Shown here one piece after another: positions 1 through 64,000 of a DNA stretch of 64,000 bases. How positions within the stretch are numbered: the first letter of the stretch is position 1; each line of letters begins with the position of its first letter. A program made the translations under genes and the position numbers. The notes beneath the pieces are model-generated. The model saw only the letters and a list, made by a program, of their open reading frames with translations, did not search any database and was not told the origin of the DNA. This DNA comes from Porticoccaceae bacterium. GTDB lineage: Bacteria > Pseudomonadota > Gammaproteobacteria > Pseudomonadales > Porticoccaceae. The DNA lies in contig JAQXBF010000025.1 in NCBI GenBank assembly GCA_029252555.1, positions 1 through 64,000 on the forward strand. The letters run 5' to 3'.

Positions 1-2084
1 ATGCCGTCCATCAGCGCACCCTCAATCACATGCAGTGGGCGTTCAGCGCCCTGGCGAGCCTCTTCGGTGTCCTCTTCTATAAATGTGGTAATGCCTTTCA
101 CCAGCGCATGCTCAAGACGGCGATTGACATTCCCTTCGCGCCAGCTCAGGTCTTCAGCTTTGGACTGAGTCGAGCCATCACCACGGTACTTGTCGGCAAT
201 GGCCAGCAGATTTTCTGTGCCTTCGGGCGTGCGGAACAGCACCACATCTTCAACCACATCACGCAGCTCTGCGGGCAGATCATCGTATACCGCCAACTGC
301 CCGGCATTAACAATGCCCATGCTTAAGCCTTCGCGAATAGCATGGTAGAGAAACACCGAGTGAATAGCCTCGCGCACCGGGTTATTGCCGCGGAACGAAA
401 ACGACACATTGGAGATGCCGCCGCTAATCAGCGCATGGGGCAGATTGTTTTTAATCCAGCCGCTGGCTTCGATAAAGTCGAGACCATAGCGATTGTGCTC
501 TTCAATGCCCGTGGCCACCGCAAACACATTGGGGTCAAAGATAATATCTTCCGCGGGAAAGCCAATCTCATTGACCAGCAGATCGTAGCTGCGCTGACAG
601 ATTTGCTGGCGACGCTCTAGGTTATCGGCCTGGCCATCTTCATCAAACGCCATCACCACAATAGCGGCGCCATGCTGTTTGCACAGCTTGGCTTTTTCAA
701 TAAACTCGTCGCCGCCTTCTTTAAGGCTGATGCTGTTGACCACGGCCTTACCCTGAATGCACTTCAGGCCCGCTTCAATCACCTCCCATTTGGAGGAGTC
801 GACCATAATTGGCACCCGGGAAATTTCTGGCTCCGAGGCAATCAGATGTAAAAACTTGACCATGGCTGGCAATGACTCAAGCATGCCTTCGTCCATATTT
901 ACATCGATAATCTGTGCGCCATTAATCACCTGCTGGCGAGCAACTGCAAGAGCAGCATCGTAGTTCTCTTCCAGAATTAGGCGCTTAAATACCGCCGAGC
1001 CGGTGACATTGCAGCGCTCACCCACATTCACAAAGAGCGAATCAGCGGTGATCGTAAAGGGCTCTAACCCTGAGAGGCGGCAGGCGGGCCTGATGGTGGG
1101 AACCTGTCGAGGTTTTAAGCTGGCCACGGCATCGGCGATGGCACGAATATGCTCCGGCGTGGTACCGCAGCAACCACCCACAATATTTAGCAGGCCAGCA
1201 CTGGCAAATTCTGCCACGGTCTCCGCCATAGTCACTGGGTCGAGGTCATAGCCACCAAATTCATTGGGCAACCCAGCGTTGGGGTGGGCGGTGACCAGAG
1301 TATCAGCGACCGTCGAAATCTCCAGTAGATGAGGGCGCAGCTCTTCTGGCCCCAGAGCGCAATTTAAGCCAACACTAACCGGATTACTGTGGCGCACAGA
1401 GTTCCAGAAGGCCTCCGGAGTTTGCCCGGATAGGGTGCGTCCGCTGGCATCGGTAATGGTGCCACTAATCATAATAGGCAGCTCTATGCCTAATTCTTCA
1501 AACACCTTCTGCACCGCAAACAGTGCGGCTTTGGCATTTAGGGTATCGAAGATGGTTTCGACCATAATCAGGTCTACGCCGCCTTCGATCAGCGCATGGG
1601 TAGACTCGGTGTAGTCTTCAACCAACTCATCAAAGGTTACATTGCGGGCGCCCGGATCATTCACATCCGGCGACAGGGATGCAGTGCGACTGGTCGGCCC
1701 CAAGATACCGGCTACAAAGCGAGGGCGCTCGGGTGTGGCGAACTCATCGACAGCCTTGCGCGCAAGCAGGGCAGAGGCAACATTGATCTCGCGTGAAATG
1801 GCCTCCATTTGATAATCCGCCTGAGAAACTCGGGTCGAATTAAAGGTATTGGTTTCAATAATATCGGCGCCAGCCTTAAGGTAGGCGCGATGGATATCGC
1901 AGATAATCTCAGGCTGGGTAATGCTCAACAGGTCATTATTGCCCTTGAGCTCGGTGTGCCAGTCGGCAAAACGCGCCCCGCGGAAGTGCCCTTCCTCGAG
2001 GGTATGGCGCTGAATCATAGTACCCATGGCGCCATCCAGAACTAAAATGCGTTGCTGGGCTGCGTCTAGTATCTTTTGCGACAT
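1..2084 (-). CDS. metH: Methionine synthase (cobalamin-dependent), N-terminal part; truncated by the window edge
   Basis: Reverse-strand reading frame from ATG at 2084 ([36 protein letters not shown]...) runs open to base 1; homocysteine-binding domain motifs ([11 protein letters not shown]) and start of pterin-binding domain ([13 protein letters not shown]). Absent from ORF track because it has no stop in the window. Confidence 0.95.
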
Positions 2085-2116
2085 AATGCTGTTCCGTGCC
2101 TTTGCTTGCCTGCTGT

Positions 2117-2132
2117 ATCAAAATATTTTGAT
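2117..2132. promoter_or_regulatory. Perfect 16-bp palindrome ATCAAAATATTTTGAT in metH/nfuA divergent intergenic region
   Basis: Read directly; 33 bp upstream of the metH ATG. Confidence 0.4.
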
Positions 2133-2272
2133 GGATGAGCATGATACCAAGATAAATCTAAAAAGCGACCTTTAATGTCAACTAAGCGTTGGCCTAGTCA
2201 GGGGGATGGCGTAAAATAGCTTCGTTAATCACTCAAGATTAGGCAATAAAGCGAATATTTTAGGACATCATT

Positions 2273-2854
2273 ATGCTCAATGTGACAATTACAGAGTCTG
2301 CTCAGGGCTATCTTGCTGGCCTGCTGGAAAAACAAAACTGCGAAGGTATTGGCGTTCGTATGTTTGTCAGCGACCCCGGCACACCTAAAGCTGAAACCTG
2401 TATTGCCTACAGCCGCCCCGGGGAGCATAACGAAGAGGATATGGTTGTGGAGTACGAGGCATTTAATGCCTACTTCGAACAGCGTAGCATTCCCTTTCTG
2501 GATGAAGCCAAGGTAGATTTTGCCGAAGATAAGTTTGGTGGCCAGCTGACGATTCGCGCGCCCAATTCAAGGCTGCCCAATGTTACTGACGATAGCCCGA
2601 TTGAAGATAAAGTGAACTACCTGCTGTATAATGAGATTAATCCCGGTCTGGCTTCTCACGGCGGCGTTGTGTCGCTTTCCGAGATGGCAGAAGGCTTTGC
2701 TGTGCTGGAGTTTGGCGGTGGTTGTCAGGGTTGTTCAGCGGTGGATTTGACGCTGAAAGAGGGTGTTGAGAAAACCTTGATGGAAAAGATTCCTGAGCTG
2801 AAGGGTGTAAGGGATATGACTGACCATACAGATACCTCAAACGCTTATATGTGA
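2273..2854 (+). CDS. nfuA: Fe-S biogenesis protein NfuA
   Basis: 193 aa; HesB-like N-terminus and C-terminal NifU-like domain with CxxC ([19 protein letters not shown]). Confidence 0.93.
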
Positions 2855-2864
2855 CAGGCGAAAG

Positions 2865-3010
2865 CCTGTCATGTTGAGCGAAGCGAAACACCCCTAGATC
2901 CTTCACTGCGTTGAGGATGACAGTGTTAGGCACCGCAGGACGATAGTAATCCTGCGATGCGTAAGTGACCCCTAGTCGCTTAGCTCTGTCGGGATGACAG
3001 TGTGTTGGGT
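2865..3010. repeat. Dispersed intergenic repeat, copy A (GTCATGTTGAGCGAAGCGAAACA...CTAGATCCTTCACTGCG...GATGACAG)
   Basis: Same word set recurs at ~22741, ~23238, ~25895 and ~27008. Confidence 0.6.
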
Positions 3011-3029
3011 GCTTCATTATGACCGGAGC

Positions 3030-5651
3030 TTAAGCCCCAGCCACTTCCACAATCTGCTCCGCTGCAATCAACTTGCCTTCCTCAGCCGACTTCTGGAACG
3101 ACTCAATCTGGTCAAAGTTCATATAGCTATAAACCTCGGCCGCCATTGAATCAATCTTGCTGGCGTATTCCATATACTCAGCAGGGGTTGGCAGTCGACC
3201 CAAAATACCACCCACAGAGGCAAGCTCGGCACTGGTTAGGTAAACATTGGCACCATCGCCTAAACGGTTGGGGAAGTTACGAGTAGATGTAGACAGTACT
3301 GTTGCACCAGCTAACACACGCGCTTGGTTACCCATGCACAGTGAACAGCCTGGCATCTCTGTACGAGCACCGACTTTACCGTAAATATTGTAGTAGCCTT
3401 CTTCCATTAGCGTATGGGCATCCATACGCGTCGGCGGGCAGATCCAGAATCTGGAATCTACTGAGCCGGCTTCATCGAGCAGTTTACCTGCGGCGCGGAA
3501 GTGACCAATATTGGTCATGCATGAACCGATAAATACTTCATCAACGTTGTCGCCAGCCACTTCTGACAGCAGCTTGGCATCATCTGGGTCATTGGGGCAG
3601 CACACGATTGGCTCTTTGATATCGGCGAGATCAATCTCGATCACGGCGGCATATTCTGCATCGCTATCTGCTGACATCAATGTTGGCTCGGCCAACCATT
3701 CTTCCATCTTGCGTACACGGCGTTCTAATGTGCGTACATCACCATAGCCTTCGGCGATCATCCAGCGCAGCAGTGTTGCGTTGGATTTGAGGTATTCGGC
3801 GACAGAATCTCCACCCAGCTTAATGGTGCAGCCTGCGGCTGAACGTTCTGCTGATGCGTCTGATAATTCAAAGGCTTGCTCTACGGTTAGGCCTTCGATG
3901 CCTTCGCCTTCAATTTCCAAGATGCGGCCACTGAAGAAATTCTTTTTGCCTTTCTTCTCTACGGTTAGCAAACCTTCTTTAATACCGTAGTAAGGAATGG
4001 CATGCACAAGATCACGCAGAGTGATACCGGGCTGCATCTTGCCTTTAAAGCGCACTAGCACTGACTCGGGCATATCCAATGGCATAACACCTGTGGCCGC
4101 TGCGAAAGCGACTAGGCCTGAACCGCCCGGGAATGAAATACCCATAGGGAATCTGGTGTGTGAATCGCCACCGGTACCTACTGTATCGGGGAGCAACATA
4201 CGGTTAAGCCAGCTGTGAATAATGCCGTCACCTGGACGCAGTGAGATACCGCCACGGTTCATAATAAAATCCGGTAGGCTGTGCTGGGTGTCGATGTCAA
4301 CGGGCTTGGGGTAGGCCGCTGTGTGACAGAAAGACTGCATCACCAGATCCGTTGAGAAGCCAAGGCAAGCCAGATCTTTCAACTCGTCTCTAGTCATTGG
4401 GCCAGTGGTATCCTGGGAGCCAACGGTAGTCATCTTGGGCTCACAGTAAGTGCCCGGGCGAATGCCTTCGACACCACAGGCTTTGCCGACCATTTTTTGG
4501 GCTAGCGTGTAGCCTGCATCAGATTCAACTGGTGCGGTTGGCTGGCGGAATACATCTGATGGTGCCAGGCCCATATGCTCGCGAGCACGCTGAGTTAGGC
4601 CGCGGCCTACGATCAGGTTGATGCGGCCATCGGCCTGTACTTCATCGAGAATCACTTCTGATTTGTGTTCAAATTCTGAAACCACTTCGCCAGCTTCGTT
4701 AAGGATTTTGCCGTCGTAGGGGAAGATTTCAATCACATCGCCATTGTTAATGTTGTCCACTGGGGCTTCAAAGACTAACGCGCCAGCATCTTCCATAGTG
4801 TTAAAGAAGATCGGGGCTACCTTGCTGCCGAAGCAGATGCCGCCAGAGCGCTTGTTGGGTACGCCGGGCATATCTTCACCGAAGAACCACAGCACGGAGT
4901 TTGTAGCGGACTTACGAGATGAGCCTGTACCAACCACATCGCCGATAAAGGCAACGGGCAAGCCGCGGGCTTTTAACTCTTCGATCTGGGTCATGGGGCC
5001 GGTGACACCATGCTCTTCTGGGTGCATGCCGTCGCGGGTCATTTTAAACATGGCGCGGGCGTGCAGTGGGATATCCGGACGTGACCATGCATCCTGTGCA
5101 GGAGAGAGGTCATCGGTATTGATTTCGCCGGTGGCTTTAAATACGGCCACTTTAATGCTCTGGGGAACTGCATCGTTGGACGTGAACCATTCTGCATCTG
5201 CCCAAGACTGCATCACCGCTTTTGCATTTGCATTGCCGGCACCAGCTTTTTCAGCCACATCATGGAAGGCATCAAATACTAGCAATGTGCTCTTTAATTC
5301 TTCAGCGGCCTGAGCTGCCAGCTCTGCATCGTCGAGCAGGGCAACCAGAGTTGCTACGTTGTAGCCGCCGTGCATATTGCCGAGCAGGGTTACTGCGGCA
5401 CTGCGATCAATCAGGGGAGATGAAGCTTCACCGTTAACAATCGCGCTCAAAAAGCCAGCTTTAACATAGGCGGCTTCGTCTACACCTGGTGGCACTCGGT
5501 TGGCGATCAGGTCGAGCAGAAACTCTTCTTCACCAGCTGGTGGATTCTTCAGCAGCTCTACCAGGCCTGCGGTCCATTCTGGATCCAGTGGCTTGGCGGG
5601 GATATTCTGTGTGGCGCGTTCTGCGACGTGGGCGCGATAAGCTTCTAGCAC
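3030..5651 (-). CDS. acnB: Bifunctional aconitate hydratase 2 / 2-methylisocitrate dehydratase (AcnB)
   Basis: EAYRAHVAERA...PPAGEEEFLLDLIANRVPPGVDEAAYVKAGFL typical of AcnB; GTG start at 5651 preceded by AAGGAG with 9-nt spacing is preferred to the ORF-track ATG at 5714. Confidence 0.95.
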   Translation of the reverse strand: MLEAYRAHVAERATQNIPAKPLDPEWTAGLVELLKNPPAGEEEFLLDLIANRVPPGVDEAAYVKAGFLSAIVNGEASSPLIDRSAAVTLLGNMHGGYNVATLVALLDDAELAAQAAEELKSTLLVFDAFHDVAEKAGAGNANAKAVMQSWADAEWFTSNDAVPQSIKVAVFKATGEINTDDLSPAQDAWSRPDIPLHARAMFKMTRDGMHPEEHGVTGPMTQIEELKARGLPVAFIGDVVGTGSSRKSATNSVLWFFGEDMPGVPNKRSGGICFGSKVAPIFFNTMEDAGALVFEAPVDNINNGDVIEIFPYDGKILNEAGEVVSEFEHKSEVILDEVQADGRINLIVGRGLTQRAREHMGLAPSDVFRQPTAPVESDAGYTLAQKMVGKACGVEGIRPGTYCEPKMTTVGSQDTTGPMTRDELKDLACLGFSTDLVMQSFCHTAAYPKPVDIDTQHSLPDFIMNRGGISLRPGDGIIHSWLNRMLLPDTVGTGGDSHTRFPMGISFPGGSGLVAFAAATGVMPLDMPESVLVRFKGKMQPGITLRDLVHAIPYYGIKEGLLTVEKKGKKNFFSGRILEIEGEGIEGLTVEQAFELSDASAERSAAGCTIKLGGDSVAEYLKSNATLLRWMIAEGYGDVRTLERRVRKMEEWLAEPTLMSADSDAEYAAVIEIDLADIKEPIVCCPNDPDDAKLLSEVAGDNVDEVFIGSCMTNIGHFRAAGKLLDEAGSVDSRFWICPPTRMDAHTLMEEGYYNIYGKVGARTEMPGCSLCMGNQARVLAGATVLSTSTRNFPNRLGDGANVYLTSAELASVGGILGRLPTPAEYMEYASKIDSMAAEVYSYMNFDQIESFQKSAEEGKLIAAEQIVEVAGA

Positions 5652-5880
5652 TTGGTGCTTCTCCTTAACTATTATGATTCCTCCGGCACCCGCGGTGGCT
5701 GCTGGATTTAACACGAAATTATACGGGAATTTGTAGTTTATTTACATGTTTATGGGCTATAACCATTATTATTCCGGTGGCTTTGGTAATTAAGATTCAA
5801 AAAACTGTTGTGCGGCCGGTTTGTCCGGTAATCTGCGCGGATATTTTAAGTCTGAGCCTTTATGACCAACATAAGCCTTT

Positions 5881-6594
5881 ATGAATAGCCAGCGTACCGC
5901 TGTGAAGCTCGGCGGGCGTCTTAGTCAGCTGGGCAATATGCTCCAGCAGCAATACGCCATTATATGGGACTGTTGCTGTGATCATGGTTTGCTGGGTATG
6001 TCATTGCTGCAAAGAAAGCAGGCCGATAAGGTGGTTTTTGTTGATATCCTCAAGCCGCAAATGGCCCTACTAGAAAGCGAGTTGCAGCAGCGTTTCCCAA
6101 AAAGTGATTACGACTGGCAGGTTGTTTGCCAAGATTTGCGGGAGGTTAGGCTGCCTCCTATTAAACCCCAGCTATTTGTCATTGCAGGGGTTGGCGGCAA
6201 CAAAACCATCGAATTTATTAACAGCTTATGCGCAGGCATGCCAGAGCTGCCATTTGATCTGCTGCTCTGTTCGGTACATGGCAATTATGCGATGCGAAAA
6301 GCATTGATGAATCAGGGGTTTTGTTTGCGCCAAGAGCAGATTATTCTGGAAAATAAGCGCTTTTATGAAGCCATTTATGTGACAAAAAATGCCGGTGAGG
6401 CAATTGTGGCCACAGGCAGTGATATGTGGGATTTTCGGCAGGCCCACCATCAGGCCTATTTGCAAAGGACGCTGCAGCACTACCGCAAAAAGGCCGCAGC
6501 AAACTCAGCCGAATTTCGCGCAGTTGTAGATGAATATGAGAGGCTGCTGCCAGGGGCGCTCGGGTCAGAAATTAAGGATAAAGTGGTTGGCTAA
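5881..6594 (+). CDS. SAM-dependent methyltransferase, TrmK/COG2384-like (tRNA m1A22 type)
   Basis: WDCCCDHGLLGMSLL SAM-binding motif, FVIAGVGGNKTIEFI; overall pattern of TrmK family. Confidence 0.6.
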   Translation: MNSQRTAVKLGGRLSQLGNMLQQQYAIIWDCCCDHGLLGMSLLQRKQADKVVFVDILKPQMALLESELQQRFPKSDYDWQVVCQDLREVRLPPIKPQLFVIAGVGGNKTIEFINSLCAGMPELPFDLLLCSVHGNYAMRKALMNQGFCLRQEQIILENKRFYEAIYVTKNAGEAIVATGSDMWDFRQAHHQAYLQRTLQHYRKKAAANSAEFRAVVDEYERLLPGALGSEIKDKVVG

Positions 6595-6609
6595 CAAGGT
6601 GATTAAGCA

Positions 6610-7254
6610 ATGATAAAACTCTATGGTTTCAGCATGAGTAACTACCACGCAATGGTTAAGGTTTTTCTGTTGGAGAAGGCGTTCGATTTTGAGGAGGTGT
6701 ATATTGAGCCAAGCTACAGCGAGCCATTCCTTGAATTGAGCCCCATGGGTAAAGTGCCGTGTATTGAGGTGGACGAGGGCTATCTCAGTGAAACTACGGC
6801 GATTTTGGACTTTTTGGAGAGTTGCCTTCCGGAGGAACCATTGGTTGCTGCAGATAACTTTCACCGAGCGCAAATGGCGCAGCTGATTAAAACGGTTGAG
6901 CTGTATATTGGCATTGAGTCAGCGCGGGTGATGGGCTATGTTTTTTTTGGTCGCGAGCTAAACCAAGCAGTGGCAGATGAAGTAAAACCCACCATGGTGA
7001 AGGGCGCCGCGGCGTTGCAGCGGCTAGCGTCTTTTTCACCCTATATGCTGGGTGATCAAGCCTGCATGGCAGACTTTTTTGCCTACTATGTCTTTTTGCT
7101 GGCGCGGCCCGTGGCTAAAAAGGTCTGGGGTTGGGAGCTTGCCGATGATATTGCGGGCCTCGATGGCTGGATGAAGCTCATGGCTCAGCGGCCAATGGTC
7201 AAGCTGGTGGATGATGAGCGTAAAGCGGCAATTAAAAACATGATGGCAGGTTAG
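6610..7254 (+). CDS. Glutathione S-transferase family protein
   Basis: Thioredoxin-like N-terminus (IKLYGFSMSNYHAMVKVFLLEKAFDFEEV), SPMGKVPCIEVDEGYLSETTAILDFLE. Confidence 0.85.
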   Translation: MIKLYGFSMSNYHAMVKVFLLEKAFDFEEVYIEPSYSEPFLELSPMGKVPCIEVDEGYLSETTAILDFLESCLPEEPLVAADNFHRAQMAQLIKTVELYIGIESARVMGYVFFGRELNQAVADEVKPTMVKGAAALQRLASFSPYMLGDQACMADFFAYYVFLLARPVAKKVWGWELADDIAGLDGWMKLMAQRPMVKLVDDERKAAIKNMMAG

Positions 7255-7263
7255 AAAATTCTT

Positions 7264-7899
7264 ATGACAGCCCCAAGCTTAACTGTAGCTACCAACAGCG
7301 CCTTGGAAGAGATTCAGGCGTTTTTACCCTGTGCCACGCCAGATAAATGGTTGGAGAACGCGCTGGATAATCAAACACTGATGCTGATTGACCATGCCAA
7401 CTGTGAGAAGAAGGCGGCCAGCACGGCGCTTAACCTGATCTATCGCTACACCGACAACTTTGAGTTATTAAATAAAATGTCGCGGCTGGCTCGGGAAGAG
7501 ATGCGTCATTTTGAGCAGGTGATTGGGATTATGAAGCGCCGCAATGTAAATTATCTGCATATCTCTGCCTCGCGCTATGCTGCTGGTATGCGCGAATTGG
7601 CGCGCCCTGATGAGCCGGGTAAGCTAATTGATGTATTGGTTATTGGTGCCTTTATTGAGGCGCGTTCCTGCGAACGTTTTGCCTGCTTGGCACCTTACTT
7701 AGATGACGAGCTAGATGCTTTTTACAGCTCTTTGCTTAAGTCCGAGGGCCGTCATTTTCAGGATTATTTAAAGCTGGCGAAAAAGACTGCTGGTGAGGCT
7801 GGCATTGCTGATCGAGTTGCGCTATTTGCGGAGCGCGAGCAGCATTTAATTGAACAGCCGGATAGCGAGTTTAGGTTTCATTCTGGCCCCGTACTGTAA
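7264..7899 (+). CDS. miaE: tRNA-(ms[2]io[6]A)-hydroxylase MiaE
   Basis: Diiron ferritin-like motifs (DHANCEKKAASTAL, EEMRHFEQV, EARSCERFACLAP, EGRHFQDYL). Confidence 0.9.
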   Translation: MTAPSLTVATNSALEEIQAFLPCATPDKWLENALDNQTLMLIDHANCEKKAASTALNLIYRYTDNFELLNKMSRLAREEMRHFEQVIGIMKRRNVNYLHISASRYAAGMRELARPDEPGKLIDVLVIGAFIEARSCERFACLAPYLDDELDAFYSSLLKSEGRHFQDYLKLAKKTAGEAGIADRVALFAEREQHLIEQPDSEFRFHSGPVL

Positions 7900-8001
7900 A
7901 GGTTATCTTTGGCCAGTGCCTTATACCCTTATGGGGTACTGATGAACCATTGCCGTCAATCTACTATTGCTTGATTAACAATATTTTACCTGGTGTGTCC
8001 T

Positions 8002-9825
8002 ATGAACAATAATTCTATATTCTCCATGGCTGTTTCGCTTTTGGCGGCTGCTGTATTTCTCTCTGGCTGCGCGCCTTCTGAAACAGAATCCCAACGGGCC
8101 AATGCGACCTACGACGCACTATTTATGGAGCGTTTAAAAGATAGCCCGGAATATATGGCATACCTTGGCATGCGTGAACGCTATGACGAATGGGACGACT
8201 ATTCTCAGGCGTCTTTTGATGACTCGGTTGCGATGACAGAAAAGCATCTTGCAACCCTTAGTGAGATTGATGCTGAGTCTCTAGATAAATCCGCAGCATT
8301 GAGTTTAACCCTCTATATCCAGCGTTTAGAGACTGGCTTGGCCGATACCAAGTGGCGTTATCACGGTTACCCGGTAAACCAAATGTTTGGAGTGCATTCC
8401 AGTATTCCAAGTTTTTTAATTAATCAGCACCTGATTGCTAATGTGCAAGAGGCAGAGGCTTATATTGCTCGGGTTAATGGGGTGCCCGAGGTGTTGGGGC
8501 ATGTTGTTGAGGATTTAAATATCCGCGCCGATAAGGGCATTATTGCGCCTAAGTTTGTGTTCCCTCACAGTATCCGCGATAGCCAAAATATTATTGCTCA
8601 TATTGGGGTTAATGCTGTTGGTGCAGGTGCTGACGAAGGTGCTGAGGAAAACCCTCTTTTGGCTGACTTTAAAACCAAGCTCAATAAGTTGGAGCTTGAT
8701 GAGGGAGTTAAAGCAGAGCTTATAGGGCAGCTCAATAGTGCACTTGCCGAGCGTTTTGCACCTGCTTATATTAGTTTGATTGCTACTTTGGAGGAGCTGA
8801 AGGAACGCTCTGAAGGTAATTTTGGTGTTTGGAAACTGCCTGATGGCGCGGCATATTATGCTAACTCCTTGAAGCGTATTACCACCACGGATATGACGCC
8901 AGACGAGATTCATCAGCTGGGTCTAGATGAGGTTGCGCGCATCCATGCTGAGATGCGCAGCATTATGCAGCGGGTTAATTTTGAGGGCGACCTGCGAGAT
9001 TTCTTCGGTTTTATGCGCACTGACCCACAGTTTTATCTGGGTGATACCGATGAGGGTCGCGCTGCCTACTTAGCGAAATCTGTGCGAGTTATTGAAGATA
9101 TGGAAGGGCGCTTGGATGAGCTTTTTTATACCAAGCCAGAAGCAGATTTAATTGTGAAGGCGGTTGAGCCATTTCGGGAGAAGTCTGCGGGCCGTGCCTT
9201 CTATCAGCGCGGTGCCGAAGACGGTTCTCGCCCCGGCACCTACTATGCCAACCTTTATCGCATGCAGGATATGCCGACCTATGATTTAGAGGCGCTGGCG
9301 TATCACGAGGGTATTCCTGGCCATCATATGCAGGGTTCTATTTCTCAGGAGCAGCAGTCATTGCCCATGTTCCGCCGTCATGGTGGATACACGGCTTACT
9401 CGGAAGGCTGGGGCCTGTATTCGGAATTTATTCCTAAAGAGATGGGTTTATACAGCAACCCTTACTCTGATTTTGGTCGTTTGAGTATGGAAATTTGGCG
9501 TGCCTGCCGCCTGGTGGTTGATACGGGTTTGCACCATAAACGTTGGACTCGCGAAGAGGCCATCGACTACCTGACTTATAATACCTCAAGCTCTGTGGAA
9601 GCGAATACCAAGGCTATCGAGCGATATATGGTTATGCCTGGTCAGGCGACGGCCTATAAGGTCGGTATGCTGAAAATATTAGAACTCCGTGAGCAAGCTA
9701 GAGCGGATTTGGGGGATAAGTTTGATATCCGTGGTTACCATGAGGTGGTGCTGAGTAATGGCGCAGTGCCGTTAAATGTTCTTGAGACCTTAGTTGATCA
9801 ATGGGTTGCTGAAACTAAGGGCTGA
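8002..9825 (+). CDS. DUF885 family lipoprotein (putative metallopeptidase-like)
   Basis: Signal peptide with lipobox LSGC; HEGIPGHHMQ motif typical of DUF885. ATG at 8002 preferred over GTG at 7993. Confidence 0.85.
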   Translation: MNNNSIFSMAVSLLAAAVFLSGCAPSETESQRANATYDALFMERLKDSPEYMAYLGMRERYDEWDDYSQASFDDSVAMTEKHLATLSEIDAESLDKSAALSLTLYIQRLETGLADTKWRYHGYPVNQMFGVHSSIPSFLINQHLIANVQEAEAYIARVNGVPEVLGHVVEDLNIRADKGIIAPKFVFPHSIRDSQNIIAHIGVNAVGAGADEGAEENPLLADFKTKLNKLELDEGVKAELIGQLNSALAERFAPAYISLIATLEELKERSEGNFGVWKLPDGAAYYANSLKRITTTDMTPDEIHQLGLDEVARIHAEMRSIMQRVNFEGDLRDFFGFMRTDPQFYLGDTDEGRAAYLAKSVRVIEDMEGRLDELFYTKPEADLIVKAVEPFREKSAGRAFYQRGAEDGSRPGTYYANLYRMQDMPTYDLEALAYHEGIPGHHMQGSISQEQQSLPMFRRHGGYTAYSEGWGLYSEFIPKEMGLYSNPYSDFGRLSMEIWRACRLVVDTGLHHKRWTREEAIDYLTYNTSSSVEANTKAIERYMVMPGQATAYKVGMLKILELREQARADLGDKFDIRGYHEVVLSNGAVPLNVLETLVDQWVAETKG

Positions 9826-9861
9826 CAGTTCTGCTATCGCAGATGGTAATAAAGCAGATAT

Positions 9862-9890
9862 AAAAAAAGGCAGCTTGGGCTGCCTTTTTT
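9862..9890. terminator. Bidirectional intrinsic terminator (AAAAAAAGGCAGCTTGGGCTGCCTTTTTT)
   Basis: GGCAGC/GCTGCC stem with A/T tracts, between convergent genes. Confidence 0.85.
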
Positions 9891-9930
9891 ACGCAATTAT
9901 CAAGCAAAGATTCTAATTTGCTCTAAACCA

Positions 9931-11217
9931 TTATCTATCTTCTACTGGTGTGTAATCGCGGATATCTGCACCAGTGTACAACTGACGCGGGCGACCAATT
10001 CTGTAGGGGTGAGTAATCATTTCATTCCAGTGAGAAATCCAGCCAACGGTGCGGCCAGTGGCAAAAATTACGGTAAACATCTCTACGGGAATACCCAGCG
10101 CTTTAAGAATAATACCTGAGTAGAAATCTACGTTGGGGTAGAGCTTCTTGGAGACAAAGTATTCATCTTCAAGGGCAATTTTCTCTAGCTTTTTCGCTAG
10201 GCGGAACAGCGGGTCATTTTGCAAGCCGAGAACTTCCAGCACTTCATTGCAGCTTTCGCGCATTACTGTGGCTCTTGGATCGTAGTTTTTATACACCCGG
10301 TGTCCAAAGCCCATCAGGCGGAATGGGTCGTTCTTGTCTTTGGCCTTGGCAACGTACTCTTCAATATTATCTTCATGGCCAATTTCTTCGAGCATTACCA
10401 ATACGGCTTCGTTAGCTCCGCCGTGAGCAGGTCCCCACAACGCAGCAATACCAGCGGCAATGCAGGAGAATGGGTTGGCGCCAGAAGAGCCAGCCAATCG
10501 CACTGTAGATGTAGAGGCATTTTGCTCATGGTCTGCGTGCAACAGGAAGATACGATCCATTGCGCGAGCAATAGCTGGCTCTACCTTGTAGGGTTCGCAG
10601 GGAGTGCCAAACATCATGTGCAGAAAGTTTTCTGAATAAGACAATGAGTTATCTGGGTAGATAAACGGCTGGCCGCTAAAGTGCTTGTGGCACATGGCAG
10701 CAATGGTGGGCATCTTGGCAATCAGGCGGTGAGCGGAAATTTTACGGTGCTCTTCGTTAGTGATATCCAAAGAGTCGTGGTAGAACGAAGACATCGCGCC
10801 CACAACACCACAGAGCATGGCCATTGGGTGAGCGTCGTAGCGGAAGCCGCTAATAAAATGCTCAATCGAACGGTTAACCATGGTGTGATATTTAATGGTG
10901 CTTTCAAACTCTGTTTTTTGCTCTGCATTAGGCAGTGCGCCTTCCAGCAGCAGGTAACAGGTTTCTAAATAATCTGATTTGTCGGCCAGTTCTTCAATCG
11001 GGTAGCCACGGTGCAACAAAACACCTTTGTTTCCGTCAATGTAAGTAATATCAGATTGACAGGCAGCAGTGGCAGAAAAGCCTGGGTCGTAGGTAAAGAA
11101 CCCGTGGCTTCCTAGGGTGCCTATATCGATTACATCTTGCCCTCTGGTTCCTTTAAGAACCGGCAATTCAATAGGCGTTTCGCCGTCGATAGTCAGGGTT
11201 GCTTTGCGATCGGTCAT
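9931..11217 (-). CDS. gltA: Citrate synthase (type II)
   Basis: [53 protein letters not shown]. Confidence 0.97.
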
Positions 11218-11655
11218 ACTTGGTCCTCAGAAAACCTACGTGGAATGGGGGTAAAAAAGCGACTGCAATGATAGATGTTCAGGCTAAATTGTCAACTTAA
11301 ACCCGTGTCTGAAATCTCTATTGCTTGATGTTTGAAGGCCTTGGCGCACACAAGAGATACTCGGTATTCATTGATTAAATGCCTTTAATCAAAGACTCTG
11401 CCGTACTTTCGTCGGTAACATTAGTCTTTAAAACGTTGGATCACTGATTGAAGGCGAGTGATCGACATCGAAGCTCGGTTATTATCAAAAGGTATAGCGG
11501 TTTTGCGTTTTGTGAATTGAATTTAGTGGCTCAGGTAACTATAATCCTGCGCCATCCAACAGACGGTCTAAGCTTCTTCCATCTTGCCTTAATCGTTGTT
11601 GAGTTATTTTAAATCCATTTCCGTTGATTCGGATCATCTTTTTAAGGTACTACCT

Positions 11656-12036
11656 GTCGTGGATAATAAAAGACCAGTCAATCTTGATCTTGGAACGATT
11701 AAGCTTCCAATTACTTCTTATGTTTCGATTTTGCACCGAGTGTCTGGTGTGATCCTGTTTTTTGCATTAGCGATTTTCCTATGGATGCTCGAGGGAAGCC
11801 TAGCCTCAGAGCAGACCTTTAACAATCTTGGCGCAATGCTAGCTAACCCAATTTGCCAGTTTATTATTTGGGGTAGCCTTGCCGCGTTGGCCTATCACGC
11901 TGTCGCTGGTATCCGCCACTTGGTTATGGACTTTGGTCTCGGTGAAGATTCATTTGCCAGCGGCCGCAACAGTGCCTGGGGCGCAGTTGTTGTGAGCGTT
12001 GTTGTTATCGCTCTTATCACATGGTGGATTCTATAA
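11656..12036 (+). CDS. sdhC: Succinate dehydrogenase cytochrome b556 subunit SdhC
   Basis: KRPVNLDLGTIKLPITSYVSILHRVSGV; upstream TTG at 11596 is the ORF-track start, GTG near 11656 fits the family N-terminus better. Confidence 0.9.
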   Translation, partial: VVDNKRPVNLDLGTIKLPITSYVSILHRVSGVILFFALAIFLWMLEGSLASEQTFNNLGAMLANPICQFIIWGSLAALAYHAVAGIRHLVMDFGLGEDSFASGRNSAWGAVVVSVVVIALITWWIL

Positions 12037-12404
12037 TGGTTACTACAGTGACAAGCCTTGGCCGCAGCGGCCTTTCAGATTGGATGATTCAGCGTATTAG
12101 TGCCTGGGTCATGACCACTTATCTGGTGTTTATTTTTGTCTACTTTATTAGCAACCCAAATTTGAATTATGCACAGTGGGCAGAGTTAAACAGTTCGCTG
12201 CCAATGCGTATGTTTAGCCTAATCACTATTCTTTCAATTGCCGCTCATGCTTGGATTGGTATGTGGTGTGTTCTCACTGACTATATTACGGTCAGATTGA
12301 TTGGGCCAAAGGCTACTGCCATCCGTATCTTTTTTCAGCTAGGCATGATTGCAATTACCTTGCTCTACGTGATCTGGGCTATCGACATTCTCTGGGGAAT
12401 CTAA
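12036..12404 (+). CDS. sdhD: Succinate dehydrogenase membrane anchor SdhD
   Basis: Overlaps sdhC stop (TAATG); LSRSGLSDWMIQRISAWVM-like N-terminus. Confidence 0.9.
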   Translation: MVTTVTSLGRSGLSDWMIQRISAWVMTTYLVFIFVYFISNPNLNYAQWAELNSSLPMRMFSLITILSIAAHAWIGMWCVLTDYITVRLIGPKATAIRIFFQLGMIAITLLYVIWAIDILWGI

Positions 12405-12408
12405 GTAA

Positions 12409-14181
12409 ATGGCTAACATTAGAACGATGAGTTTCGATGCCGTAATCGTCGGTGGCGGCGGTTCTGGTATGCGTGCCGCACTACAATTGGCGCAATCTGG
12501 TTATAAAACAGCAGTAATTACCAAAGTATTTCCAACCCGCTCGCACACTGTTTCTGCCCAAGGCGGCATTACCTGTGCGATTGCCAGTGATGACCCGAAT
12601 GATCAATGGCAGTGGCATATGTATGACACCATTAAAGGCTCTGACTATATTGGCGATCAGGAAGCCATTGAATATATGTGCCAGACCGGCCCAGAGGCGA
12701 TTTTTGAGCTGGAGCACATGGGCCTGCCGTTTTCCCGTACGGAAGAAGGCCGCATTTACCAGCGTCCTTTTGGTGGACAGTCAAAAGATTTTGGTAATGG
12801 CGGCCAGGCGGCTCGCACCTGTGCGGCGGCGGATAGAACCGGTCACGCACTTTTGCACACTCTTTATCAGGGCAACCTTAAAAACGAAACCACATTCCTC
12901 AATGAATGGTATGCGGTGGATATTGTGAAGAACGAAGACAACGCAGTGGTTGGTGTTGTGGCGATCAATATCGAGACCGGTGAAACGGTTTATGTGAAAT
13001 CTAAAGCCACTGTATTCGCCACGGGCGGAGCAGGGCGTATCTATGCTTCTACTACCAATGCACATATCTGTACCGGCGACGGCGTGGGCATGGCGCTGCG
13101 CGCGGGCTTCCCGGTGCAGGATATTGAGATGTGGCAGTTCCACCCAACAGGTATTCACGGTGCAGGCACCTTGGTGACTGAAGGTTGTCGTGGTGAAGGT
13201 GGTTACTTAATCAACAAAGATGGCGAGCGCTTTATGGAGCGTTATGCCCCCAATGCTAAAGATCTGGCTGGCCGCGATGTGGTTGCCCGTTCAATGGTGC
13301 TAGAGATTCTAGAAGGCCGTGGCTGTGGCCCCGATGGCGACCATGTGTACCTGAAGTTGGATCATTTGGGTGAAGAGACGCTGAACGCGAAGCTGCCGGG
13401 GATTCTCGAGCTGTCGCGCACCTTTGCCCATGCTGACCCTGTAGTTGAGCCTATTCCTGTGGTCCCTACCTGTCACTATATGATGGGCGGCATTCCGACC
13501 AATGTTGATGGTCAGGCGCTGACCATTGATAAAGATGGCAATGACGAAGTTATCGAAGGCTTTTACGCCTGCGGTGAAGCAGCCTGTGTCTCCGTGCACG
13601 GCGCTAACCGTTTGGGTGGTAACTCGCTGCTGGACCTGGTGGTCTTTGGCCGCGCCTCTGGTATGTTTATCGAGAAACAGCTGCGTGAAGGCATCAACCT
13701 TAAAGACGCTAGCGAAGCTGATATTGAACGGGCAATGGAAGGTCTCAACCGTATTAACCATTCTGAAGATGGTGAAAAAGCATCAGTACTGCGTGCTGAG
13801 TTGCAGACCATTATGCAGAACTATTTCGGTGTGTTCCGTCGCGGCGACTATATGAAAGAGGGCATCGAGAAGCTTAATGCTCTGCGCCCGCGTGTTGAAA
13901 ATGTGGCGTTGGAAGACAAGAGCAATACCTTTAACACGGCCCGTATCGAAGCGCTGGAGTTGCAGAATCTGTTTGCCACTGCTGAAGCGACGGCGATTGC
14001 GGCTGAAGGGCGCACTGAGAGCCGTGGTGCTCACGCTCGTGAAGACTTCCAAGAGCGCGACGATGAAAACTGGTTGTGCCACTCGGTGTATTTCCCCGAG
14101 AGCAAGACCCTGGGCAAGCGCGGTGTGAATTTCACCTTAAAAACCCGCGAAGCTTTTGAACCTAAAATTCGTACCTATTAA
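12409..14181 (+). CDS. sdhA: Succinate dehydrogenase flavoprotein subunit
   Basis: [54 protein letters not shown]. Confidence 0.97.
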
Positions 14182-14198
14182 TTGGGGCTGACAGAATT

Positions 14199-14903
14199 AT
14201 GTTGAATGTAAGTATTTATCGCTACAACCCTGAACTGGACTCTGAGCCTTATATGCAAGACTTTCAGGTGGACACCCAGGGCAAAGATGTCATGGTATTG
14301 GATGTGCTTGAGAAGCTTAAAACGGAAGACCCGTCACTGACTTTTCGTCGTTCTTGCCGCGAAGGTGTCTGTGGTTCTGATGGGGTTAATATTTCTGGCA
14401 AGAACGGCTTGGCCTGTATTACGCCGCTGTCAGACGCTGTGAAAGGAAATAAGCTGGTGATTCGCCCGCTGCCCGGTCTGCCGGTGATTCGTGATCTGGT
14501 GATTGATATGAGCCAGTTCTATGCCCAGTACGAGAAGATCCAGCCCTATATGATTAATAACAACCCGGCGCCTGCTATCGAAAGGTTGCAGTCTCCGGAA
14601 GAGCGTGCCAAGCTGGACGGACTGTACGAATGTATCCTCTGTGCCTGCTGTTCAACTGCTTGCCCATCGTTCTGGTGGAACCCGGATAAGTTTATTGGCC
14701 CGTCTGGTCTGTTGCAGGCTTACCGTTTCTTAGCTGATAGCCGAGATACCGCCACGGAAGAGCGTTTGGCAAATCTGGACGACCCGTTTAGTGTCTTCCG
14801 TTGTCACGGCATTATGAACTGCGTTCAGGTGTGCCCAAAAGGGTTGAATCCGACCAAGGCCATTGGCCATATTCGCAGTATGTTGATCAGAAGCGCTACT
14901 TAA
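14199..14903 (+). CDS. sdhB: Succinate dehydrogenase iron-sulfur subunit
   Basis: FRRSCREGVCGSDGVNISGKNGLACIT; CILCACCSTACPSFWWN. Confidence 0.97.
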   Translation: MLNVSIYRYNPELDSEPYMQDFQVDTQGKDVMVLDVLEKLKTEDPSLTFRRSCREGVCGSDGVNISGKNGLACITPLSDAVKGNKLVIRPLPGLPVIRDLVIDMSQFYAQYEKIQPYMINNNPAPAIERLQSPEERAKLDGLYECILCACCSTACPSFWWNPDKFIGPSGLLQAYRFLADSRDTATEERLANLDDPFSVFRCHGIMNCVQVCPKGLNPTKAIGHIRSMLIRSAT

Positions 14904-14941
14904 TCAGCCGATAAGCTTTAATTGCTCGGCTAAAAGCCCCC

Positions 14942-14968
14942 AAACGGCCAGTTTTTACTGGCCGTTTT
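14942..14968 (+). terminator. Intrinsic terminator between sdhB and sucA (AAACGGCCAGTTTTTACTGGCCGTTTT)
   Basis: Perfect inverted repeat followed by T tract. Confidence 0.8.
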
Positions 14969-15040
14969 GCCAAATGCAGTTTAGAATACTCGCGTTTGAA
15001 ATTTGCCTAATACATAGTATTAATACGGGGAATAACAGCA

Positions 15041-17875
15041 ATGCCTGAGGGCTTAATGGAGCAATTTTTACGCTCCTCCCACTTTTCTGGTGGAAACGCT
15101 GCATATATTGAAGAACTCTACGAAACCTACCTGCATGAGCCTAATAGTGTGCCGGAGGAGTGGAGCAGCTTTTTTGACTCCCTACCTCGCACCAATGGCT
15201 CAGTAACCCCGGATATTTCCCACGCTACCATTATTCAGCACTTTGAGCTGCTGGGCCGCCGCCAGGCGCGCCCAACTCCTGCGCCTGGTTCCGGTGGTAT
15301 TCATCTGGAGCATGAGCGCAAGCAGGTTAAAGTTGTTCAGCTAATTAGTTCTTACCGCTTTCGCGGCCATCAAAAAGCCAGCCTCGACCCCTTGGGGTTG
15401 ATGGACCGTGCCGATGTGCCTGATTTGCAGCTGCACTTCCATGGCCTGACGGAAGCCGACCTAGACACCACATTCCAGACCAGCCCGTTGTATATGGGTA
15501 AGCCCGAGGCAACTCTGCGCGAGATCGTTGAGACCTTGGAAGAGACTTATTGCGGCCATTTGGGCCCTGAGTTTATGCATATCACCAGCTTTGCCGAAAA
15601 GCAGTGGCTGGCCCAGCGCTTTGAATCTGTGCGCTCCAAGCCAACCTATGGTGACGAAGCCCGCATTGATGTGCTTAATCGCCTAACGGCCGCTGAAGGT
15701 TTGGAGAAACATCTGGATTCCAAGTATCCGGGTACCAAGCGTTTTGGTCTTGAGGGTGGCGAGAGCCTAATTCCACTTCTCGACTGCCTGGTGCGTCGCT
15801 CTGGTGAATACGGCTGTAAAGAAATTGTTATGGCCATGGCCCACCGCGGCCGGCTCAATGTATTGGTCAATATTCTTGGCAAGAACCCAGCTGAGATGTT
15901 CGAAGAATTTGAAGGCAAGCGCCTAGTTAATACCTCGGGCGACGTAAAGTATCATCAGGGCTTTTCATCCAATGTGATGACCCCCGGTGGTGAAGTGCAT
16001 ATGGCACTGGGCTTCAATCCGTCTCACTTGGAAATTTCCTGCCCTGTGGTGGTTGGATCTGGTCGCGCCCGTCAGGACCGCCGCGACGACTCTAAGGGCG
16101 AGAAGGTTGTGCCCATTCTAATGCACGGTGATGCGGCTTTTGCCGGTCAGGGTGTTGTTATGGAGACCTTCCAGCTCTCGCAGACCCGCGCCTATAAAAC
16201 TGGCGGTACCATCCATATTGTGATCAATAATCAGGTGGGCTTTACCACTAGCCGTCAGGATGATGCGCGCTCTACCGAATACTGTACTGATATTGCCAAG
16301 ATGGTGCAGGCACCGATTCTGCACGTAAATGGCGATAACCCAGATGCTGTGATGTTTGCCGCTATGTTAGCGGTGGATTATCGCTATGAGTTTGGCAAAG
16401 ATGTGGTGATTGATTTGGTCTGTTACCGCCGTCGCGGGCACAACGAGACCGATGAGCCGTCTTCTACCCAGCCGCTGATGTACGACATTATCCGCAAGCA
16501 CTCGACAACCAGAGCCCTGTATGCCCAAAAGTTGGTCTCTGAAGGTGTTGTGGAACAGGAGCAGGCCAATGAAATGGCCAATGCTTACAGAGCTAGCCTC
16601 GATAATGGCGACTTTGTGGTACACAACCTGGTGCGCGAGCCAGATACCAGCCTGTTTGTTAACTGGGAGCCTTATCTGGGCCATGACTGGCGCACGCCCG
16701 CCAAAACCGGCCTTGATATTAAGGCGCTGCAAGAGGTTGCTGCAAAGATTACCTCCATCCCTGATGGTATTCAGGTACAGCGTCAGGTGGCCAAAATTTA
16801 TGATGATCGCCGCAAGATGGCCGGTGGCGCGCTACCCCTAAACTGGGGAATGGCCGAGCTACTGGCCTATGGCACCTTGCTGTACGAAGGTTTTCCGATC
16901 CGTATCACCGGTCAGGATGTGCGTCGCGGTACTTTCTCACATCGCCATGCTGTGGTGTTTAACCAGAAAGATGGCGAAGCCTATCTGCCGCTGACTAATC
17001 TATCGGAGGATCAGCCGCGTTTTGATATTTACGACTCTGTTTTGTCTGAAGAAGCCGTATTGGCCTTTGAATATGGCTATGCCACCACTGCCCCCGCCGG
17101 ATTAATTATCTGGGAAGCGCAGTTTGGTGACTTTGCTAACGGTGCACAGGTTGTGATTGATCAGTTTATTGCCAGTGGTGAGCACAAATGGGGGCGTCTG
17201 TCGGGCCTGACCATGATGTTGCCGCACGGTTTTGAAGGGCAGGGGCCAGAGCATAGTTCTGCGCGCCTAGAGCGGTTCCTGCAACTCTGTGCCGAGCATA
17301 ATATGCAAATATGTAACCCTACCAGCCCTGCACAGATATTCCATTTGCTGCGCCGTCAGGCGATTCGTCCGATGCGTCGCCCGCTGGTGATTATGAGCCC
17401 TAAGTGGATTCTGCGTCATAAACTGGCGACCTCTTCTCTGGAAGATTTGGCCAATGGCGAGTTCCACAATGTGATTGATGACAGCCTTGAGCATGCCATG
17501 GTGCGCAGAGTGGTGCTTTGCTCCGGCAAGGTTTACTACCATCTGCTGGAAGAGCGTATGGAGCGCGGCATTGATGATATTGCGCTGGTTCGTTTAGAGC
17601 AACTGTACCCTTTCCCTGACTCAGAGCTGGAAGAAGCCCTGCGGCCCTACACCAATATCGAAGATATTATTTGGTGTCAGGAAGAGCCCATGAATCAGGG
17701 TGCCTGGTATAGCAGCCAGCACCATATGCGCCATGTAATCCAGCGCTTAAAACCAGAATTACACCTTAGCTATGTGGGCCGTGAAAGTTCAGCGGCTCCC
17801 GCCAGCGGATACATGTCTGTTCATTTAGAAGAGCAGAAACAATTTATTGATCAAGCACTCACAATCGACTCTTAA
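15041..17875 (+). CDS. sucA: 2-oxoglutarate dehydrogenase E1
   Basis: 944 aa; AHRGRLNVLVNILGKNPAEMFEEFEG, CYRRRGHNETDEPSSTQP. Confidence 0.97.
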   Translation: MPEGLMEQFLRSSHFSGGNAAYIEELYETYLHEPNSVPEEWSSFFDSLPRTNGSVTPDISHATIIQHFELLGRRQARPTPAPGSGGIHLEHERKQVKVVQLISSYRFRGHQKASLDPLGLMDRADVPDLQLHFHGLTEADLDTTFQTSPLYMGKPEATLREIVETLEETYCGHLGPEFMHITSFAEKQWLAQRFESVRSKPTYGDEARIDVLNRLTAAEGLEKHLDSKYPGTKRFGLEGGESLIPLLDCLVRRSGEYGCKEIVMAMAHRGRLNVLVNILGKNPAEMFEEFEGKRLVNTSGDVKYHQGFSSNVMTPGGEVHMALGFNPSHLEISCPVVVGSGRARQDRRDDSKGEKVVPILMHGDAAFAGQGVVMETFQLSQTRAYKTGGTIHIVINNQVGFTTSRQDDARSTEYCTDIAKMVQAPILHVNGDNPDAVMFAAMLAVDYRYEFGKDVVIDLVCYRRRGHNETDEPSSTQPLMYDIIRKHSTTRALYAQKLVSEGVVEQEQANEMANAYRASLDNGDFVVHNLVREPDTSLFVNWEPYLGHDWRTPAKTGLDIKALQEVAAKITSIPDGIQVQRQVAKIYDDRRKMAGGALPLNWGMAELLAYGTLLYEGFPIRITGQDVRRGTFSHRHAVVFNQKDGEAYLPLTNLSEDQPRFDIYDSVLSEEAVLAFEYGYATTAPAGLIIWEAQFGDFANGAQVVIDQFIASGEHKWGRLSGLTMMLPHGFEGQGPEHSSARLERFLQLCAEHNMQICNPTSPAQIFHLLRRQAIRPMRRPLVIMSPKWILRHKLATSSLEDLANGEFHNVIDDSLEHAMVRRVVLCSGKVYYHLLEERMERGIDDIALVRLEQLYPFPDSELEEALRPYTNIEDIIWCQEEPMNQGAWYSSQHHMRHVIQRLKPELHLSYVGRESSAAPASGYMSVHLEEQKQFIDQALTIDS

Positions 17876-17890
17876 AGCAGGAATAGATTA

Positions 17891-19081
17891 ATGGCCATTG
17901 AAATTAAGGCACCCACTTTCCCCGAATCTGTGCAAGAAGGCACTTTGGCGACTTGGCACAAAAACGTTGGCGACAGCGTAACTCGCGACGAACTTATCGT
18001 TGATATTGAAACTGACAAAGTGGTTCTCGAAGTGGTTGCACCAGCTACAGGTACTATCACCGAAGTACTGAAAGCCGAGGACGATATTGTGCTGAGCAAC
18101 GAAGTGATTGCGCGTATTGAAGAGGGTGAGGCGGCCGAGCCTGCGCTGAAGTCAGCGGCAAAGCAGGAAGAAGCCGATATTCAGGTTGCTGAAGCTTTGG
18201 TTAACCCAGCAGCGAAAAAGTTGGCTGATGAGCGCGGTATTGATCTGTCTCAGGTCTCCGGCACTGGCAAAGGTGGCAGAATTACCAAAGAAGATGTGGT
18301 TAATTTCACACCATCAGCGGCTCCAGCTGCGGCCCAAGCAGCACCGGTGGTGGCAGAAGAGGCTATGCCTGCTGGTGAGCGTGTTGAGCGCCGTGTGGTC
18401 ATGACCAGAATGCGCACGCGCATTGCTGAGCGTCTGCTGGATGTGACCCAGACCACCGCTTCACTGACCACCTTTAACGAAGTGGATATGTCAGCACTGA
18501 TGGGGCTGCGCAAACAGTACCAGGACGAATTTACCAAGACCCACAATGGCACCCGTTTGGGCTTTATGGGTTTCTTTGTAAAGGCCGCCGTAGAAGCGCT
18601 AAAGCGTTTCCCGCTGGTGAATGCCTCTATTGATGGCACAGATATTGTCTATCATGGCTTCCAGGATATCGGCGTTGCCGTTTCCACCGACCGTGGTCTG
18701 GTCGTGCCTGTACTGCGCAATGCCGAGAATATGAGCATTGCCACAATAGAGAACTCTATTGGTGAATACGCCGGTAAGGCGCGCGATGGCAAGCTGAGCA
18801 TTGAAGAGATGACTGGCGGTACGTTCACTATTACCAATGGTGGTGTGTATGGTTCATTGCTTTCAACACCTATTATTAACCCACCCCAGACCGCAATTCT
18901 GGGCATGCACACCATTCAGCAACGTCCCGTTGCCGTGAATGGGCAGGTGGAAATCCGTCCAATGATGTATCTGGCGATGTCTTATGACCATCGTCTGATC
19001 GATGGCAAGGAAGCGGTACAATTCTTGGTGGCGATTAAGCAGTTAATCGAAGACCCTGCTAAGATTTTACTTGAAATTTAA
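17891..19081 (+). CDS. sucB: Dihydrolipoyllysine-residue succinyltransferase (2-oxoglutarate dehydrogenase E2)
   Basis: Lipoyl motif [12 protein letters not shown], catalytic [13 protein letters not shown]. Confidence 0.97.
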
Positions 19082-19111
19082 TACATAAGTTATTGATAAA
19101 TAGGTATTTAA

Positions 19112-20551
<1,440 letters not shown>

Positions 20552-20578
20552 TAACAGTTTATAGATACCTTTAAACAG

Positions 20579-20605
20579 CCCGGGACGCTGCTTCAGTGTC
20601 TCGGG
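20579..20605 (+). terminator. Intercistronic hairpin between lpdA and sucC (terminator or attenuator)
   Basis: CCCGGGACGCTG-CTT-CAGTGTCTCGGG, 12-bp stem with two G-T pairs, followed by ATTTTA. Confidence 0.6.
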
Positions 20606-20642
20606 ATTTTATCCATCCGAAAGATTTAACGGGAAGAGAAGT

Positions 20643-21809
20643 ATGAACCTGCACGAATATCAGGGTAAGCAGCTGTTTGCTGAGTACGGACTGCCAGTGT
20701 CTAAGGGCATTGCTGCAGAGACCGCGCAAGATGCCTCAGCTGCTGCCGATATCATTGGCGGAGACAAGTGGGTTGTTAAAGCCCAGGTCCACGCTGGAGG
20801 CCGCGGCAAAGCTGGCGGTGTAAAGCTGGTCAGTTCCAAAGCTGAAATTGAAGAGTTTGCCAACAACTGGTTGGGTAAAAACCTGGTGACCTATCAGACC
20901 GATGCCAATGGTCAGCCAGTTAGCTGCATTCTGGTTGAAACCTGCACCGATATTGACCAAGAGCTGTATCTTGGAGCCGTTGTCGACCGTGCCACTCGCC
21001 GCATTATCTTTATGGCCTCCACCGAAGGCGGTGTTGAGATTGAGAAGGTTGCGGAGGAGACTCCGGGAAAAATTCTAAAGGCGATTATCGATCCTCTAAC
21101 AGGCGCACAGCCATATCAGGGCCGTGACCTAGCGTTTAAGCTGGGCCTTAAAGGCGTTCAGATTAAGCAGTTTGTGCAGATCTTTATGGGTCTGGCCAAG
21201 ATGTTTAAAGAGAAAGACCTAGAACTGTTGGAGATTAACCCGCTGGTTATCACCGACGAAGGCAATCTCCACTGTCTAGATGCCAAGGTGATTATTGATG
21301 GTAATGCCATGTACCGTCAGCCAGCCATTAAAGAGATGCACGATCCCTCGCAGGAAGATGCCCGTGAAGCCCATGCCGCCTCTTTTGAACTCAACTATGT
21401 TGCCCTAGACGGCAATATTGGTTGCATGGTTAATGGCGCAGGTCTGGCCATGGGTACTATGGACATCGTTCATTTGCACGGCGGTTCACCAGCCAACTTC
21501 CTTGATGTAGGGGGCGGTGCAACCAAAGAGCGTGTAGTAGAAGCGTTTAAAATTATTCTTTCCGACAGCAATGTTAAAGCGGTACTGATCAATATCTTTG
21601 GCGGTATTGTGCGCTGTGACCTGATCGCCGATGGTGTGATTGGTGCGGTTGAGGAAGTGGGCGTAAAGATTCCGGTGGTTGTTCGCCTTGAGGGCAACAA
21701 TGCGGAATTGGGAACTAAAAAGCTTGCCGAATCTGGCCTGGCTATTATTGCAGCAACCAGCCTGACGGATGCCGCGCAACAAGCTGTTAAAGCCGCAGGA
21801 GGTAACTAA
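20643..21809 (+). CDS. sucC: Succinyl-CoA synthetase beta subunit
   Basis: [36 protein letters not shown]. Confidence 0.97.
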
Positions 21810-21810
21810 T

Positions 21811-22683
21811 ATGTCTATCTTAATCAATGCTGACACAAAGGTTATCTGTCAAGGCTTTACAGGCGGGCAGGGTACTTTCCACTCAGAGCAAGCGCTCGAG
21901 TACGGTACAAAAATGGTTGGAGGTGTTACACCTGGTAAGGGTGGCACTGAGCACTTGGGTTTGCCGGTATTTAATACCGTTGCAGAAGCGGTAGAGGCTA
22001 CAAGCGCAGAAGCCTCGGTTATCTATGTGCCGGCACCATTCTGTAAAGATTCTATTCTGGAAGCGGCTAACGCTGGCTTAAAGCTGGTTGTGTGCATTAC
22101 TGAAGGCATTCCAACTCAGGATATGCTTGACTGTAAGGTGGTTTGCGACACATTGGGCGTACGCCTGATCGGCCCTAACTGCCCGGGCGTTATTACTCCG
22201 GGCGAGTGCAAGATCGGTATTATGCCCGGCCATATTCACCTGCCGGGCAAAGTGGGCATCGTATCTCGTTCAGGTACCCTAACTTATGAAGCCGTTAAGC
22301 AGACTACGGATTATGGTTTTGGTCAGTCTACCTGTGTAGGTATTGGTGGTGACCCCATTCCAGGCGCTAGCTTTATTGATATTCTTGCGTTGTTTGAGAA
22401 GGATGCTGCTACTGAAGCGATCGTGATGATTGGTGAGATTGGCGGTACGGCGGAAGAAGAAGCAGCGGCTTATATTAAAGCCAATGTGACCAAGCCGGTT
22501 GTGTCTTATATTGCTGGTGTTACTGCACCTGCGGGTAAGCGTATGGGCCATGCTGGTGCCATTGTTTCCGGTGGCAAGGGTACTGCAGATGAGAAGTTTG
22601 CAGCGCTTGAAGATGCTGGTGTTAAGACGGTTCGCAGCCTGGCTGATATTGGTGCTGGCCTGAAAGAAATTACTGGTTGGTAA
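21811..22683 (+). CDS. sucD: Succinyl-CoA synthetase alpha subunit
   Basis: [39 protein letters not shown]; start 21811 preferred over 21769. Confidence 0.96.
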
Positions 22684-22700
22684 GGTCTTTTGTGGTATGT

Positions 22701-22729
22701 AAAAAAGCGGCTCTTGAGCCGCTTTTTTA
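22701..22729 (+). terminator. Intrinsic terminator after sucCD (AAAAAAGCGGCTCTTGAGCCGCTTTTTT)
   Basis: GCGGCTC/GAGCCGC stem with T tract. Confidence 0.9.
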
Positions 22730-22740
22730 TGTCTGGGATA

Positions 22741-22850
22741 CTTTGCTTAGCATGCCCCGGGAAGCGAAATGCCTCTTTGTCTGCCCCTGTCACCCTGTAC
22801 CCAAAGCGCTCTGCGGGGCATGCTAAACGCAGTGAAGGATTGCTTTAACC
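22741..22850. repeat. Dispersed intergenic repeat, copy B
   Basis: TGTCACCCTGTACCCAAAGCGCTCTGCGGGGCATGCTAAACGCAGTGAAGGAT, near match to copy E at ~27013. Confidence 0.65.
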
Positions 22851-22916
22851 CAACTATGTGCCACAGTTAAAGGACTAAGAGAACCTCAAGGGGTCTTAAA
22901 GAATCTATTGAGGTTA

Positions 22917-23177
22917 ATGGAGAATCTTAAGGCACTAAAGGCAACATCAGTCAGATTAGATGACGAAACATTAGAGCGGGTAGGCCAGATAGCCGAGGCC
23001 ATGGAGCGTCCCCGCGTCTGGCTTATGAGCGAGGCAATTAAGCAATATGTAGCGCGAGAAGAATGGGCTGCTTATAAAATCGACAAGGCCGTAGACGCGG
23101 CAGATGAAGGCAAGCTAATTGAACACTCAACGGTGAAAGCCAAGTGGGAGGCAAAGCGTGGAACTCAATTGGACTGA
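22917..23177 (+). CDS. Ribbon-helix-helix (CopG/ParD-like) antitoxin
   Basis: KATSVRLDDETLERVGQIAEAMERPRVWLMSEAIKQYVAREEW typical RHH pattern. Confidence 0.75.
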   Translation: MENLKALKATSVRLDDETLERVGQIAEAMERPRVWLMSEAIKQYVAREEWAAYKIDKAVDAADEGKLIEHSTVKAKWEAKRGTQLD

Positions 23178-23210
23178 GTTTGCTATTGCCGATCTTAGTT
23201 TTGGTTCTGT
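23158..23210 (+). pseudogene. Truncated ParE/RelE-family toxin N-terminus overlapping antitoxin 3' end
   Basis: GTG start inside antitoxin end; VELNWTEFAIAD matches ParE-type N-terminus, then similarity stops about 30 bp before repeat copy C. Confidence 0.6.
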
Positions 23211-23237
23211 AGGGCAATTATTTTTATGCGGGGTTCT

Positions 23238-23325
23238 GGCAGGTCCTTCGACTCGCTTCGCTCCCTCAGCATGACTTAAGATTCTGTCACCCTGAGGGAG
23301 CGAGGCGAAGGATTTCTTAAATCTA
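23238..23325. repeat. Dispersed intergenic repeat, copy C
   Basis: GGTCCTTCGACTCGCTTCGCTCCCTCAGCATGACTTAAGATTCTGTCACCCTGAGGGAGCGAGGCGAAGGAT. Confidence 0.6.
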
Positions 23326-23351
23326 CCCGCGATGCCCCAAAAGATCGCAAC

Positions 23352-24821
23352 CTAGCTATTCGCAATCGCACTGAAATGCAATACGCCATCAGATTCCATA
23401 GGCTTGGCAAATAGCGCCCGCTCTTTACGGAAGTTCTGGCTATTCACCCATGGCGCCTCTGTCCCCTGTCTGGGCTGCAGGTGCATGCTGCGCTGCAGGT
23501 ATCCTGCAGGGAAGTCAGCAATCCAGTCTTTGGCGGGCATATCTTTCAATGCCTCTGGAACCACAGGTACCATTTTGCTGGTCTGGGTGCTGCTCATATG
23601 ATTGAGAGCCTTACATACCCATTCAGCGGTTAGGTCTGCTCGTAATGTCCAGGAGGCATTCACATAGCCAAAAACACTGACCATATTGGGTACATCAGAG
23701 ACCATCAGACCTTTGTAGGTGGTTTGATTTGAGAAATCGACGGCTTCGCCATCTACGCTAAATGTGGCACCGCCCATCACCAGTAGCTTTAAGCCTGTGG
23801 CGCTTACAATAATATCGGCCTCTAAATGCTCGCCGGTTTCCAGCTCAATACCTGTCTTGGTGAAGCGTTTTATATGCTCGGTGACAATATCGGCGCCACC
23901 GCTGTTAATAGCGTTGAATAGATCGTCATCGGGCACCAAACATAGGCGTTGGTCCCAGGGGAAGTACTTTGGGGTAAAGTGCTTGTCTACATCATAGTCT
24001 TTGCCAAGCTGCTTACGCACCTGGCTAATAAAAAAGCGTTTGGCGGCTTTGGGAAAAGCTTGAGCCTGTTTAAACAGCACTTCCTGAAATAAGGTGTTTC
24101 TCGCCCTTGTGATGCCATAGGCCCAGCTGGCGGGCAGTATTTTTCGCAGGCCATTGGCGAACCAGTCTTCCGAGGGGCGGGTGACCACATAGGTGGGTGA
24201 GCGCTGCAGCATGGTCACCTGCTTGGCCTTGTCGGTCATGGCGGGTAAAAGAGTCATTGCCGTGGCACCAGAGCCTACAATCACTACGCGTTTATCTTGG
24301 TAGTCCAGGTCTTTGGGCCAAAACTGCGGATGTACCAATGTCCCTTTAAAGGACTCCACCTCTGGAAACTGCGGGTCATGGGGCTGTTCGTAGTTGTAGT
24401 AGCCAGCACACATATAGAGGAAGTTACAGGTCATCTGCACCGGGGCATCACTATTGTCTTGCCGGATATCCAAGGTCCACAATGATTGCTTTGAACACCA
24501 GCTCGCGCTGATTAAACGATGACCATAACGAATATGCTGCTCGATCGCATTTTCTGTAGCGGTTTCGCGCACATACTTCAAAATAGAGGGGCCATCGGCA
24601 ATGGCCTTTTTGCTTTCCCAAGGCTTAAAGCTATAGCCTAGCGTATGCATATCGCTGTCGCTGCGAATACCGGGGTAGCGAAATAGATCCCAGGTGCCAC
24701 CCATAGCCTGGCGTGATTCCAGCAACAGATAACTGCGGTGTGGGCATTTATCGCTTAAGTGGCACGCCGCCCCAATACCTGTCAGGCCGGCACCCACAAT
24801 AATAACGTCTCTATGTTCCAT
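23352..24821 (-). CDS. Flavin-containing Baeyer-Villiger monooxygenase, EthA-like
   Basis: Rossmann GAGLTGIGAA and GSGATAMT; exact type I BVMO fingerprint FKGTLVHPQFWP (FxGxxxHxxxWP); MGGTWDLFRYPGIRSDSDM block resembles mycobacterial EthA. Confidence 0.85.
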   Translation of the reverse strand: MEHRDVIIVGAGLTGIGAACHLSDKCPHRSYLLLESRQAMGGTWDLFRYPGIRSDSDMHTLGYSFKPWESKKAIADGPSILKYVRETATENAIEQHIRYGHRLISASWCSKQSLWTLDIRQDNSDAPVQMTCNFLYMCAGYYNYEQPHDPQFPEVESFKGTLVHPQFWPKDLDYQDKRVVIVGSGATAMTLLPAMTDKAKQVTMLQRSPTYVVTRPSEDWFANGLRKILPASWAYGITRARNTLFQEVLFKQAQAFPKAAKRFFISQVRKQLGKDYDVDKHFTPKYFPWDQRLCLVPDDDLFNAINSGGADIVTEHIKRFTKTGIELETGEHLEADIIVSATGLKLLVMGGATFSVDGEAVDFSNQTTYKGLMVSDVPNMVSVFGYVNASWTLRADLTAEWVCKALNHMSSTQTSKMVPVVPEALKDMPAKDWIADFPAGYLQRSMHLQPRQGTEAPWVNSQNFRKERALFAKPMESDGVLHFSAIANS

Positions 24822-24823
24822 GC

Positions 24824-25756
24824 TTATGCGGTTCCTTTTATGGCATCCACTTCTGCTTCAGCGGGCATACCTTTAAGGGGCTTTTTATTGCGCAGCATTG
24901 TTAGGGGCAGGGTAAATAATGGGAACAGTTTCTCGTAGTGCATGGGCGTTAAGCGCTGGGATAAATCCATGAGTTTGGCATCGGCACCGACCATAATACG
25001 GCTGCGGTTTTTGCGCACGCCATCGAGAATAATCTGCGAGGCACGGCTGGCATGCATGCCATTATTGCGGAAGAAGGCGGCCAACTCTTCCTGACTGTTA
25101 CCCAGACCTAATACTTTACCCACCAGACGCTGCATCGAGTTGGCGGACTCTTCGCTCTTGTTCATGCGCCCATTGGTAACAATATTGGTGCCAATATGGC
25201 CCGGATGCACACAGTGAATTTGCACAGAGCTGTTTTTCATTTCTTTGGTCAGGCACTCGGTAAAGCCTCGCACGGCAAATTTAGCGGTGTGGTAAACCGA
25301 CTGGCGCTCCAAGGCAATCATGCCAAAGATAGAGGAGGTATTGATAAGTGCGGCTTCTGGGCGTTGTTTCAGGTGCGGCAAAAAGGCGCGGCTAGAATTA
25401 ATAACACCCTGTAAGTTGATATTAAACACCCAGTCCCAGTCGTTTTCAGACAGATCTTCAAAGGAGGAATCAACGGTGACACCGGCATTATTAAACACCA
25501 GATCAACAGCGCCATGCTGGGCAATTACCTGCACGGGCAATGCTTCAATAGCGGCCTTATCGGCAACATCTAAAATATGGCTGGAGACTTTTACATTGTA
25601 GTCTGCGAGCAGAGCCACAGTTTCTGCGAGGGTGGTTTGATTGATCTCGCAGGCGGCTATATTGGCGCCCGCTTTGGCTAAAAGTATGGCCAGATAGCGG
25701 CCCATGCCTGAACCGGCACCGGTGATGACTGCAACTTTGTTGTAGAAGTCTTTCAT
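24824..25756 (-). CDS. SDR family oxidoreductase
   Basis: VAVITGAGSGMGRYLA, NNAGV, YHTAKFA; ends 3 bp from BVMO start (operon). Confidence 0.9.
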   Translation of the reverse strand: MKDFYNKVAVITGAGSGMGRYLAILLAKAGANIAACEINQTTLAETVALLADYNVKVSSHILDVADKAAIEALPVQVIAQHGAVDLVFNNAGVTVDSSFEDLSENDWDWVFNINLQGVINSSRAFLPHLKQRPEAALINTSSIFGMIALERQSVYHTAKFAVRGFTECLTKEMKNSSVQIHCVHPGHIGTNIVTNGRMNKSEESANSMQRLVGKVLGLGNSQEELAAFFRNNGMHASRASQIILDGVRKNRSRIMVGADAKLMDLSQRLTPMHYEKLFPLFTLPLTMLRNKKPLKGMPAEAEVDAIKGTA

Positions 25757-25894
25757 TGGAATTGCCCCATTTATTATTGTTCTTATATTTGTTACCTGAG
25801 TGCCGTTGTACTTGGCTCTGCAGGCGATAATATTTTTTTGATTATCGTACTACAGTTGGATAAATCTAATGGGGAATGTTACTGACTATGGAGT

Positions 25895-25995
25895 CAGGGG
25901 GGAAGGGGTTAGAGATGTTTCGCTTTGCTCAACATGACATTCATGTTGTCGTCCTGTACTCAACGCGTTTCGTAGTGCTACTGATGGCGGCGAAG
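25895..25995. repeat. Dispersed intergenic repeat, copy D
   Basis: GAGATGTTTCGCTTTGCTCAACATGACA near identical to part of copy E. Confidence 0.5.
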
Positions 25996-26019
25996 GAACT
26001 TACTCAAGCCCCTAGAAAG

Positions 26020-26592
26020 TCACTCCGATTTTGCGATATGTCTTTTCTTTTCATTACGCTCCATGCGAGCTTCTTTCATAAGTATGCCGAGAATACTATA
26101 GCTGAGATAATCTTTAAAGCCGCCGTAGTCGGATTGAAGGCCAAGATATTTGGCGGCATCAGAGTTCTTGATACCGTCAGGGTTGGCTTTAGCTAGTTCC
26201 ATCACTGCTGAGTTTAGAATATTTAAACCCATCTGCGCCTTTTCATAGCAGCCGTCAGGGATATTAAGGTTAATACGTTTTGAAATATTATTGGGGTTTG
26301 GCCTTACGCGATTGGTTAGTAAACCGCCCTGAGATCGTATGCCAAAACCAGCAATAAGTTCTGCTTCAATTTTTAGAGCCTGCTCTTAATTTGAGTTATT
26401 TGAGATCACAGTGTGAAGTACGGAAAGCCCGTCATCATGAATGCCTTGGATAACTTTACCTTTCTCTGAGTCGTCAACTTGCGCTTGGTGCTCCCAAGCT
26501 CGATTACCAGTGCCTTTGCCGATATAGAATGTTTTGGCAGGTTTTTGTCTTGGATCTTTTAGGGCATATGCATAGAATGGATTTTGTGACAT
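26020..26592 (-). pseudogene. GIY-YIG nuclease family protein interrupted by one in-frame TAA (26386-26388)
   Basis: N-terminal ORF MSQNPFYAYALKDPRQKPAKTFYIGKGTGNRAWEHQ...SNNSN* continues in the same frame as EQALKIEAELIAGFGIRSQGGLLTNRVRPNPNN...MGLNILNSAVMELAKANPDGIKNSDAAKYLGLQSDYGGFKDYLSYSILGILM. Confidence 0.75.
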
Positions 26593-26627
26593 GTCTAACC
26601 TTATTCAAAGTAGGAGTTTCGTTAAGG

Positions 26628-26876
26628 CTAATTCTCGGATAATGCTTCAAATTGTTTGCGCTTACCCGCAAGCCAGTTTGACATGGCTTCGGGACTCTTC
26701 ACAAGTTCTCGCATATCATTCATGGCTTTGAGATGAGCTTCATCTTTTTTCTGAAACATCTCCATACCATGTTGTTTACTCATTTCTGCAATTTCTTCAA
26801 AAGTGTTGGCGTGGAATTCTTTTTCACCAGCGCCACCTAGCTGCTGACAGTCCATAGTTTTCATGCTTGTCTCCAA
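26628..26876 (-). CDS. Small DUF1059-like protein
   Basis: MKTMDCQQLGGAGEKEFHANTFEEIAEMSKQHGMEMF...; family recalled from pattern. Confidence 0.5.
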   Translation of the reverse strand: METSMKTMDCQQLGGAGEKEFHANTFEEIAEMSKQHGMEMFQKKDEAHLKAMNDMRELVKSPEAMSNWLAGKRKQFEALSEN

Positions 26877-27007
26877 ATTATTTCAGTTGATTGATTAACA
26901 GCCTTTTGGCTGAAATTTGGTTTGATTTAAATCTAGACTAGGATATTTGCAATATCCATTGAGAGGCCATAGATCCATCAAATACGCTCGATTTTAGATG
27001 CTTCCCA

Positions 27008-27125
27008 CTTTGTCATTCTGTACCCAAAGCGCTTCGCGGGGGATGCTAATCGCAGCGAAGGATCTAGAGATGTTTCGTTTCACTCAACATGACAGGGTGT
27101 CGAGTCATACTGAACGAGTGGGCTA
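27008..27125. repeat. Dispersed intergenic repeat, copy E
   Basis: GTCATTCTGTACCCAAAGCGCTTCGCGGGGGATGCTAATCGCAGCGAAGGATCTAGAGATGTTTCGTTTCACTCAACATGACA. Confidence 0.65.
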
Positions 27126-27139
27126 GGAACCTGGGCTTG

Positions 27140-30100
27140 CTATCTAAAATTCCGCGATTTGATTTCCATGCCATCGCTACTCTCCTTATCAATACGAGAC
27201 AACAACTCAGAGCAATCGGTTAATTCCTGGGCAATCACATGCACCACGGCACCATCGGTTTCGAGCACACCTTTTACCATTAATAGCTGTGCTTTTAATA
27301 AGGCCTGTCGGCAGTTTTTTTGTACGCTTTGCCAGACCACCACATTGCTATTGCCGGTCTCATCTTCCAACGTTAAAAACACCACGCCAGAGGCGGTGCC
27401 AGGGCGCTGTTTGCCGGTGACTAATCCTGCTATGCGCACAAAGCGGTGATGGCCTAACTCGGCTAAATCTGCATGGCGTTTGCACTGACGGAAAATAGGG
27501 AACTGTTCTCTGAGTAATTCCATGGGGTGGCGACCCAGAGATAACCCGGTGTGGCTGTAATCGGCATAGAGGTTTTCGGTTTCGCTGGGGGTTTGTAAAT
27601 TTACTGGCTCTTGTTCGGGTTGCTGTAAAAGGGTAGTGCTGCTGTCGATGACCAGTGCTTGCCAGTGGGCCTGACGGCGATTTTCTGTGAGTGACTTTAG
27701 GGCTCCGGCGCTGCTTAGCTGGCTGAGTTCTGCTCTGGAGAGGCTGGTGCTGTTGGTGAGTTGGGCGATGGTTTTAAATTGGCGGTCGCTATGAGTTATT
27801 TTCTGTGCGGTGTTAAAGGCTAGGCCTTTGATAAGTCGCATGCCAAGGCGCAGTGTTGGGGTTTTGGTATCGCCTTCCAAACTATGGTCCCAGCCGCTGT
27901 AAAGCACGTCGATGGGCCGAACTTTTATTTTATGGCGCTGGGCATCTTGCACCAGCTGTGAGGCGGAGTAAAAACCCATGGGCTGGCTATTTAATAGGGC
28001 GCAGTAGAAGGCGGCGGGGTAATGGCATTTTAACCAGGCGGACACATAGGCGAGTAGGGCGAAGCTGGCGGAGTGGGATTCGGGGAAGCCGTAAACACCA
28101 AAGCCCTGTATCTGGCGAAATAGGCGCTCGGCAAAATCCAGGTCATAGCCTCGGGCTAACATGCCGTCGATGAGTTTTTGTTTAAAACCGAGCAGTTCAT
28201 TATTGCGTTCGGAGTTTTTGCCCCAGCTGGCCATGGCGCGGCGCAGTTGGTCAGCTTGGCCACCGCTAAAGCCTGCGGCGACCATGGCTAGACGAATCAC
28301 CTGTTCTTGGAAAACGGGGATTCCTAATGTGCGTTCCAATACGGCTTTAATTTCTGGGTGGGGATAGCTGACTTGCTCTAAGCCCTGGCGGCGTTTTAGG
28401 TAGGGGTGCACCATGCCCCCTTGAATGGGGCCGGGGCGTACGATGGCGATTTCAATCACCAGATCATAAAAGCAGCGGGGTTTGAGTCTGGGCAGCATGG
28501 CCATTTGGGCGCGAGATTCTATCTGAAATACGCCAACACTATCGGCTTTACACAGCATATCGTAGGTGGCTTTATCTTCTTTGGGGATGGCCTGCATACT
28601 GAGGTCAATGCCCTGATGACCGCGTATAAGATCAAAGCAGCGATGGATGGCGGTGAGCATTCCCAGGGCCAGAATGTCGATTTTAAGCAGGCCTAGGGCT
28701 TCGATATCTTCTTTGTCCCATTGGATCACGGTGCGGTCAGGCATGCTAGCGTTTTCTACCGGTACCAAGGTGCTGATGGGACTTTTGGTGATAATAAAGC
28801 CGCCCACATGCTGGGAGAGATGGCGGGGGAAGCCGAGTATCTCTTGCAACAGGTTATAGAAGTGCTCGGCCATAGTGCCTCGGGCACCGGCTTTTTCAAA
28901 CTGTGCTTGCAGGTCAGTGCTGCTATCCCACCAGGAGAGAGACTGGCTGAGTTGTTCTATAAACAATGGGTCCAGGCCCAGCGCTTTGCCCACATCGCGA
29001 ATGGCACTGCGCGGCTTATAGGTGATCACGGTGGCAGCCAGTGCGGCGCGCTCGCGGCCATAGCGCTGGTAGATATATTGAATCACTTCTTCCCGGCGTT
29101 CGTGTTCAAAGTCGACATCGATATCCGGGGGTTCATTGCGCTCGGTGGAGATAAAACGCTCAAATAACAATGACACCTGATCTGGATTCACTTCGGTGAT
29201 AAACAGGCAATAACAGACCACGGAGTTGGCGGCGGAGCCGCGGCCCTGGCAGAGAATATGACGGCTGCGGGCAAAGGCGACTAGGTCGTGTACGGTAAGG
29301 AAATAACATTCGTATTGCAGCTCGGCGATAACCTTAAGTTCATATTCAATCTGCTGGCGAACGGCTTTTGAGAGGCCTTGGGGCCAGCGTTTTTCTACGC
29401 CTTGCTCGGTTAAATAACGCAGTTGCTCGGCGGGGCTTAGATGCTGGGGCACAACATCAGCAGGGTATTCGTAGCGCAATTCTTCAAGGTTAAAATCACA
29501 GCGTTGGGCGATATTAATGGTTTCGGCTAATAGCGTAGCAGGGTAGAGTTTTTGCAAGTGGGGCAGGCTGCGCAGGCGGCGCTCGGCATTGGGGAAGCGC
29601 CGGTCGCCCAGTTCCATTACGGAGCAGTTATGGTGAATGGCGGTTAATGTGTCCTGTAGTGCACGACGCTCTTTGCTGTGCATATGTACATCGCCGCAGG
29701 CGACCATGGGCAGTTGCCACAGGGCGGCGAGGTTGCGGTAATAATAATACTGGTAGGTCTCATTGCCATCGAGCAGATGTTCTACGCCAATCCATAGGCG
29801 TTCTTTAAACCAGTAACTCAGACGTTCCCCTACCTCATGGTCTGGCTCCAAATCGCCGCTGGGTAGCCAGATTAGCAAGCTGTTGGGCAGGTTGCCGCTA
29901 AGGTCTGGCCATTTTAGTTGGTACTCGCCTTTGCTGCTGCGTCGGCGGGCCTTGGTAATTAAGGCGGAAAGCTCGGCATAGGATTGGCGATTGCTAACCA
30001 GTACGATTAGGCGCTGGCCTTCAAGACGGAATTCGCTGCCAACAATTAGCTGCAAACCGTAATCTTGCGCGGCCACATGGGCCTTTACTACGCCTGCTAA

Positions 30101-30229
30101 GGAGCATTCGTCGGTGATTGCCAGCGCGCTATAGCCCAGCGCATTAGCGGTGCGGACTAATTCTTGAGGGTGGGAAGCCCCGCGCAGAAACGTAAAGTTG
30201 CTGACGCAATGTAGTTCGGCATAGGCCAT
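27140..30229 (-). CDS. dnaE2: Error-prone DNA polymerase DnaE2 (ImuC)
   Basis: 1029 aa, PHP N-terminus (YAELHCVSNFTFLRGASHPQELV), PDIDVDFEHERREEVIQYIYQRYGRERAA. Confidence 0.95.
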   Translation of the reverse strand: MAYAELHCVSNFTFLRGASHPQELVRTANALGYSALAITDECSLAGVVKAHVAAQDYGLQLIVGSEFRLEGQRLIVLVSNRQSYAELSALITKARRRSSKGEYQLKWPDLSGNLPNSLLIWLPSGDLEPDHEVGERLSYWFKERLWIGVEHLLDGNETYQYYYYRNLAALWQLPMVACGDVHMHSKERRALQDTLTAIHHNCSVMELGDRRFPNAERRLRSLPHLQKLYPATLLAETINIAQRCDFNLEELRYEYPADVVPQHLSPAEQLRYLTEQGVEKRWPQGLSKAVRQQIEYELKVIAELQYECYFLTVHDLVAFARSRHILCQGRGSAANSVVCYCLFITEVNPDQVSLLFERFISTERNEPPDIDVDFEHERREEVIQYIYQRYGRERAALAATVITYKPRSAIRDVGKALGLDPLFIEQLSQSLSWWDSSTDLQAQFEKAGARGTMAEHFYNLLQEILGFPRHLSQHVGGFIITKSPISTLVPVENASMPDRTVIQWDKEDIEALGLLKIDILALGMLTAIHRCFDLIRGHQGIDLSMQAIPKEDKATYDMLCKADSVGVFQIESRAQMAMLPRLKPRCFYDLVIEIAIVRPGPIQGGMVHPYLKRRQGLEQVSYPHPEIKAVLERTLGIPVFQEQVIRLAMVAAGFSGGQADQLRRAMASWGKNSERNNELLGFKQKLIDGMLARGYDLDFAERLFRQIQGFGVYGFPESHSASFALLAYVSAWLKCHYPAAFYCALLNSQPMGFYSASQLVQDAQRHKIKVRPIDVLYSGWDHSLEGDTKTPTLRLGMRLIKGLAFNTAQKITHSDRQFKTIAQLTNSTSLSRAELSQLSSAGALKSLTENRRQAHWQALVIDSSTTLLQQPEQEPVNLQTPSETENLYADYSHTGLSLGRHPMELLREQFPIFRQCKRHADLAELGHHRFVRIAGLVTGKQRPGTASGVVFLTLEDETGNSNVVVWQSVQKNCRQALLKAQLLMVKGVLETDGAVVHVIAQELTDCSELLSRIDKESSDGMEIKSRNFR

Positions 30230-30257
30230 AAGGTATACAACTGCTATTAGAAATAAA

Positions 30258-30277
30258 TACTGTATATATAAACAGTA
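30258..30277. promoter_or_regulatory. LexA (SOS) box TACTGTATATATAAACAGTA
   Basis: CTG-N10-CAG with A/T-rich core, near identical to the E. coli consensus; 29 bp upstream of dnaE2 start. Confidence 0.88.
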
Positions 30278-30326
30278 TAAGCATAGCGTTATATAATTTC
30301 CACAAGGATATTTCTATTTCGCCTTG

Positions 30327-32066
30327 TTATGCAGGGCTATTGGTAATCCACAAGGTTTGGTAGGGCTGCATGGGTAACTGCACATTGGGGATACAGGGCT
30401 GGCCGGTAATTAAATCTTGCCACTGTTCATTGTCGATCAAATTAATATCGGCTAGAGATAGGTGCTGGACCTGATCACTGATATTGCTGACGCAGAAAAT
30501 ACTCTGCTGGCGATCTAAACTCTGGCGCCAGAAACCAAATAGCTGGTCACCCAGATGCAAGGTGAACTGGGTGGCATTGGGGTGAAAGGCAGTTTGTCGA
30601 CGGCGTATCTTCAGCAGCTGCTTGAGTTGGTTATACACTTGGTGGTGGGTACTATTTTGATCGGCAAGCTTCTCTTCAAGTTGGCTGTACTCCCATTGAT
30701 GGCGATTAATGGCTCGGTTATGGCCGCTGTTTTCGACGCGTTGATGGTCATTGCGGGTGCCAACTAGGCTGTGAATATAGATGGCTGGAATACCTTCCAG
30801 CGCTAGCATAATGGAGTGGGCGCAGACAAAACGTGGCAGTCCTAAATCGTCTGCGCCATTCACCGTGCCCTGTAGGGCATCAAATAATGAGATATTTATT
30901 TCATAGGGTTTGCTGCCGCCATCGTCCAGTGCCCGCCACGACACATAACCACCAAAGCCCTGCATAGTGGTAACCAATGTATTGATCTCAGTATCGCTGA
31001 GTAGGCCCTCTGCTGGTCTTAAACCTATGCCATCGTGGGAGGCGACAAAGTTAAAGTAGGCGGTGCCATTGCGCGCCGGTGGCATGCTCATCATCCATTG
31101 CTTGAGGTAGGCGCAGCTGCCGGTGACTAGGCTATTCACTAACAGGGGTGGCAATGAAAAGTTGTAGACGCAATGGGCTTCGTCGGCATTGCTAAAGTAG
31201 CTGAGATTTTCACGGTTGGGAATATTAGTTTCGGTAATAATAATGGCGTCGTGCTTGGCCTGTTCGATCAGGGTTCGAAATAGGCGCACCATTTCATGGG
31301 TCTGTGGCAGATTTAGGCAGTTGGTGCCTATCTCTTTCCACAGAAAGGCGATGGCGTCGAGGCGGAAAATACGCACGCCATTATCCAGATACTGTTTAAT
31401 AATACTGACAAACTGTTTAAGCACTTCTGGGTTGCGAAAGTTTAAATCGACTTGGTCATGGCTAAAGGTGCACCAGACATATTGTGTGCCGGTGGAGGTT
31501 TCTACTTCCCGCAGTAGGTCATTGGTGCGCGGCCTCACCACGGCACTGAGATCATCCTCTGGACTGGCAGTATAAAAAAAATTATGCCCGGGGTCGCGGC
31601 CTTGTTTAAAATTTTCAAACCAGGGGCTGCGGGCAGAGCAGTGATTCACCACCAAATCTGCCATTAGGGAATAGTTATTGGCGATGGCATTGATATGGTT
31701 CCAGTCGCCCAGAGCGTCATTGACGCTGGAATAATCCAGTACCGAGAAACCATCGTCGGAGGTAAAGGGGTAGAAGGGCAGTATATGCACGCCACTAATT
31801 GAGCTGCGCATATATTTATCCAGAAAGCGGTTTAAGGTTCGCAGTGGTTTTTCATTGTCTGCCAGCACAGAGTCGCCATAGGCAATAACTAGACTATCGG
31901 TTTGATCCCAATGGTTGATATTACGATTTTCGATTACTTCTTTATCGCTAAGACCCATCAGTGCGATCAGTTCATCGCCAAAGTTTTTAGCCGTGTTGAG
32001 TTCGCCGTCTTGATAAACAGCGGCTAGGTGTTTCTCTACCTGTGCCTGTAAGTTAGTTTGCGCCAT
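30327..32066 (-). CDS. GH13_18 sugar phosphorylase, probable glucosylglycerate phosphorylase (sucrose-phosphorylase family)
   Basis: [41 protein letters not shown]; next to a glucosyl-3-phosphoglycerate synthase. Confidence 0.75.
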
Positions 32067-32068
32067 AC

Positions 32069-33289
32069 TTAAGAAAACTCTACATTATCAGCTTCTACGG
32101 CTTCAACCAGCTGTTCAAAAATATCCGGTATGGCGCTAACAACACGGTTCCAGCTGGGGATAAAGGGCCTCTCCATGGGTAAATTAAAAAATACTTCACC
32201 GGCTTTAATGATATTCTCGGTAAACATTTCTACTGCTTTTTCCTCTTCATGAATATCCAATGTTAGGCCATTCATAATGGCATCGTTATGGCAGTTCTCT
32301 ACGGTATCCAGTGCCAGTCGATAGTAGGTTGCCTTTAATGAGCGAAAGGCTTCTGTGCTGAATACTTCTCCCTGTGTCGCCAGTTTTCTAAACAACGCTT
32401 TGGCGATATCAATAGACATTTTTGACAGGCCATCGCCGTCATTATCGAGTGACAGCTTTTGGTGTTTATGATCGTAGTTATCGGCAATATCAACCTGGCA
32501 TAAACGGTTGCTGGCATAGTTGCGATACATCTCAGAAAGCACACCAATTTCTAAACCCCAGTCGCTGGGAATGCGAATATCGTTAAGCACATCTCGGCGA
32601 AATGAAAACTCTCCGGCCAATGGGTAACGATAGCTATCCATATAGTTTAAGTAGTCGGTATGACCAACGGTTTTTTTCAGTGCGCGTAAAAGGGGAGAGA
32701 CTAATAGCCTTGAAACACGGCCATTAATTTTGCCATTGGCGACTCTAGCGTAATAGCCTTTACAAAACTCGTAGTTAAATCTGGGATTAGCAACGGGGTA
32801 AATCAGGCGCGCTAAAAGTTCTCGATTGTAGGTGGTGATATCGCAGTCATGGAGTGCCACAGATTCGGCTTTATTAGAGGCTAAGGTGTACCCCATGCAG
32901 TACCAAACATTGCGGCCTTTGCCTAATTCTTTGGGGGCCAGATCTAATTTTTGCAGTTTTGCATCCAGGGCTTTGAGTCTTGGCCCTTCATTCCATAGCA
33001 CTCTGTGGTCTTGAGGCAGCTTGGCAAAAAATGACAGTGCTTCTCGATATTGATCTTCGCTCGCACGGTCAAGACCAATCACAATTTGATTGAGATAGGG
33101 CACCTGCTTTAGCTCATTGATAATCTTGGGCATAGCTTCGCCCTCCAACTCAGAAAATAATGAGGGAAGGATTAGGCCCAATGGTCTGGTTTGAGAAAAG
33201 TTAACCAGCTCCTGTTCCATATCAGCCAGAGGCCGATGGGACAGATTATGTAATGTGGTGATATTGCCGTTTTGGTGAAAGTCGCCCAT
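32069..33289 (-). CDS. gpgS: Glucosyl-3-phosphoglycerate synthase (GT81-like)
   Basis: [60 protein letters not shown]. Confidence 0.85.
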
Positions 33290-33316
33290 AGGTTTCTCAG
33301 TTAGTGATGGTTATAT

Positions 33317-34138
33317 TTAAAAGTGATTTTTTAACCAGGCCACGATGCCCTCAACCCAACCATTCGGCCCGGTGGCATTGCTTTGGTAGAGATTTTTGGT
33401 GCGCTTCAGCTGTGGCATATCGTGGTTGCTGGAGCGTATTACCAACGCGGAATCTGCGGCCTCTAGCATGCTGATATCATTGTTGCTGTCACCGATGGCA
33501 ATTGATTGGAACTGGCCATACTGGGCTTGATACAGGGCCTGCAATTGCAATAGAGCGCGACCTTTGTCGGTGTTGCCACCCATGCTTAAAAAACGTCCGC
33601 CCTGCAGCAGGTGGGCGCCAGCATCGGTTAGCTTTTGAATAAAGTCTGCCTTGCGGCTTTCGCTACCAAGCCAGTTAATGGGTTCGCTGTATTCCCTCTG
33701 CTGGGCGAGGGTGGCTTGCTCTAGGGTAAGCCCGGTGAGCAGCGCCAAGCCTTCGATGCCTTGGTCGGCGCAGATTGAGCTAAAGGTCTGATACTCGTCG
33801 GCAAAAGGTTTACCGATCTGATTGAGTATGCCAATCCACCGGCTACGCGGTTCTGTATTGCTGATTATCCAGTAATCCTCAAACTCAGTTGCTGGCTCAG
33901 GGTACTGGGTAAAGTAGTCCTTGGGTATGCAGATAGCAGAGCCATTTTCGATAATAAATGGATGCAGGTTATTGATGATCTTTCTTAAGACGAGGACTTC
34001 GGCACGGGTTTTACTGGTAATTGGGATAACAGGGATACCCTGTGATTCCAATCGATCAAGGTAGTTGGCTGCCGGAGCAAAGCTGTAGGTATGATGGTCG
34101 AGCAGACTGCCGTCGAGATCAGTAAAGATAAGTTTCAT
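33317..34138 (-). CDS. HAD-IIB phosphatase, mannosyl-/glucosyl-3-phosphoglycerate phosphatase family
   Basis: MKLIFTDLDGSLLDHHTYSF, IPITSKTRAEV, GGNTDKGRALLQL, AIGDSNNDISMLEAAD. Confidence 0.85.
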   Translation of the reverse strand: MKLIFTDLDGSLLDHHTYSFAPAANYLDRLESQGIPVIPITSKTRAEVLVLRKIINNLHPFIIENGSAICIPKDYFTQYPEPATEFEDYWIISNTEPRSRWIGILNQIGKPFADEYQTFSSICADQGIEGLALLTGLTLEQATLAQQREYSEPINWLGSESRKADFIQKLTDAGAHLLQGGRFLSMGGNTDKGRALLQLQALYQAQYGQFQSIAIGDSNNDISMLEAADSALVIRSSNHDMPQLKRTKNLYQSNATGPNGWVEGIVAWLKNHF

Positions 34139-34209
34139 GACTTATTGCGCCCTTTTTTGGTGCGGTAGCGCACCATAATGGGAACCCTAATGGGGGTATT
34201 GATGCTCAT
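34135..34209 (-). CDS. Putative 24-aa small ORF (MSINTPIRVPIMVRYRTKKGRNKS), ATGA-coupled to the HAD phosphatase
   Basis: AAGGA 5 nt before ATG, stop TGA overlaps next start ATG. Confidence 0.3.
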   Translation of the reverse strand: MSINTPIRVPIMVRYRTKKGRNKS

Positions 34210-34406
34210 TATTTTCCTTGGTCGTTCGAGTGTCTGTATTTCATCGTGTTGGTGATCTTGCTTTCTGGGTTTATTGCAGAAAGCGTGCCAAGCTGGTTAT
34301 GATTAAGCCAAATTAAAACTAGAGGTTAGCCGCGATACAGCGAGTAGCCACTTGCCACAGTCAAATGGGGCAATCATTGACAATAATAATTCTTAGGGGA
34401 TTTCAC

Positions 34407-35939
34407 ATGCCGCATTCACAGACCGCAGATATCGGCCTTGGTCAAACTATTTTGCGTCGTGCCGCTATTTCACCCAATCAATCTGCAATAACCTTTGAGG
34501 GCAGTACCCAGACTTTTGCTGAGCTCGGTGATCGGGTGCGCCGCATGGCCACTGTGCTGCGTGCTGGCGGTATTTCGGCCGGTGACCGGGTGGGCTATAT
34601 CGGTCTTAATCATCCTGTGTTTTTAGAAATGCTCTATGCCTGTGGCTGTCTGGGCGCGGTATTTGTGCCGTTAAACTTCCGCTTAACTGGCCCTGAGGTG
34701 CGCTTTATTGCCAATGATGCAGGGATTAGCGCGATGGTGGCAGACGATATGCTGCGTCCTTTGATCGATGAAGAGCGGGATAATCTTGAATGCATGCGCT
34801 ATATCACTGCCGAAGCCAATGCGGATAATTGGGAATCTCTTGAGTCACTGATGGCCGCTGCGGCACCGATTAAAGCCAGCGAAAAAGTCGATGCTGATGA
34901 TGTCGCCTTTATTATGTATACCTCTGGTACCACCGGCCTACCCAAAGGCGCGATGCTGACCCATGGCAATATATTCTGGAACAGTATTAATGTGTGCTTT
35001 GGTGAGGACGGTGTTTCAGGCACCACGTTGACCTGTGCGCCGTTGTTCCATATTGGCGGCCTCAATGTGACCACGCTAATGTCTCTGTCGAAGGGGGTTG
35101 AGGTGGTGTTGCTGCGCAGCTTTGATGCGGGGCAGGTGCTGTCTTTAATTGAGAAGCACAAGGTCACCACTATGTTTGGTGCGCCGACGATGTTCCTGAT
35201 GATGGTGCAGGATGAAAGTTTTGCCATCACAGATTTATCCAGCATTGCTACCTTGACCTGCGGTGGTGCGCCTGTGCCTGTGCCGCTGATTAAAACCTAT
35301 GGTGAGCGAGGTATTACGTTCTGTCAGGGTTATGGCTTAACGGAGACGGCCCCTTTTGCCAGCCTATTGGCCAGTGATCAAGCGATGGCTAAAGTAGGCT
35401 CGGCGGGCAAGGCACCGATGTTTACCGAGGTGCGTATTGTTGATGAAAATAATAATCCGGTAGCGGCCGGTGTGCACGGAGAGGTCTGTATTAAAGGCCC
35501 CAATGTGATGAAGGGTTATTGGAATCGTGAAGAGGCTACCGCTGAGGCTATTGATACTCAGGGTTGGTTCCACAGTGGTGATATTGGCTATCTGGACGAC
35601 GAGGATTTTTTGTTTCTCTGCGATCGGGTTAAAGATATGGTGATCACCGGCGCTGAGAATGTTTACCCTGCCGAGGTTGAAAGTATTCTCTACGGTCATC
35701 CATCTATTATTGAAGTCGCTGTTATTGGCCTGCCCGATGAAAAATGGGGTGAGGCGGTAACCGCCATTGCTGTATTGGAAGAGGGTGCGGAGCTAACCCT
35801 GGAAAGTCTGCGTGACTTTGCTGGTGAGTCTCTGGCTCGTTATAAGCTGCCCAGCCAGTTGCGCCTTGTTGACATACTTCCAAGAAACCCGGCGGGTAAG
35901 GTACAGAAGTTTAAGTTAAAAGAAGAGTTTGACGTCTAA
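34407..35939 (+). CDS. Acyl-CoA synthetase (AMP-binding)
   Basis: IMYTSGTTGLPKGAMLTH, GYGLTE, GWFHSGDIGYLDDE, PRNPAGKVQKFKL. Confidence 0.92.
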   Translation: MPHSQTADIGLGQTILRRAAISPNQSAITFEGSTQTFAELGDRVRRMATVLRAGGISAGDRVGYIGLNHPVFLEMLYACGCLGAVFVPLNFRLTGPEVRFIANDAGISAMVADDMLRPLIDEERDNLECMRYITAEANADNWESLESLMAAAAPIKASEKVDADDVAFIMYTSGTTGLPKGAMLTHGNIFWNSINVCFGEDGVSGTTLTCAPLFHIGGLNVTTLMSLSKGVEVVLLRSFDAGQVLSLIEKHKVTTMFGAPTMFLMMVQDESFAITDLSSIATLTCGGAPVPVPLIKTYGERGITFCQGYGLTETAPFASLLASDQAMAKVGSAGKAPMFTEVRIVDENNNPVAAGVHGEVCIKGPNVMKGYWNREEATAEAIDTQGWFHSGDIGYLDDEDFLFLCDRVKDMVITGAENVYPAEVESILYGHPSIIEVAVIGLPDEKWGEAVTAIAVLEEGAELTLESLRDFAGESLARYKLPSQLRLVDILPRNPAGKVQKFKLKEEFDV

Positions 35940-35948
35940 ACTCTGTTG

Positions 35949-37433
35949 CTAAGAAAACAGCCCATGCACAAACCAGCGCTGACTGCTGGTTTCTCTAAAT
36001 AACCAATAGCGCGCGCCGTTACTATCGCAAGCCAGATAGTAATCGCGCTGCTGTTCTGCCTGCCACCAGTTGCCACATAAACGCTCGGGCCCACTGATAA
36101 TGGTTAGGGGCTGACGCCAGTATAGTTTTTTATTGCGCAGGTGCACTGGCGCTGGGTCGGTCAATAACCACAGGGGCTGGGGTGCTTTTAGTTTTTCATT
36201 AAGGCTTGTATTGCTGTGTTTGCCCGGTGTGGCCAAGGTGCTGGCCTGTTCTGGCAGATAGTCTTGATTGAGTATAGGTTGCGATAGGGCGTCTATGCCC
36301 AGCCGTGCATTCAGGCTATCAATCAATTCACAGGACTGTTGGGCGGTCTTCTGGTTATCGAATAAATCCAAATTAAACACACCCATGGGTGCTTCAATAA
36401 ATTGATCCACATGCAAAATAATTTGCTCAATACTGAGGGGCAGTTCTAAGCGCTCTAGTTGTAATCGACTCAGCATCAATAGGGTCGACCAGTTATTTTG
36501 ACTGCCGGAGAGTTGTATCTGCATTTTCTGAGACTCTCCTATTAAAGGTTCAAAATGCCATTCAATCTCCCGGCAGTGACATTGCCGTGCCATCAGGTAC
36601 TGACACAGATGCTGCAATAGCGTTTTCATGGGAAACAGCAAACTCTCTTTATTAAAAATGCCCTGGGGGTTTTGGATAAGATCGCGAAAGCTATTGGCGG
36701 GCTGAAAGCGCGGTGCATTAAAAGGCTTTTCATTATTTAACTGGGCGATGGTAAGCATAAGTTCAGCATTAAAACGACGGCTTAATGCGCTGCGGGGTAG
36801 GGCTAATAAATCGCCCACTGTATTTAAGCCAAGCTGCTTAAAACTTTGCTGCTGTTTGCGATTGATTTCTAGAAGACTTAAATCTGTGCTGAGAAGGCGG
36901 CGCTGTATTTCTGTTTGATCCGGTAGCTGGGTTTCAAAATCAGGCCCGCAGAGTAGCTTTGCTGCCAGTGGGTTTTGGCCTATGCCATTAACGGCAGTAA
37001 TGGATTGAAAGCGAAGTCTATAGTCTAGTTCTCGAAGTAGCGCATCGTAACCTTTAAACAATTTATAGCAGCCTGATATTTCTAGCCACAGCCCTGAGCT
37101 GTGATTGAAAAGCCCAAAGTCAGTGAGAATAACCACCGGACTAAAGCTATAGGCGACCAGCGCCAGCTGTTGTAGCAACTGCTGTTCCTGTTCAATCTGC
37201 CTGGGCAATACTTCAAGCTCTGGACACAGAGCCAGAGCAGTGGAGATAGAGAGGTTAGGCTCTATTCCCCAGGCTGCTGCCTGAGTATTGCAGCACAGCA
37301 CCCGTTGAATATTCTTTTGCAGACTAACAACAGCGATGGGTTTTTGTGCCTGCTCTATGGGCACCTGAGGCAATAATGTCTCAAGCGGCAGTAGAGGAAA
37401 ATGCAGGTACAGCCAAATATCTCGCTTTAACAT
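35949..37433 (-). CDS. imuB: ImuB, Y-family polymerase-like mutasome protein
   Basis: Y-family-like fold in frame with imuA; LWLEISGCYKLF, LNTVGDLLALPRSALSRRF. Confidence 0.88.
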   Translation of the reverse strand: MLKRDIWLYLHFPLLPLETLLPQVPIEQAQKPIAVVSLQKNIQRVLCCNTQAAAWGIEPNLSISTALALCPELEVLPRQIEQEQQLLQQLALVAYSFSPVVILTDFGLFNHSSGLWLEISGCYKLFKGYDALLRELDYRLRFQSITAVNGIGQNPLAAKLLCGPDFETQLPDQTEIQRRLLSTDLSLLEINRKQQQSFKQLGLNTVGDLLALPRSALSRRFNAELMLTIAQLNNEKPFNAPRFQPANSFRDLIQNPQGIFNKESLLFPMKTLLQHLCQYLMARQCHCREIEWHFEPLIGESQKMQIQLSGSQNNWSTLLMLSRLQLERLELPLSIEQIILHVDQFIEAPMGVFNLDLFDNQKTAQQSCELIDSLNARLGIDALSQPILNQDYLPEQASTLATPGKHSNTSLNEKLKAPQPLWLLTDPAPVHLRNKKLYWRQPLTIISGPERLCGNWWQAEQQRDYYLACDSNGARYWLFRETSSQRWFVHGLFS

Positions 37434-38129
37434 CTAGTTATTAAGCTGTCGTACAGGGTAAGTTCGATACCGATCTGCGGGCAATAGGGCGAGTTTGGTT
37501 CTCTGGGTATTGGCTTCTCCCAACGATAGTTGCAACTGCGCGCCACCCGCTACACCACGCTGTTTGCGCACGTTTAATAACAGCTGGTTAACCTCTAAGC
37601 TCTTTAGTTCTAAACGCAGTGCCGCTGGCGAGGGTGCAGACAGTGCACTGGGGGTACTAAATAAAAATGCCGCATTGCCATTATCTGCTGCGGCCAGTTG
37701 CAGCTTGCGCAGGTTGGCATAGCGGAGCGGTGGTTGCTTTGTCCAGGCCAGCAATAGGGCGCTACTGCGAATAGATTGCTCGGCGGCCCACAGCCATTCG
37801 GTGTGATTTTTGCTGCGCACCACAAGCAGTTTATCCAAGGCAATACCCGCTGCCGCCAGGCGCGGTGCATAGGGCTGATAGGGCGGGTCGAGCCAGACGC
37901 AGAGTTGATTGTTATCTGCGTAATATTTAATGGTTGGCAGCAATAGACTCAGTTCGCCAATGCCAGGTTGCTGTGGCATAAGCTCGGTGAGAGCTGAAAT
38001 GGGCCAGCCACCCTGCAATAGCAGATCTAAATTATTATGACCTGTAGTTATGGTGCGACGGGGTAGGCGCTGGCTGCGGCCGCGCCAAGTATCTTGGCGG
38101 GAGAGTACTGTAGCTATATTGTTGGGCAT
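37434..38129 (-). CDS. imuA: ImuA, RecA/SulA-like mutasome protein
   Basis: TITTGHNNLDLLLQGGWPISALTELMPQQPGIGELSLLLP; directly abuts imuB. Confidence 0.88.
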   Translation of the reverse strand: MPNNIATVLSRQDTWRGRSQRLPRRTITTGHNNLDLLLQGGWPISALTELMPQQPGIGELSLLLPTIKYYADNNQLCVWLDPPYQPYAPRLAAAGIALDKLLVVRSKNHTEWLWAAEQSIRSSALLLAWTKQPPLRYANLRKLQLAAADNGNAAFLFSTPSALSAPSPAALRLELKSLEVNQLLLNVRKQRGVAGGAQLQLSLGEANTQRTKLALLPADRYRTYPVRQLNN

Positions 38130-38169
38130 TAAATTGAGGCTGCGTTACGAGTAAGACCTATTTCTTTAC

Positions 38170-38189
38170 TACTGTTAATATATACAGTA
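38170..38189. promoter_or_regulatory. LexA (SOS) box TACTGTTAATATATACAGTA upstream of imuA
   Basis: CTG-N10-CAG palindrome 41 bp upstream of imuA ATG. Confidence 0.87.
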
Positions 38190-38329
38190 TTTTGCGATAT
38201 GTCATCTGTTATAGAAAAGTCTTGCCCAATGTTTATTTGCTTCCTTTTGGGTATTCAAAACAACCGCTGTATGAGTCTATTCGCTGGTGGTACAGTAACG
38301 CCTTACACAGCAGCCCAAACCTTTCATTT

Positions 38330-39364
38330 ATGTCGACAATACTTAATCGAGCACAGCTTATAGACCCCAATTGGACCGTTTATGCGGCGCCAATCAGCAC
38401 GCTATTGCAGGTGAGTGAGCAGTTGGGTCTGGATACTAATGCGCTGCTTATGGCCTCTGGCCTGGAAGCCTCAGAGTTAACGATTCCTGATCGCCGTTTC
38501 CCGGTGAGCAACTATTTCAGGTTATTTCAGCAGATGGCGGATGCGTCACGCGACCCGGATATTGGTTTGACCGTGGGTCGTGTAACCTTTCTAAAAGGGC
38601 TTAATTTACAGCTGTATCTGTCTACGGTGTGTCAGTCTTTTCGCGACTATCTCAATCTGATCCCCAGTGCTCTGCGACTGCGAGGGGATATTGGTCAGAT
38701 AACGGCCTATCGAGACGGCAATCTGGTGGAGCTGCGCTGGGAGCCTCTATTAAGTCAAACCGGCCTTAGGCGCTATATTAGTGATGATATATTGGCGGCG
38801 TCGGCCGGTATCTTTGATTCTCTCTGTGTGATGCCGGTATCTGTGGTCAAGGCGAATTTTACCTATTCTCGGCCCCAGGATATGACTAGACTGGAGGATA
38901 CATTTGGTCGCAATCTGGCTTTTGACCAGCCTTATAGCAGTCTATTTTTTGAGCGCGAAGCCCTTGGGTTTCCGATGCTGAAACAGGACTATCAGGCGTG
39001 GTCCGATCAGGATAACCCATTCCGGGAGTTCTTTGAGGGCGATGACCCAGCCGATCAACTGCTGTCCAATCTAAGGCAATCTATTGTGCAGTACCTGCCT
39101 GAGGGTGAGGTAACTATCGATAAGCTGGCTAGCAAGCTTAATATCTCCCGGCGCACATTGCAGCGCAGGCTATCTGAGCGTGATACCAGTTTCTTGAATA
39201 TCTTGCAGGAGGTGCGCTCTAAAGTCGCATTACGTTATCTGTCCGATAAACGCCTGGGTATTACCGAAATAGCCTTTCTGTTGGGTTATGGTGATCAGGG
39301 CTCTTTCTCCAGCGCCTTTAAAAGCTGGCATGGGGTTTCGCCTCGAGATTACCGCCGCAAATAG
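38330..39364 (+). CDS. AraC family transcriptional regulator
   Basis: C-terminal HTH: TIDKLASKLNISRRTLQRRLSERDTSFLNILQEVRSKVALRYLSDKRLGITEIAFLLGYGDQGSFSSAFKSWHGVSPRDYR; start 38330 preferred over 38192. Confidence 0.92.
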   Translation: MSTILNRAQLIDPNWTVYAAPISTLLQVSEQLGLDTNALLMASGLEASELTIPDRRFPVSNYFRLFQQMADASRDPDIGLTVGRVTFLKGLNLQLYLSTVCQSFRDYLNLIPSALRLRGDIGQITAYRDGNLVELRWEPLLSQTGLRRYISDDILAASAGIFDSLCVMPVSVVKANFTYSRPQDMTRLEDTFGRNLAFDQPYSSLFFEREALGFPMLKQDYQAWSDQDNPFREFFEGDDPADQLLSNLRQSIVQYLPEGEVTIDKLASKLNISRRTLQRRLSERDTSFLNILQEVRSKVALRYLSDKRLGITEIAFLLGYGDQGSFSSAFKSWHGVSPRDYRRK

Positions 39365-39480
39365 TCCTGTCGGGTTGGCATTTATTCCCAACTCATTGGC
39401 GCTTATAAAGTTGCCAGTTGCATGTACTCAATCTACTATCTGTGCTCTAAATCCTTATAACTATAATAACAGGTATTGCT

Positions 39481-40653
39481 ATGTCACTAGATTTTGATAG
39501 CGCTCGTCTGCCTAATAAAAATCTCACCCCAGAGCACCATGAATGGCGGGCACAGCTGCGACGGTTTATCGATCGCGAAATTATGCCCTATGCGGAAGAC
39601 TGGGATGAAAATGGCTCGATACCCGATGAACTGTGGACCAAATCAGCAGAGGTTGGCCTGCTGGGCATGGGTTACCCAGAGGAGTTTGGCGGAGTCACCG
39701 AAGGCATAGATATGTGGCACAGTATTATTGTCAATGAAGAGCTGGCCCGCGTTGCCGTGGGCGGTGTAGCTGCAACTCTGTTGGTGCATGGTATTGGCCT
39801 GCCACCCGTGATTAATTTTGGCAGCGAGGAGATTAAACAGAGGGTGGCGCCGCCGGTACTGGCAGGCACCAAACGTATCTCACTGGCCATCACCGAACCC
39901 GGCGGTGGCTCCGATGTAGCCCAGCTGCAAACCACAGCTCGCCTGGATGGCGATCACTATATCGTCAATGGTTCAAAAACCTATATTACTGGTGGTATGA
40001 ATGCTAACTGGTTTACCACTGCTGTGCGCACCGGTGCGGAGGGTTCGGCGGGTGTATCTACCTTGCTGATTCCTTCCGATATAGAGGGCGTATCGCGCAC
40101 AGCATTGGATAAAAAACAGGGCTGGTGGTGCTCAGATACAGCCACTATCTACTTCGATAAAGTGCGCGTGCCTGTGGGTAACCTGCTGGGTCAGGAGAAT
40201 AAGGGTTTTGCGGTTATTATGAATAACTTCAATTCCGAGCGCCTGGCTATGGCTGCAGCTATGGAGGCGCTTTCAAGGGTCTGTCTGGAAGATGCCGTGG
40301 CTTGGGCTCGAGAGCGCAAGACCTTTGGTCAGCGCCTTGCCGACCACCAGGTAATTCGCCATAAAATTGCCGAGATGAAACAGCGTATTAACGCCACTCA
40401 GGCCTATTTGCTGATGACCTGTGAGCAGGTGCAGCAGGGCACTGAGAATGCTGGCGATATAGCGCTGTTAAAGGTGCAGTCCAGTCAAACTATGGAGTTC
40501 TGTGCGCGTGAGGCAATGCAAATTCTTGGTGGTATCGGCTATATGCGTGGCAGCCGCGTTGAGCGAATCTACCGTGAGGTGCGTGTTAATGCGATTGGTG
40601 GTGGCTCTGAAGAAATTATGCGTGATCTGGCCGCTCGCCAGTTTGGGCTCTGA
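39481..40653 (+). CDS. Acyl-CoA dehydrogenase
   Basis: LAITEPGGGSDVAQLQTTARL, ILGGIGYMRGSRVERIYREVRVNAIGGGSEEIMRD. Confidence 0.93.
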   Translation: MSLDFDSARLPNKNLTPEHHEWRAQLRRFIDREIMPYAEDWDENGSIPDELWTKSAEVGLLGMGYPEEFGGVTEGIDMWHSIIVNEELARVAVGGVAATLLVHGIGLPPVINFGSEEIKQRVAPPVLAGTKRISLAITEPGGGSDVAQLQTTARLDGDHYIVNGSKTYITGGMNANWFTTAVRTGAEGSAGVSTLLIPSDIEGVSRTALDKKQGWWCSDTATIYFDKVRVPVGNLLGQENKGFAVIMNNFNSERLAMAAAMEALSRVCLEDAVAWARERKTFGQRLADHQVIRHKIAEMKQRINATQAYLLMTCEQVQQGTENAGDIALLKVQSSQTMEFCAREAMQILGGIGYMRGSRVERIYREVRVNAIGGGSEEIMRDLAARQFGL

Positions 40654-40655
40654 CG

Positions 40656-41183
40656 TCAATAGGATGGCTTAGGCTCGGCAATACATTGTTCGAAACGGTT
40701 TTTCTGGGCTTCTAGATTGAGTTTAAAGGCGAGTTTTGAGACTTCAATAGCTTCCACTGAGGGCTTTGATTTCACTCGAGAGTTTTCCATGAGCCAGGAG
40801 CCAACTTCAAAAAAGTGCCACAGGGGCACGCTGCCTGAGATACTGGGTTGAGGAAACGGCGTTTTTGAATCTGTGGCCAGTTTGCGGATATTCTGACGTG
40901 AGCAGCCTACCAGGTCTGCAATATCTGATAACCCCACCATATCTGGCTTTACTTCGAGTAGCTGTGAACCCTCAATGGCCATTGTTACCTGAGCGATTGC
41001 GCTTTCGATGGCCTGTTCAGCTGATTCGGCCAGCCGGTTGAAGTTAAGTGCAATTGATCCTTTAGCGCCAATACCGACCAGTGCATCATCGCAGCCCGCC
41101 TCAAATAACAGGTCAGTGCATTGTCCTATGCTTTTGTCTGACGCTAATATTGAGAAGGTCAGGGTGTAATCATAGGTTTTCAT
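40656..41183 (-). CDS. Putative HTH DNA-binding protein (candidate antitoxin partner)
   Basis: 175 aa; LSDIADLVGCSRQNIRKLATDSKTPFPQPSISGSVPLWHFFEVGSWL resembles MerR/AlpA-type HTH; ATGA overlap with upstream gene. Confidence 0.6.
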   Translation of the reverse strand: MKTYDYTLTFSILASDKSIGQCTDLLFEAGCDDALVGIGAKGSIALNFNRLAESAEQAIESAIAQVTMAIEGSQLLEVKPDMVGLSDIADLVGCSRQNIRKLATDSKTPFPQPSISGSVPLWHFFEVGSWLMENSRVKSKPSVEAIEVSKLAFKLNLEAQKNRFEQCIAEPKPSY

Positions 41184-41437
41184 TTTTTCACCTCGTATAA
41201 CTTAGTTATTGGGTAGATGCACCCATCAACTGATCTCTTTAACTGTTTCGCAAAGTTGCCAGGGTTTCGAGGAGTACTCCAAACAGAAATCTGCCAAAAC
41301 ATACCACAACTGCACTCAGGTTTATTCTTGGGGTAACGTATGATCGCCCATGCATGGCCACTTGCAACCTTTATCGTCCAGCCTTTTTCAAGTGCATGCT
41401 GGACTGCCTTATTTACGTCCTTGTTAGGGTGCTTCAT
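41180..41437 (-). CDS. Small HicA-like protein (candidate toxin)
   Basis: 85 aa; NKAVQHALEKGWTIKVASGHAWAIIRYP...ISVWSTPRNPGNFAKQLKRSV: helix-strand-His-strand pattern reminiscent of HicA. Confidence 0.5.
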   Translation of the reverse strand: MKHPNKDVNKAVQHALEKGWTIKVASGHAWAIIRYPKNKPECSCGMFWQISVWSTPRNPGNFAKQLKRSVDGCIYPITKLYEVKK

Positions 41438-41470
41438 TCCTTAAAGCCTCAATGTAAGTAATCCTAGTGA

Positions 41471-41508
41471 AGTATTTATTGATTGTCAAATGACAATCAA
41501 TAAATACT
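41471..41508. promoter_or_regulatory. Perfect inverted repeat AGTATTTATTGATTGTCA-AA-TGACAATCAATAAATACT
   Basis: 18-bp arms, 2-nt centre, 33 bp upstream of the HicA-like start. Confidence 0.7.
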
Positions 41509-41695
41509 GTTGATTAAACCAGAACTGAGTGAAGTGTAGCGTCTGCTTCGCAATAAAAAGGGTCAAAGCTATCAAAGCGAGCACGCCGATCAAAAACTAT
41601 GCAGTTATCTCTTTTAATACCATGCCCTGCAGGAGCGGTATTCTCGGGGTGCTTTAAATATGGTGAGGGGGTTGTAGGTTGGTGATATTTGAGTG

Positions 41696-41869
41696 GGATG
41701 CTGTTTGGGGATGGCCTTGAGATCGGTCCCATGGCCATAGGTATTTTCAGCGTTCGCACAACTCCCTTTCTCTATGAGAAAAGCTCAGACAAGTGTTCTC
41801 TTTATCTGAAAATACCTATGCCCATAAGCGGGCCCTGATCGATCTCAAGGCCATCTCCAAACAGCATCC
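41696..41869. repeat. Long imperfect inverted repeat (~55 and ~64 nt arms, ~55 nt loop)
   Basis: GGATGCTGTTTGGGGATGGCCTTGAGATCGGTC...CCATAGGTATTTTCAG versus reverse complement of CTGAAAATACCTATG...GATCGATCTCAAGGCCATCTCCAAACAGCATCC. Confidence 0.8.
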
Positions 41870-41908
41870 GTCATTAGCGTGACGCAACTAAGAAAAATGA
41901 AAATTACG

Positions 41909-42208
41909 CTATGACAACAAGGGCCCCAGTTTCATGGCAATGCCCATATCACCTTGAACCTTTAGCTTGCCGCTCATAAATGCCATGGTGCCATCGAGCT
42001 TGCCATCAGCCATGTCCATAAAATCAGCTAAGCTGATACCTATGGTGCAGGCTGCTTCTGCATCATCATTGCCAATCACATTGGGCACCTGCGAGGCGTC
42101 TAATACCAGAATGCCATCATCACCAAAATCAAACTTTAAGATTGAACCCAGCCCACAATCTTCCCCAACCTTTTCTTTTAAACCTGCAGTAACCGCTTCC
42201 AAAGACAT
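41909..42208 (-). CDS. SCP2 sterol-binding domain protein
   Basis: ADFMDMADGKLDGTMAFMSGKLKVQGDMGIAMKL. Confidence 0.9.
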   Translation of the reverse strand: MSLEAVTAGLKEKVGEDCGLGSILKFDFGDDGILVLDASQVPNVIGNDDAEAACTIGISLADFMDMADGKLDGTMAFMSGKLKVQGDMGIAMKLGPLLS

Positions 42209-42446
42209 TGCTATACCCTCTGTAATTATTTAAGTCCCCAAATGGCAGACTTATAGATGTTTTGACAGTTATACTGTAAAAACAATTATTATCAAGCTCA
42301 ACATAAATATATTATTTCAAGTAGAAGGGGTTAAGCAAAACCCTCTGGCGCAGAAATAATAGCTTTGCTCGTTTTTTACCCCCAACTCTGCAATAGTGGA
42401 TCAATAAAAATCGGCTCACAGCCAATAATAAAAATAAAGGGTCAGT

Positions 42447-43748
42447 ATGGAAAAGCCACTAGGGCAACCGCAAGTATCACCAAAAGCCACAGGCATACTA
42501 CTGTTTTTGCTGCTGCTCAATATACTTAATATGGTCGATCGGACCCTGATCACCAGCTTTGGCACTGCGATTATTACCGATCTTGGCCTCAGCGACTCCC
42601 AGTTTGGTATGCTGACCGGCCCAATCTTTGTGTTCTTTTACTCCATTATGGGTCTGTTTATGGGCGCTCTGGCAGATCGCGTGCATAGACCGCGCCTTAT
42701 AGCAGCGGGCTTGGTGCTGTGGAGTGCTTTGACCGCAGTGTCAGGCCTTGCCAAAAACTTTGCTCAGATCGGCATAGCTCGATTGTTTATTGGTGTGGGT
42801 GAGTCGGCAATGGCGCCCTCTGCTATTTCCATGATCTCAGATCTGATTCCCAAAGCTAGACGAGGCACAGCCACGGGCATCTATTATCTGGGTGTGCCCC
42901 TGGGAGCTGGAGCCAGCTTTATTGTTGCAGGCATACTCGGCCCCATGATTGGCTGGCGTAACTGCTTCTTGCTGCTGGGCGGGTTGGGGCTGGTTTTAGC
43001 GCTGGTACTGCTGTTGATAAAAGATCCAGAGCGAGGTGCAATGGAAGAAAAAGGCGGCGCCGCAGACCAGCAAGAGAGTCTGATCGGTGGCAACTGGCGG
43101 GGCATTGTCTCCGATGTTTTTGCGGTGGTGAAATCAACACCGGCGCTAGCCTGGACCATGATCGGAGCGGTGTTTTTGCATATACCGTTGGGCGCTGGGC
43201 AGTTTGCCATCGTCTGGCTTGAGCGTGAGAGGGGCTTTGGTCTAGGTGAAATCAGCGCTACTTACGGGCTAATCTATATAGTCTTTGGCACGGCTGGCAC
43301 CTTTTTGGGTGGCATACTTAGCGACTGGTATCAGGCCAGATACAAAGGTGGCAGAGTACGATTTTTGGCCCTGTTAATGCTGGCAGTGACGCCATTATTG
43401 ATTTCATTTCGCTTTGTGAATCCTTCATCGGCACTGTTCTATGTGGGCATGGCCGCAGGTATGTTTAGCGTAAGCTCTTTTTATGGCCCGGCATTTTCAA
43501 CGGTGCAGGACCTGACCCCAGTGCGGCTGCGCGGGGTAATGACAGGATTGCTACTGGTGGCCTGTAATCTGCTTGGTCTGGGTATAGGCGCTATGATGAC
43601 TGGTGTTCTCAGCGATGTGTTCCTCGCTAATGGTATTTTCGAGCCCCTTACCAAAGCCTTGTTGAGTGCCGATATCCTGTCTGCTGCTGCACCATTTAGC
43701 TTTATTGTGGCCTCTATCTATCTCGAAAAGATGAAGACCAGAGCCTAA
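42447..43748 (+). CDS. MFS transporter
   Basis: Hydrophobic 12-TM-like; GALADRVHRPRLIAAGLVLWS. Confidence 0.9.
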   Translation: MEKPLGQPQVSPKATGILLFLLLLNILNMVDRTLITSFGTAIITDLGLSDSQFGMLTGPIFVFFYSIMGLFMGALADRVHRPRLIAAGLVLWSALTAVSGLAKNFAQIGIARLFIGVGESAMAPSAISMISDLIPKARRGTATGIYYLGVPLGAGASFIVAGILGPMIGWRNCFLLLGGLGLVLALVLLLIKDPERGAMEEKGGAADQQESLIGGNWRGIVSDVFAVVKSTPALAWTMIGAVFLHIPLGAGQFAIVWLERERGFGLGEISATYGLIYIVFGTAGTFLGGILSDWYQARYKGGRVRFLALLMLAVTPLLISFRFVNPSSALFYVGMAAGMFSVSSFYGPAFSTVQDLTPVRLRGVMTGLLLVACNLLGLGIGAMMTGVLSDVFLANGIFEPLTKALLSADILSAAAPFSFIVASIYLEKMKTRA

Positions 43749-43883
43749 ATTGCCAATTTGGCCTGCCGCCCATGAGAGGCTAATTGGCATAGGCTCTTAA
43801 ATTGCTGGCATAGAATCCAAAGAGTATTCCCAGCTAAATCAGTAGTATCTCCGTCCATAATAACTTTTTGGAGAATATAGTCG

Positions 43884-45698
43884 ATGGCAGAAAAAACGAT
43901 TCGTATAGCTGGCGCCAGTGGCTTTTGGGGTGATGCAGCTCGCGCTACGCCGCAGTTGTTAAAAGACGGTAATCTGGACTTTATTGCCTACGACTATCTG
44001 GCCGAGATCACCATGTCGATTATGGCCCGCGCACGGGCTAAAAATCCCGACTATGGCTATGCGCTGGACTTTGTTACTGCCGCCATGAAACCCAATCTAA
44101 AAGAGATCGCCCGTCAGGGGGTCAAAATTGTTTCCAATGCCGGTGGAGTAAACCCTCAGGCCTGTGCCAATGCGCTGCGGGCTGTGATTGCCGAGATGGG
44201 TCTGGAGCTCAAGGTCGCCTGTGTGCTGGGTGACGATATGATCGATCATCGGGATGACTTAGCCGAGCAGGGCTATACCGAGATGTTTACCGGCGCGGCT
44301 TTCCCCGCTGTAGATAAAATTGCCAGTATTAATACCTATCTGGGTGCTTTTCCTGTGGCTATGGCGTTGGATAAGGGTGCAGATATTGTGGTTACGGGCC
44401 GCAGTGTCGATAGCGCCGTTACTCTAGGCGCCTGTATCTATAGTTTTGGTTGGGATCGGCATGATCTCGATCAGCTAGCCATGGGTTCATTGGCTGGCCA
44501 TATTATTGAATGTGGCCCCCAGGCCACTGGCGGTAACTTTACTGATTGGGAAGATGTACACAGCTTGGAAACCATTGGTTATCCGATTGCCGAGTTGCGT
44601 GCCGATGGCAGCTTTGACTGTTCCAAGCCCGAGGGCACAGGCGGCCTGGTCACTCGTGCAACCATTGCCGAGCAGATGGTATATGAAATAGGTGACCCTC
44701 AAGCCTATATGTTGCCGGATGTGGTCTGCGATTTCTCCAATGTTGCGTTGGAGCAGGTGGGGGAAAATCTGGTGCGTGTCACTGGCGCCACTGGTTTGCC
44801 TGCTCCTGATACCTACAAAGTCTGCACCACCTATGCCGATGAATTTCGCGGTGGCACCAATATGACCTTTTATGGGGTGGATGCGGATCGCAAGGCGCAA
44901 AAATTGGCCGATGCGATCTTCGCGGCCTCCCGTCGCACCTTGCAACAGTTTGGCTTGGCAGATTTCAGTGAAACCAGTGTTGAACTGATTGGCGCTGAGA
45001 GTCAGTACGGTAGCAATGCTCAGGTCAGTCACTGTCGAGAGCTGGTTATGAAAATTGCCGCCAAACATCCAGATGCCGCTGGAATTGGCATTATGCTCAA
45101 AGAAGCTGTGGGCCTGGGGCTGGCAACACCGCCGGGGCTCTCTGGTTTTGCTGGTGCAAGGCCAAGCCCATCGCCAGTAGTGCGGTTATTTTCCTTTGCA
45201 CTGGCCAAGGGCACGGCCAAGATTCAGATAGAGCTGGATGGAGCTATTTTTGATTTGCCGGATAGTCCAGGCGTTGCTTTGGACCGCGCTGCGCTTATTC
45301 GACCTGATGTTCCAGCAGCTCCTGCAGATGCCACAGTCTCTGTGCCACTGATAAAGCTGGCTTGGGGCCGCAGTGGTGACAAGGGCGACAAGGCCAATAT
45401 AGGTATTATCGCCCGCCGGCCAAAGTATCTGCCCTATATATATGCCGCGCTGACAGAGCAGGCAGTGGCGGATCGCTTTGGGCACTTTATAAGCGTGGGG
45501 GCCACTGGTAGCAGTGGTGGATATGTCGAGCGCTATTTAATGCCTGGCACTGATGCAATTAACTTTTTGATTCACAATGTCTTGGGTGGCGGCGGCATGG
45601 CCAGTATTCGCAATGATGCTCAGGGTAAAGGCTATGCCCAGCTACTGTTGGATGCAGCGATCCCGGTTAGCGCTGAGATAGCCAGCCAACTAAAATAA
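43884..45698 (+). CDS. atuA: AtuA family protein (DUF1446, acyclic terpene utilisation)
   Basis: RIAGASGFWGDAARATPQLL, VSNAGGVNPQACANALR, VVTGRSVDSAVTLGACIY, LAWGRSGDKGDKANIGIIAR. Confidence 0.88.
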   Translation: MAEKTIRIAGASGFWGDAARATPQLLKDGNLDFIAYDYLAEITMSIMARARAKNPDYGYALDFVTAAMKPNLKEIARQGVKIVSNAGGVNPQACANALRAVIAEMGLELKVACVLGDDMIDHRDDLAEQGYTEMFTGAAFPAVDKIASINTYLGAFPVAMALDKGADIVVTGRSVDSAVTLGACIYSFGWDRHDLDQLAMGSLAGHIIECGPQATGGNFTDWEDVHSLETIGYPIAELRADGSFDCSKPEGTGGLVTRATIAEQMVYEIGDPQAYMLPDVVCDFSNVALEQVGENLVRVTGATGLPAPDTYKVCTTYADEFRGGTNMTFYGVDADRKAQKLADAIFAASRRTLQQFGLADFSETSVELIGAESQYGSNAQVSHCRELVMKIAAKHPDAAGIGIMLKEAVGLGLATPPGLSGFAGARPSPSPVVRLFSFALAKGTAKIQIELDGAIFDLPDSPGVALDRAALIRPDVPAAPADATVSVPLIKLAWGRSGDKGDKANIGIIARRPKYLPYIYAALTEQAVADRFGHFISVGATGSSGGYVERYLMPGTDAINFLIHNVLGGGGMASIRNDAQGKGYAQLLLDAAIPVSAEIASQLK

Positions 45699-45722
45699 TA
45701 AGATCAATCTGGAGACACACCC

Positions 45723-47345
45723 ATGGCAGTATTTGCCTCAAAGATTAATACCAGTTCTGAGACCTATTTAAGACAGCGAGCAGAGATGCTTGAGCTAGTG
45801 GATAAGCTTACAGAGCTGAATAGTCGCGGTCGTGCTATCTCGGAAAAGCGCAAACCACGCTTTGATAAGCGTGGCCAGTTGACGCCCAGAGAGCGACTGG
45901 CGCGACTGCTAGATCCCGGTATGCCATTTTTGGAGATTGGTAATCTGGCGGGCTATAAGCTGGATACCAAAGATGAGGCCAAGTCGATACCCGGTGGCAC
46001 GGTGATTGCCGGTATTGGTTTTATCTCTGGGGTGCGCTGCTGTGTGGTGGTGGACGATAGCGGTATTCTGGCGGGCTCATTGACTCTGGCCGGTGGTTAC
46101 CGTATTGCCCGGGCCCAGCAGATTTCGCTTGAGCAAAGGTTGCCCTTTGTACATCTGGTAGAGAGTGCCGGGGGTGACTTAATGAATTACACCGTTGAGA
46201 ACTTTGCTGAAGGCGGTGATTTATTTGGTGCGCTGGCCAAACTGAGTAAGGAGGGTATTCCGGTAATCTCTATTTTGCATGGTTCCTCTACCGCTGGTGG
46301 CGCCTATATGCCGGGCCTAAGTGACTATGTGATTGCGGTTAAAGGCACAGGTCGGGCCTTTTTGGCAGGTCCGCCACTGCTTAAAGCGGCTACGGGAGAG
46401 ATAGCCACAGAAGAAGAGCTGGGTGGCTCGGAGATGCATGCCACCACCTCTGGTCTGGCGGAATATCTGGCAGAAAATGATGGCCATGGCATTCAGATTT
46501 GCCGCGAAGTGGTGGCCCGGTTGCAATGGAATGATAGCTGCCAGCTGCCCAAGGCTCGGGCATTTGCAGAACCTATTTACGATCCAGATGAGCTAGCCGG
46601 GGTAATTCCCGTGGATTACCGCACCCCTTATGATATGCGCGAGCTGGTGGCCCGAGTGGTGGATGGTTCCGATTTTCTCGATTTTAAACCGCGCTTTGGT
46701 GTGTCCACAGTCTGCATACAGGCGAAAATCTTTGGTCAGGCGGTGGGTATTATCGGCAATAATGGCCCCATTGACCCCCAGGGTGCCAACAAGGCTACCC
46801 AGTTTTTACAGCTTTTAGATCAGGCCGATATTCCTGCGCTGTTTTTCCAAAATACCACCGGCTATATCGTCGGCACCAAGTCTGAACAGGCGGGCATGAT
46901 TAAACATGGCTCGAAAATGATTCAGGCGGTGCGCAATATTGAAGTGCCGCGCATTACCTTTATGACTGGAGCCAGCTTTGGTGCCGGTAACTATGGCATG
47001 TGTGGCCGCGGCTATGATCCGGATTTTCTGTATACCTTCCCCAATGCCAAAATGGGTGTAATGGGCGGTGAGCAAGCGGCTAAAACAATGTCTATGGTGG
47101 CTCGGGGCAAGGCCGCAGCCATGGGTGTTGAGCCTGACGAGGAGGCGTTGGCGGCTCAGGAGAAGGGCTTGGCCCATATCTTTGACTCCCAGTCCGATGC
47201 GTTTTATACCTCTGGCCATTTATTGGATGACGGGATGATTGATCCACGCAATATGCGCAAGACCCTGGGTATGCTGCTGGAGACTGTTCGCGAAGCCCGC
47301 GGCAGAACCGTGCGCCCCAATAGCTTTGGCATCGCCCGCTTGTAA
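45723..47345 (+). CDS. atuC: Acyl-CoA carboxylase beta subunit (AtuC-like)
   Basis: RGQLTPRERLARLLDPG, GSSTAGGAYMPGLSDY, NNGPIDPQGANKATQFLQLLDQADIPALF. Confidence 0.82.
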   Translation: MAVFASKINTSSETYLRQRAEMLELVDKLTELNSRGRAISEKRKPRFDKRGQLTPRERLARLLDPGMPFLEIGNLAGYKLDTKDEAKSIPGGTVIAGIGFISGVRCCVVVDDSGILAGSLTLAGGYRIARAQQISLEQRLPFVHLVESAGGDLMNYTVENFAEGGDLFGALAKLSKEGIPVISILHGSSTAGGAYMPGLSDYVIAVKGTGRAFLAGPPLLKAATGEIATEEELGGSEMHATTSGLAEYLAENDGHGIQICREVVARLQWNDSCQLPKARAFAEPIYDPDELAGVIPVDYRTPYDMRELVARVVDGSDFLDFKPRFGVSTVCIQAKIFGQAVGIIGNNGPIDPQGANKATQFLQLLDQADIPALFFQNTTGYIVGTKSEQAGMIKHGSKMIQAVRNIEVPRITFMTGASFGAGNYGMCGRGYDPDFLYTFPNAKMGVMGGEQAAKTMSMVARGKAAAMGVEPDEEALAAQEKGLAHIFDSQSDAFYTSGHLLDDGMIDPRNMRKTLGMLLETVREARGRTVRPNSFGIARL

Positions 47346-47370
47346 ACCCGCTTAGAGGCTGAGAATAACC

Positions 47371-48186
47371 ATGACTGATCTATCTAAAAATAAATTGCCG
47401 AACATCCATTCGCTAATATTAGACCGAGATGATTCGGTATTAAAAATCTGGTTAAACCGCCCCGAGGCCAAAAATGCACTGTCGGCAGAGATGACCGATG
47501 AGCTAAATCTGGTACTGGACAGCGTGCGCGATGACCGCAGTATCCGCACTATTGTGCTGCGCGGGAAAGGTGGTGTGTTCTGTGCTGGGGGTGATATCAA
47601 AGGGTTTAAGTCGGGCATGCAGGCAACCGATGCCAGCGAGGTGGCCAAGAGCAACCGCACCTTTGGCGATCTGATGATCAAGTTAAATGAGCAGCCCCAG
47701 GTGGTGATTATTTTGGTTGAGGGTGCGGCCATCGGCGGCGGTCTGGGTTTGGCCTGTGTGGCCGATGTGACGTTGGTGACTGCTGATGCAAGGTTCCGTT
47801 TAAGCGAGACCAGCCTGGGTATCCCCCCGGCGCAGATTGCGCCTTTTGTCACTGAGCGAGTTGGGCTCACTCAGGCGCGACGCCTGATGCTTACTGGTGC
47901 GCGCTTTAAAGGAGAGGAGGCCGTGACCTTGGGTATTGCCCATGGAGTGGCCTCAGATGTGACTGACTTGGAAGCCCAGTGCGAGACTATTCTGGGCCAT
48001 ATCAAGGCCTGTGCCCCCGGCGCCAATGCGGTGACCAAGGGTATTTTATTTGAAACATTGCGGCGACCTCGGGCGGAGGCTTTAGATTTTGCCTCCCATG
48101 GTTTTGCCCAATGTATGTTGAGCCCTGAAGGTCTGGAAGGGGTGGCAGCCTTTGTTGAGAAACGCCCAGCCTCTTGGAATAAATAG
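47371..48186 (+). CDS. atuE: Enoyl-CoA hydratase/isomerase (AtuE-like)
   Basis: LRGKGGVFCAGGDIKGF, EGAAIGGGLGLACVADVTL. Confidence 0.8.
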   Translation: MTDLSKNKLPNIHSLILDRDDSVLKIWLNRPEAKNALSAEMTDELNLVLDSVRDDRSIRTIVLRGKGGVFCAGGDIKGFKSGMQATDASEVAKSNRTFGDLMIKLNEQPQVVIILVEGAAIGGGLGLACVADVTLVTADARFRLSETSLGIPPAQIAPFVTERVGLTQARRLMLTGARFKGEEAVTLGIAHGVASDVTDLEAQCETILGHIKACAPGANAVTKGILFETLRRPRAEALDFASHGFAQCMLSPEGLEGVAAFVEKRPASWNK

Positions 48187-48200
48187 TAGGAATATTATTG

Positions 48201-50213
48201 ATGAAACGTTTTAACAGCCTATTAATTGCCAACCGCGGCGAAATCGCTTGTCGGGTTATTCGCACAGCTAAGCGGCTGGGCTATCACACCATAGCGGTCT
48301 ACTCCGATGCCGATGCGGGTGCCCCCCATGTGCAACTTGCCGATGACACCGTGCGGATTGGTCCCGGCCCTGTGGGTGAGTCCTATCTGTTGGCGGGAAA
48401 TATTCTTGAGGCGGCAGCCACAAGCGGTGCTGAAGCGATTCACCCGGGTTATGGTTTTCTAAGTGAAAATGCCCAGTTTGCCGAAGCGGTTGAGAGTGCC
48501 GGGTTGATCTTTATTGGCCCCACCCGCGAAGCCATTGATGTGATGGGTAATAAAGCCGAATCCAAGCGCCGTATGATCGAGGCGAGTGTGCCCTGTGTGC
48601 CCGGCTATGAGGGGCATGATCAGTCGGATGAAGTTCTGCTAGCCGAGGGTAATAAGATTGATCTGCCGTTGATGGTCAAAGCTGCGGCTGGCGGCGGTGG
48701 CCGTGGAATGCGCCTAGTGCATGACTATGCCGATTTGGCTAATGCCATTAAGTTGGCGCGCGCTGAAGCCGAAGGGGCCTTTGGTTCCGGTGAGCTTATT
48801 TTAGAGAAGGCGATTATCCAGCCACGTCATGTGGAGATACAGGTGTTTGCCGACACCATGGGCAATACCATTCACTTGGGTGAGCGAGACTGCTCTGTGC
48901 AGCGCCGTCACCAGAAGGTTATCGAAGAAGCCCCATGCCCAATTATGACTTCAGAACTTCGTGAGCAGATGGGTCAGTCGGCCATCGATGCGGCCAAAAG
49001 TGTTAACTATCGCGGTGCTGGCACGGTAGAATTTTTGTTGGATACCAGCGGAGCATTCTACTTTTTGGAAATGAACACACGCCTACAGGTAGAGCATCCG
49101 GTGACCGAGCTAATTACCGGTTTGGATTTGGTGGCATTGCAGCTTCAGGTGGCGCAGGGTGAGCCCTTGGGTATGACCCAGCAGGATGTTAGTTTAAATG
49201 GTGCTGCGATAGAAGTGCGCCTGTATACAGAAGATCCTAGCCAAGACTTTTTACCAGCCTCTGGCCCGGTCGATCTGTGGAGACCTGCCACAGGCGTTGG
49301 TGTGCGGATTGATGCAGGTATTTGCTCGGGTCAGGCGATTTCGCCTTTCTATGATCCCATGGTCGCCAAGGTTATTGGCTATGGTCCCGACCGTGAGACC
49401 GCGCGTCTGCGTCTAATCGAAGCTCTTAAACAAACAGTATTATTTGGCACGCCCAACAATAAAGATTTCTTGATTGAATGTTTAGAAAAACAGAACTTTA
49501 TCGATGGTGCGGCAACCACTGCCTTCATTGATGAAGAGTTTGCTGAAGATGATCTGGCGGTGGCCATACCGAGCTTTGAAGATGCGGCGGTAGCGGCGGT
49601 GATTGAATTGGCACTGGAATACCAGCGCAATAAAGCCAGCAGCTTATTAGTGAACGATAGCCTGCGCAATTGGACCAGTGCCAGTGCTATGGTCTCGCGC
49701 AAGCAGTATGTCTTTGGCGAGGTGATCAGAGATATCTCGGTATCCCCTGTGGCCAATAGCAGCAATATCTATTCGGTATATGATGCAGGGGCAGAGTACA
49801 GCGCTGAGATTGAGCTGCATAGCCTTGGGGCAAATACCGCTGAGTTAATAGTTAATGGCGCAGCTCAGAGGGCAACCTTTATGTCGCCTAAGCCTGGGCA
49901 GCTGCACTGTTCTGTGGCCGGTCGTGGGGCCATGTTCAGAGATATGATTATTCTCGATGGGGCCATTGATGAGGCTGCTGGCGGCGGCCGTGTGGTTGCG
50001 CCTATGCATGGCCTGCTGTTGGAAGTGTTAGTTAAGCCGGGTGATCAGGTGACCAGGGGGCAAAATCTCGCGGTACTTGAAGCCATGAAAATGCATTATG
50101 AAATTGTCGCAGAGATTGATGGCACAGTGGAGGAAGTCACCGCAGTTGCCGGTAATCAGGTCGCCGCAGACGACGTATTAATTGAAATTACACAACAGGA
50201 TAAGGAAGCATAA
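48201..50213 (+). CDS. atuF: Biotin-dependent acyl-CoA carboxylase alpha subunit (AtuF-like)
   Basis: LLIANRGEIACRVIRTAKRLG, AAAGGGGRGMRLV, EMNTRLQVEHPVTE, biotin motif VLEAMKMHYEI. Confidence 0.85.
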   Translation: MKRFNSLLIANRGEIACRVIRTAKRLGYHTIAVYSDADAGAPHVQLADDTVRIGPGPVGESYLLAGNILEAAATSGAEAIHPGYGFLSENAQFAEAVESAGLIFIGPTREAIDVMGNKAESKRRMIEASVPCVPGYEGHDQSDEVLLAEGNKIDLPLMVKAAAGGGGRGMRLVHDYADLANAIKLARAEAEGAFGSGELILEKAIIQPRHVEIQVFADTMGNTIHLGERDCSVQRRHQKVIEEAPCPIMTSELREQMGQSAIDAAKSVNYRGAGTVEFLLDTSGAFYFLEMNTRLQVEHPVTELITGLDLVALQLQVAQGEPLGMTQQDVSLNGAAIEVRLYTEDPSQDFLPASGPVDLWRPATGVGVRIDAGICSGQAISPFYDPMVAKVIGYGPDRETARLRLIEALKQTVLFGTPNNKDFLIECLEKQNFIDGAATTAFIDEEFAEDDLAVAIPSFEDAAVAAVIELALEYQRNKASSLLVNDSLRNWTSASAMVSRKQYVFGEVIRDISVSPVANSSNIYSVYDAGAEYSAEIELHSLGANTAELIVNGAAQRATFMSPKPGQLHCSVAGRGAMFRDMIILDGAIDEAAGGGRVVAPMHGLLLEVLVKPGDQVTRGQNLAVLEAMKMHYEIVAEIDGTVEEVTAVAGNQVAADDVLIEITQQDKEA

Positions 50214-50860
50214 TGGCACTTAAACTTTGGCATTGCGCCGGGGCACGATCAATTCGCCCACTGTGGACATTGGAAGAAATGGACCTGGACTACGAGTTGG
50301 AGCTAATGAAGTTTCCCCCGCGCTTTGTTCATGAGGGCTATACCGATATTAACCCCATTGGCACTGTGCCATTTTTTACCGATGATGCCGGCGGGCCGAA
50401 CAATACAGTTGAAATGACAGAGTCGGCAGGTATCAGCCAGTATTTGGTGGAAAAATACGGCCCCACTGATTTGGCCGTGGGTTTGGATGAGCCAGATTAC
50501 GGTAGCTACTTAAACTGGCTGCACCGCAGTGATGCGACACTGACTTTTCCCCAGACTCTGGTACTGAGATACACCATTCTTGAGCCGGAAGCGACCCGTC
50601 TGCCCAAGGTTGCCGAAGACTACGGTAAATGGTTTTACAGCCGCCTGCGATCAGTGGAGACGACCATGGCAGATAGGGAGTTTCTGTGTGCGGACCGTTT
50701 TACCATTGCTGATATTGCAGTGGGCTATGCGCTGCATCTGGCTGAGACGCTTAAATTAAGCAGCGGCTTCAAGCCTAATACTATCGCCTATTATGAAAGA
50801 CTTAGGGCGCGACCGGCGTTCCAACGCGCAATCAATTATGATCCAGATGTATCTAGTTAG
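50213..50860 (+). CDS. Glutathione S-transferase family protein
   Basis: LKLWHCAGARSIRPLWTLEEM; NPIGTVPFFTDD; one-base overlap with atuF stop. Confidence 0.85.
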   Translation: MALKLWHCAGARSIRPLWTLEEMDLDYELELMKFPPRFVHEGYTDINPIGTVPFFTDDAGGPNNTVEMTESAGISQYLVEKYGPTDLAVGLDEPDYGSYLNWLHRSDATLTFPQTLVLRYTILEPEATRLPKVAEDYGKWFYSRLRSVETTMADREFLCADRFTIADIAVGYALHLAETLKLSSGFKPNTIAYYERLRARPAFQRAINYDPDVSS

Positions 50861-50898
50861 AAGTAATTACTCGAAATAATAATTAAAAGTAAAAGTGA

Positions 50899-52959
<2,061 letters not shown>

Positions 52960-53092
52960 TGGTTGGATTTTTAGACCGTTTAGTCAGCAACTTATATTGA
53001 CAGTTATCGTGCCATAATCTACTGTCGCGGATATGAAAAGGTGGGCTGCATCGCGGCAGTCTGGACTAAATATTTTTTAGGAGTGAACCCAA

Positions 53093-54277
53093 TTGGATAT
53101 TAATTTTTCAGCAGAAGACCTCGCGTTTAGAGACGAGGTGCGTGATTTTTTTGTCAGTGAGTACGATAGCACTCTAGCCAGCCAGTTAAGTGGTGGTCAG
53201 GGCAAAGATTATAAGGGTGCTATTGTGGCTTGGCAGAATAAGTTGCATGCCAAAGGCTGGCTAGCACCGGGCTGGCCGACGCAATATGGCGGCACAGACT
53301 GGACTGCAACGCAAAAGTTTATCTATGAGACTGAGCGCGGTTTGGCGGGTATCCCAGATGTGGTTCCCTTTGGTCTGAAGATGGTTGCTCCGGTTATTTA
53401 CACCTTTGGTAATGAAGAGCAAAAAGCTAAATTTTTGCCCCGTATTTTGGAGAGCAAAGATTGGTGGTGTCAGGGTTATTCTGAGCCCGGTGCAGGTTCT
53501 GACCTCGCTGCGCTAAACACCACAGCCGACTACGCTGGTGATAACTATATTGTTAATGGTCGCAAAATTTGGACCACCTTTGCCCAGTACGCCGATTGGA
53601 TTTTCTGCCTGGTACGTACCAGCAAAGGCATGCGCAAGCAGCAGGGCATTAGCTTCTTGTTGATCGACATGAAAACGCCGGGAATAACCGTTAAGCCTAT
53701 CGTGACCATTGATGGCAAGCACAGCCTCAATGAGGTACTGTTTGAAGGTGTTGCGGTACCAACTGAAAATCTAATCGGTGAACAGGACAAAGGCTGGACC
53801 TATGCTAAGGCGTTGCTGGCCCATGAGCGCACTGGTATGGCCGAGGTCGCTGATTCTACACGCTTGCTGGAGTCTCTAAAGCAACGCGCCATCGTAGAAG
53901 TCAATGGTGGCAAAGCCATGATCGAAGACCCTATTTTCCAGCTGCGTCTGTCGGATATTGAAATGGAATTGATGGCACTGGAGTATACTGAATTGCGTGT
54001 GTTTGCCTCAATGGCCGCCGGTGGTATGCCGGGCCCAGAGTCTTCGTTGCTGAAAATTAAAGGCACTGAAATTGCGCAGGCTATTCATGAGCTGCAGTTA
54101 CAGCTGGCGTCTTACTACGGTGGCGCTCTGCCCGACGATTTAAATGCCGAGCAGTTGGGGCATGACTTTGCCTTTGAAGCTCGTGGCAGATATATGTATG
54201 GGCGCGCAGCAACCATCTATGGTGGTTCCAATGAAGTTCAGCGCAATGTCATCGCGAAAGCGGTTCTAGGCCTATAA
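53093..54277 (+). CDS. Acyl-CoA dehydrogenase (TTG start)
   Basis: CQGYSEPGAGSDLAALNTTA, IYGGSNEVQRNVIAKAVLGL. Confidence 0.92.
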   Translation: MDINFSAEDLAFRDEVRDFFVSEYDSTLASQLSGGQGKDYKGAIVAWQNKLHAKGWLAPGWPTQYGGTDWTATQKFIYETERGLAGIPDVVPFGLKMVAPVIYTFGNEEQKAKFLPRILESKDWWCQGYSEPGAGSDLAALNTTADYAGDNYIVNGRKIWTTFAQYADWIFCLVRTSKGMRKQQGISFLLIDMKTPGITVKPIVTIDGKHSLNEVLFEGVAVPTENLIGEQDKGWTYAKALLAHERTGMAEVADSTRLLESLKQRAIVEVNGGKAMIEDPIFQLRLSDIEMELMALEYTELRVFASMAAGGMPGPESSLLKIKGTEIAQAIHELQLQLASYYGGALPDDLNAEQLGHDFAFEARGRYMYGRAATIYGGSNEVQRNVIAKAVLGL

Positions 54278-54327
54278 GCAGGCTCCCCTCGGGTTGAGCC
54301 TTTAAAAGATTTCAGGAGTTTACACAG

Positions 54328-55470
54328 ATGAATTTTGATTTTACCGAAGAACAAACCATGATAAAAGACAGCGTCTCGCGCTTTGTTAGAGACGAGTATG
54401 ACTTTGATACCAGAACTAAGATTGTTGGCTCAGAAGAGGGTATTAGCCGTGAATTCTGGTCCATGTTTGCCGAACTGGGCTGGTTGTCAGTGCCCTTTGC
54501 TGAAGAGTACGGTGGCTTTGGCGGCAGCGTCGAAGATATTGCGGCAGTGATGGAAGAACTTGGTAAAGGGATTGTGGTTGAACCCTATGCCTCTACTGTT
54601 GTGGTATTCGGCGGTCTGATGGCAGCCTCAACTAACGACGCCCTTAAAGCGGCTGTTATCCCCAGCATTATCGATGGCAGCTGCATGGGCTCATTTGCCT
54701 CAACAGAAGCTCAGTCTCGCTATGAGATGAGCGATGTTGCTACGACTGCAACTGCCTGCGATGGTGGTTATAAAATCAATGGTGAAAAAACCGTCGTCGC
54801 CAATGGCGGCACCGCCAATAAGTTTGTTGTTACCGCTCGCACTAGTGGTGAGCAGTTTGATCGCAATGGGGTCAGCCTGTTTTTGGTCGATGCTGATGCC
54901 TCTGGCGTGGAAGTGAAAAGCTACAAAATGATGGATGGCCAGAGTGCAGCGACAGTGACCCTCAATGATGTTGTGGTTGCCGAGAGCCAGCTTTTAGATA
55001 CAGTGGGAGAGGGCATGGACCTGATCGATCAGGTGATGCCACAGATTCTGATGGGTTTAAGTGCAGAGGCGCTGGGTATTATGGGCACCCTAAACAGCAC
55101 CACGGTTGAATACACCAAGGTGCGTCAGCAGTTTGATACACCTATTAGCTCTTTCCAGGTTCTGCAGCATCGTATGGTTGATACCTTTATGGCCTATGAG
55201 CAAACCAAGTCTATGCTCTATCGCGGTCTCTGTCAGACCGGTGAAAATGATCGTGCTGAGTTGCTGAAAACAGTGCATGCACTCAAGGCGACAGTGGCTC
55301 GTTATGGTCGTCTGGTCGGTGAAGAAGCGATTCAGATTCACGGTGGTATTGGTATGACTGACGAGTTGAATATTGGGCATTATGTTAAGCGCCTGATGAT
55401 GATTAACGTGACCTTTGGTGATGGTGATTACCATCAGAAGAAGTTTAATCAGCTGAGCTACTCTGCGTAA
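54328..55470 (+). CDS. Acyl-CoA dehydrogenase, small-subunit-like
   Basis: MNFDFTEEQTMIKDSVSRFVRD, QIHGGIGMTDELNIGHYVKRL. Confidence 0.92.
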   Translation: MNFDFTEEQTMIKDSVSRFVRDEYDFDTRTKIVGSEEGISREFWSMFAELGWLSVPFAEEYGGFGGSVEDIAAVMEELGKGIVVEPYASTVVVFGGLMAASTNDALKAAVIPSIIDGSCMGSFASTEAQSRYEMSDVATTATACDGGYKINGEKTVVANGGTANKFVVTARTSGEQFDRNGVSLFLVDADASGVEVKSYKMMDGQSAATVTLNDVVVAESQLLDTVGEGMDLIDQVMPQILMGLSAEALGIMGTLNSTTVEYTKVRQQFDTPISSFQVLQHRMVDTFMAYEQTKSMLYRGLCQTGENDRAELLKTVHALKATVARYGRLVGEEAIQIHGGIGMTDELNIGHYVKRLMMINVTFGDGDYHQKKFNQLSYSA

Positions 55471-56576
55471 TGTTTGGCTTGGGGGAGTTCGCCTTGGTGA
55501 TACTTTCCGCTAGCCTTCTTGCTGGCGCAAGCCGGCTTATATATCGAATACTGCGCAAGGACCCTCTTGCGCAGTTTGATCTTCCTTTGGGACAGCTGGT
55601 AACATTGGATGACCCAGCAATGCAGCGTGAGTCTGACGCGGCCATAGAGGTGCTGAACCAACGCTTTAAATCTAGCCCGGTGAGTTCTGGCAAGCTTTCA
55701 GTCAAGCAGCGTATACCACTGATGCGCGACGCTATGGAGACGTTTTTTAGTGCAAGCGAAAAGCTTTGTGTTAGCAGTTTTATCCCTGTAGATGCTGGAG
55801 GTGTGCCTGCGGAATGGGTAGTGGCGCCCGGTGTGGATGCGGGTAACAATCGCCGGCTACTGTATATCCATGGCGGGGCTTTTTTTGCTGGCAGCCCCAA
55901 GACCCACAGGGTGATCACCAGCAAGTTATCTGAAATTAGCAACTGTTCTGTGCTGGCTATCGATTACCGTTTGATGCCAGAGTACACCCGTTTAAACGCT
56001 GTTGAAGACTGCCGTATCGCCTATGACTGGATGATGCTAAACGGCGCTCAGGGTGCCGGTAAGGCCTCATCTGTGCTGATGGCAGGGGACTCAGCTGGGG
56101 GCAACCTAACTCTGGTTTTGCTGGCTTGGCTGCGGGATACCGGGCGGCGGCCACCCAATGCGGCCTTGGCATTGTCACCGGTGACTGACTGCCGTTTTGC
56201 CAGCCCCAGCATCTATGATAATTTGACCTCGGATATAATGCTTAAACCACTGGCCGCGCGTATTACCCGATTGCCCAGATTTGTTATTGGCCTCAGTGCC
56301 CGCCATCTGGCACGGCACAACCCTAGTGATCCGGTTATTTCACCATTGCTGGGTGATCTGAGTAATTTAGCCCCAACGCTAGTGCTGGCGAGTGATGCAG
56401 AAATTTTGCGCGACGATGGCCGACGCTATGCCAACAAGGCTGTGGCCGCCGGTTCTGATGTGCAGTTTAAATATTGGAAGGGTATGCCCCATGTGTGGCC
56501 CATGTTCCATCGGGAACTACCCGAGGCCATGCAAGCCCTTGAACATATAGAGGCGTTTTTCAACGGTCATTCCTAG
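55470..56576 (+). CDS. Alpha/beta hydrolase (HSL-type esterase)
   Basis: YIHGGAFFAGSPKTH oxyanion motif, GDSAGG nucleophile elbow; one-base overlap with upstream gene. Confidence 0.88.
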   Translation: MFGLGEFALVILSASLLAGASRLIYRILRKDPLAQFDLPLGQLVTLDDPAMQRESDAAIEVLNQRFKSSPVSSGKLSVKQRIPLMRDAMETFFSASEKLCVSSFIPVDAGGVPAEWVVAPGVDAGNNRRLLYIHGGAFFAGSPKTHRVITSKLSEISNCSVLAIDYRLMPEYTRLNAVEDCRIAYDWMMLNGAQGAGKASSVLMAGDSAGGNLTLVLLAWLRDTGRRPPNAALALSPVTDCRFASPSIYDNLTSDIMLKPLAARITRLPRFVIGLSARHLARHNPSDPVISPLLGDLSNLAPTLVLASDAEILRDDGRRYANKAVAAGSDVQFKYWKGMPHVWPMFHRELPEAMQALEHIEAFFNGHS

Positions 56577-56610
56577 GTGGTAACTAGCGGATAATTAAGC
56601 AACAACTCGT

Positions 56611-56781
56611 CCTGAGACTGTAGGCAGAGTCTTTATTGTTTATCGCTACGCCAAAAACTCTCAAGCCAATGTTAAACTCGATGAATTAAAGGCATTAATC
56701 CATTATGCCCAAGCGTTGATGAATTACCCTGATAGAGAAATAGCTAAAGTCATAATCTATGGCGCGTTAAAGGGGTGGTAA
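56611..56781 (+). pseudogene. Remnant of HigB/RelE-type toxin (C-terminal part)
   Basis: Frame ETVGRVFIVYRYAKNSQANVKLDELKALIHYAQALMNYPDREIAKVIIYGALKGW*; no N-terminal half. Confidence 0.65.
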
Positions 56782-56784
56782 ACC

Positions 56785-57140
56785 ATGAGTAGGTCAGCAA
56801 AAAAAAGAGCTATAAAGAACCCGCGCCTAAACAGGCCAACGATTCTATTTTGGGTATAGTGAGTAGCGGCGTTAAAGATTTGCATGCTGCTGGAGTAATG
56901 AAAGAATCCACCCTTCGGGAGTTTGATGCCCTATGCCTGTCGCCAGTCAGAGAGTCCAGTTCATTGCAAACTAAACGCTTGCGGGGCAAGACTCACGCCA
57001 CCCAAGAGGTGTTTGCGGCTTAACTAATCACCAGCAAGGCTACCATTCGAAAGTGGGAGCAGGGGGCCAAGAAAGCAAATCAGCCCTTGCTTAAACTTTT
57101 GAGCCTGATCGTTGACTAGGGCCTGCAAATGCGGGGCTGA
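56785..57140 (+). pseudogene. Decayed HigA/NadS-type HTH antitoxin (frameshift plus two in-frame stops)
   Basis: ATG AGT AGG..., then shifted frame DSILGIVSSGVKDLHAAGVMKESTLREFDALCLSPV...TQEVFAA*LITSKATIRKWEQGAKKANQPLLKLLSLIVD*GLQM. Confidence 0.75.
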
Positions 57141-57195
57141 TCTGTTGCTTTAAAAAGTGCCATCTCGCGTTTGGCTTTTTAGGCCGATTGAGTTT

Positions 57196-58065
57196 TTAAC
57201 CCTGAGGCTTTCTTAATCTCAAAGCCGGCGTTGATTCGGTGTAGGCGATAAACTCAGGATCCGATCCCCATTTCTTTTTTGCCATTCTTTCAAGAAGAGG
57301 AATACCACTTATCTTGGTTAATAATGTATAAACGAAAATTGGTGAGATCATAGTCGCTAGTTGCCAGCCTGATAAAACCGGAAGAGCGACCAGAGCCAAC
57401 CCAAACCACAAAGTGATCTCGCCAAAGTAGTTAGGGTGGCGGGACCAGGCCCAAAGCCCGGTGGAAATAAAACGATCGCGATTTTCTGGATTCTTTCTAA
57501 ATTCCGTTTTTTGATTGTCTGCAATGACTTCAACTAACATACCAGCTACCCAAAGGGTAATGCCCAAATAGGCCAGAGGTCCAAGCGCAATCGTAGTATC
57601 AGATGTCATGGCGGCGAGGCCTGCGGCCATAGTGACTAGCACCCAGAGACCGCCTAGAGTCCATGTCATTAGAAACCAAACGAACTGAGTCTTCATGACC
57701 ACAAAGCGTTTGTCCTGACCATCCTTTTTGATGCGCCAGAATAAGAACGAGCCTAACCGCACAGCCCAAATTAAAATCATCGCGCAGATTATCAGGTCCC
57801 TAATGTCGAGATTGGGATTCAAATAGACGGCTGCTATTACCGTACTGATATAAGAGAGAGAGCCAGTTAGATCAAAGTAATGTTCAGTTTGAAAAGCGAA
57901 GGAGGGCAGAAAAATGGTCCAGTGCAAAGCAAACCCTATGGCACCGCAGACAAAAAATAATGGTAAACCAAACACAGAGATACTGCTCTGACTGCCGGCG
58001 ACTAAGATTGCCGCACCAATAACCAGTGATGCGATAATCCCGAGGATGCTGTTAGCTTTTTTCAT
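57196..58065 (-). CDS. DUF1295 domain membrane protein (steroid-reductase-like fold)
   Basis: STGLWAWSRHPNYFGEITLWFGLALVAL. Confidence 0.85.
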   Translation of the reverse strand: MKKANSILGIIASLVIGAAILVAGSQSSISVFGLPLFFVCGAIGFALHWTIFLPSFAFQTEHYFDLTGSLSYISTVIAAVYLNPNLDIRDLIICAMILIWAVRLGSFLFWRIKKDGQDKRFVVMKTQFVWFLMTWTLGGLWVLVTMAAGLAAMTSDTTIALGPLAYLGITLWVAGMLVEVIADNQKTEFRKNPENRDRFISTGLWAWSRHPNYFGEITLWFGLALVALPVLSGWQLATMISPIFVYTLLTKISGIPLLERMAKKKWGSDPEFIAYTESTPALRLRKPQG

Positions 58066-58158
58066 TTTTATTATTCTCAGCTATTAATTAAACAGATATA
58101 GTTATATACGTCTTTGGTCAGAGTACCAGATTGCTGAGTTGTTTAAAGGTTAGACTAA

Positions 58159-60069
58159 TTAAAAGGCGTCATTAAATTGAGAGGGGTGATAATTACTGCA
58201 GCCACCTCCAGCCAGTTTGGCATAGCGCTCAGGGTCCCAGTAATCGCTGCTGTGATAGGAGATTAAAAAACTCTGAACAAAGAGTTTACAGCGCTCTTTT
58301 TGACTGGTTATTTTACTATCGGTTTCAATTCGCTGCATTAAACCCTCAGGGGTTGGGTTGTAGTGCTCCATTCTCCAACCGCCATCTGCAGGGCTGTCCA
58401 ATACCATGATGTTGGCCCCAGAGTCTTTCCAGGCAGTCCATTCTGGTTGCTGCTGAAATAATCCTTTGCCAGGATTGCCGGTGTGGGCGAATCGACCCCA
58501 ATAGTTCATCATTGCTGTAGATAAAGCCTCGCGGCCCGGTTTGCTGTCTTCGCCATACAGGAATGGCAATCGCAGACCTCCGGCAAAGTCATTAAACATG
58601 AAGCTAATTTCTACCCCATGGCCTGCACCCACCAAAATAGGTAAATCTGCAAGCCAACTGGATGGGGATTCATCCCAGTCAAACCTATAACCATAAATGC
58701 CGATTTCAGGGTTTGCGGCGCGCATTAGACGAGCCATTTCGCGCACACCAAAGAGGTGCCAGCGTTCAGCGTAATAGTCTGCATAGCGTTCGTAACGCTC
58801 AGTATCTAGAATCGAAGGCAGTAGCCCCAATCGCACGTCAACAAACTCTGGATCAGAGGCCATAAATGACTTATCTTCATCTCGGTTTGCCCCAGTGATC
58901 ATTGGTACAGCATTATAGCCATCAGTCCGGCTAAATAGCTCTGCCATAGGTTGCGAGGGTAATACATGACCGTCACGCAATAGCTGGGGCGTCTGGGGCA
59001 TTTCAGGGTCTTTCATAAGCTGCATATGGGCATTAATTAACATGTCTGGAGTTTGCTGATAGAGGATTGCAGCAATAGTTTCGTCAGTCATGGTGCTTAG
59101 ATCGGCCTTAGCTTCGCTGCGATCACTAGCCGCATCCTTATTAATCAATAGCTGCGCTAATAATTCATTTGAGCTATTGGGCCAGCCCGGTTGTGGCGCG
59201 TCTGCAAAGTTTTCGGCACTGGCAACCGTTTCTGTTCTTGTCGACCCACTCTGACTAATAGCTTTGTGGAATAAGCCTTTTGCCAGCGGTGAGGCGAGCA
59301 GGCCAAAGACATTGCGCCCCCCAGCTGATTCACCAAATACCGTGACATTAGCAGGGTCGCCACCGAAGACGGCAATATTAGTCTGTATCCATTGCAGGGC
59401 AGCAATAATATCTAGTAGGCCATAGTTGCCTGAGGCGTCTTCTAGACTGGTGGCGGTGCTGCGCAGAGCGTTATGGGTGAACCAGCCAAGGGCACCAAGG
59501 CGGTAGTTGAGTGACACATAGATTACCTGCTGGTTCGCAGCGATATTTTGGCCTGTATAAAATCGTGATGAACCAACGATATTACCGCCACCATGAATCC
59601 ATAACATAACAGGCAGCCTGCGTTCTGCTCCATCCTTAGTGGCAGAAAGTAGGCGAGGTGCCCAAATATTAAGATAGAGGCAATCTTCCGCGCCTACCAC
59701 ATCACCTGCATTACCCGGTACAGCAGAGAGAAAGGTCCATGGTTGGATGCAGGGCTGTGTGGTGGTTAATGCGGGCAGCTGGTCTTGCCAGTTTTCTTGG
59801 GGTTGTGGTCCACGCCAGCGCAGCGCACCCACAGGCGCAGCCGCATAGGGTATACCTAGCCAGCCGTAGGTGTTGTTGCTATCCGCGAAGCCAATAATCT
59901 CACCATGCTTGGTGGTGCGCACCGTCGCCAAATCTGGCTGTTGGGTCACCGGGGCTGAAACCGCCATTTCATCTAAATCGAGACTTTTATCGCTCAACAG
60001 CGCAAACAGGCCAGCCGCCGAGGCGATCGCCAAAACTGCCAATGAAACCAATACTTTTTTAAACAGCAT
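58159..60069 (-). CDS. Carboxylesterase/lipase family protein (type B)
   Basis: GIPYAAAPVGALRWRGPQP, EDCLYLNIWAP, FGESAGGRNVFGLL. Confidence 0.9.
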   Translation of the reverse strand: MLFKKVLVSLAVLAIASAAGLFALLSDKSLDLDEMAVSAPVTQQPDLATVRTTKHGEIIGFADSNNTYGWLGIPYAAAPVGALRWRGPQPQENWQDQLPALTTTQPCIQPWTFLSAVPGNAGDVVGAEDCLYLNIWAPRLLSATKDGAERRLPVMLWIHGGGNIVGSSRFYTGQNIAANQQVIYVSLNYRLGALGWFTHNALRSTATSLEDASGNYGLLDIIAALQWIQTNIAVFGGDPANVTVFGESAGGRNVFGLLASPLAKGLFHKAISQSGSTRTETVASAENFADAPQPGWPNSSNELLAQLLINKDAASDRSEAKADLSTMTDETIAAILYQQTPDMLINAHMQLMKDPEMPQTPQLLRDGHVLPSQPMAELFSRTDGYNAVPMITGANRDEDKSFMASDPEFVDVRLGLLPSILDTERYERYADYYAERWHLFGVREMARLMRAANPEIGIYGYRFDWDESPSSWLADLPILVGAGHGVEISFMFNDFAGGLRLPFLYGEDSKPGREALSTAMMNYWGRFAHTGNPGKGLFQQQPEWTAWKDSGANIMVLDSPADGGWRMEHYNPTPEGLMQRIETDSKITSQKERCKLFVQSFLISYHSSDYWDPERYAKLAGGGCSNYHPSQFNDAF

Positions 60070-60131
60070 CTGTGACCTTATGATTTTAGATTTGCGGCTG
60101 TTACCTGATGACCTAGCTAGGGCTTCGCCAC

Positions 60132-61253
60132 CTAATCAAGGATTAAGCTAGCAAGATGCAGCCGGTGATGCTGAGCATCGCCATATTGATGCTGAACCCA
60201 CAGGGAGCGGCGGAGATATAGCTGAGCATCGCATTCGTACGTAAAGCCCATGCCGCCATGAAACTGAATACCCCGATCACCAGCAAATAACAGTGCATCA
60301 GTAGCCTGTGCCTTGGCCATGCGGCACGCAATTTCTGCATCCTGATCCAATGGTTCATCACCCAATATGGTGGCAGCGTGATAGATAAGGCTTCGCGCTG
60401 AGTCCATGCCGATCAGAATATCCACGGTAGGGTGCTTAAGAGACTGATAGGAGCCGATAAGACGGCCAAACTGTATTCTGCTAGTGATATAAGCGACCAC
60501 AACATCCAGAGCAGCAGCGCAGCTACCTGTGGCTTCTGCTGCCGTCAACAGAGCGCCAAGGAGCTTGATATCACGCAGGGCAGTTTCACCTTTCGGCAAG
60601 ATCGCATCTGCACTTATTTTTATCTGGTTGAAATCAACGTTAAAGGCGCGCTTGGTGTCATCAATAAGCACTTTGCGGCTGAGGGCATCTTTGGGTAGCT
60701 GAGAGGCCTCAACTAACACCAACACCTGGGCGCCATTATGGGTAGCAGAGACGATAAAGAAGTCTGCCACTGCAGCGTCATTGACCAATAACTTGCTACC
60801 ACGCAGCTTTAGGCTTTCCGTTAAAACGCAGCTAGTTGAGCCAGCGCCCCAGTCTTCATTATCCAGAAGGGCCATGGTGCCAATACTGCCTTCTGCTAGC
60901 AGGGGCAGCCATTTGGCTTTCTGCGCCTCGGAGCCGCCTCGCAGCAGTGCTTGAGATGCGATAGTGGTTGAAATATAGGGCGTACTCAGCAGGTGGCGAC
61001 CCATGCTTTCGACCAGTGGAATAGTCGAGCCTATTCCCAATTCAGAGCCTCCGTACTGTTCGGGAATCGCTATGCCGGTCCAGCCCAGAGCGACCATTTC
61101 AGCCCAGATATCGGTGCTGTATCCATTGTCCGACGCAAGCAAGCTGCGCACAGCTGCAATATCTGACCTGTCTCGGCAGAAGCTTTTGGCGCTCTCCAGA
61201 ATCATTGCTTGCTCGTCGCTAAAGGCGAGAGCCATATTTGTTTTTCGTGTCAT
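60132..61253 (-). CDS. Acyl-CoA dehydrogenase, small-subunit-like
   Basis: ALAFSDEQAMILESAKSFCRD, IQFHGGMGFTYECDAQLYLRR; internal ATG at 61253 preferred. Confidence 0.88.
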   Translation of the reverse strand: MTRKTNMALAFSDEQAMILESAKSFCRDRSDIAAVRSLLASDNGYSTDIWAEMVALGWTGIAIPEQYGGSELGIGSTIPLVESMGRHLLSTPYISTTIASQALLRGGSEAQKAKWLPLLAEGSIGTMALLDNEDWGAGSTSCVLTESLKLRGSKLLVNDAAVADFFIVSATHNGAQVLVLVEASQLPKDALSRKVLIDDTKRAFNVDFNQIKISADAILPKGETALRDIKLLGALLTAAEATGSCAAALDVVVAYITSRIQFGRLIGSYQSLKHPTVDILIGMDSARSLIYHAATILGDEPLDQDAEIACRMAKAQATDALLFAGDRGIQFHGGMGFTYECDAQLYLRRSLWVQHQYGDAQHHRLHLASLILD

Positions 61254-61269
61254 TACGAGAGTCCTCGCC

Positions 61270-62466
61270 CTAATCTTTTGGTAGGCCGAGCACATGCTCG
61301 CCAACAATATTAGCCTGAACCTGACTGGTACCTCCGCCAATGGTAGTAGAGAAATTATTCATGTAGGCCCGCTGCCAGAAGCCACCGTCTATCGCGTCCT
61401 CATCACCCACATAAAGCGAGCCCTGGGCACCCTGTAGCGTCAGTGCATACTGGCGCATACGACGGAAAAACTCGGTGCTTCGGAGTTTGCCAGAAAGGGC
61501 TAAAGAGTTGGGGTAGTCTGCACAGAGAGCAGGGATAGCAATTCTTTGATTAGCGAGATAGAGCGCTTTCTCTTCAATAAAGAATTTAACCAAATTCTCT
61601 CGAGTCACGGGATCTTTTAGCAGTGGTTGGCCTTCACGCTGAATGTCCTGAGTCATTTTGAGCAGATCATTCATCACAATTGATAAAATGGAAATACCAC
61701 CTGCAGCACCAGCTTCTGCACCTCGTTCATACTGCAGGGTCTGCATGGCGATACGCCAGCCCTGACCCTCTTCACCCATAATACAATCTGCGGGAATACG
61801 CGCATCGGTGAAGAAAGTTTCGGTGAAGCCATATTCACCGGTCAGCTTTTGGATCGGCTGGGTACTAATGCCTGCGGCGCCCATAGGTGCGAGAAAGAAT
61901 GACAGGCCGTTATATTTGCGCTCTGTCTGAGCCTCGGTACGGGCCAGCAAGATCATATATTTGGCATAGTTGCCCATGGTGGTCCATATTTTGCTGCCAT
62001 TGATCACATAGTCAGAGCCATCGCGCTTGGCTCTGGTCTGGATACTGCCCAGGTCCGAACCATGGTTTGGCTCAGAGAACCCCTGACACCAAATATCTTC
62101 AGCATTAAGAATGCCTTTTAGATATTTCTCTCTCTCGTAATCTGTCCCTTTATCGAGAATCAGGGGGCCAGCCCAGCCGAGGCCGATCACATTAAAGCAG
62201 ATAGGCACCCGAGCCAGTTTCATTTCTGCATCGACTAGGTTCTGATGAGCAGGTGATAGGCCACGACCGCCGTACTTTTCTGGCCATGCCATGCCTAAAT
62301 AGCCTGCGGACCAGACCTTGTGTTGCCATTCACGTAGAAAGTCCAACACCCGCTCGGAGCCCACTTCCATAAATGTTTGCGGTAGTAAGAAGCCGGGGTC
62401 TGCTGGTTTATTATGTTTTATCCAGTCGGTGACTTCTGCACGTAATTCTTGTAGCTCATTGCTCAT
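61270..62466 (-). CDS. Acyl-CoA dehydrogenase, large-subunit-like
   Basis: WCQGFSEPNHGSDLGSIQTRA, TIGGGTSQVQANIVGEHVLGLP. Confidence 0.92.
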   Translation of the reverse strand: MSNELQELRAEVTDWIKHNKPADPGFLLPQTFMEVGSERVLDFLREWQHKVWSAGYLGMAWPEKYGGRGLSPAHQNLVDAEMKLARVPICFNVIGLGWAGPLILDKGTDYEREKYLKGILNAEDIWCQGFSEPNHGSDLGSIQTRAKRDGSDYVINGSKIWTTMGNYAKYMILLARTEAQTERKYNGLSFFLAPMGAAGISTQPIQKLTGEYGFTETFFTDARIPADCIMGEEGQGWRIAMQTLQYERGAEAGAAGGISILSIVMNDLLKMTQDIQREGQPLLKDPVTRENLVKFFIEEKALYLANQRIAIPALCADYPNSLALSGKLRSTEFFRRMRQYALTLQGAQGSLYVGDEDAIDGGFWQRAYMNNFSTTIGGGTSQVQANIVGEHVLGLPKD

Positions 62467-62878
62467 GAATTATAATCCCCTCAGTTCGATACGGTTTTTT
62501 TTCCTACTCTAACCACGCCCCTGGATAGCGTCTCTTGAATTGGTGCCATTCGATAGAGATTTGGCGCCAATTAAGCTAACGCAGTGGCCAACTAAAATAA
62601 TTGCGCTAAAACAACGAGGTGATATCTTTTTTCAGGGCTTTCAGTCAAGGTTATTTGTCATTATTGATGGAGAATATAATACGCCAAGTCTCTCAGCGAT
62701 GCGCTGTAAAAATGCCGGTTTTTAAATATAGGGGCCCTGAGCAGATTTCCCTTCCTGAAACCTATGTTCGGCTTACCAGTACCTTTACTCTGTGCTAATG
62801 TTGCTGCCATAGTCGCAACTGCACCCATTGCTGGGGCGATAATAAAAATTAAAGCAAATTAATTGAAGGAAAGTCTCT

Positions 62879-64000
62879 ATGGCTGAGTCAGCAGAAAAGA
62901 CCATTCTGGGTCATCCCCGCGGTCTTGTTATTTTATTCTTAACGGAAATGTGGGAACGTTTTTCTTACTATGGAATGCGCGCACTGCTTATTATCTATCT
63001 GACCCAGCATTTTTTGATGTCTGATGAAAGCTCTAGTGTGCTCTATGGGGCCTATGGTGCGCTGGTCTATGTGATGACTATCATAGGCGGGTCCCTCGCA
63101 GACCGTTATCTGGGTGCCCGCAAGGCTGTGACCTTCGGCGCGATACTCCTGACCTTTGGTCACTTTGGAATGGCCTTTGAGGGGGAGGGTTCCAGACAGC
63201 TGGTAACCCATGGTGATAATCAGTATGAAATCGTGCTTGACGGCCGCGGAGGGGATGCGCGGCAACAGATTCTGACAGACTTGGGTGTGTCATATATCAA
63301 TTTTACCGAGACAAGCATGAATATTGCCGAGCCTGAATCTGTCGGTCTTGCGCCCAGCATTGATCTGTCTGAATTCACCATGAGTGTGGAGACCGAAGAG
63401 AAATACCTTAATATCCTATATTTATCCTTGGCACTCATTATTGCTGGTGTCGGTTTTCTGAAGGCCAACATATCAACCATTGTGGGCTCGCTGTACGGCT
63501 TTGGTGATAGCCGCCGAGACTCCGGTTTTACCATTTTCTATATGGGCATCAATATGGGCGCTTTCTTGGCGTCTCTGTCCTGTGGCTACCTAGGCATTGT
63601 CCACGGCTGGAAATACGGCTTTGGTCTGGCTGGCGCAGGTATGCTTTTGGGACTGATTATCTTTCTTTCTTGCCAGAGCTGGTTAGACGGAAAGGCCGAG
63701 CCGCCCAGCCCAGAGAAGCTTAAAGAAAAAGTCTTTATAGGTATTAATGTGGAATGGCTCTGTTATTCGGTTGGTCTGGGTATCATTGCTGTGTCTATGT
63801 TGCTGGTAATGAACGCAGATTTAGTAGGAGGAATATTGGGGCCTGTAGGTATTCTGATGTTTATCTGGTTAGTGAGCCATGCCTTTACCCAGCTCCAGGG
63901 CGATGAGCGTTCCCGTATGCTGGCCGCTGTCTATTTTGTTCTGGCTCAGATACCTTTTTGGGCACTCTTTGAGCAGGCGGGTTCATCGCTGAATCTGTTT
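62879..64000 (+). CDS. POT/PTR2 family proton-dependent oligopeptide transporter, truncated by window edge
   Basis: Frame MAESAEKTILGHPRGLVILFLTEMWERFSYYGMRALLIIYL...GFLKANISTIVGSLYG...GFTIFYMGINMGAFLA; open to base 64000. Confidence 0.92.
   Translation, partial: MAESAEKTILGHPRGLVILFLTEMWERFSYYGMRALLIIYLTQHFLMSDESSSVLYGAYGALVYVMTIIGGSLADRYLGARKAVTFGAILLTFGHFGMAFEGEGSRQLVTHGDNQYEIVLDGRGGDARQQILTDLGVSYINFTETSMNIAEPESVGLAPSIDLSEFTMSVETEEKYLNILYLSLALIIAGVGFLKANISTIVGSLYGFGDSRRDSGFTIFYMGINMGAFLASLSCGYLGIVHGWKYGFGLAGAGMLLGLIIFLSCQSWLDGKAEPPSPEKLKEKVFIGINVEWLCYSVGLGIIAVSMLLVMNADLVGGILGPVGILMFIWLVSHAFTQLQGDERSRMLAAVYFVLAQIPFWALFEQAGSSLNLF

Follow-up and report, generated by a model that had tools for sequence, protein, structure and literature searches.

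Introduction

HicAB toxin-antitoxin (TA) systems, and among them Gerdes class 3, in which HicB carries a C-terminal helix-turn-helix (HTH), are the described systems closest to the gene pair analysed here (PMC10865869). In class 3 the toxin gene comes first and the gene of the DNA-binding antitoxin second, with a palindromic operator in the promoter; HicA has the fold order α-β-β-β-α (PMC10865869), and the N-terminal domain of HicB is a partial RNase H fold of order β-β-β-α-β. A further relative is the Shi/ParA/AlpA operon of the mobile element ICEclc, which starts with an alpA-type gene and encodes Shi, a small non-RNase growth arrest protein diverged from HicA (PMC6812849). Although derived from HicA, Shi is non-toxic by itself and requires ParA (PMC6812849). 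Homologues of the pair are also present in Escherichia phage-plasmid Cyrano (pLF82), in which CYRAN_51 and CYRAN_50 are already annotated as HicA toxin and putative HicB, respectively.

Here we examine two genes, A and B, within a 64,000-nucleotide stretch of contig JAQXBF010000025.1 of a Porticoccaceae bacterium (the window). They share with hicAB the order of toxin gene and DNA-binding antitoxin gene, a predicted α-β-β-β-α toxin and a predicted palindromic operator in the promoter. They resemble the ICEclc operon in a small, probably HicA-diverged protein, a gene for a putatively AlpA-like regulator and carriage on mobile elements, the likeness of Shi to A being one of description only. In our view the pair is probably a type II TA module, made up of a HicA-like toxin and an antitoxin-autorepressor that is not HicB.

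Gene organisation and database matches

The pair had been reported in an earlier note as two co-directional genes with an ATGA overlap, alone between an acyl-CoA dehydrogenase gene and an SCP2 gene, and both open reading frames and both flanking genes are located accordingly:

41180-41437, minus strand: gene A (85 aa), which matches PDC-M06A and phrog_5923 and encodes a putative toxin of HicA-like type
40656-41183, minus strand: gene B (175 aa), which matches PDC-M06B and phrog_2620 and encodes a putative antitoxin-autorepressor
41180-41183, minus strand: ATGA shared by the stop codon of A and the start codon of B, translational coupling probable
39481-40653, plus strand: acyl-CoA dehydrogenase gene, flanking the pair
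41909-42208, minus strand: SCP2 gene, flanking the pair

The same −4 overlap was found again at several other loci. The genome that carries the pair is 2.3 Mb in size and its genus-mates include a SAR92-clade bacterium; A of a Porticoccaceae MAG (L002) is 99% identical to A of the window. Comparison of two genus-mates gave a dN/dS of 0.10 for A and likewise for B, and both are therefore proteins under purifying selection rather than chance open reading frames, to which the strong profile matches given below also testify. Between A and the SCP2 gene (41696-41869) there is also an imperfect palindrome of ∼175 bp with a DNA fold z-score of −10.5, of which a diverged second copy is found at G000:C31:11947-12068; it is probably a dispersed repeat element outside the module.

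In PADLOC-DB 2.0, A and B match PDC-M06A (E 2.7e-29) and PDC-M06B (E 1.5e-55) as adjacent genes and over nearly their whole length, PDC-M06 being a PADLOC phage defence candidate (multi-gene 06) with the gene order of the window pair. The PHROG matches are 5923 for A and 2620 for B, the latter labelled ‘excisionase and transcriptional regulator’, and B of SSU5 is annotated as AlpA-like; Pfam and NCBIfam gave nothing useful for A, B or their families. The earlier view that the pair belongs to no named family does not survive these matches, which cover both genes, and ‘undescribed’ was too strong because a catalogue name exists and the Cyrano pair was already annotated, though a described mechanism was not found. 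In the literature searched we found neither the name PDC-M06 nor a description of the mechanism, operator or fold, and the fold pairing, the conserved operator and the natural loss of just the toxin gene appear to be new to the literature. The label ‘defence’ is a judgement of PADLOC and is not drawn from the present data.

Protein A and its likeness to HicA

An AF2 model of A (pLDDT 75.6) predicts the order α(6-17)-β(21-24)-β(29-36)-β(47-53)-α(59-71), which is, at moderate confidence, the dsRBD topology of HicA that had been proposed for the short protein. The motif order is also alike by eye, recruited HicA sequences reading GW...GSH...TVPHP...I.KQAG and A reading GW...(G)SH...STPKNP..HA..IRR.VD.C, with a longer β2-β3 loop in A. 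The SGHAW motif picked out earlier is present, and among 24 diverse homologues the invariant residues include H3, A15, G19, W20, H28, P56, A63 and C73; thus GW (19-20) and His28, which occupies the position of the histidine in the HicA GSH motif, are conserved in 24/24 members.

The PADLOC HicA-like model matches A of the window with an E value of 0.0058 and its best homologue with 2.2e-4, and 5/24 members of the A family in all, while among the first 25 neighbours in a BFVD fold search all three with a named function are HicA-like phage proteins (prob 0.91, 0.91 and 0.51; E > 0.01). Comparison of the predicted structure with HicA upholds the topology and not a significant match in the PDB, in which the fold search gave E > 0.4 throughout and ranked Streptococcus pneumoniae HicA 32nd (E 3.5); a PDB sequence search with A returned chance matches only. 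The Pfam model HicA_toxin (PF07927) recognises none of the 24 homologues and nothing anywhere in the source genome, and even with the E value limit set at 10 nothing in Pfam matched A. Since alignment of A with 27 HicA sequences by hhalign placed GW..H in the expected register but with a probability of only 2.3%, homology of A to HicA is, as judged from sequence, likely but short of proof.

In many family members the longer β2-β3 loop of A has an additional insert rich in cysteine, and four clustered cysteines are retained by most relatives. Window A lacks two of the four, residue 35 being Y and the aligned fourth position W, so that a metal-binding loop, if there is one, is dispensable in this lineage. 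Cyrano A is likewise without the four-cysteine pattern.

Protein B is not a HicB

The model of B is better than that of A (pLDDT 88.7) and predicts four elements:

residues 2-79: N-domain of order β-α-β-β-α-β, with ferredoxin-like fold neighbours
residues ∼85-103: AlpA-like HTH
residues 121-123: wing
residues 143-169: long C-terminal helix

The order β-β-β-α-β of the HicB partial RNase H fold is absent from this model, and B fails as a HicB for that reason, in agreement with the earlier failure to recognise a HicB-like domain in it. A C-terminal HTH had been proposed as well; the HTH exists, although it is not at the extreme C-terminus, being followed by the wing and two helices. Weak matches to AlpA (8c3t, E 0.05) and to an excisionase were obtained in a PDB sequence search, nothing significant in a PDB fold search, and the Phage_AlpA model weakly matches 5/21 B members (best E 0.013).

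Going by the descriptions in PMC10865869, the A/B architecture fits none of the 14 classes. Membership of the pair in HicAB proper is not supported, the HicB domain order and recognition by PF07927 both being absent although A has the HicA topology. The predicted fold of B equally gives no support to the HicB label of Cyrano CYRAN_50, which corrects an annotation carried by common phage-plasmids of E. coli and Enterobacter.

Predicted operator and promoter

Just upstream of A lie a palindrome and a promoter that the earlier note had overlooked:

41471-41508, no strand: predicted operator, a palindrome of 38 bp in which perfect arms of 18 nt enclose a 2-nt centre
41461-41489, minus strand: predicted sigma-70-like promoter, −35 TTGACA, 17-nt spacer, −10 TAGGAT

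The promoter comes from a consensus scan only, and the number of such sites in the region does not exceed that in shuffles. Its −35 falls within the 38-bp palindrome, a layout shared by loci L012 and L013, and the core of the palindrome, TTGTCA-TT-TGACAA, is conserved within the family. Because generic inverted repeats upstream of A were only mildly enriched relative to random stretches, we scanned for the specific TTG(T/A)CA operator, allowing ≤1 mismatch within 160 bp before A. This 14-bp operator overlaps the −35 box at 41 of 48 distinct loci, which take in several close phage-plasmid relatives, compared with 1 match in the 229,891 bases that make up the remainder of the same loci. It occurs as TTGTCA-N2-TGACAA (n=22) or as TTGACA-N2-TGTCAA (n=19). 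Because the −35 itself makes up one half of the motif, the conservation of that half is unsurprising; a promoter does not call for the mirror half. Between the two forms a single base is changed in each half-site, and symmetrically, which would be the trace expected of a dimeric repressor co-evolving with its site.

Distribution and one-sided loss of A

The pair recurs across Pseudomonadota, on cyanobacterial and Roseobacter-type plasmids and on SSU5-type phage-plasmids, and is found in >200 enterobacterial IncFIB-type plasmid records. Strong A matches (E < 1e-10) occur in 23 of 399 genomes sampled phylum-wide and are adjoined by B in 23/23, and full-length B stands beside intact A in 48/48 loci inspected singly; there is some redundancy among these loci, and the greater length of B makes it the easier of the two genes to detect. 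The co-occurrence of the two genes across genomes, one of the points by which the earlier note would have judged its proposal, is thereby borne out. The Cyrano-type pair is present in 110 of 5,426 complete E. coli genomes, exclusively on plasmids, with no chromosomal site. It is homologous to the window pair, with the same gene order and operator (type 2), and is expressed in the lysogen; it differs in having a gap of ∼60 nt between A and B instead of the overlap.

Seven lineages, among 56 loci with intact B, have lost or broken A, whereas intact A with broken B was seen at 0/48 loci (Fisher p 0.014, the loci being not fully independent):

L008 and L047: A with nonsense codons
L022: A with an internal deletion
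L054: A with a frameshift
L087 and L214 (E. coli plasmids, one lineage): middle of A replaced by a short hairpin
L215: A absent
L216: A C-terminally truncated

The operator is retained despite the loss of A in L022, L047, L087 and L214. In plasmid pEC16-2 (L214) the loss is recent, because the remainder is 99.8% identical to the intact version. One-sided loss of A is a prediction of a toxin and antitoxin pair, and these natural A-minus/B-plus variants are ready-made genetic controls.

The hairpin in pEC16-2 and pYLMB53a (L087) is the same 59-nt element with its loop in opposite orientations (TTATGTC and GACATAA), as if it can invert or had arisen by template switching. Two viral contigs (L121:2995-3267 and L123:3001-3243) encode a lone B N-domain, without the HTH and without A upstream, which is possibly a decoy antitoxin against the module.

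Proposed mechanism and alternatives

Two small, closely linked and co-occurring genes, of which the antitoxin gene can occur alone and the toxin gene does not (7 lineages against 0/48), are features of type II TA modules. Together with the conserved palindrome over the −35 and the predicted DNA-binding domain of B, they agree with the auto-regulated TA-like pair originally suggested, and that A and B work like a TA module is well supported. The steps of the proposed mechanism that we infer are the toxicity of A and its activity as an RNase, its direct binding by B, repression by B, and phage defence. A, a small HicA-like (dsRBD-type) protein and probably an RNase, would halt growth by means of its invariant His28; B would bind A directly through the ferredoxin-like N-domain, in place of a HicB domain, and as a dimer would bind the palindrome over the −35 through its AlpA-type winged HTH, repressing its own operon. 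If the level of B fell, through loss of the cassette or a phage upsetting the cell, A would be freed and growth would stop, which could keep phage-plasmids and islands in place, block competing phages, or both. The chief reservation comes from Shi of ICEclc, whose example means that a protein derived from HicA may be harmless by itself (PMC6812849). A catalogue entry, PDC-M06, would thus gain a specific testable mechanism, with a toxin gene, an antitoxin make-up and a DNA site, and, if true, HicA-like toxins can be restrained by a structurally different antitoxin. We rate as evenly balanced the broader reading that these are widespread HicA-like toxins with an unrelated ferredoxin-like antitoxin domain on an AlpA-type regulator, forming a fifteenth HicA context with non-HicB neutralisation and a single family-wide operator whose half-sites have changed together.

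The PHROG 2620 label, the AlpA-like HTH and the constant placement of the pair among the replication genes of SSU5-type phage-plasmids would all suit a B that is mainly an AlpA/excisionase-type regulator of mobile elements, with A as its small non-toxic partner, either co-factor or anti-repressor, in the tuning of excision or lysogeny. This seems unlikely to us, given that most of the chromosomal pairs surveyed stand alone, the neighbours at these 20 loci being mostly housekeeping genes with no integrase among the listed neighbour families, and that recurrent loss of A only, with operator and B kept, is unexpected for a harmless co-factor. The Cyrano copies are, moreover, steadily expressed in a lysogen grown in LB: RNA-seq of E. 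coli LF82 places CYRAN_51 (A) 30-fold and CYRAN_50 (B) 14-fold over the prophage background (PMC9928086), and the operon therefore works in the lysogenic state. We give a low probability to a HicA-derived A that is no longer an RNase and would arrest cells through contact with a protein, in the way that Shi acts with ParA in ICEclc. Shi itself is the precedent (PMC6812849), and the failure of A in HicA profile tests and the cysteine-rich insert of many members are in keeping with it, but His28 is invariant at the place of the HicA histidine and the partner of A is B, not ParA. A few of the 20 chromosomal loci are near AbiE, AbiL, PDC-M07 or HEC-01 genes; since most lie among housekeeping genes, a defence-island context is not counted as evidence for the TA module.

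Genomic sites of the pair

In most genus-mates with an orthologous dehydrogenase gene the SCP2 gene is directly next and the pair absent, the gap at this empty site being ∼65 to 135 bp in L133-L135; the pair is beside the SCP2 gene in four genomes of the genus. No tRNA insertion site lies nearby. The empty site, with the occurrence of the pair on plasmids and phage-plasmids, shows it to be mobile and counts in favour of the TA reading. One genus-mate (G019) has a decayed pair at another site (L005 ∼5001-5630), in which the front of A is lost and B is broken, and its own dehydrogenase/SCP2 site is empty. In another genome (G154) direct repeats of 171 bp, 98.8% identical to each other, lie on either side of the pair (L212:8293-8463 and 9410-9580). 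An integron attC as carrier of this copy was considered and dropped, the flanking repeats being unlike attC by eye. G154 also has a second copy of B, with A deleted, at 10 kb from the pair; together with the repeats it is a sign that the cassette was moved or duplicated.
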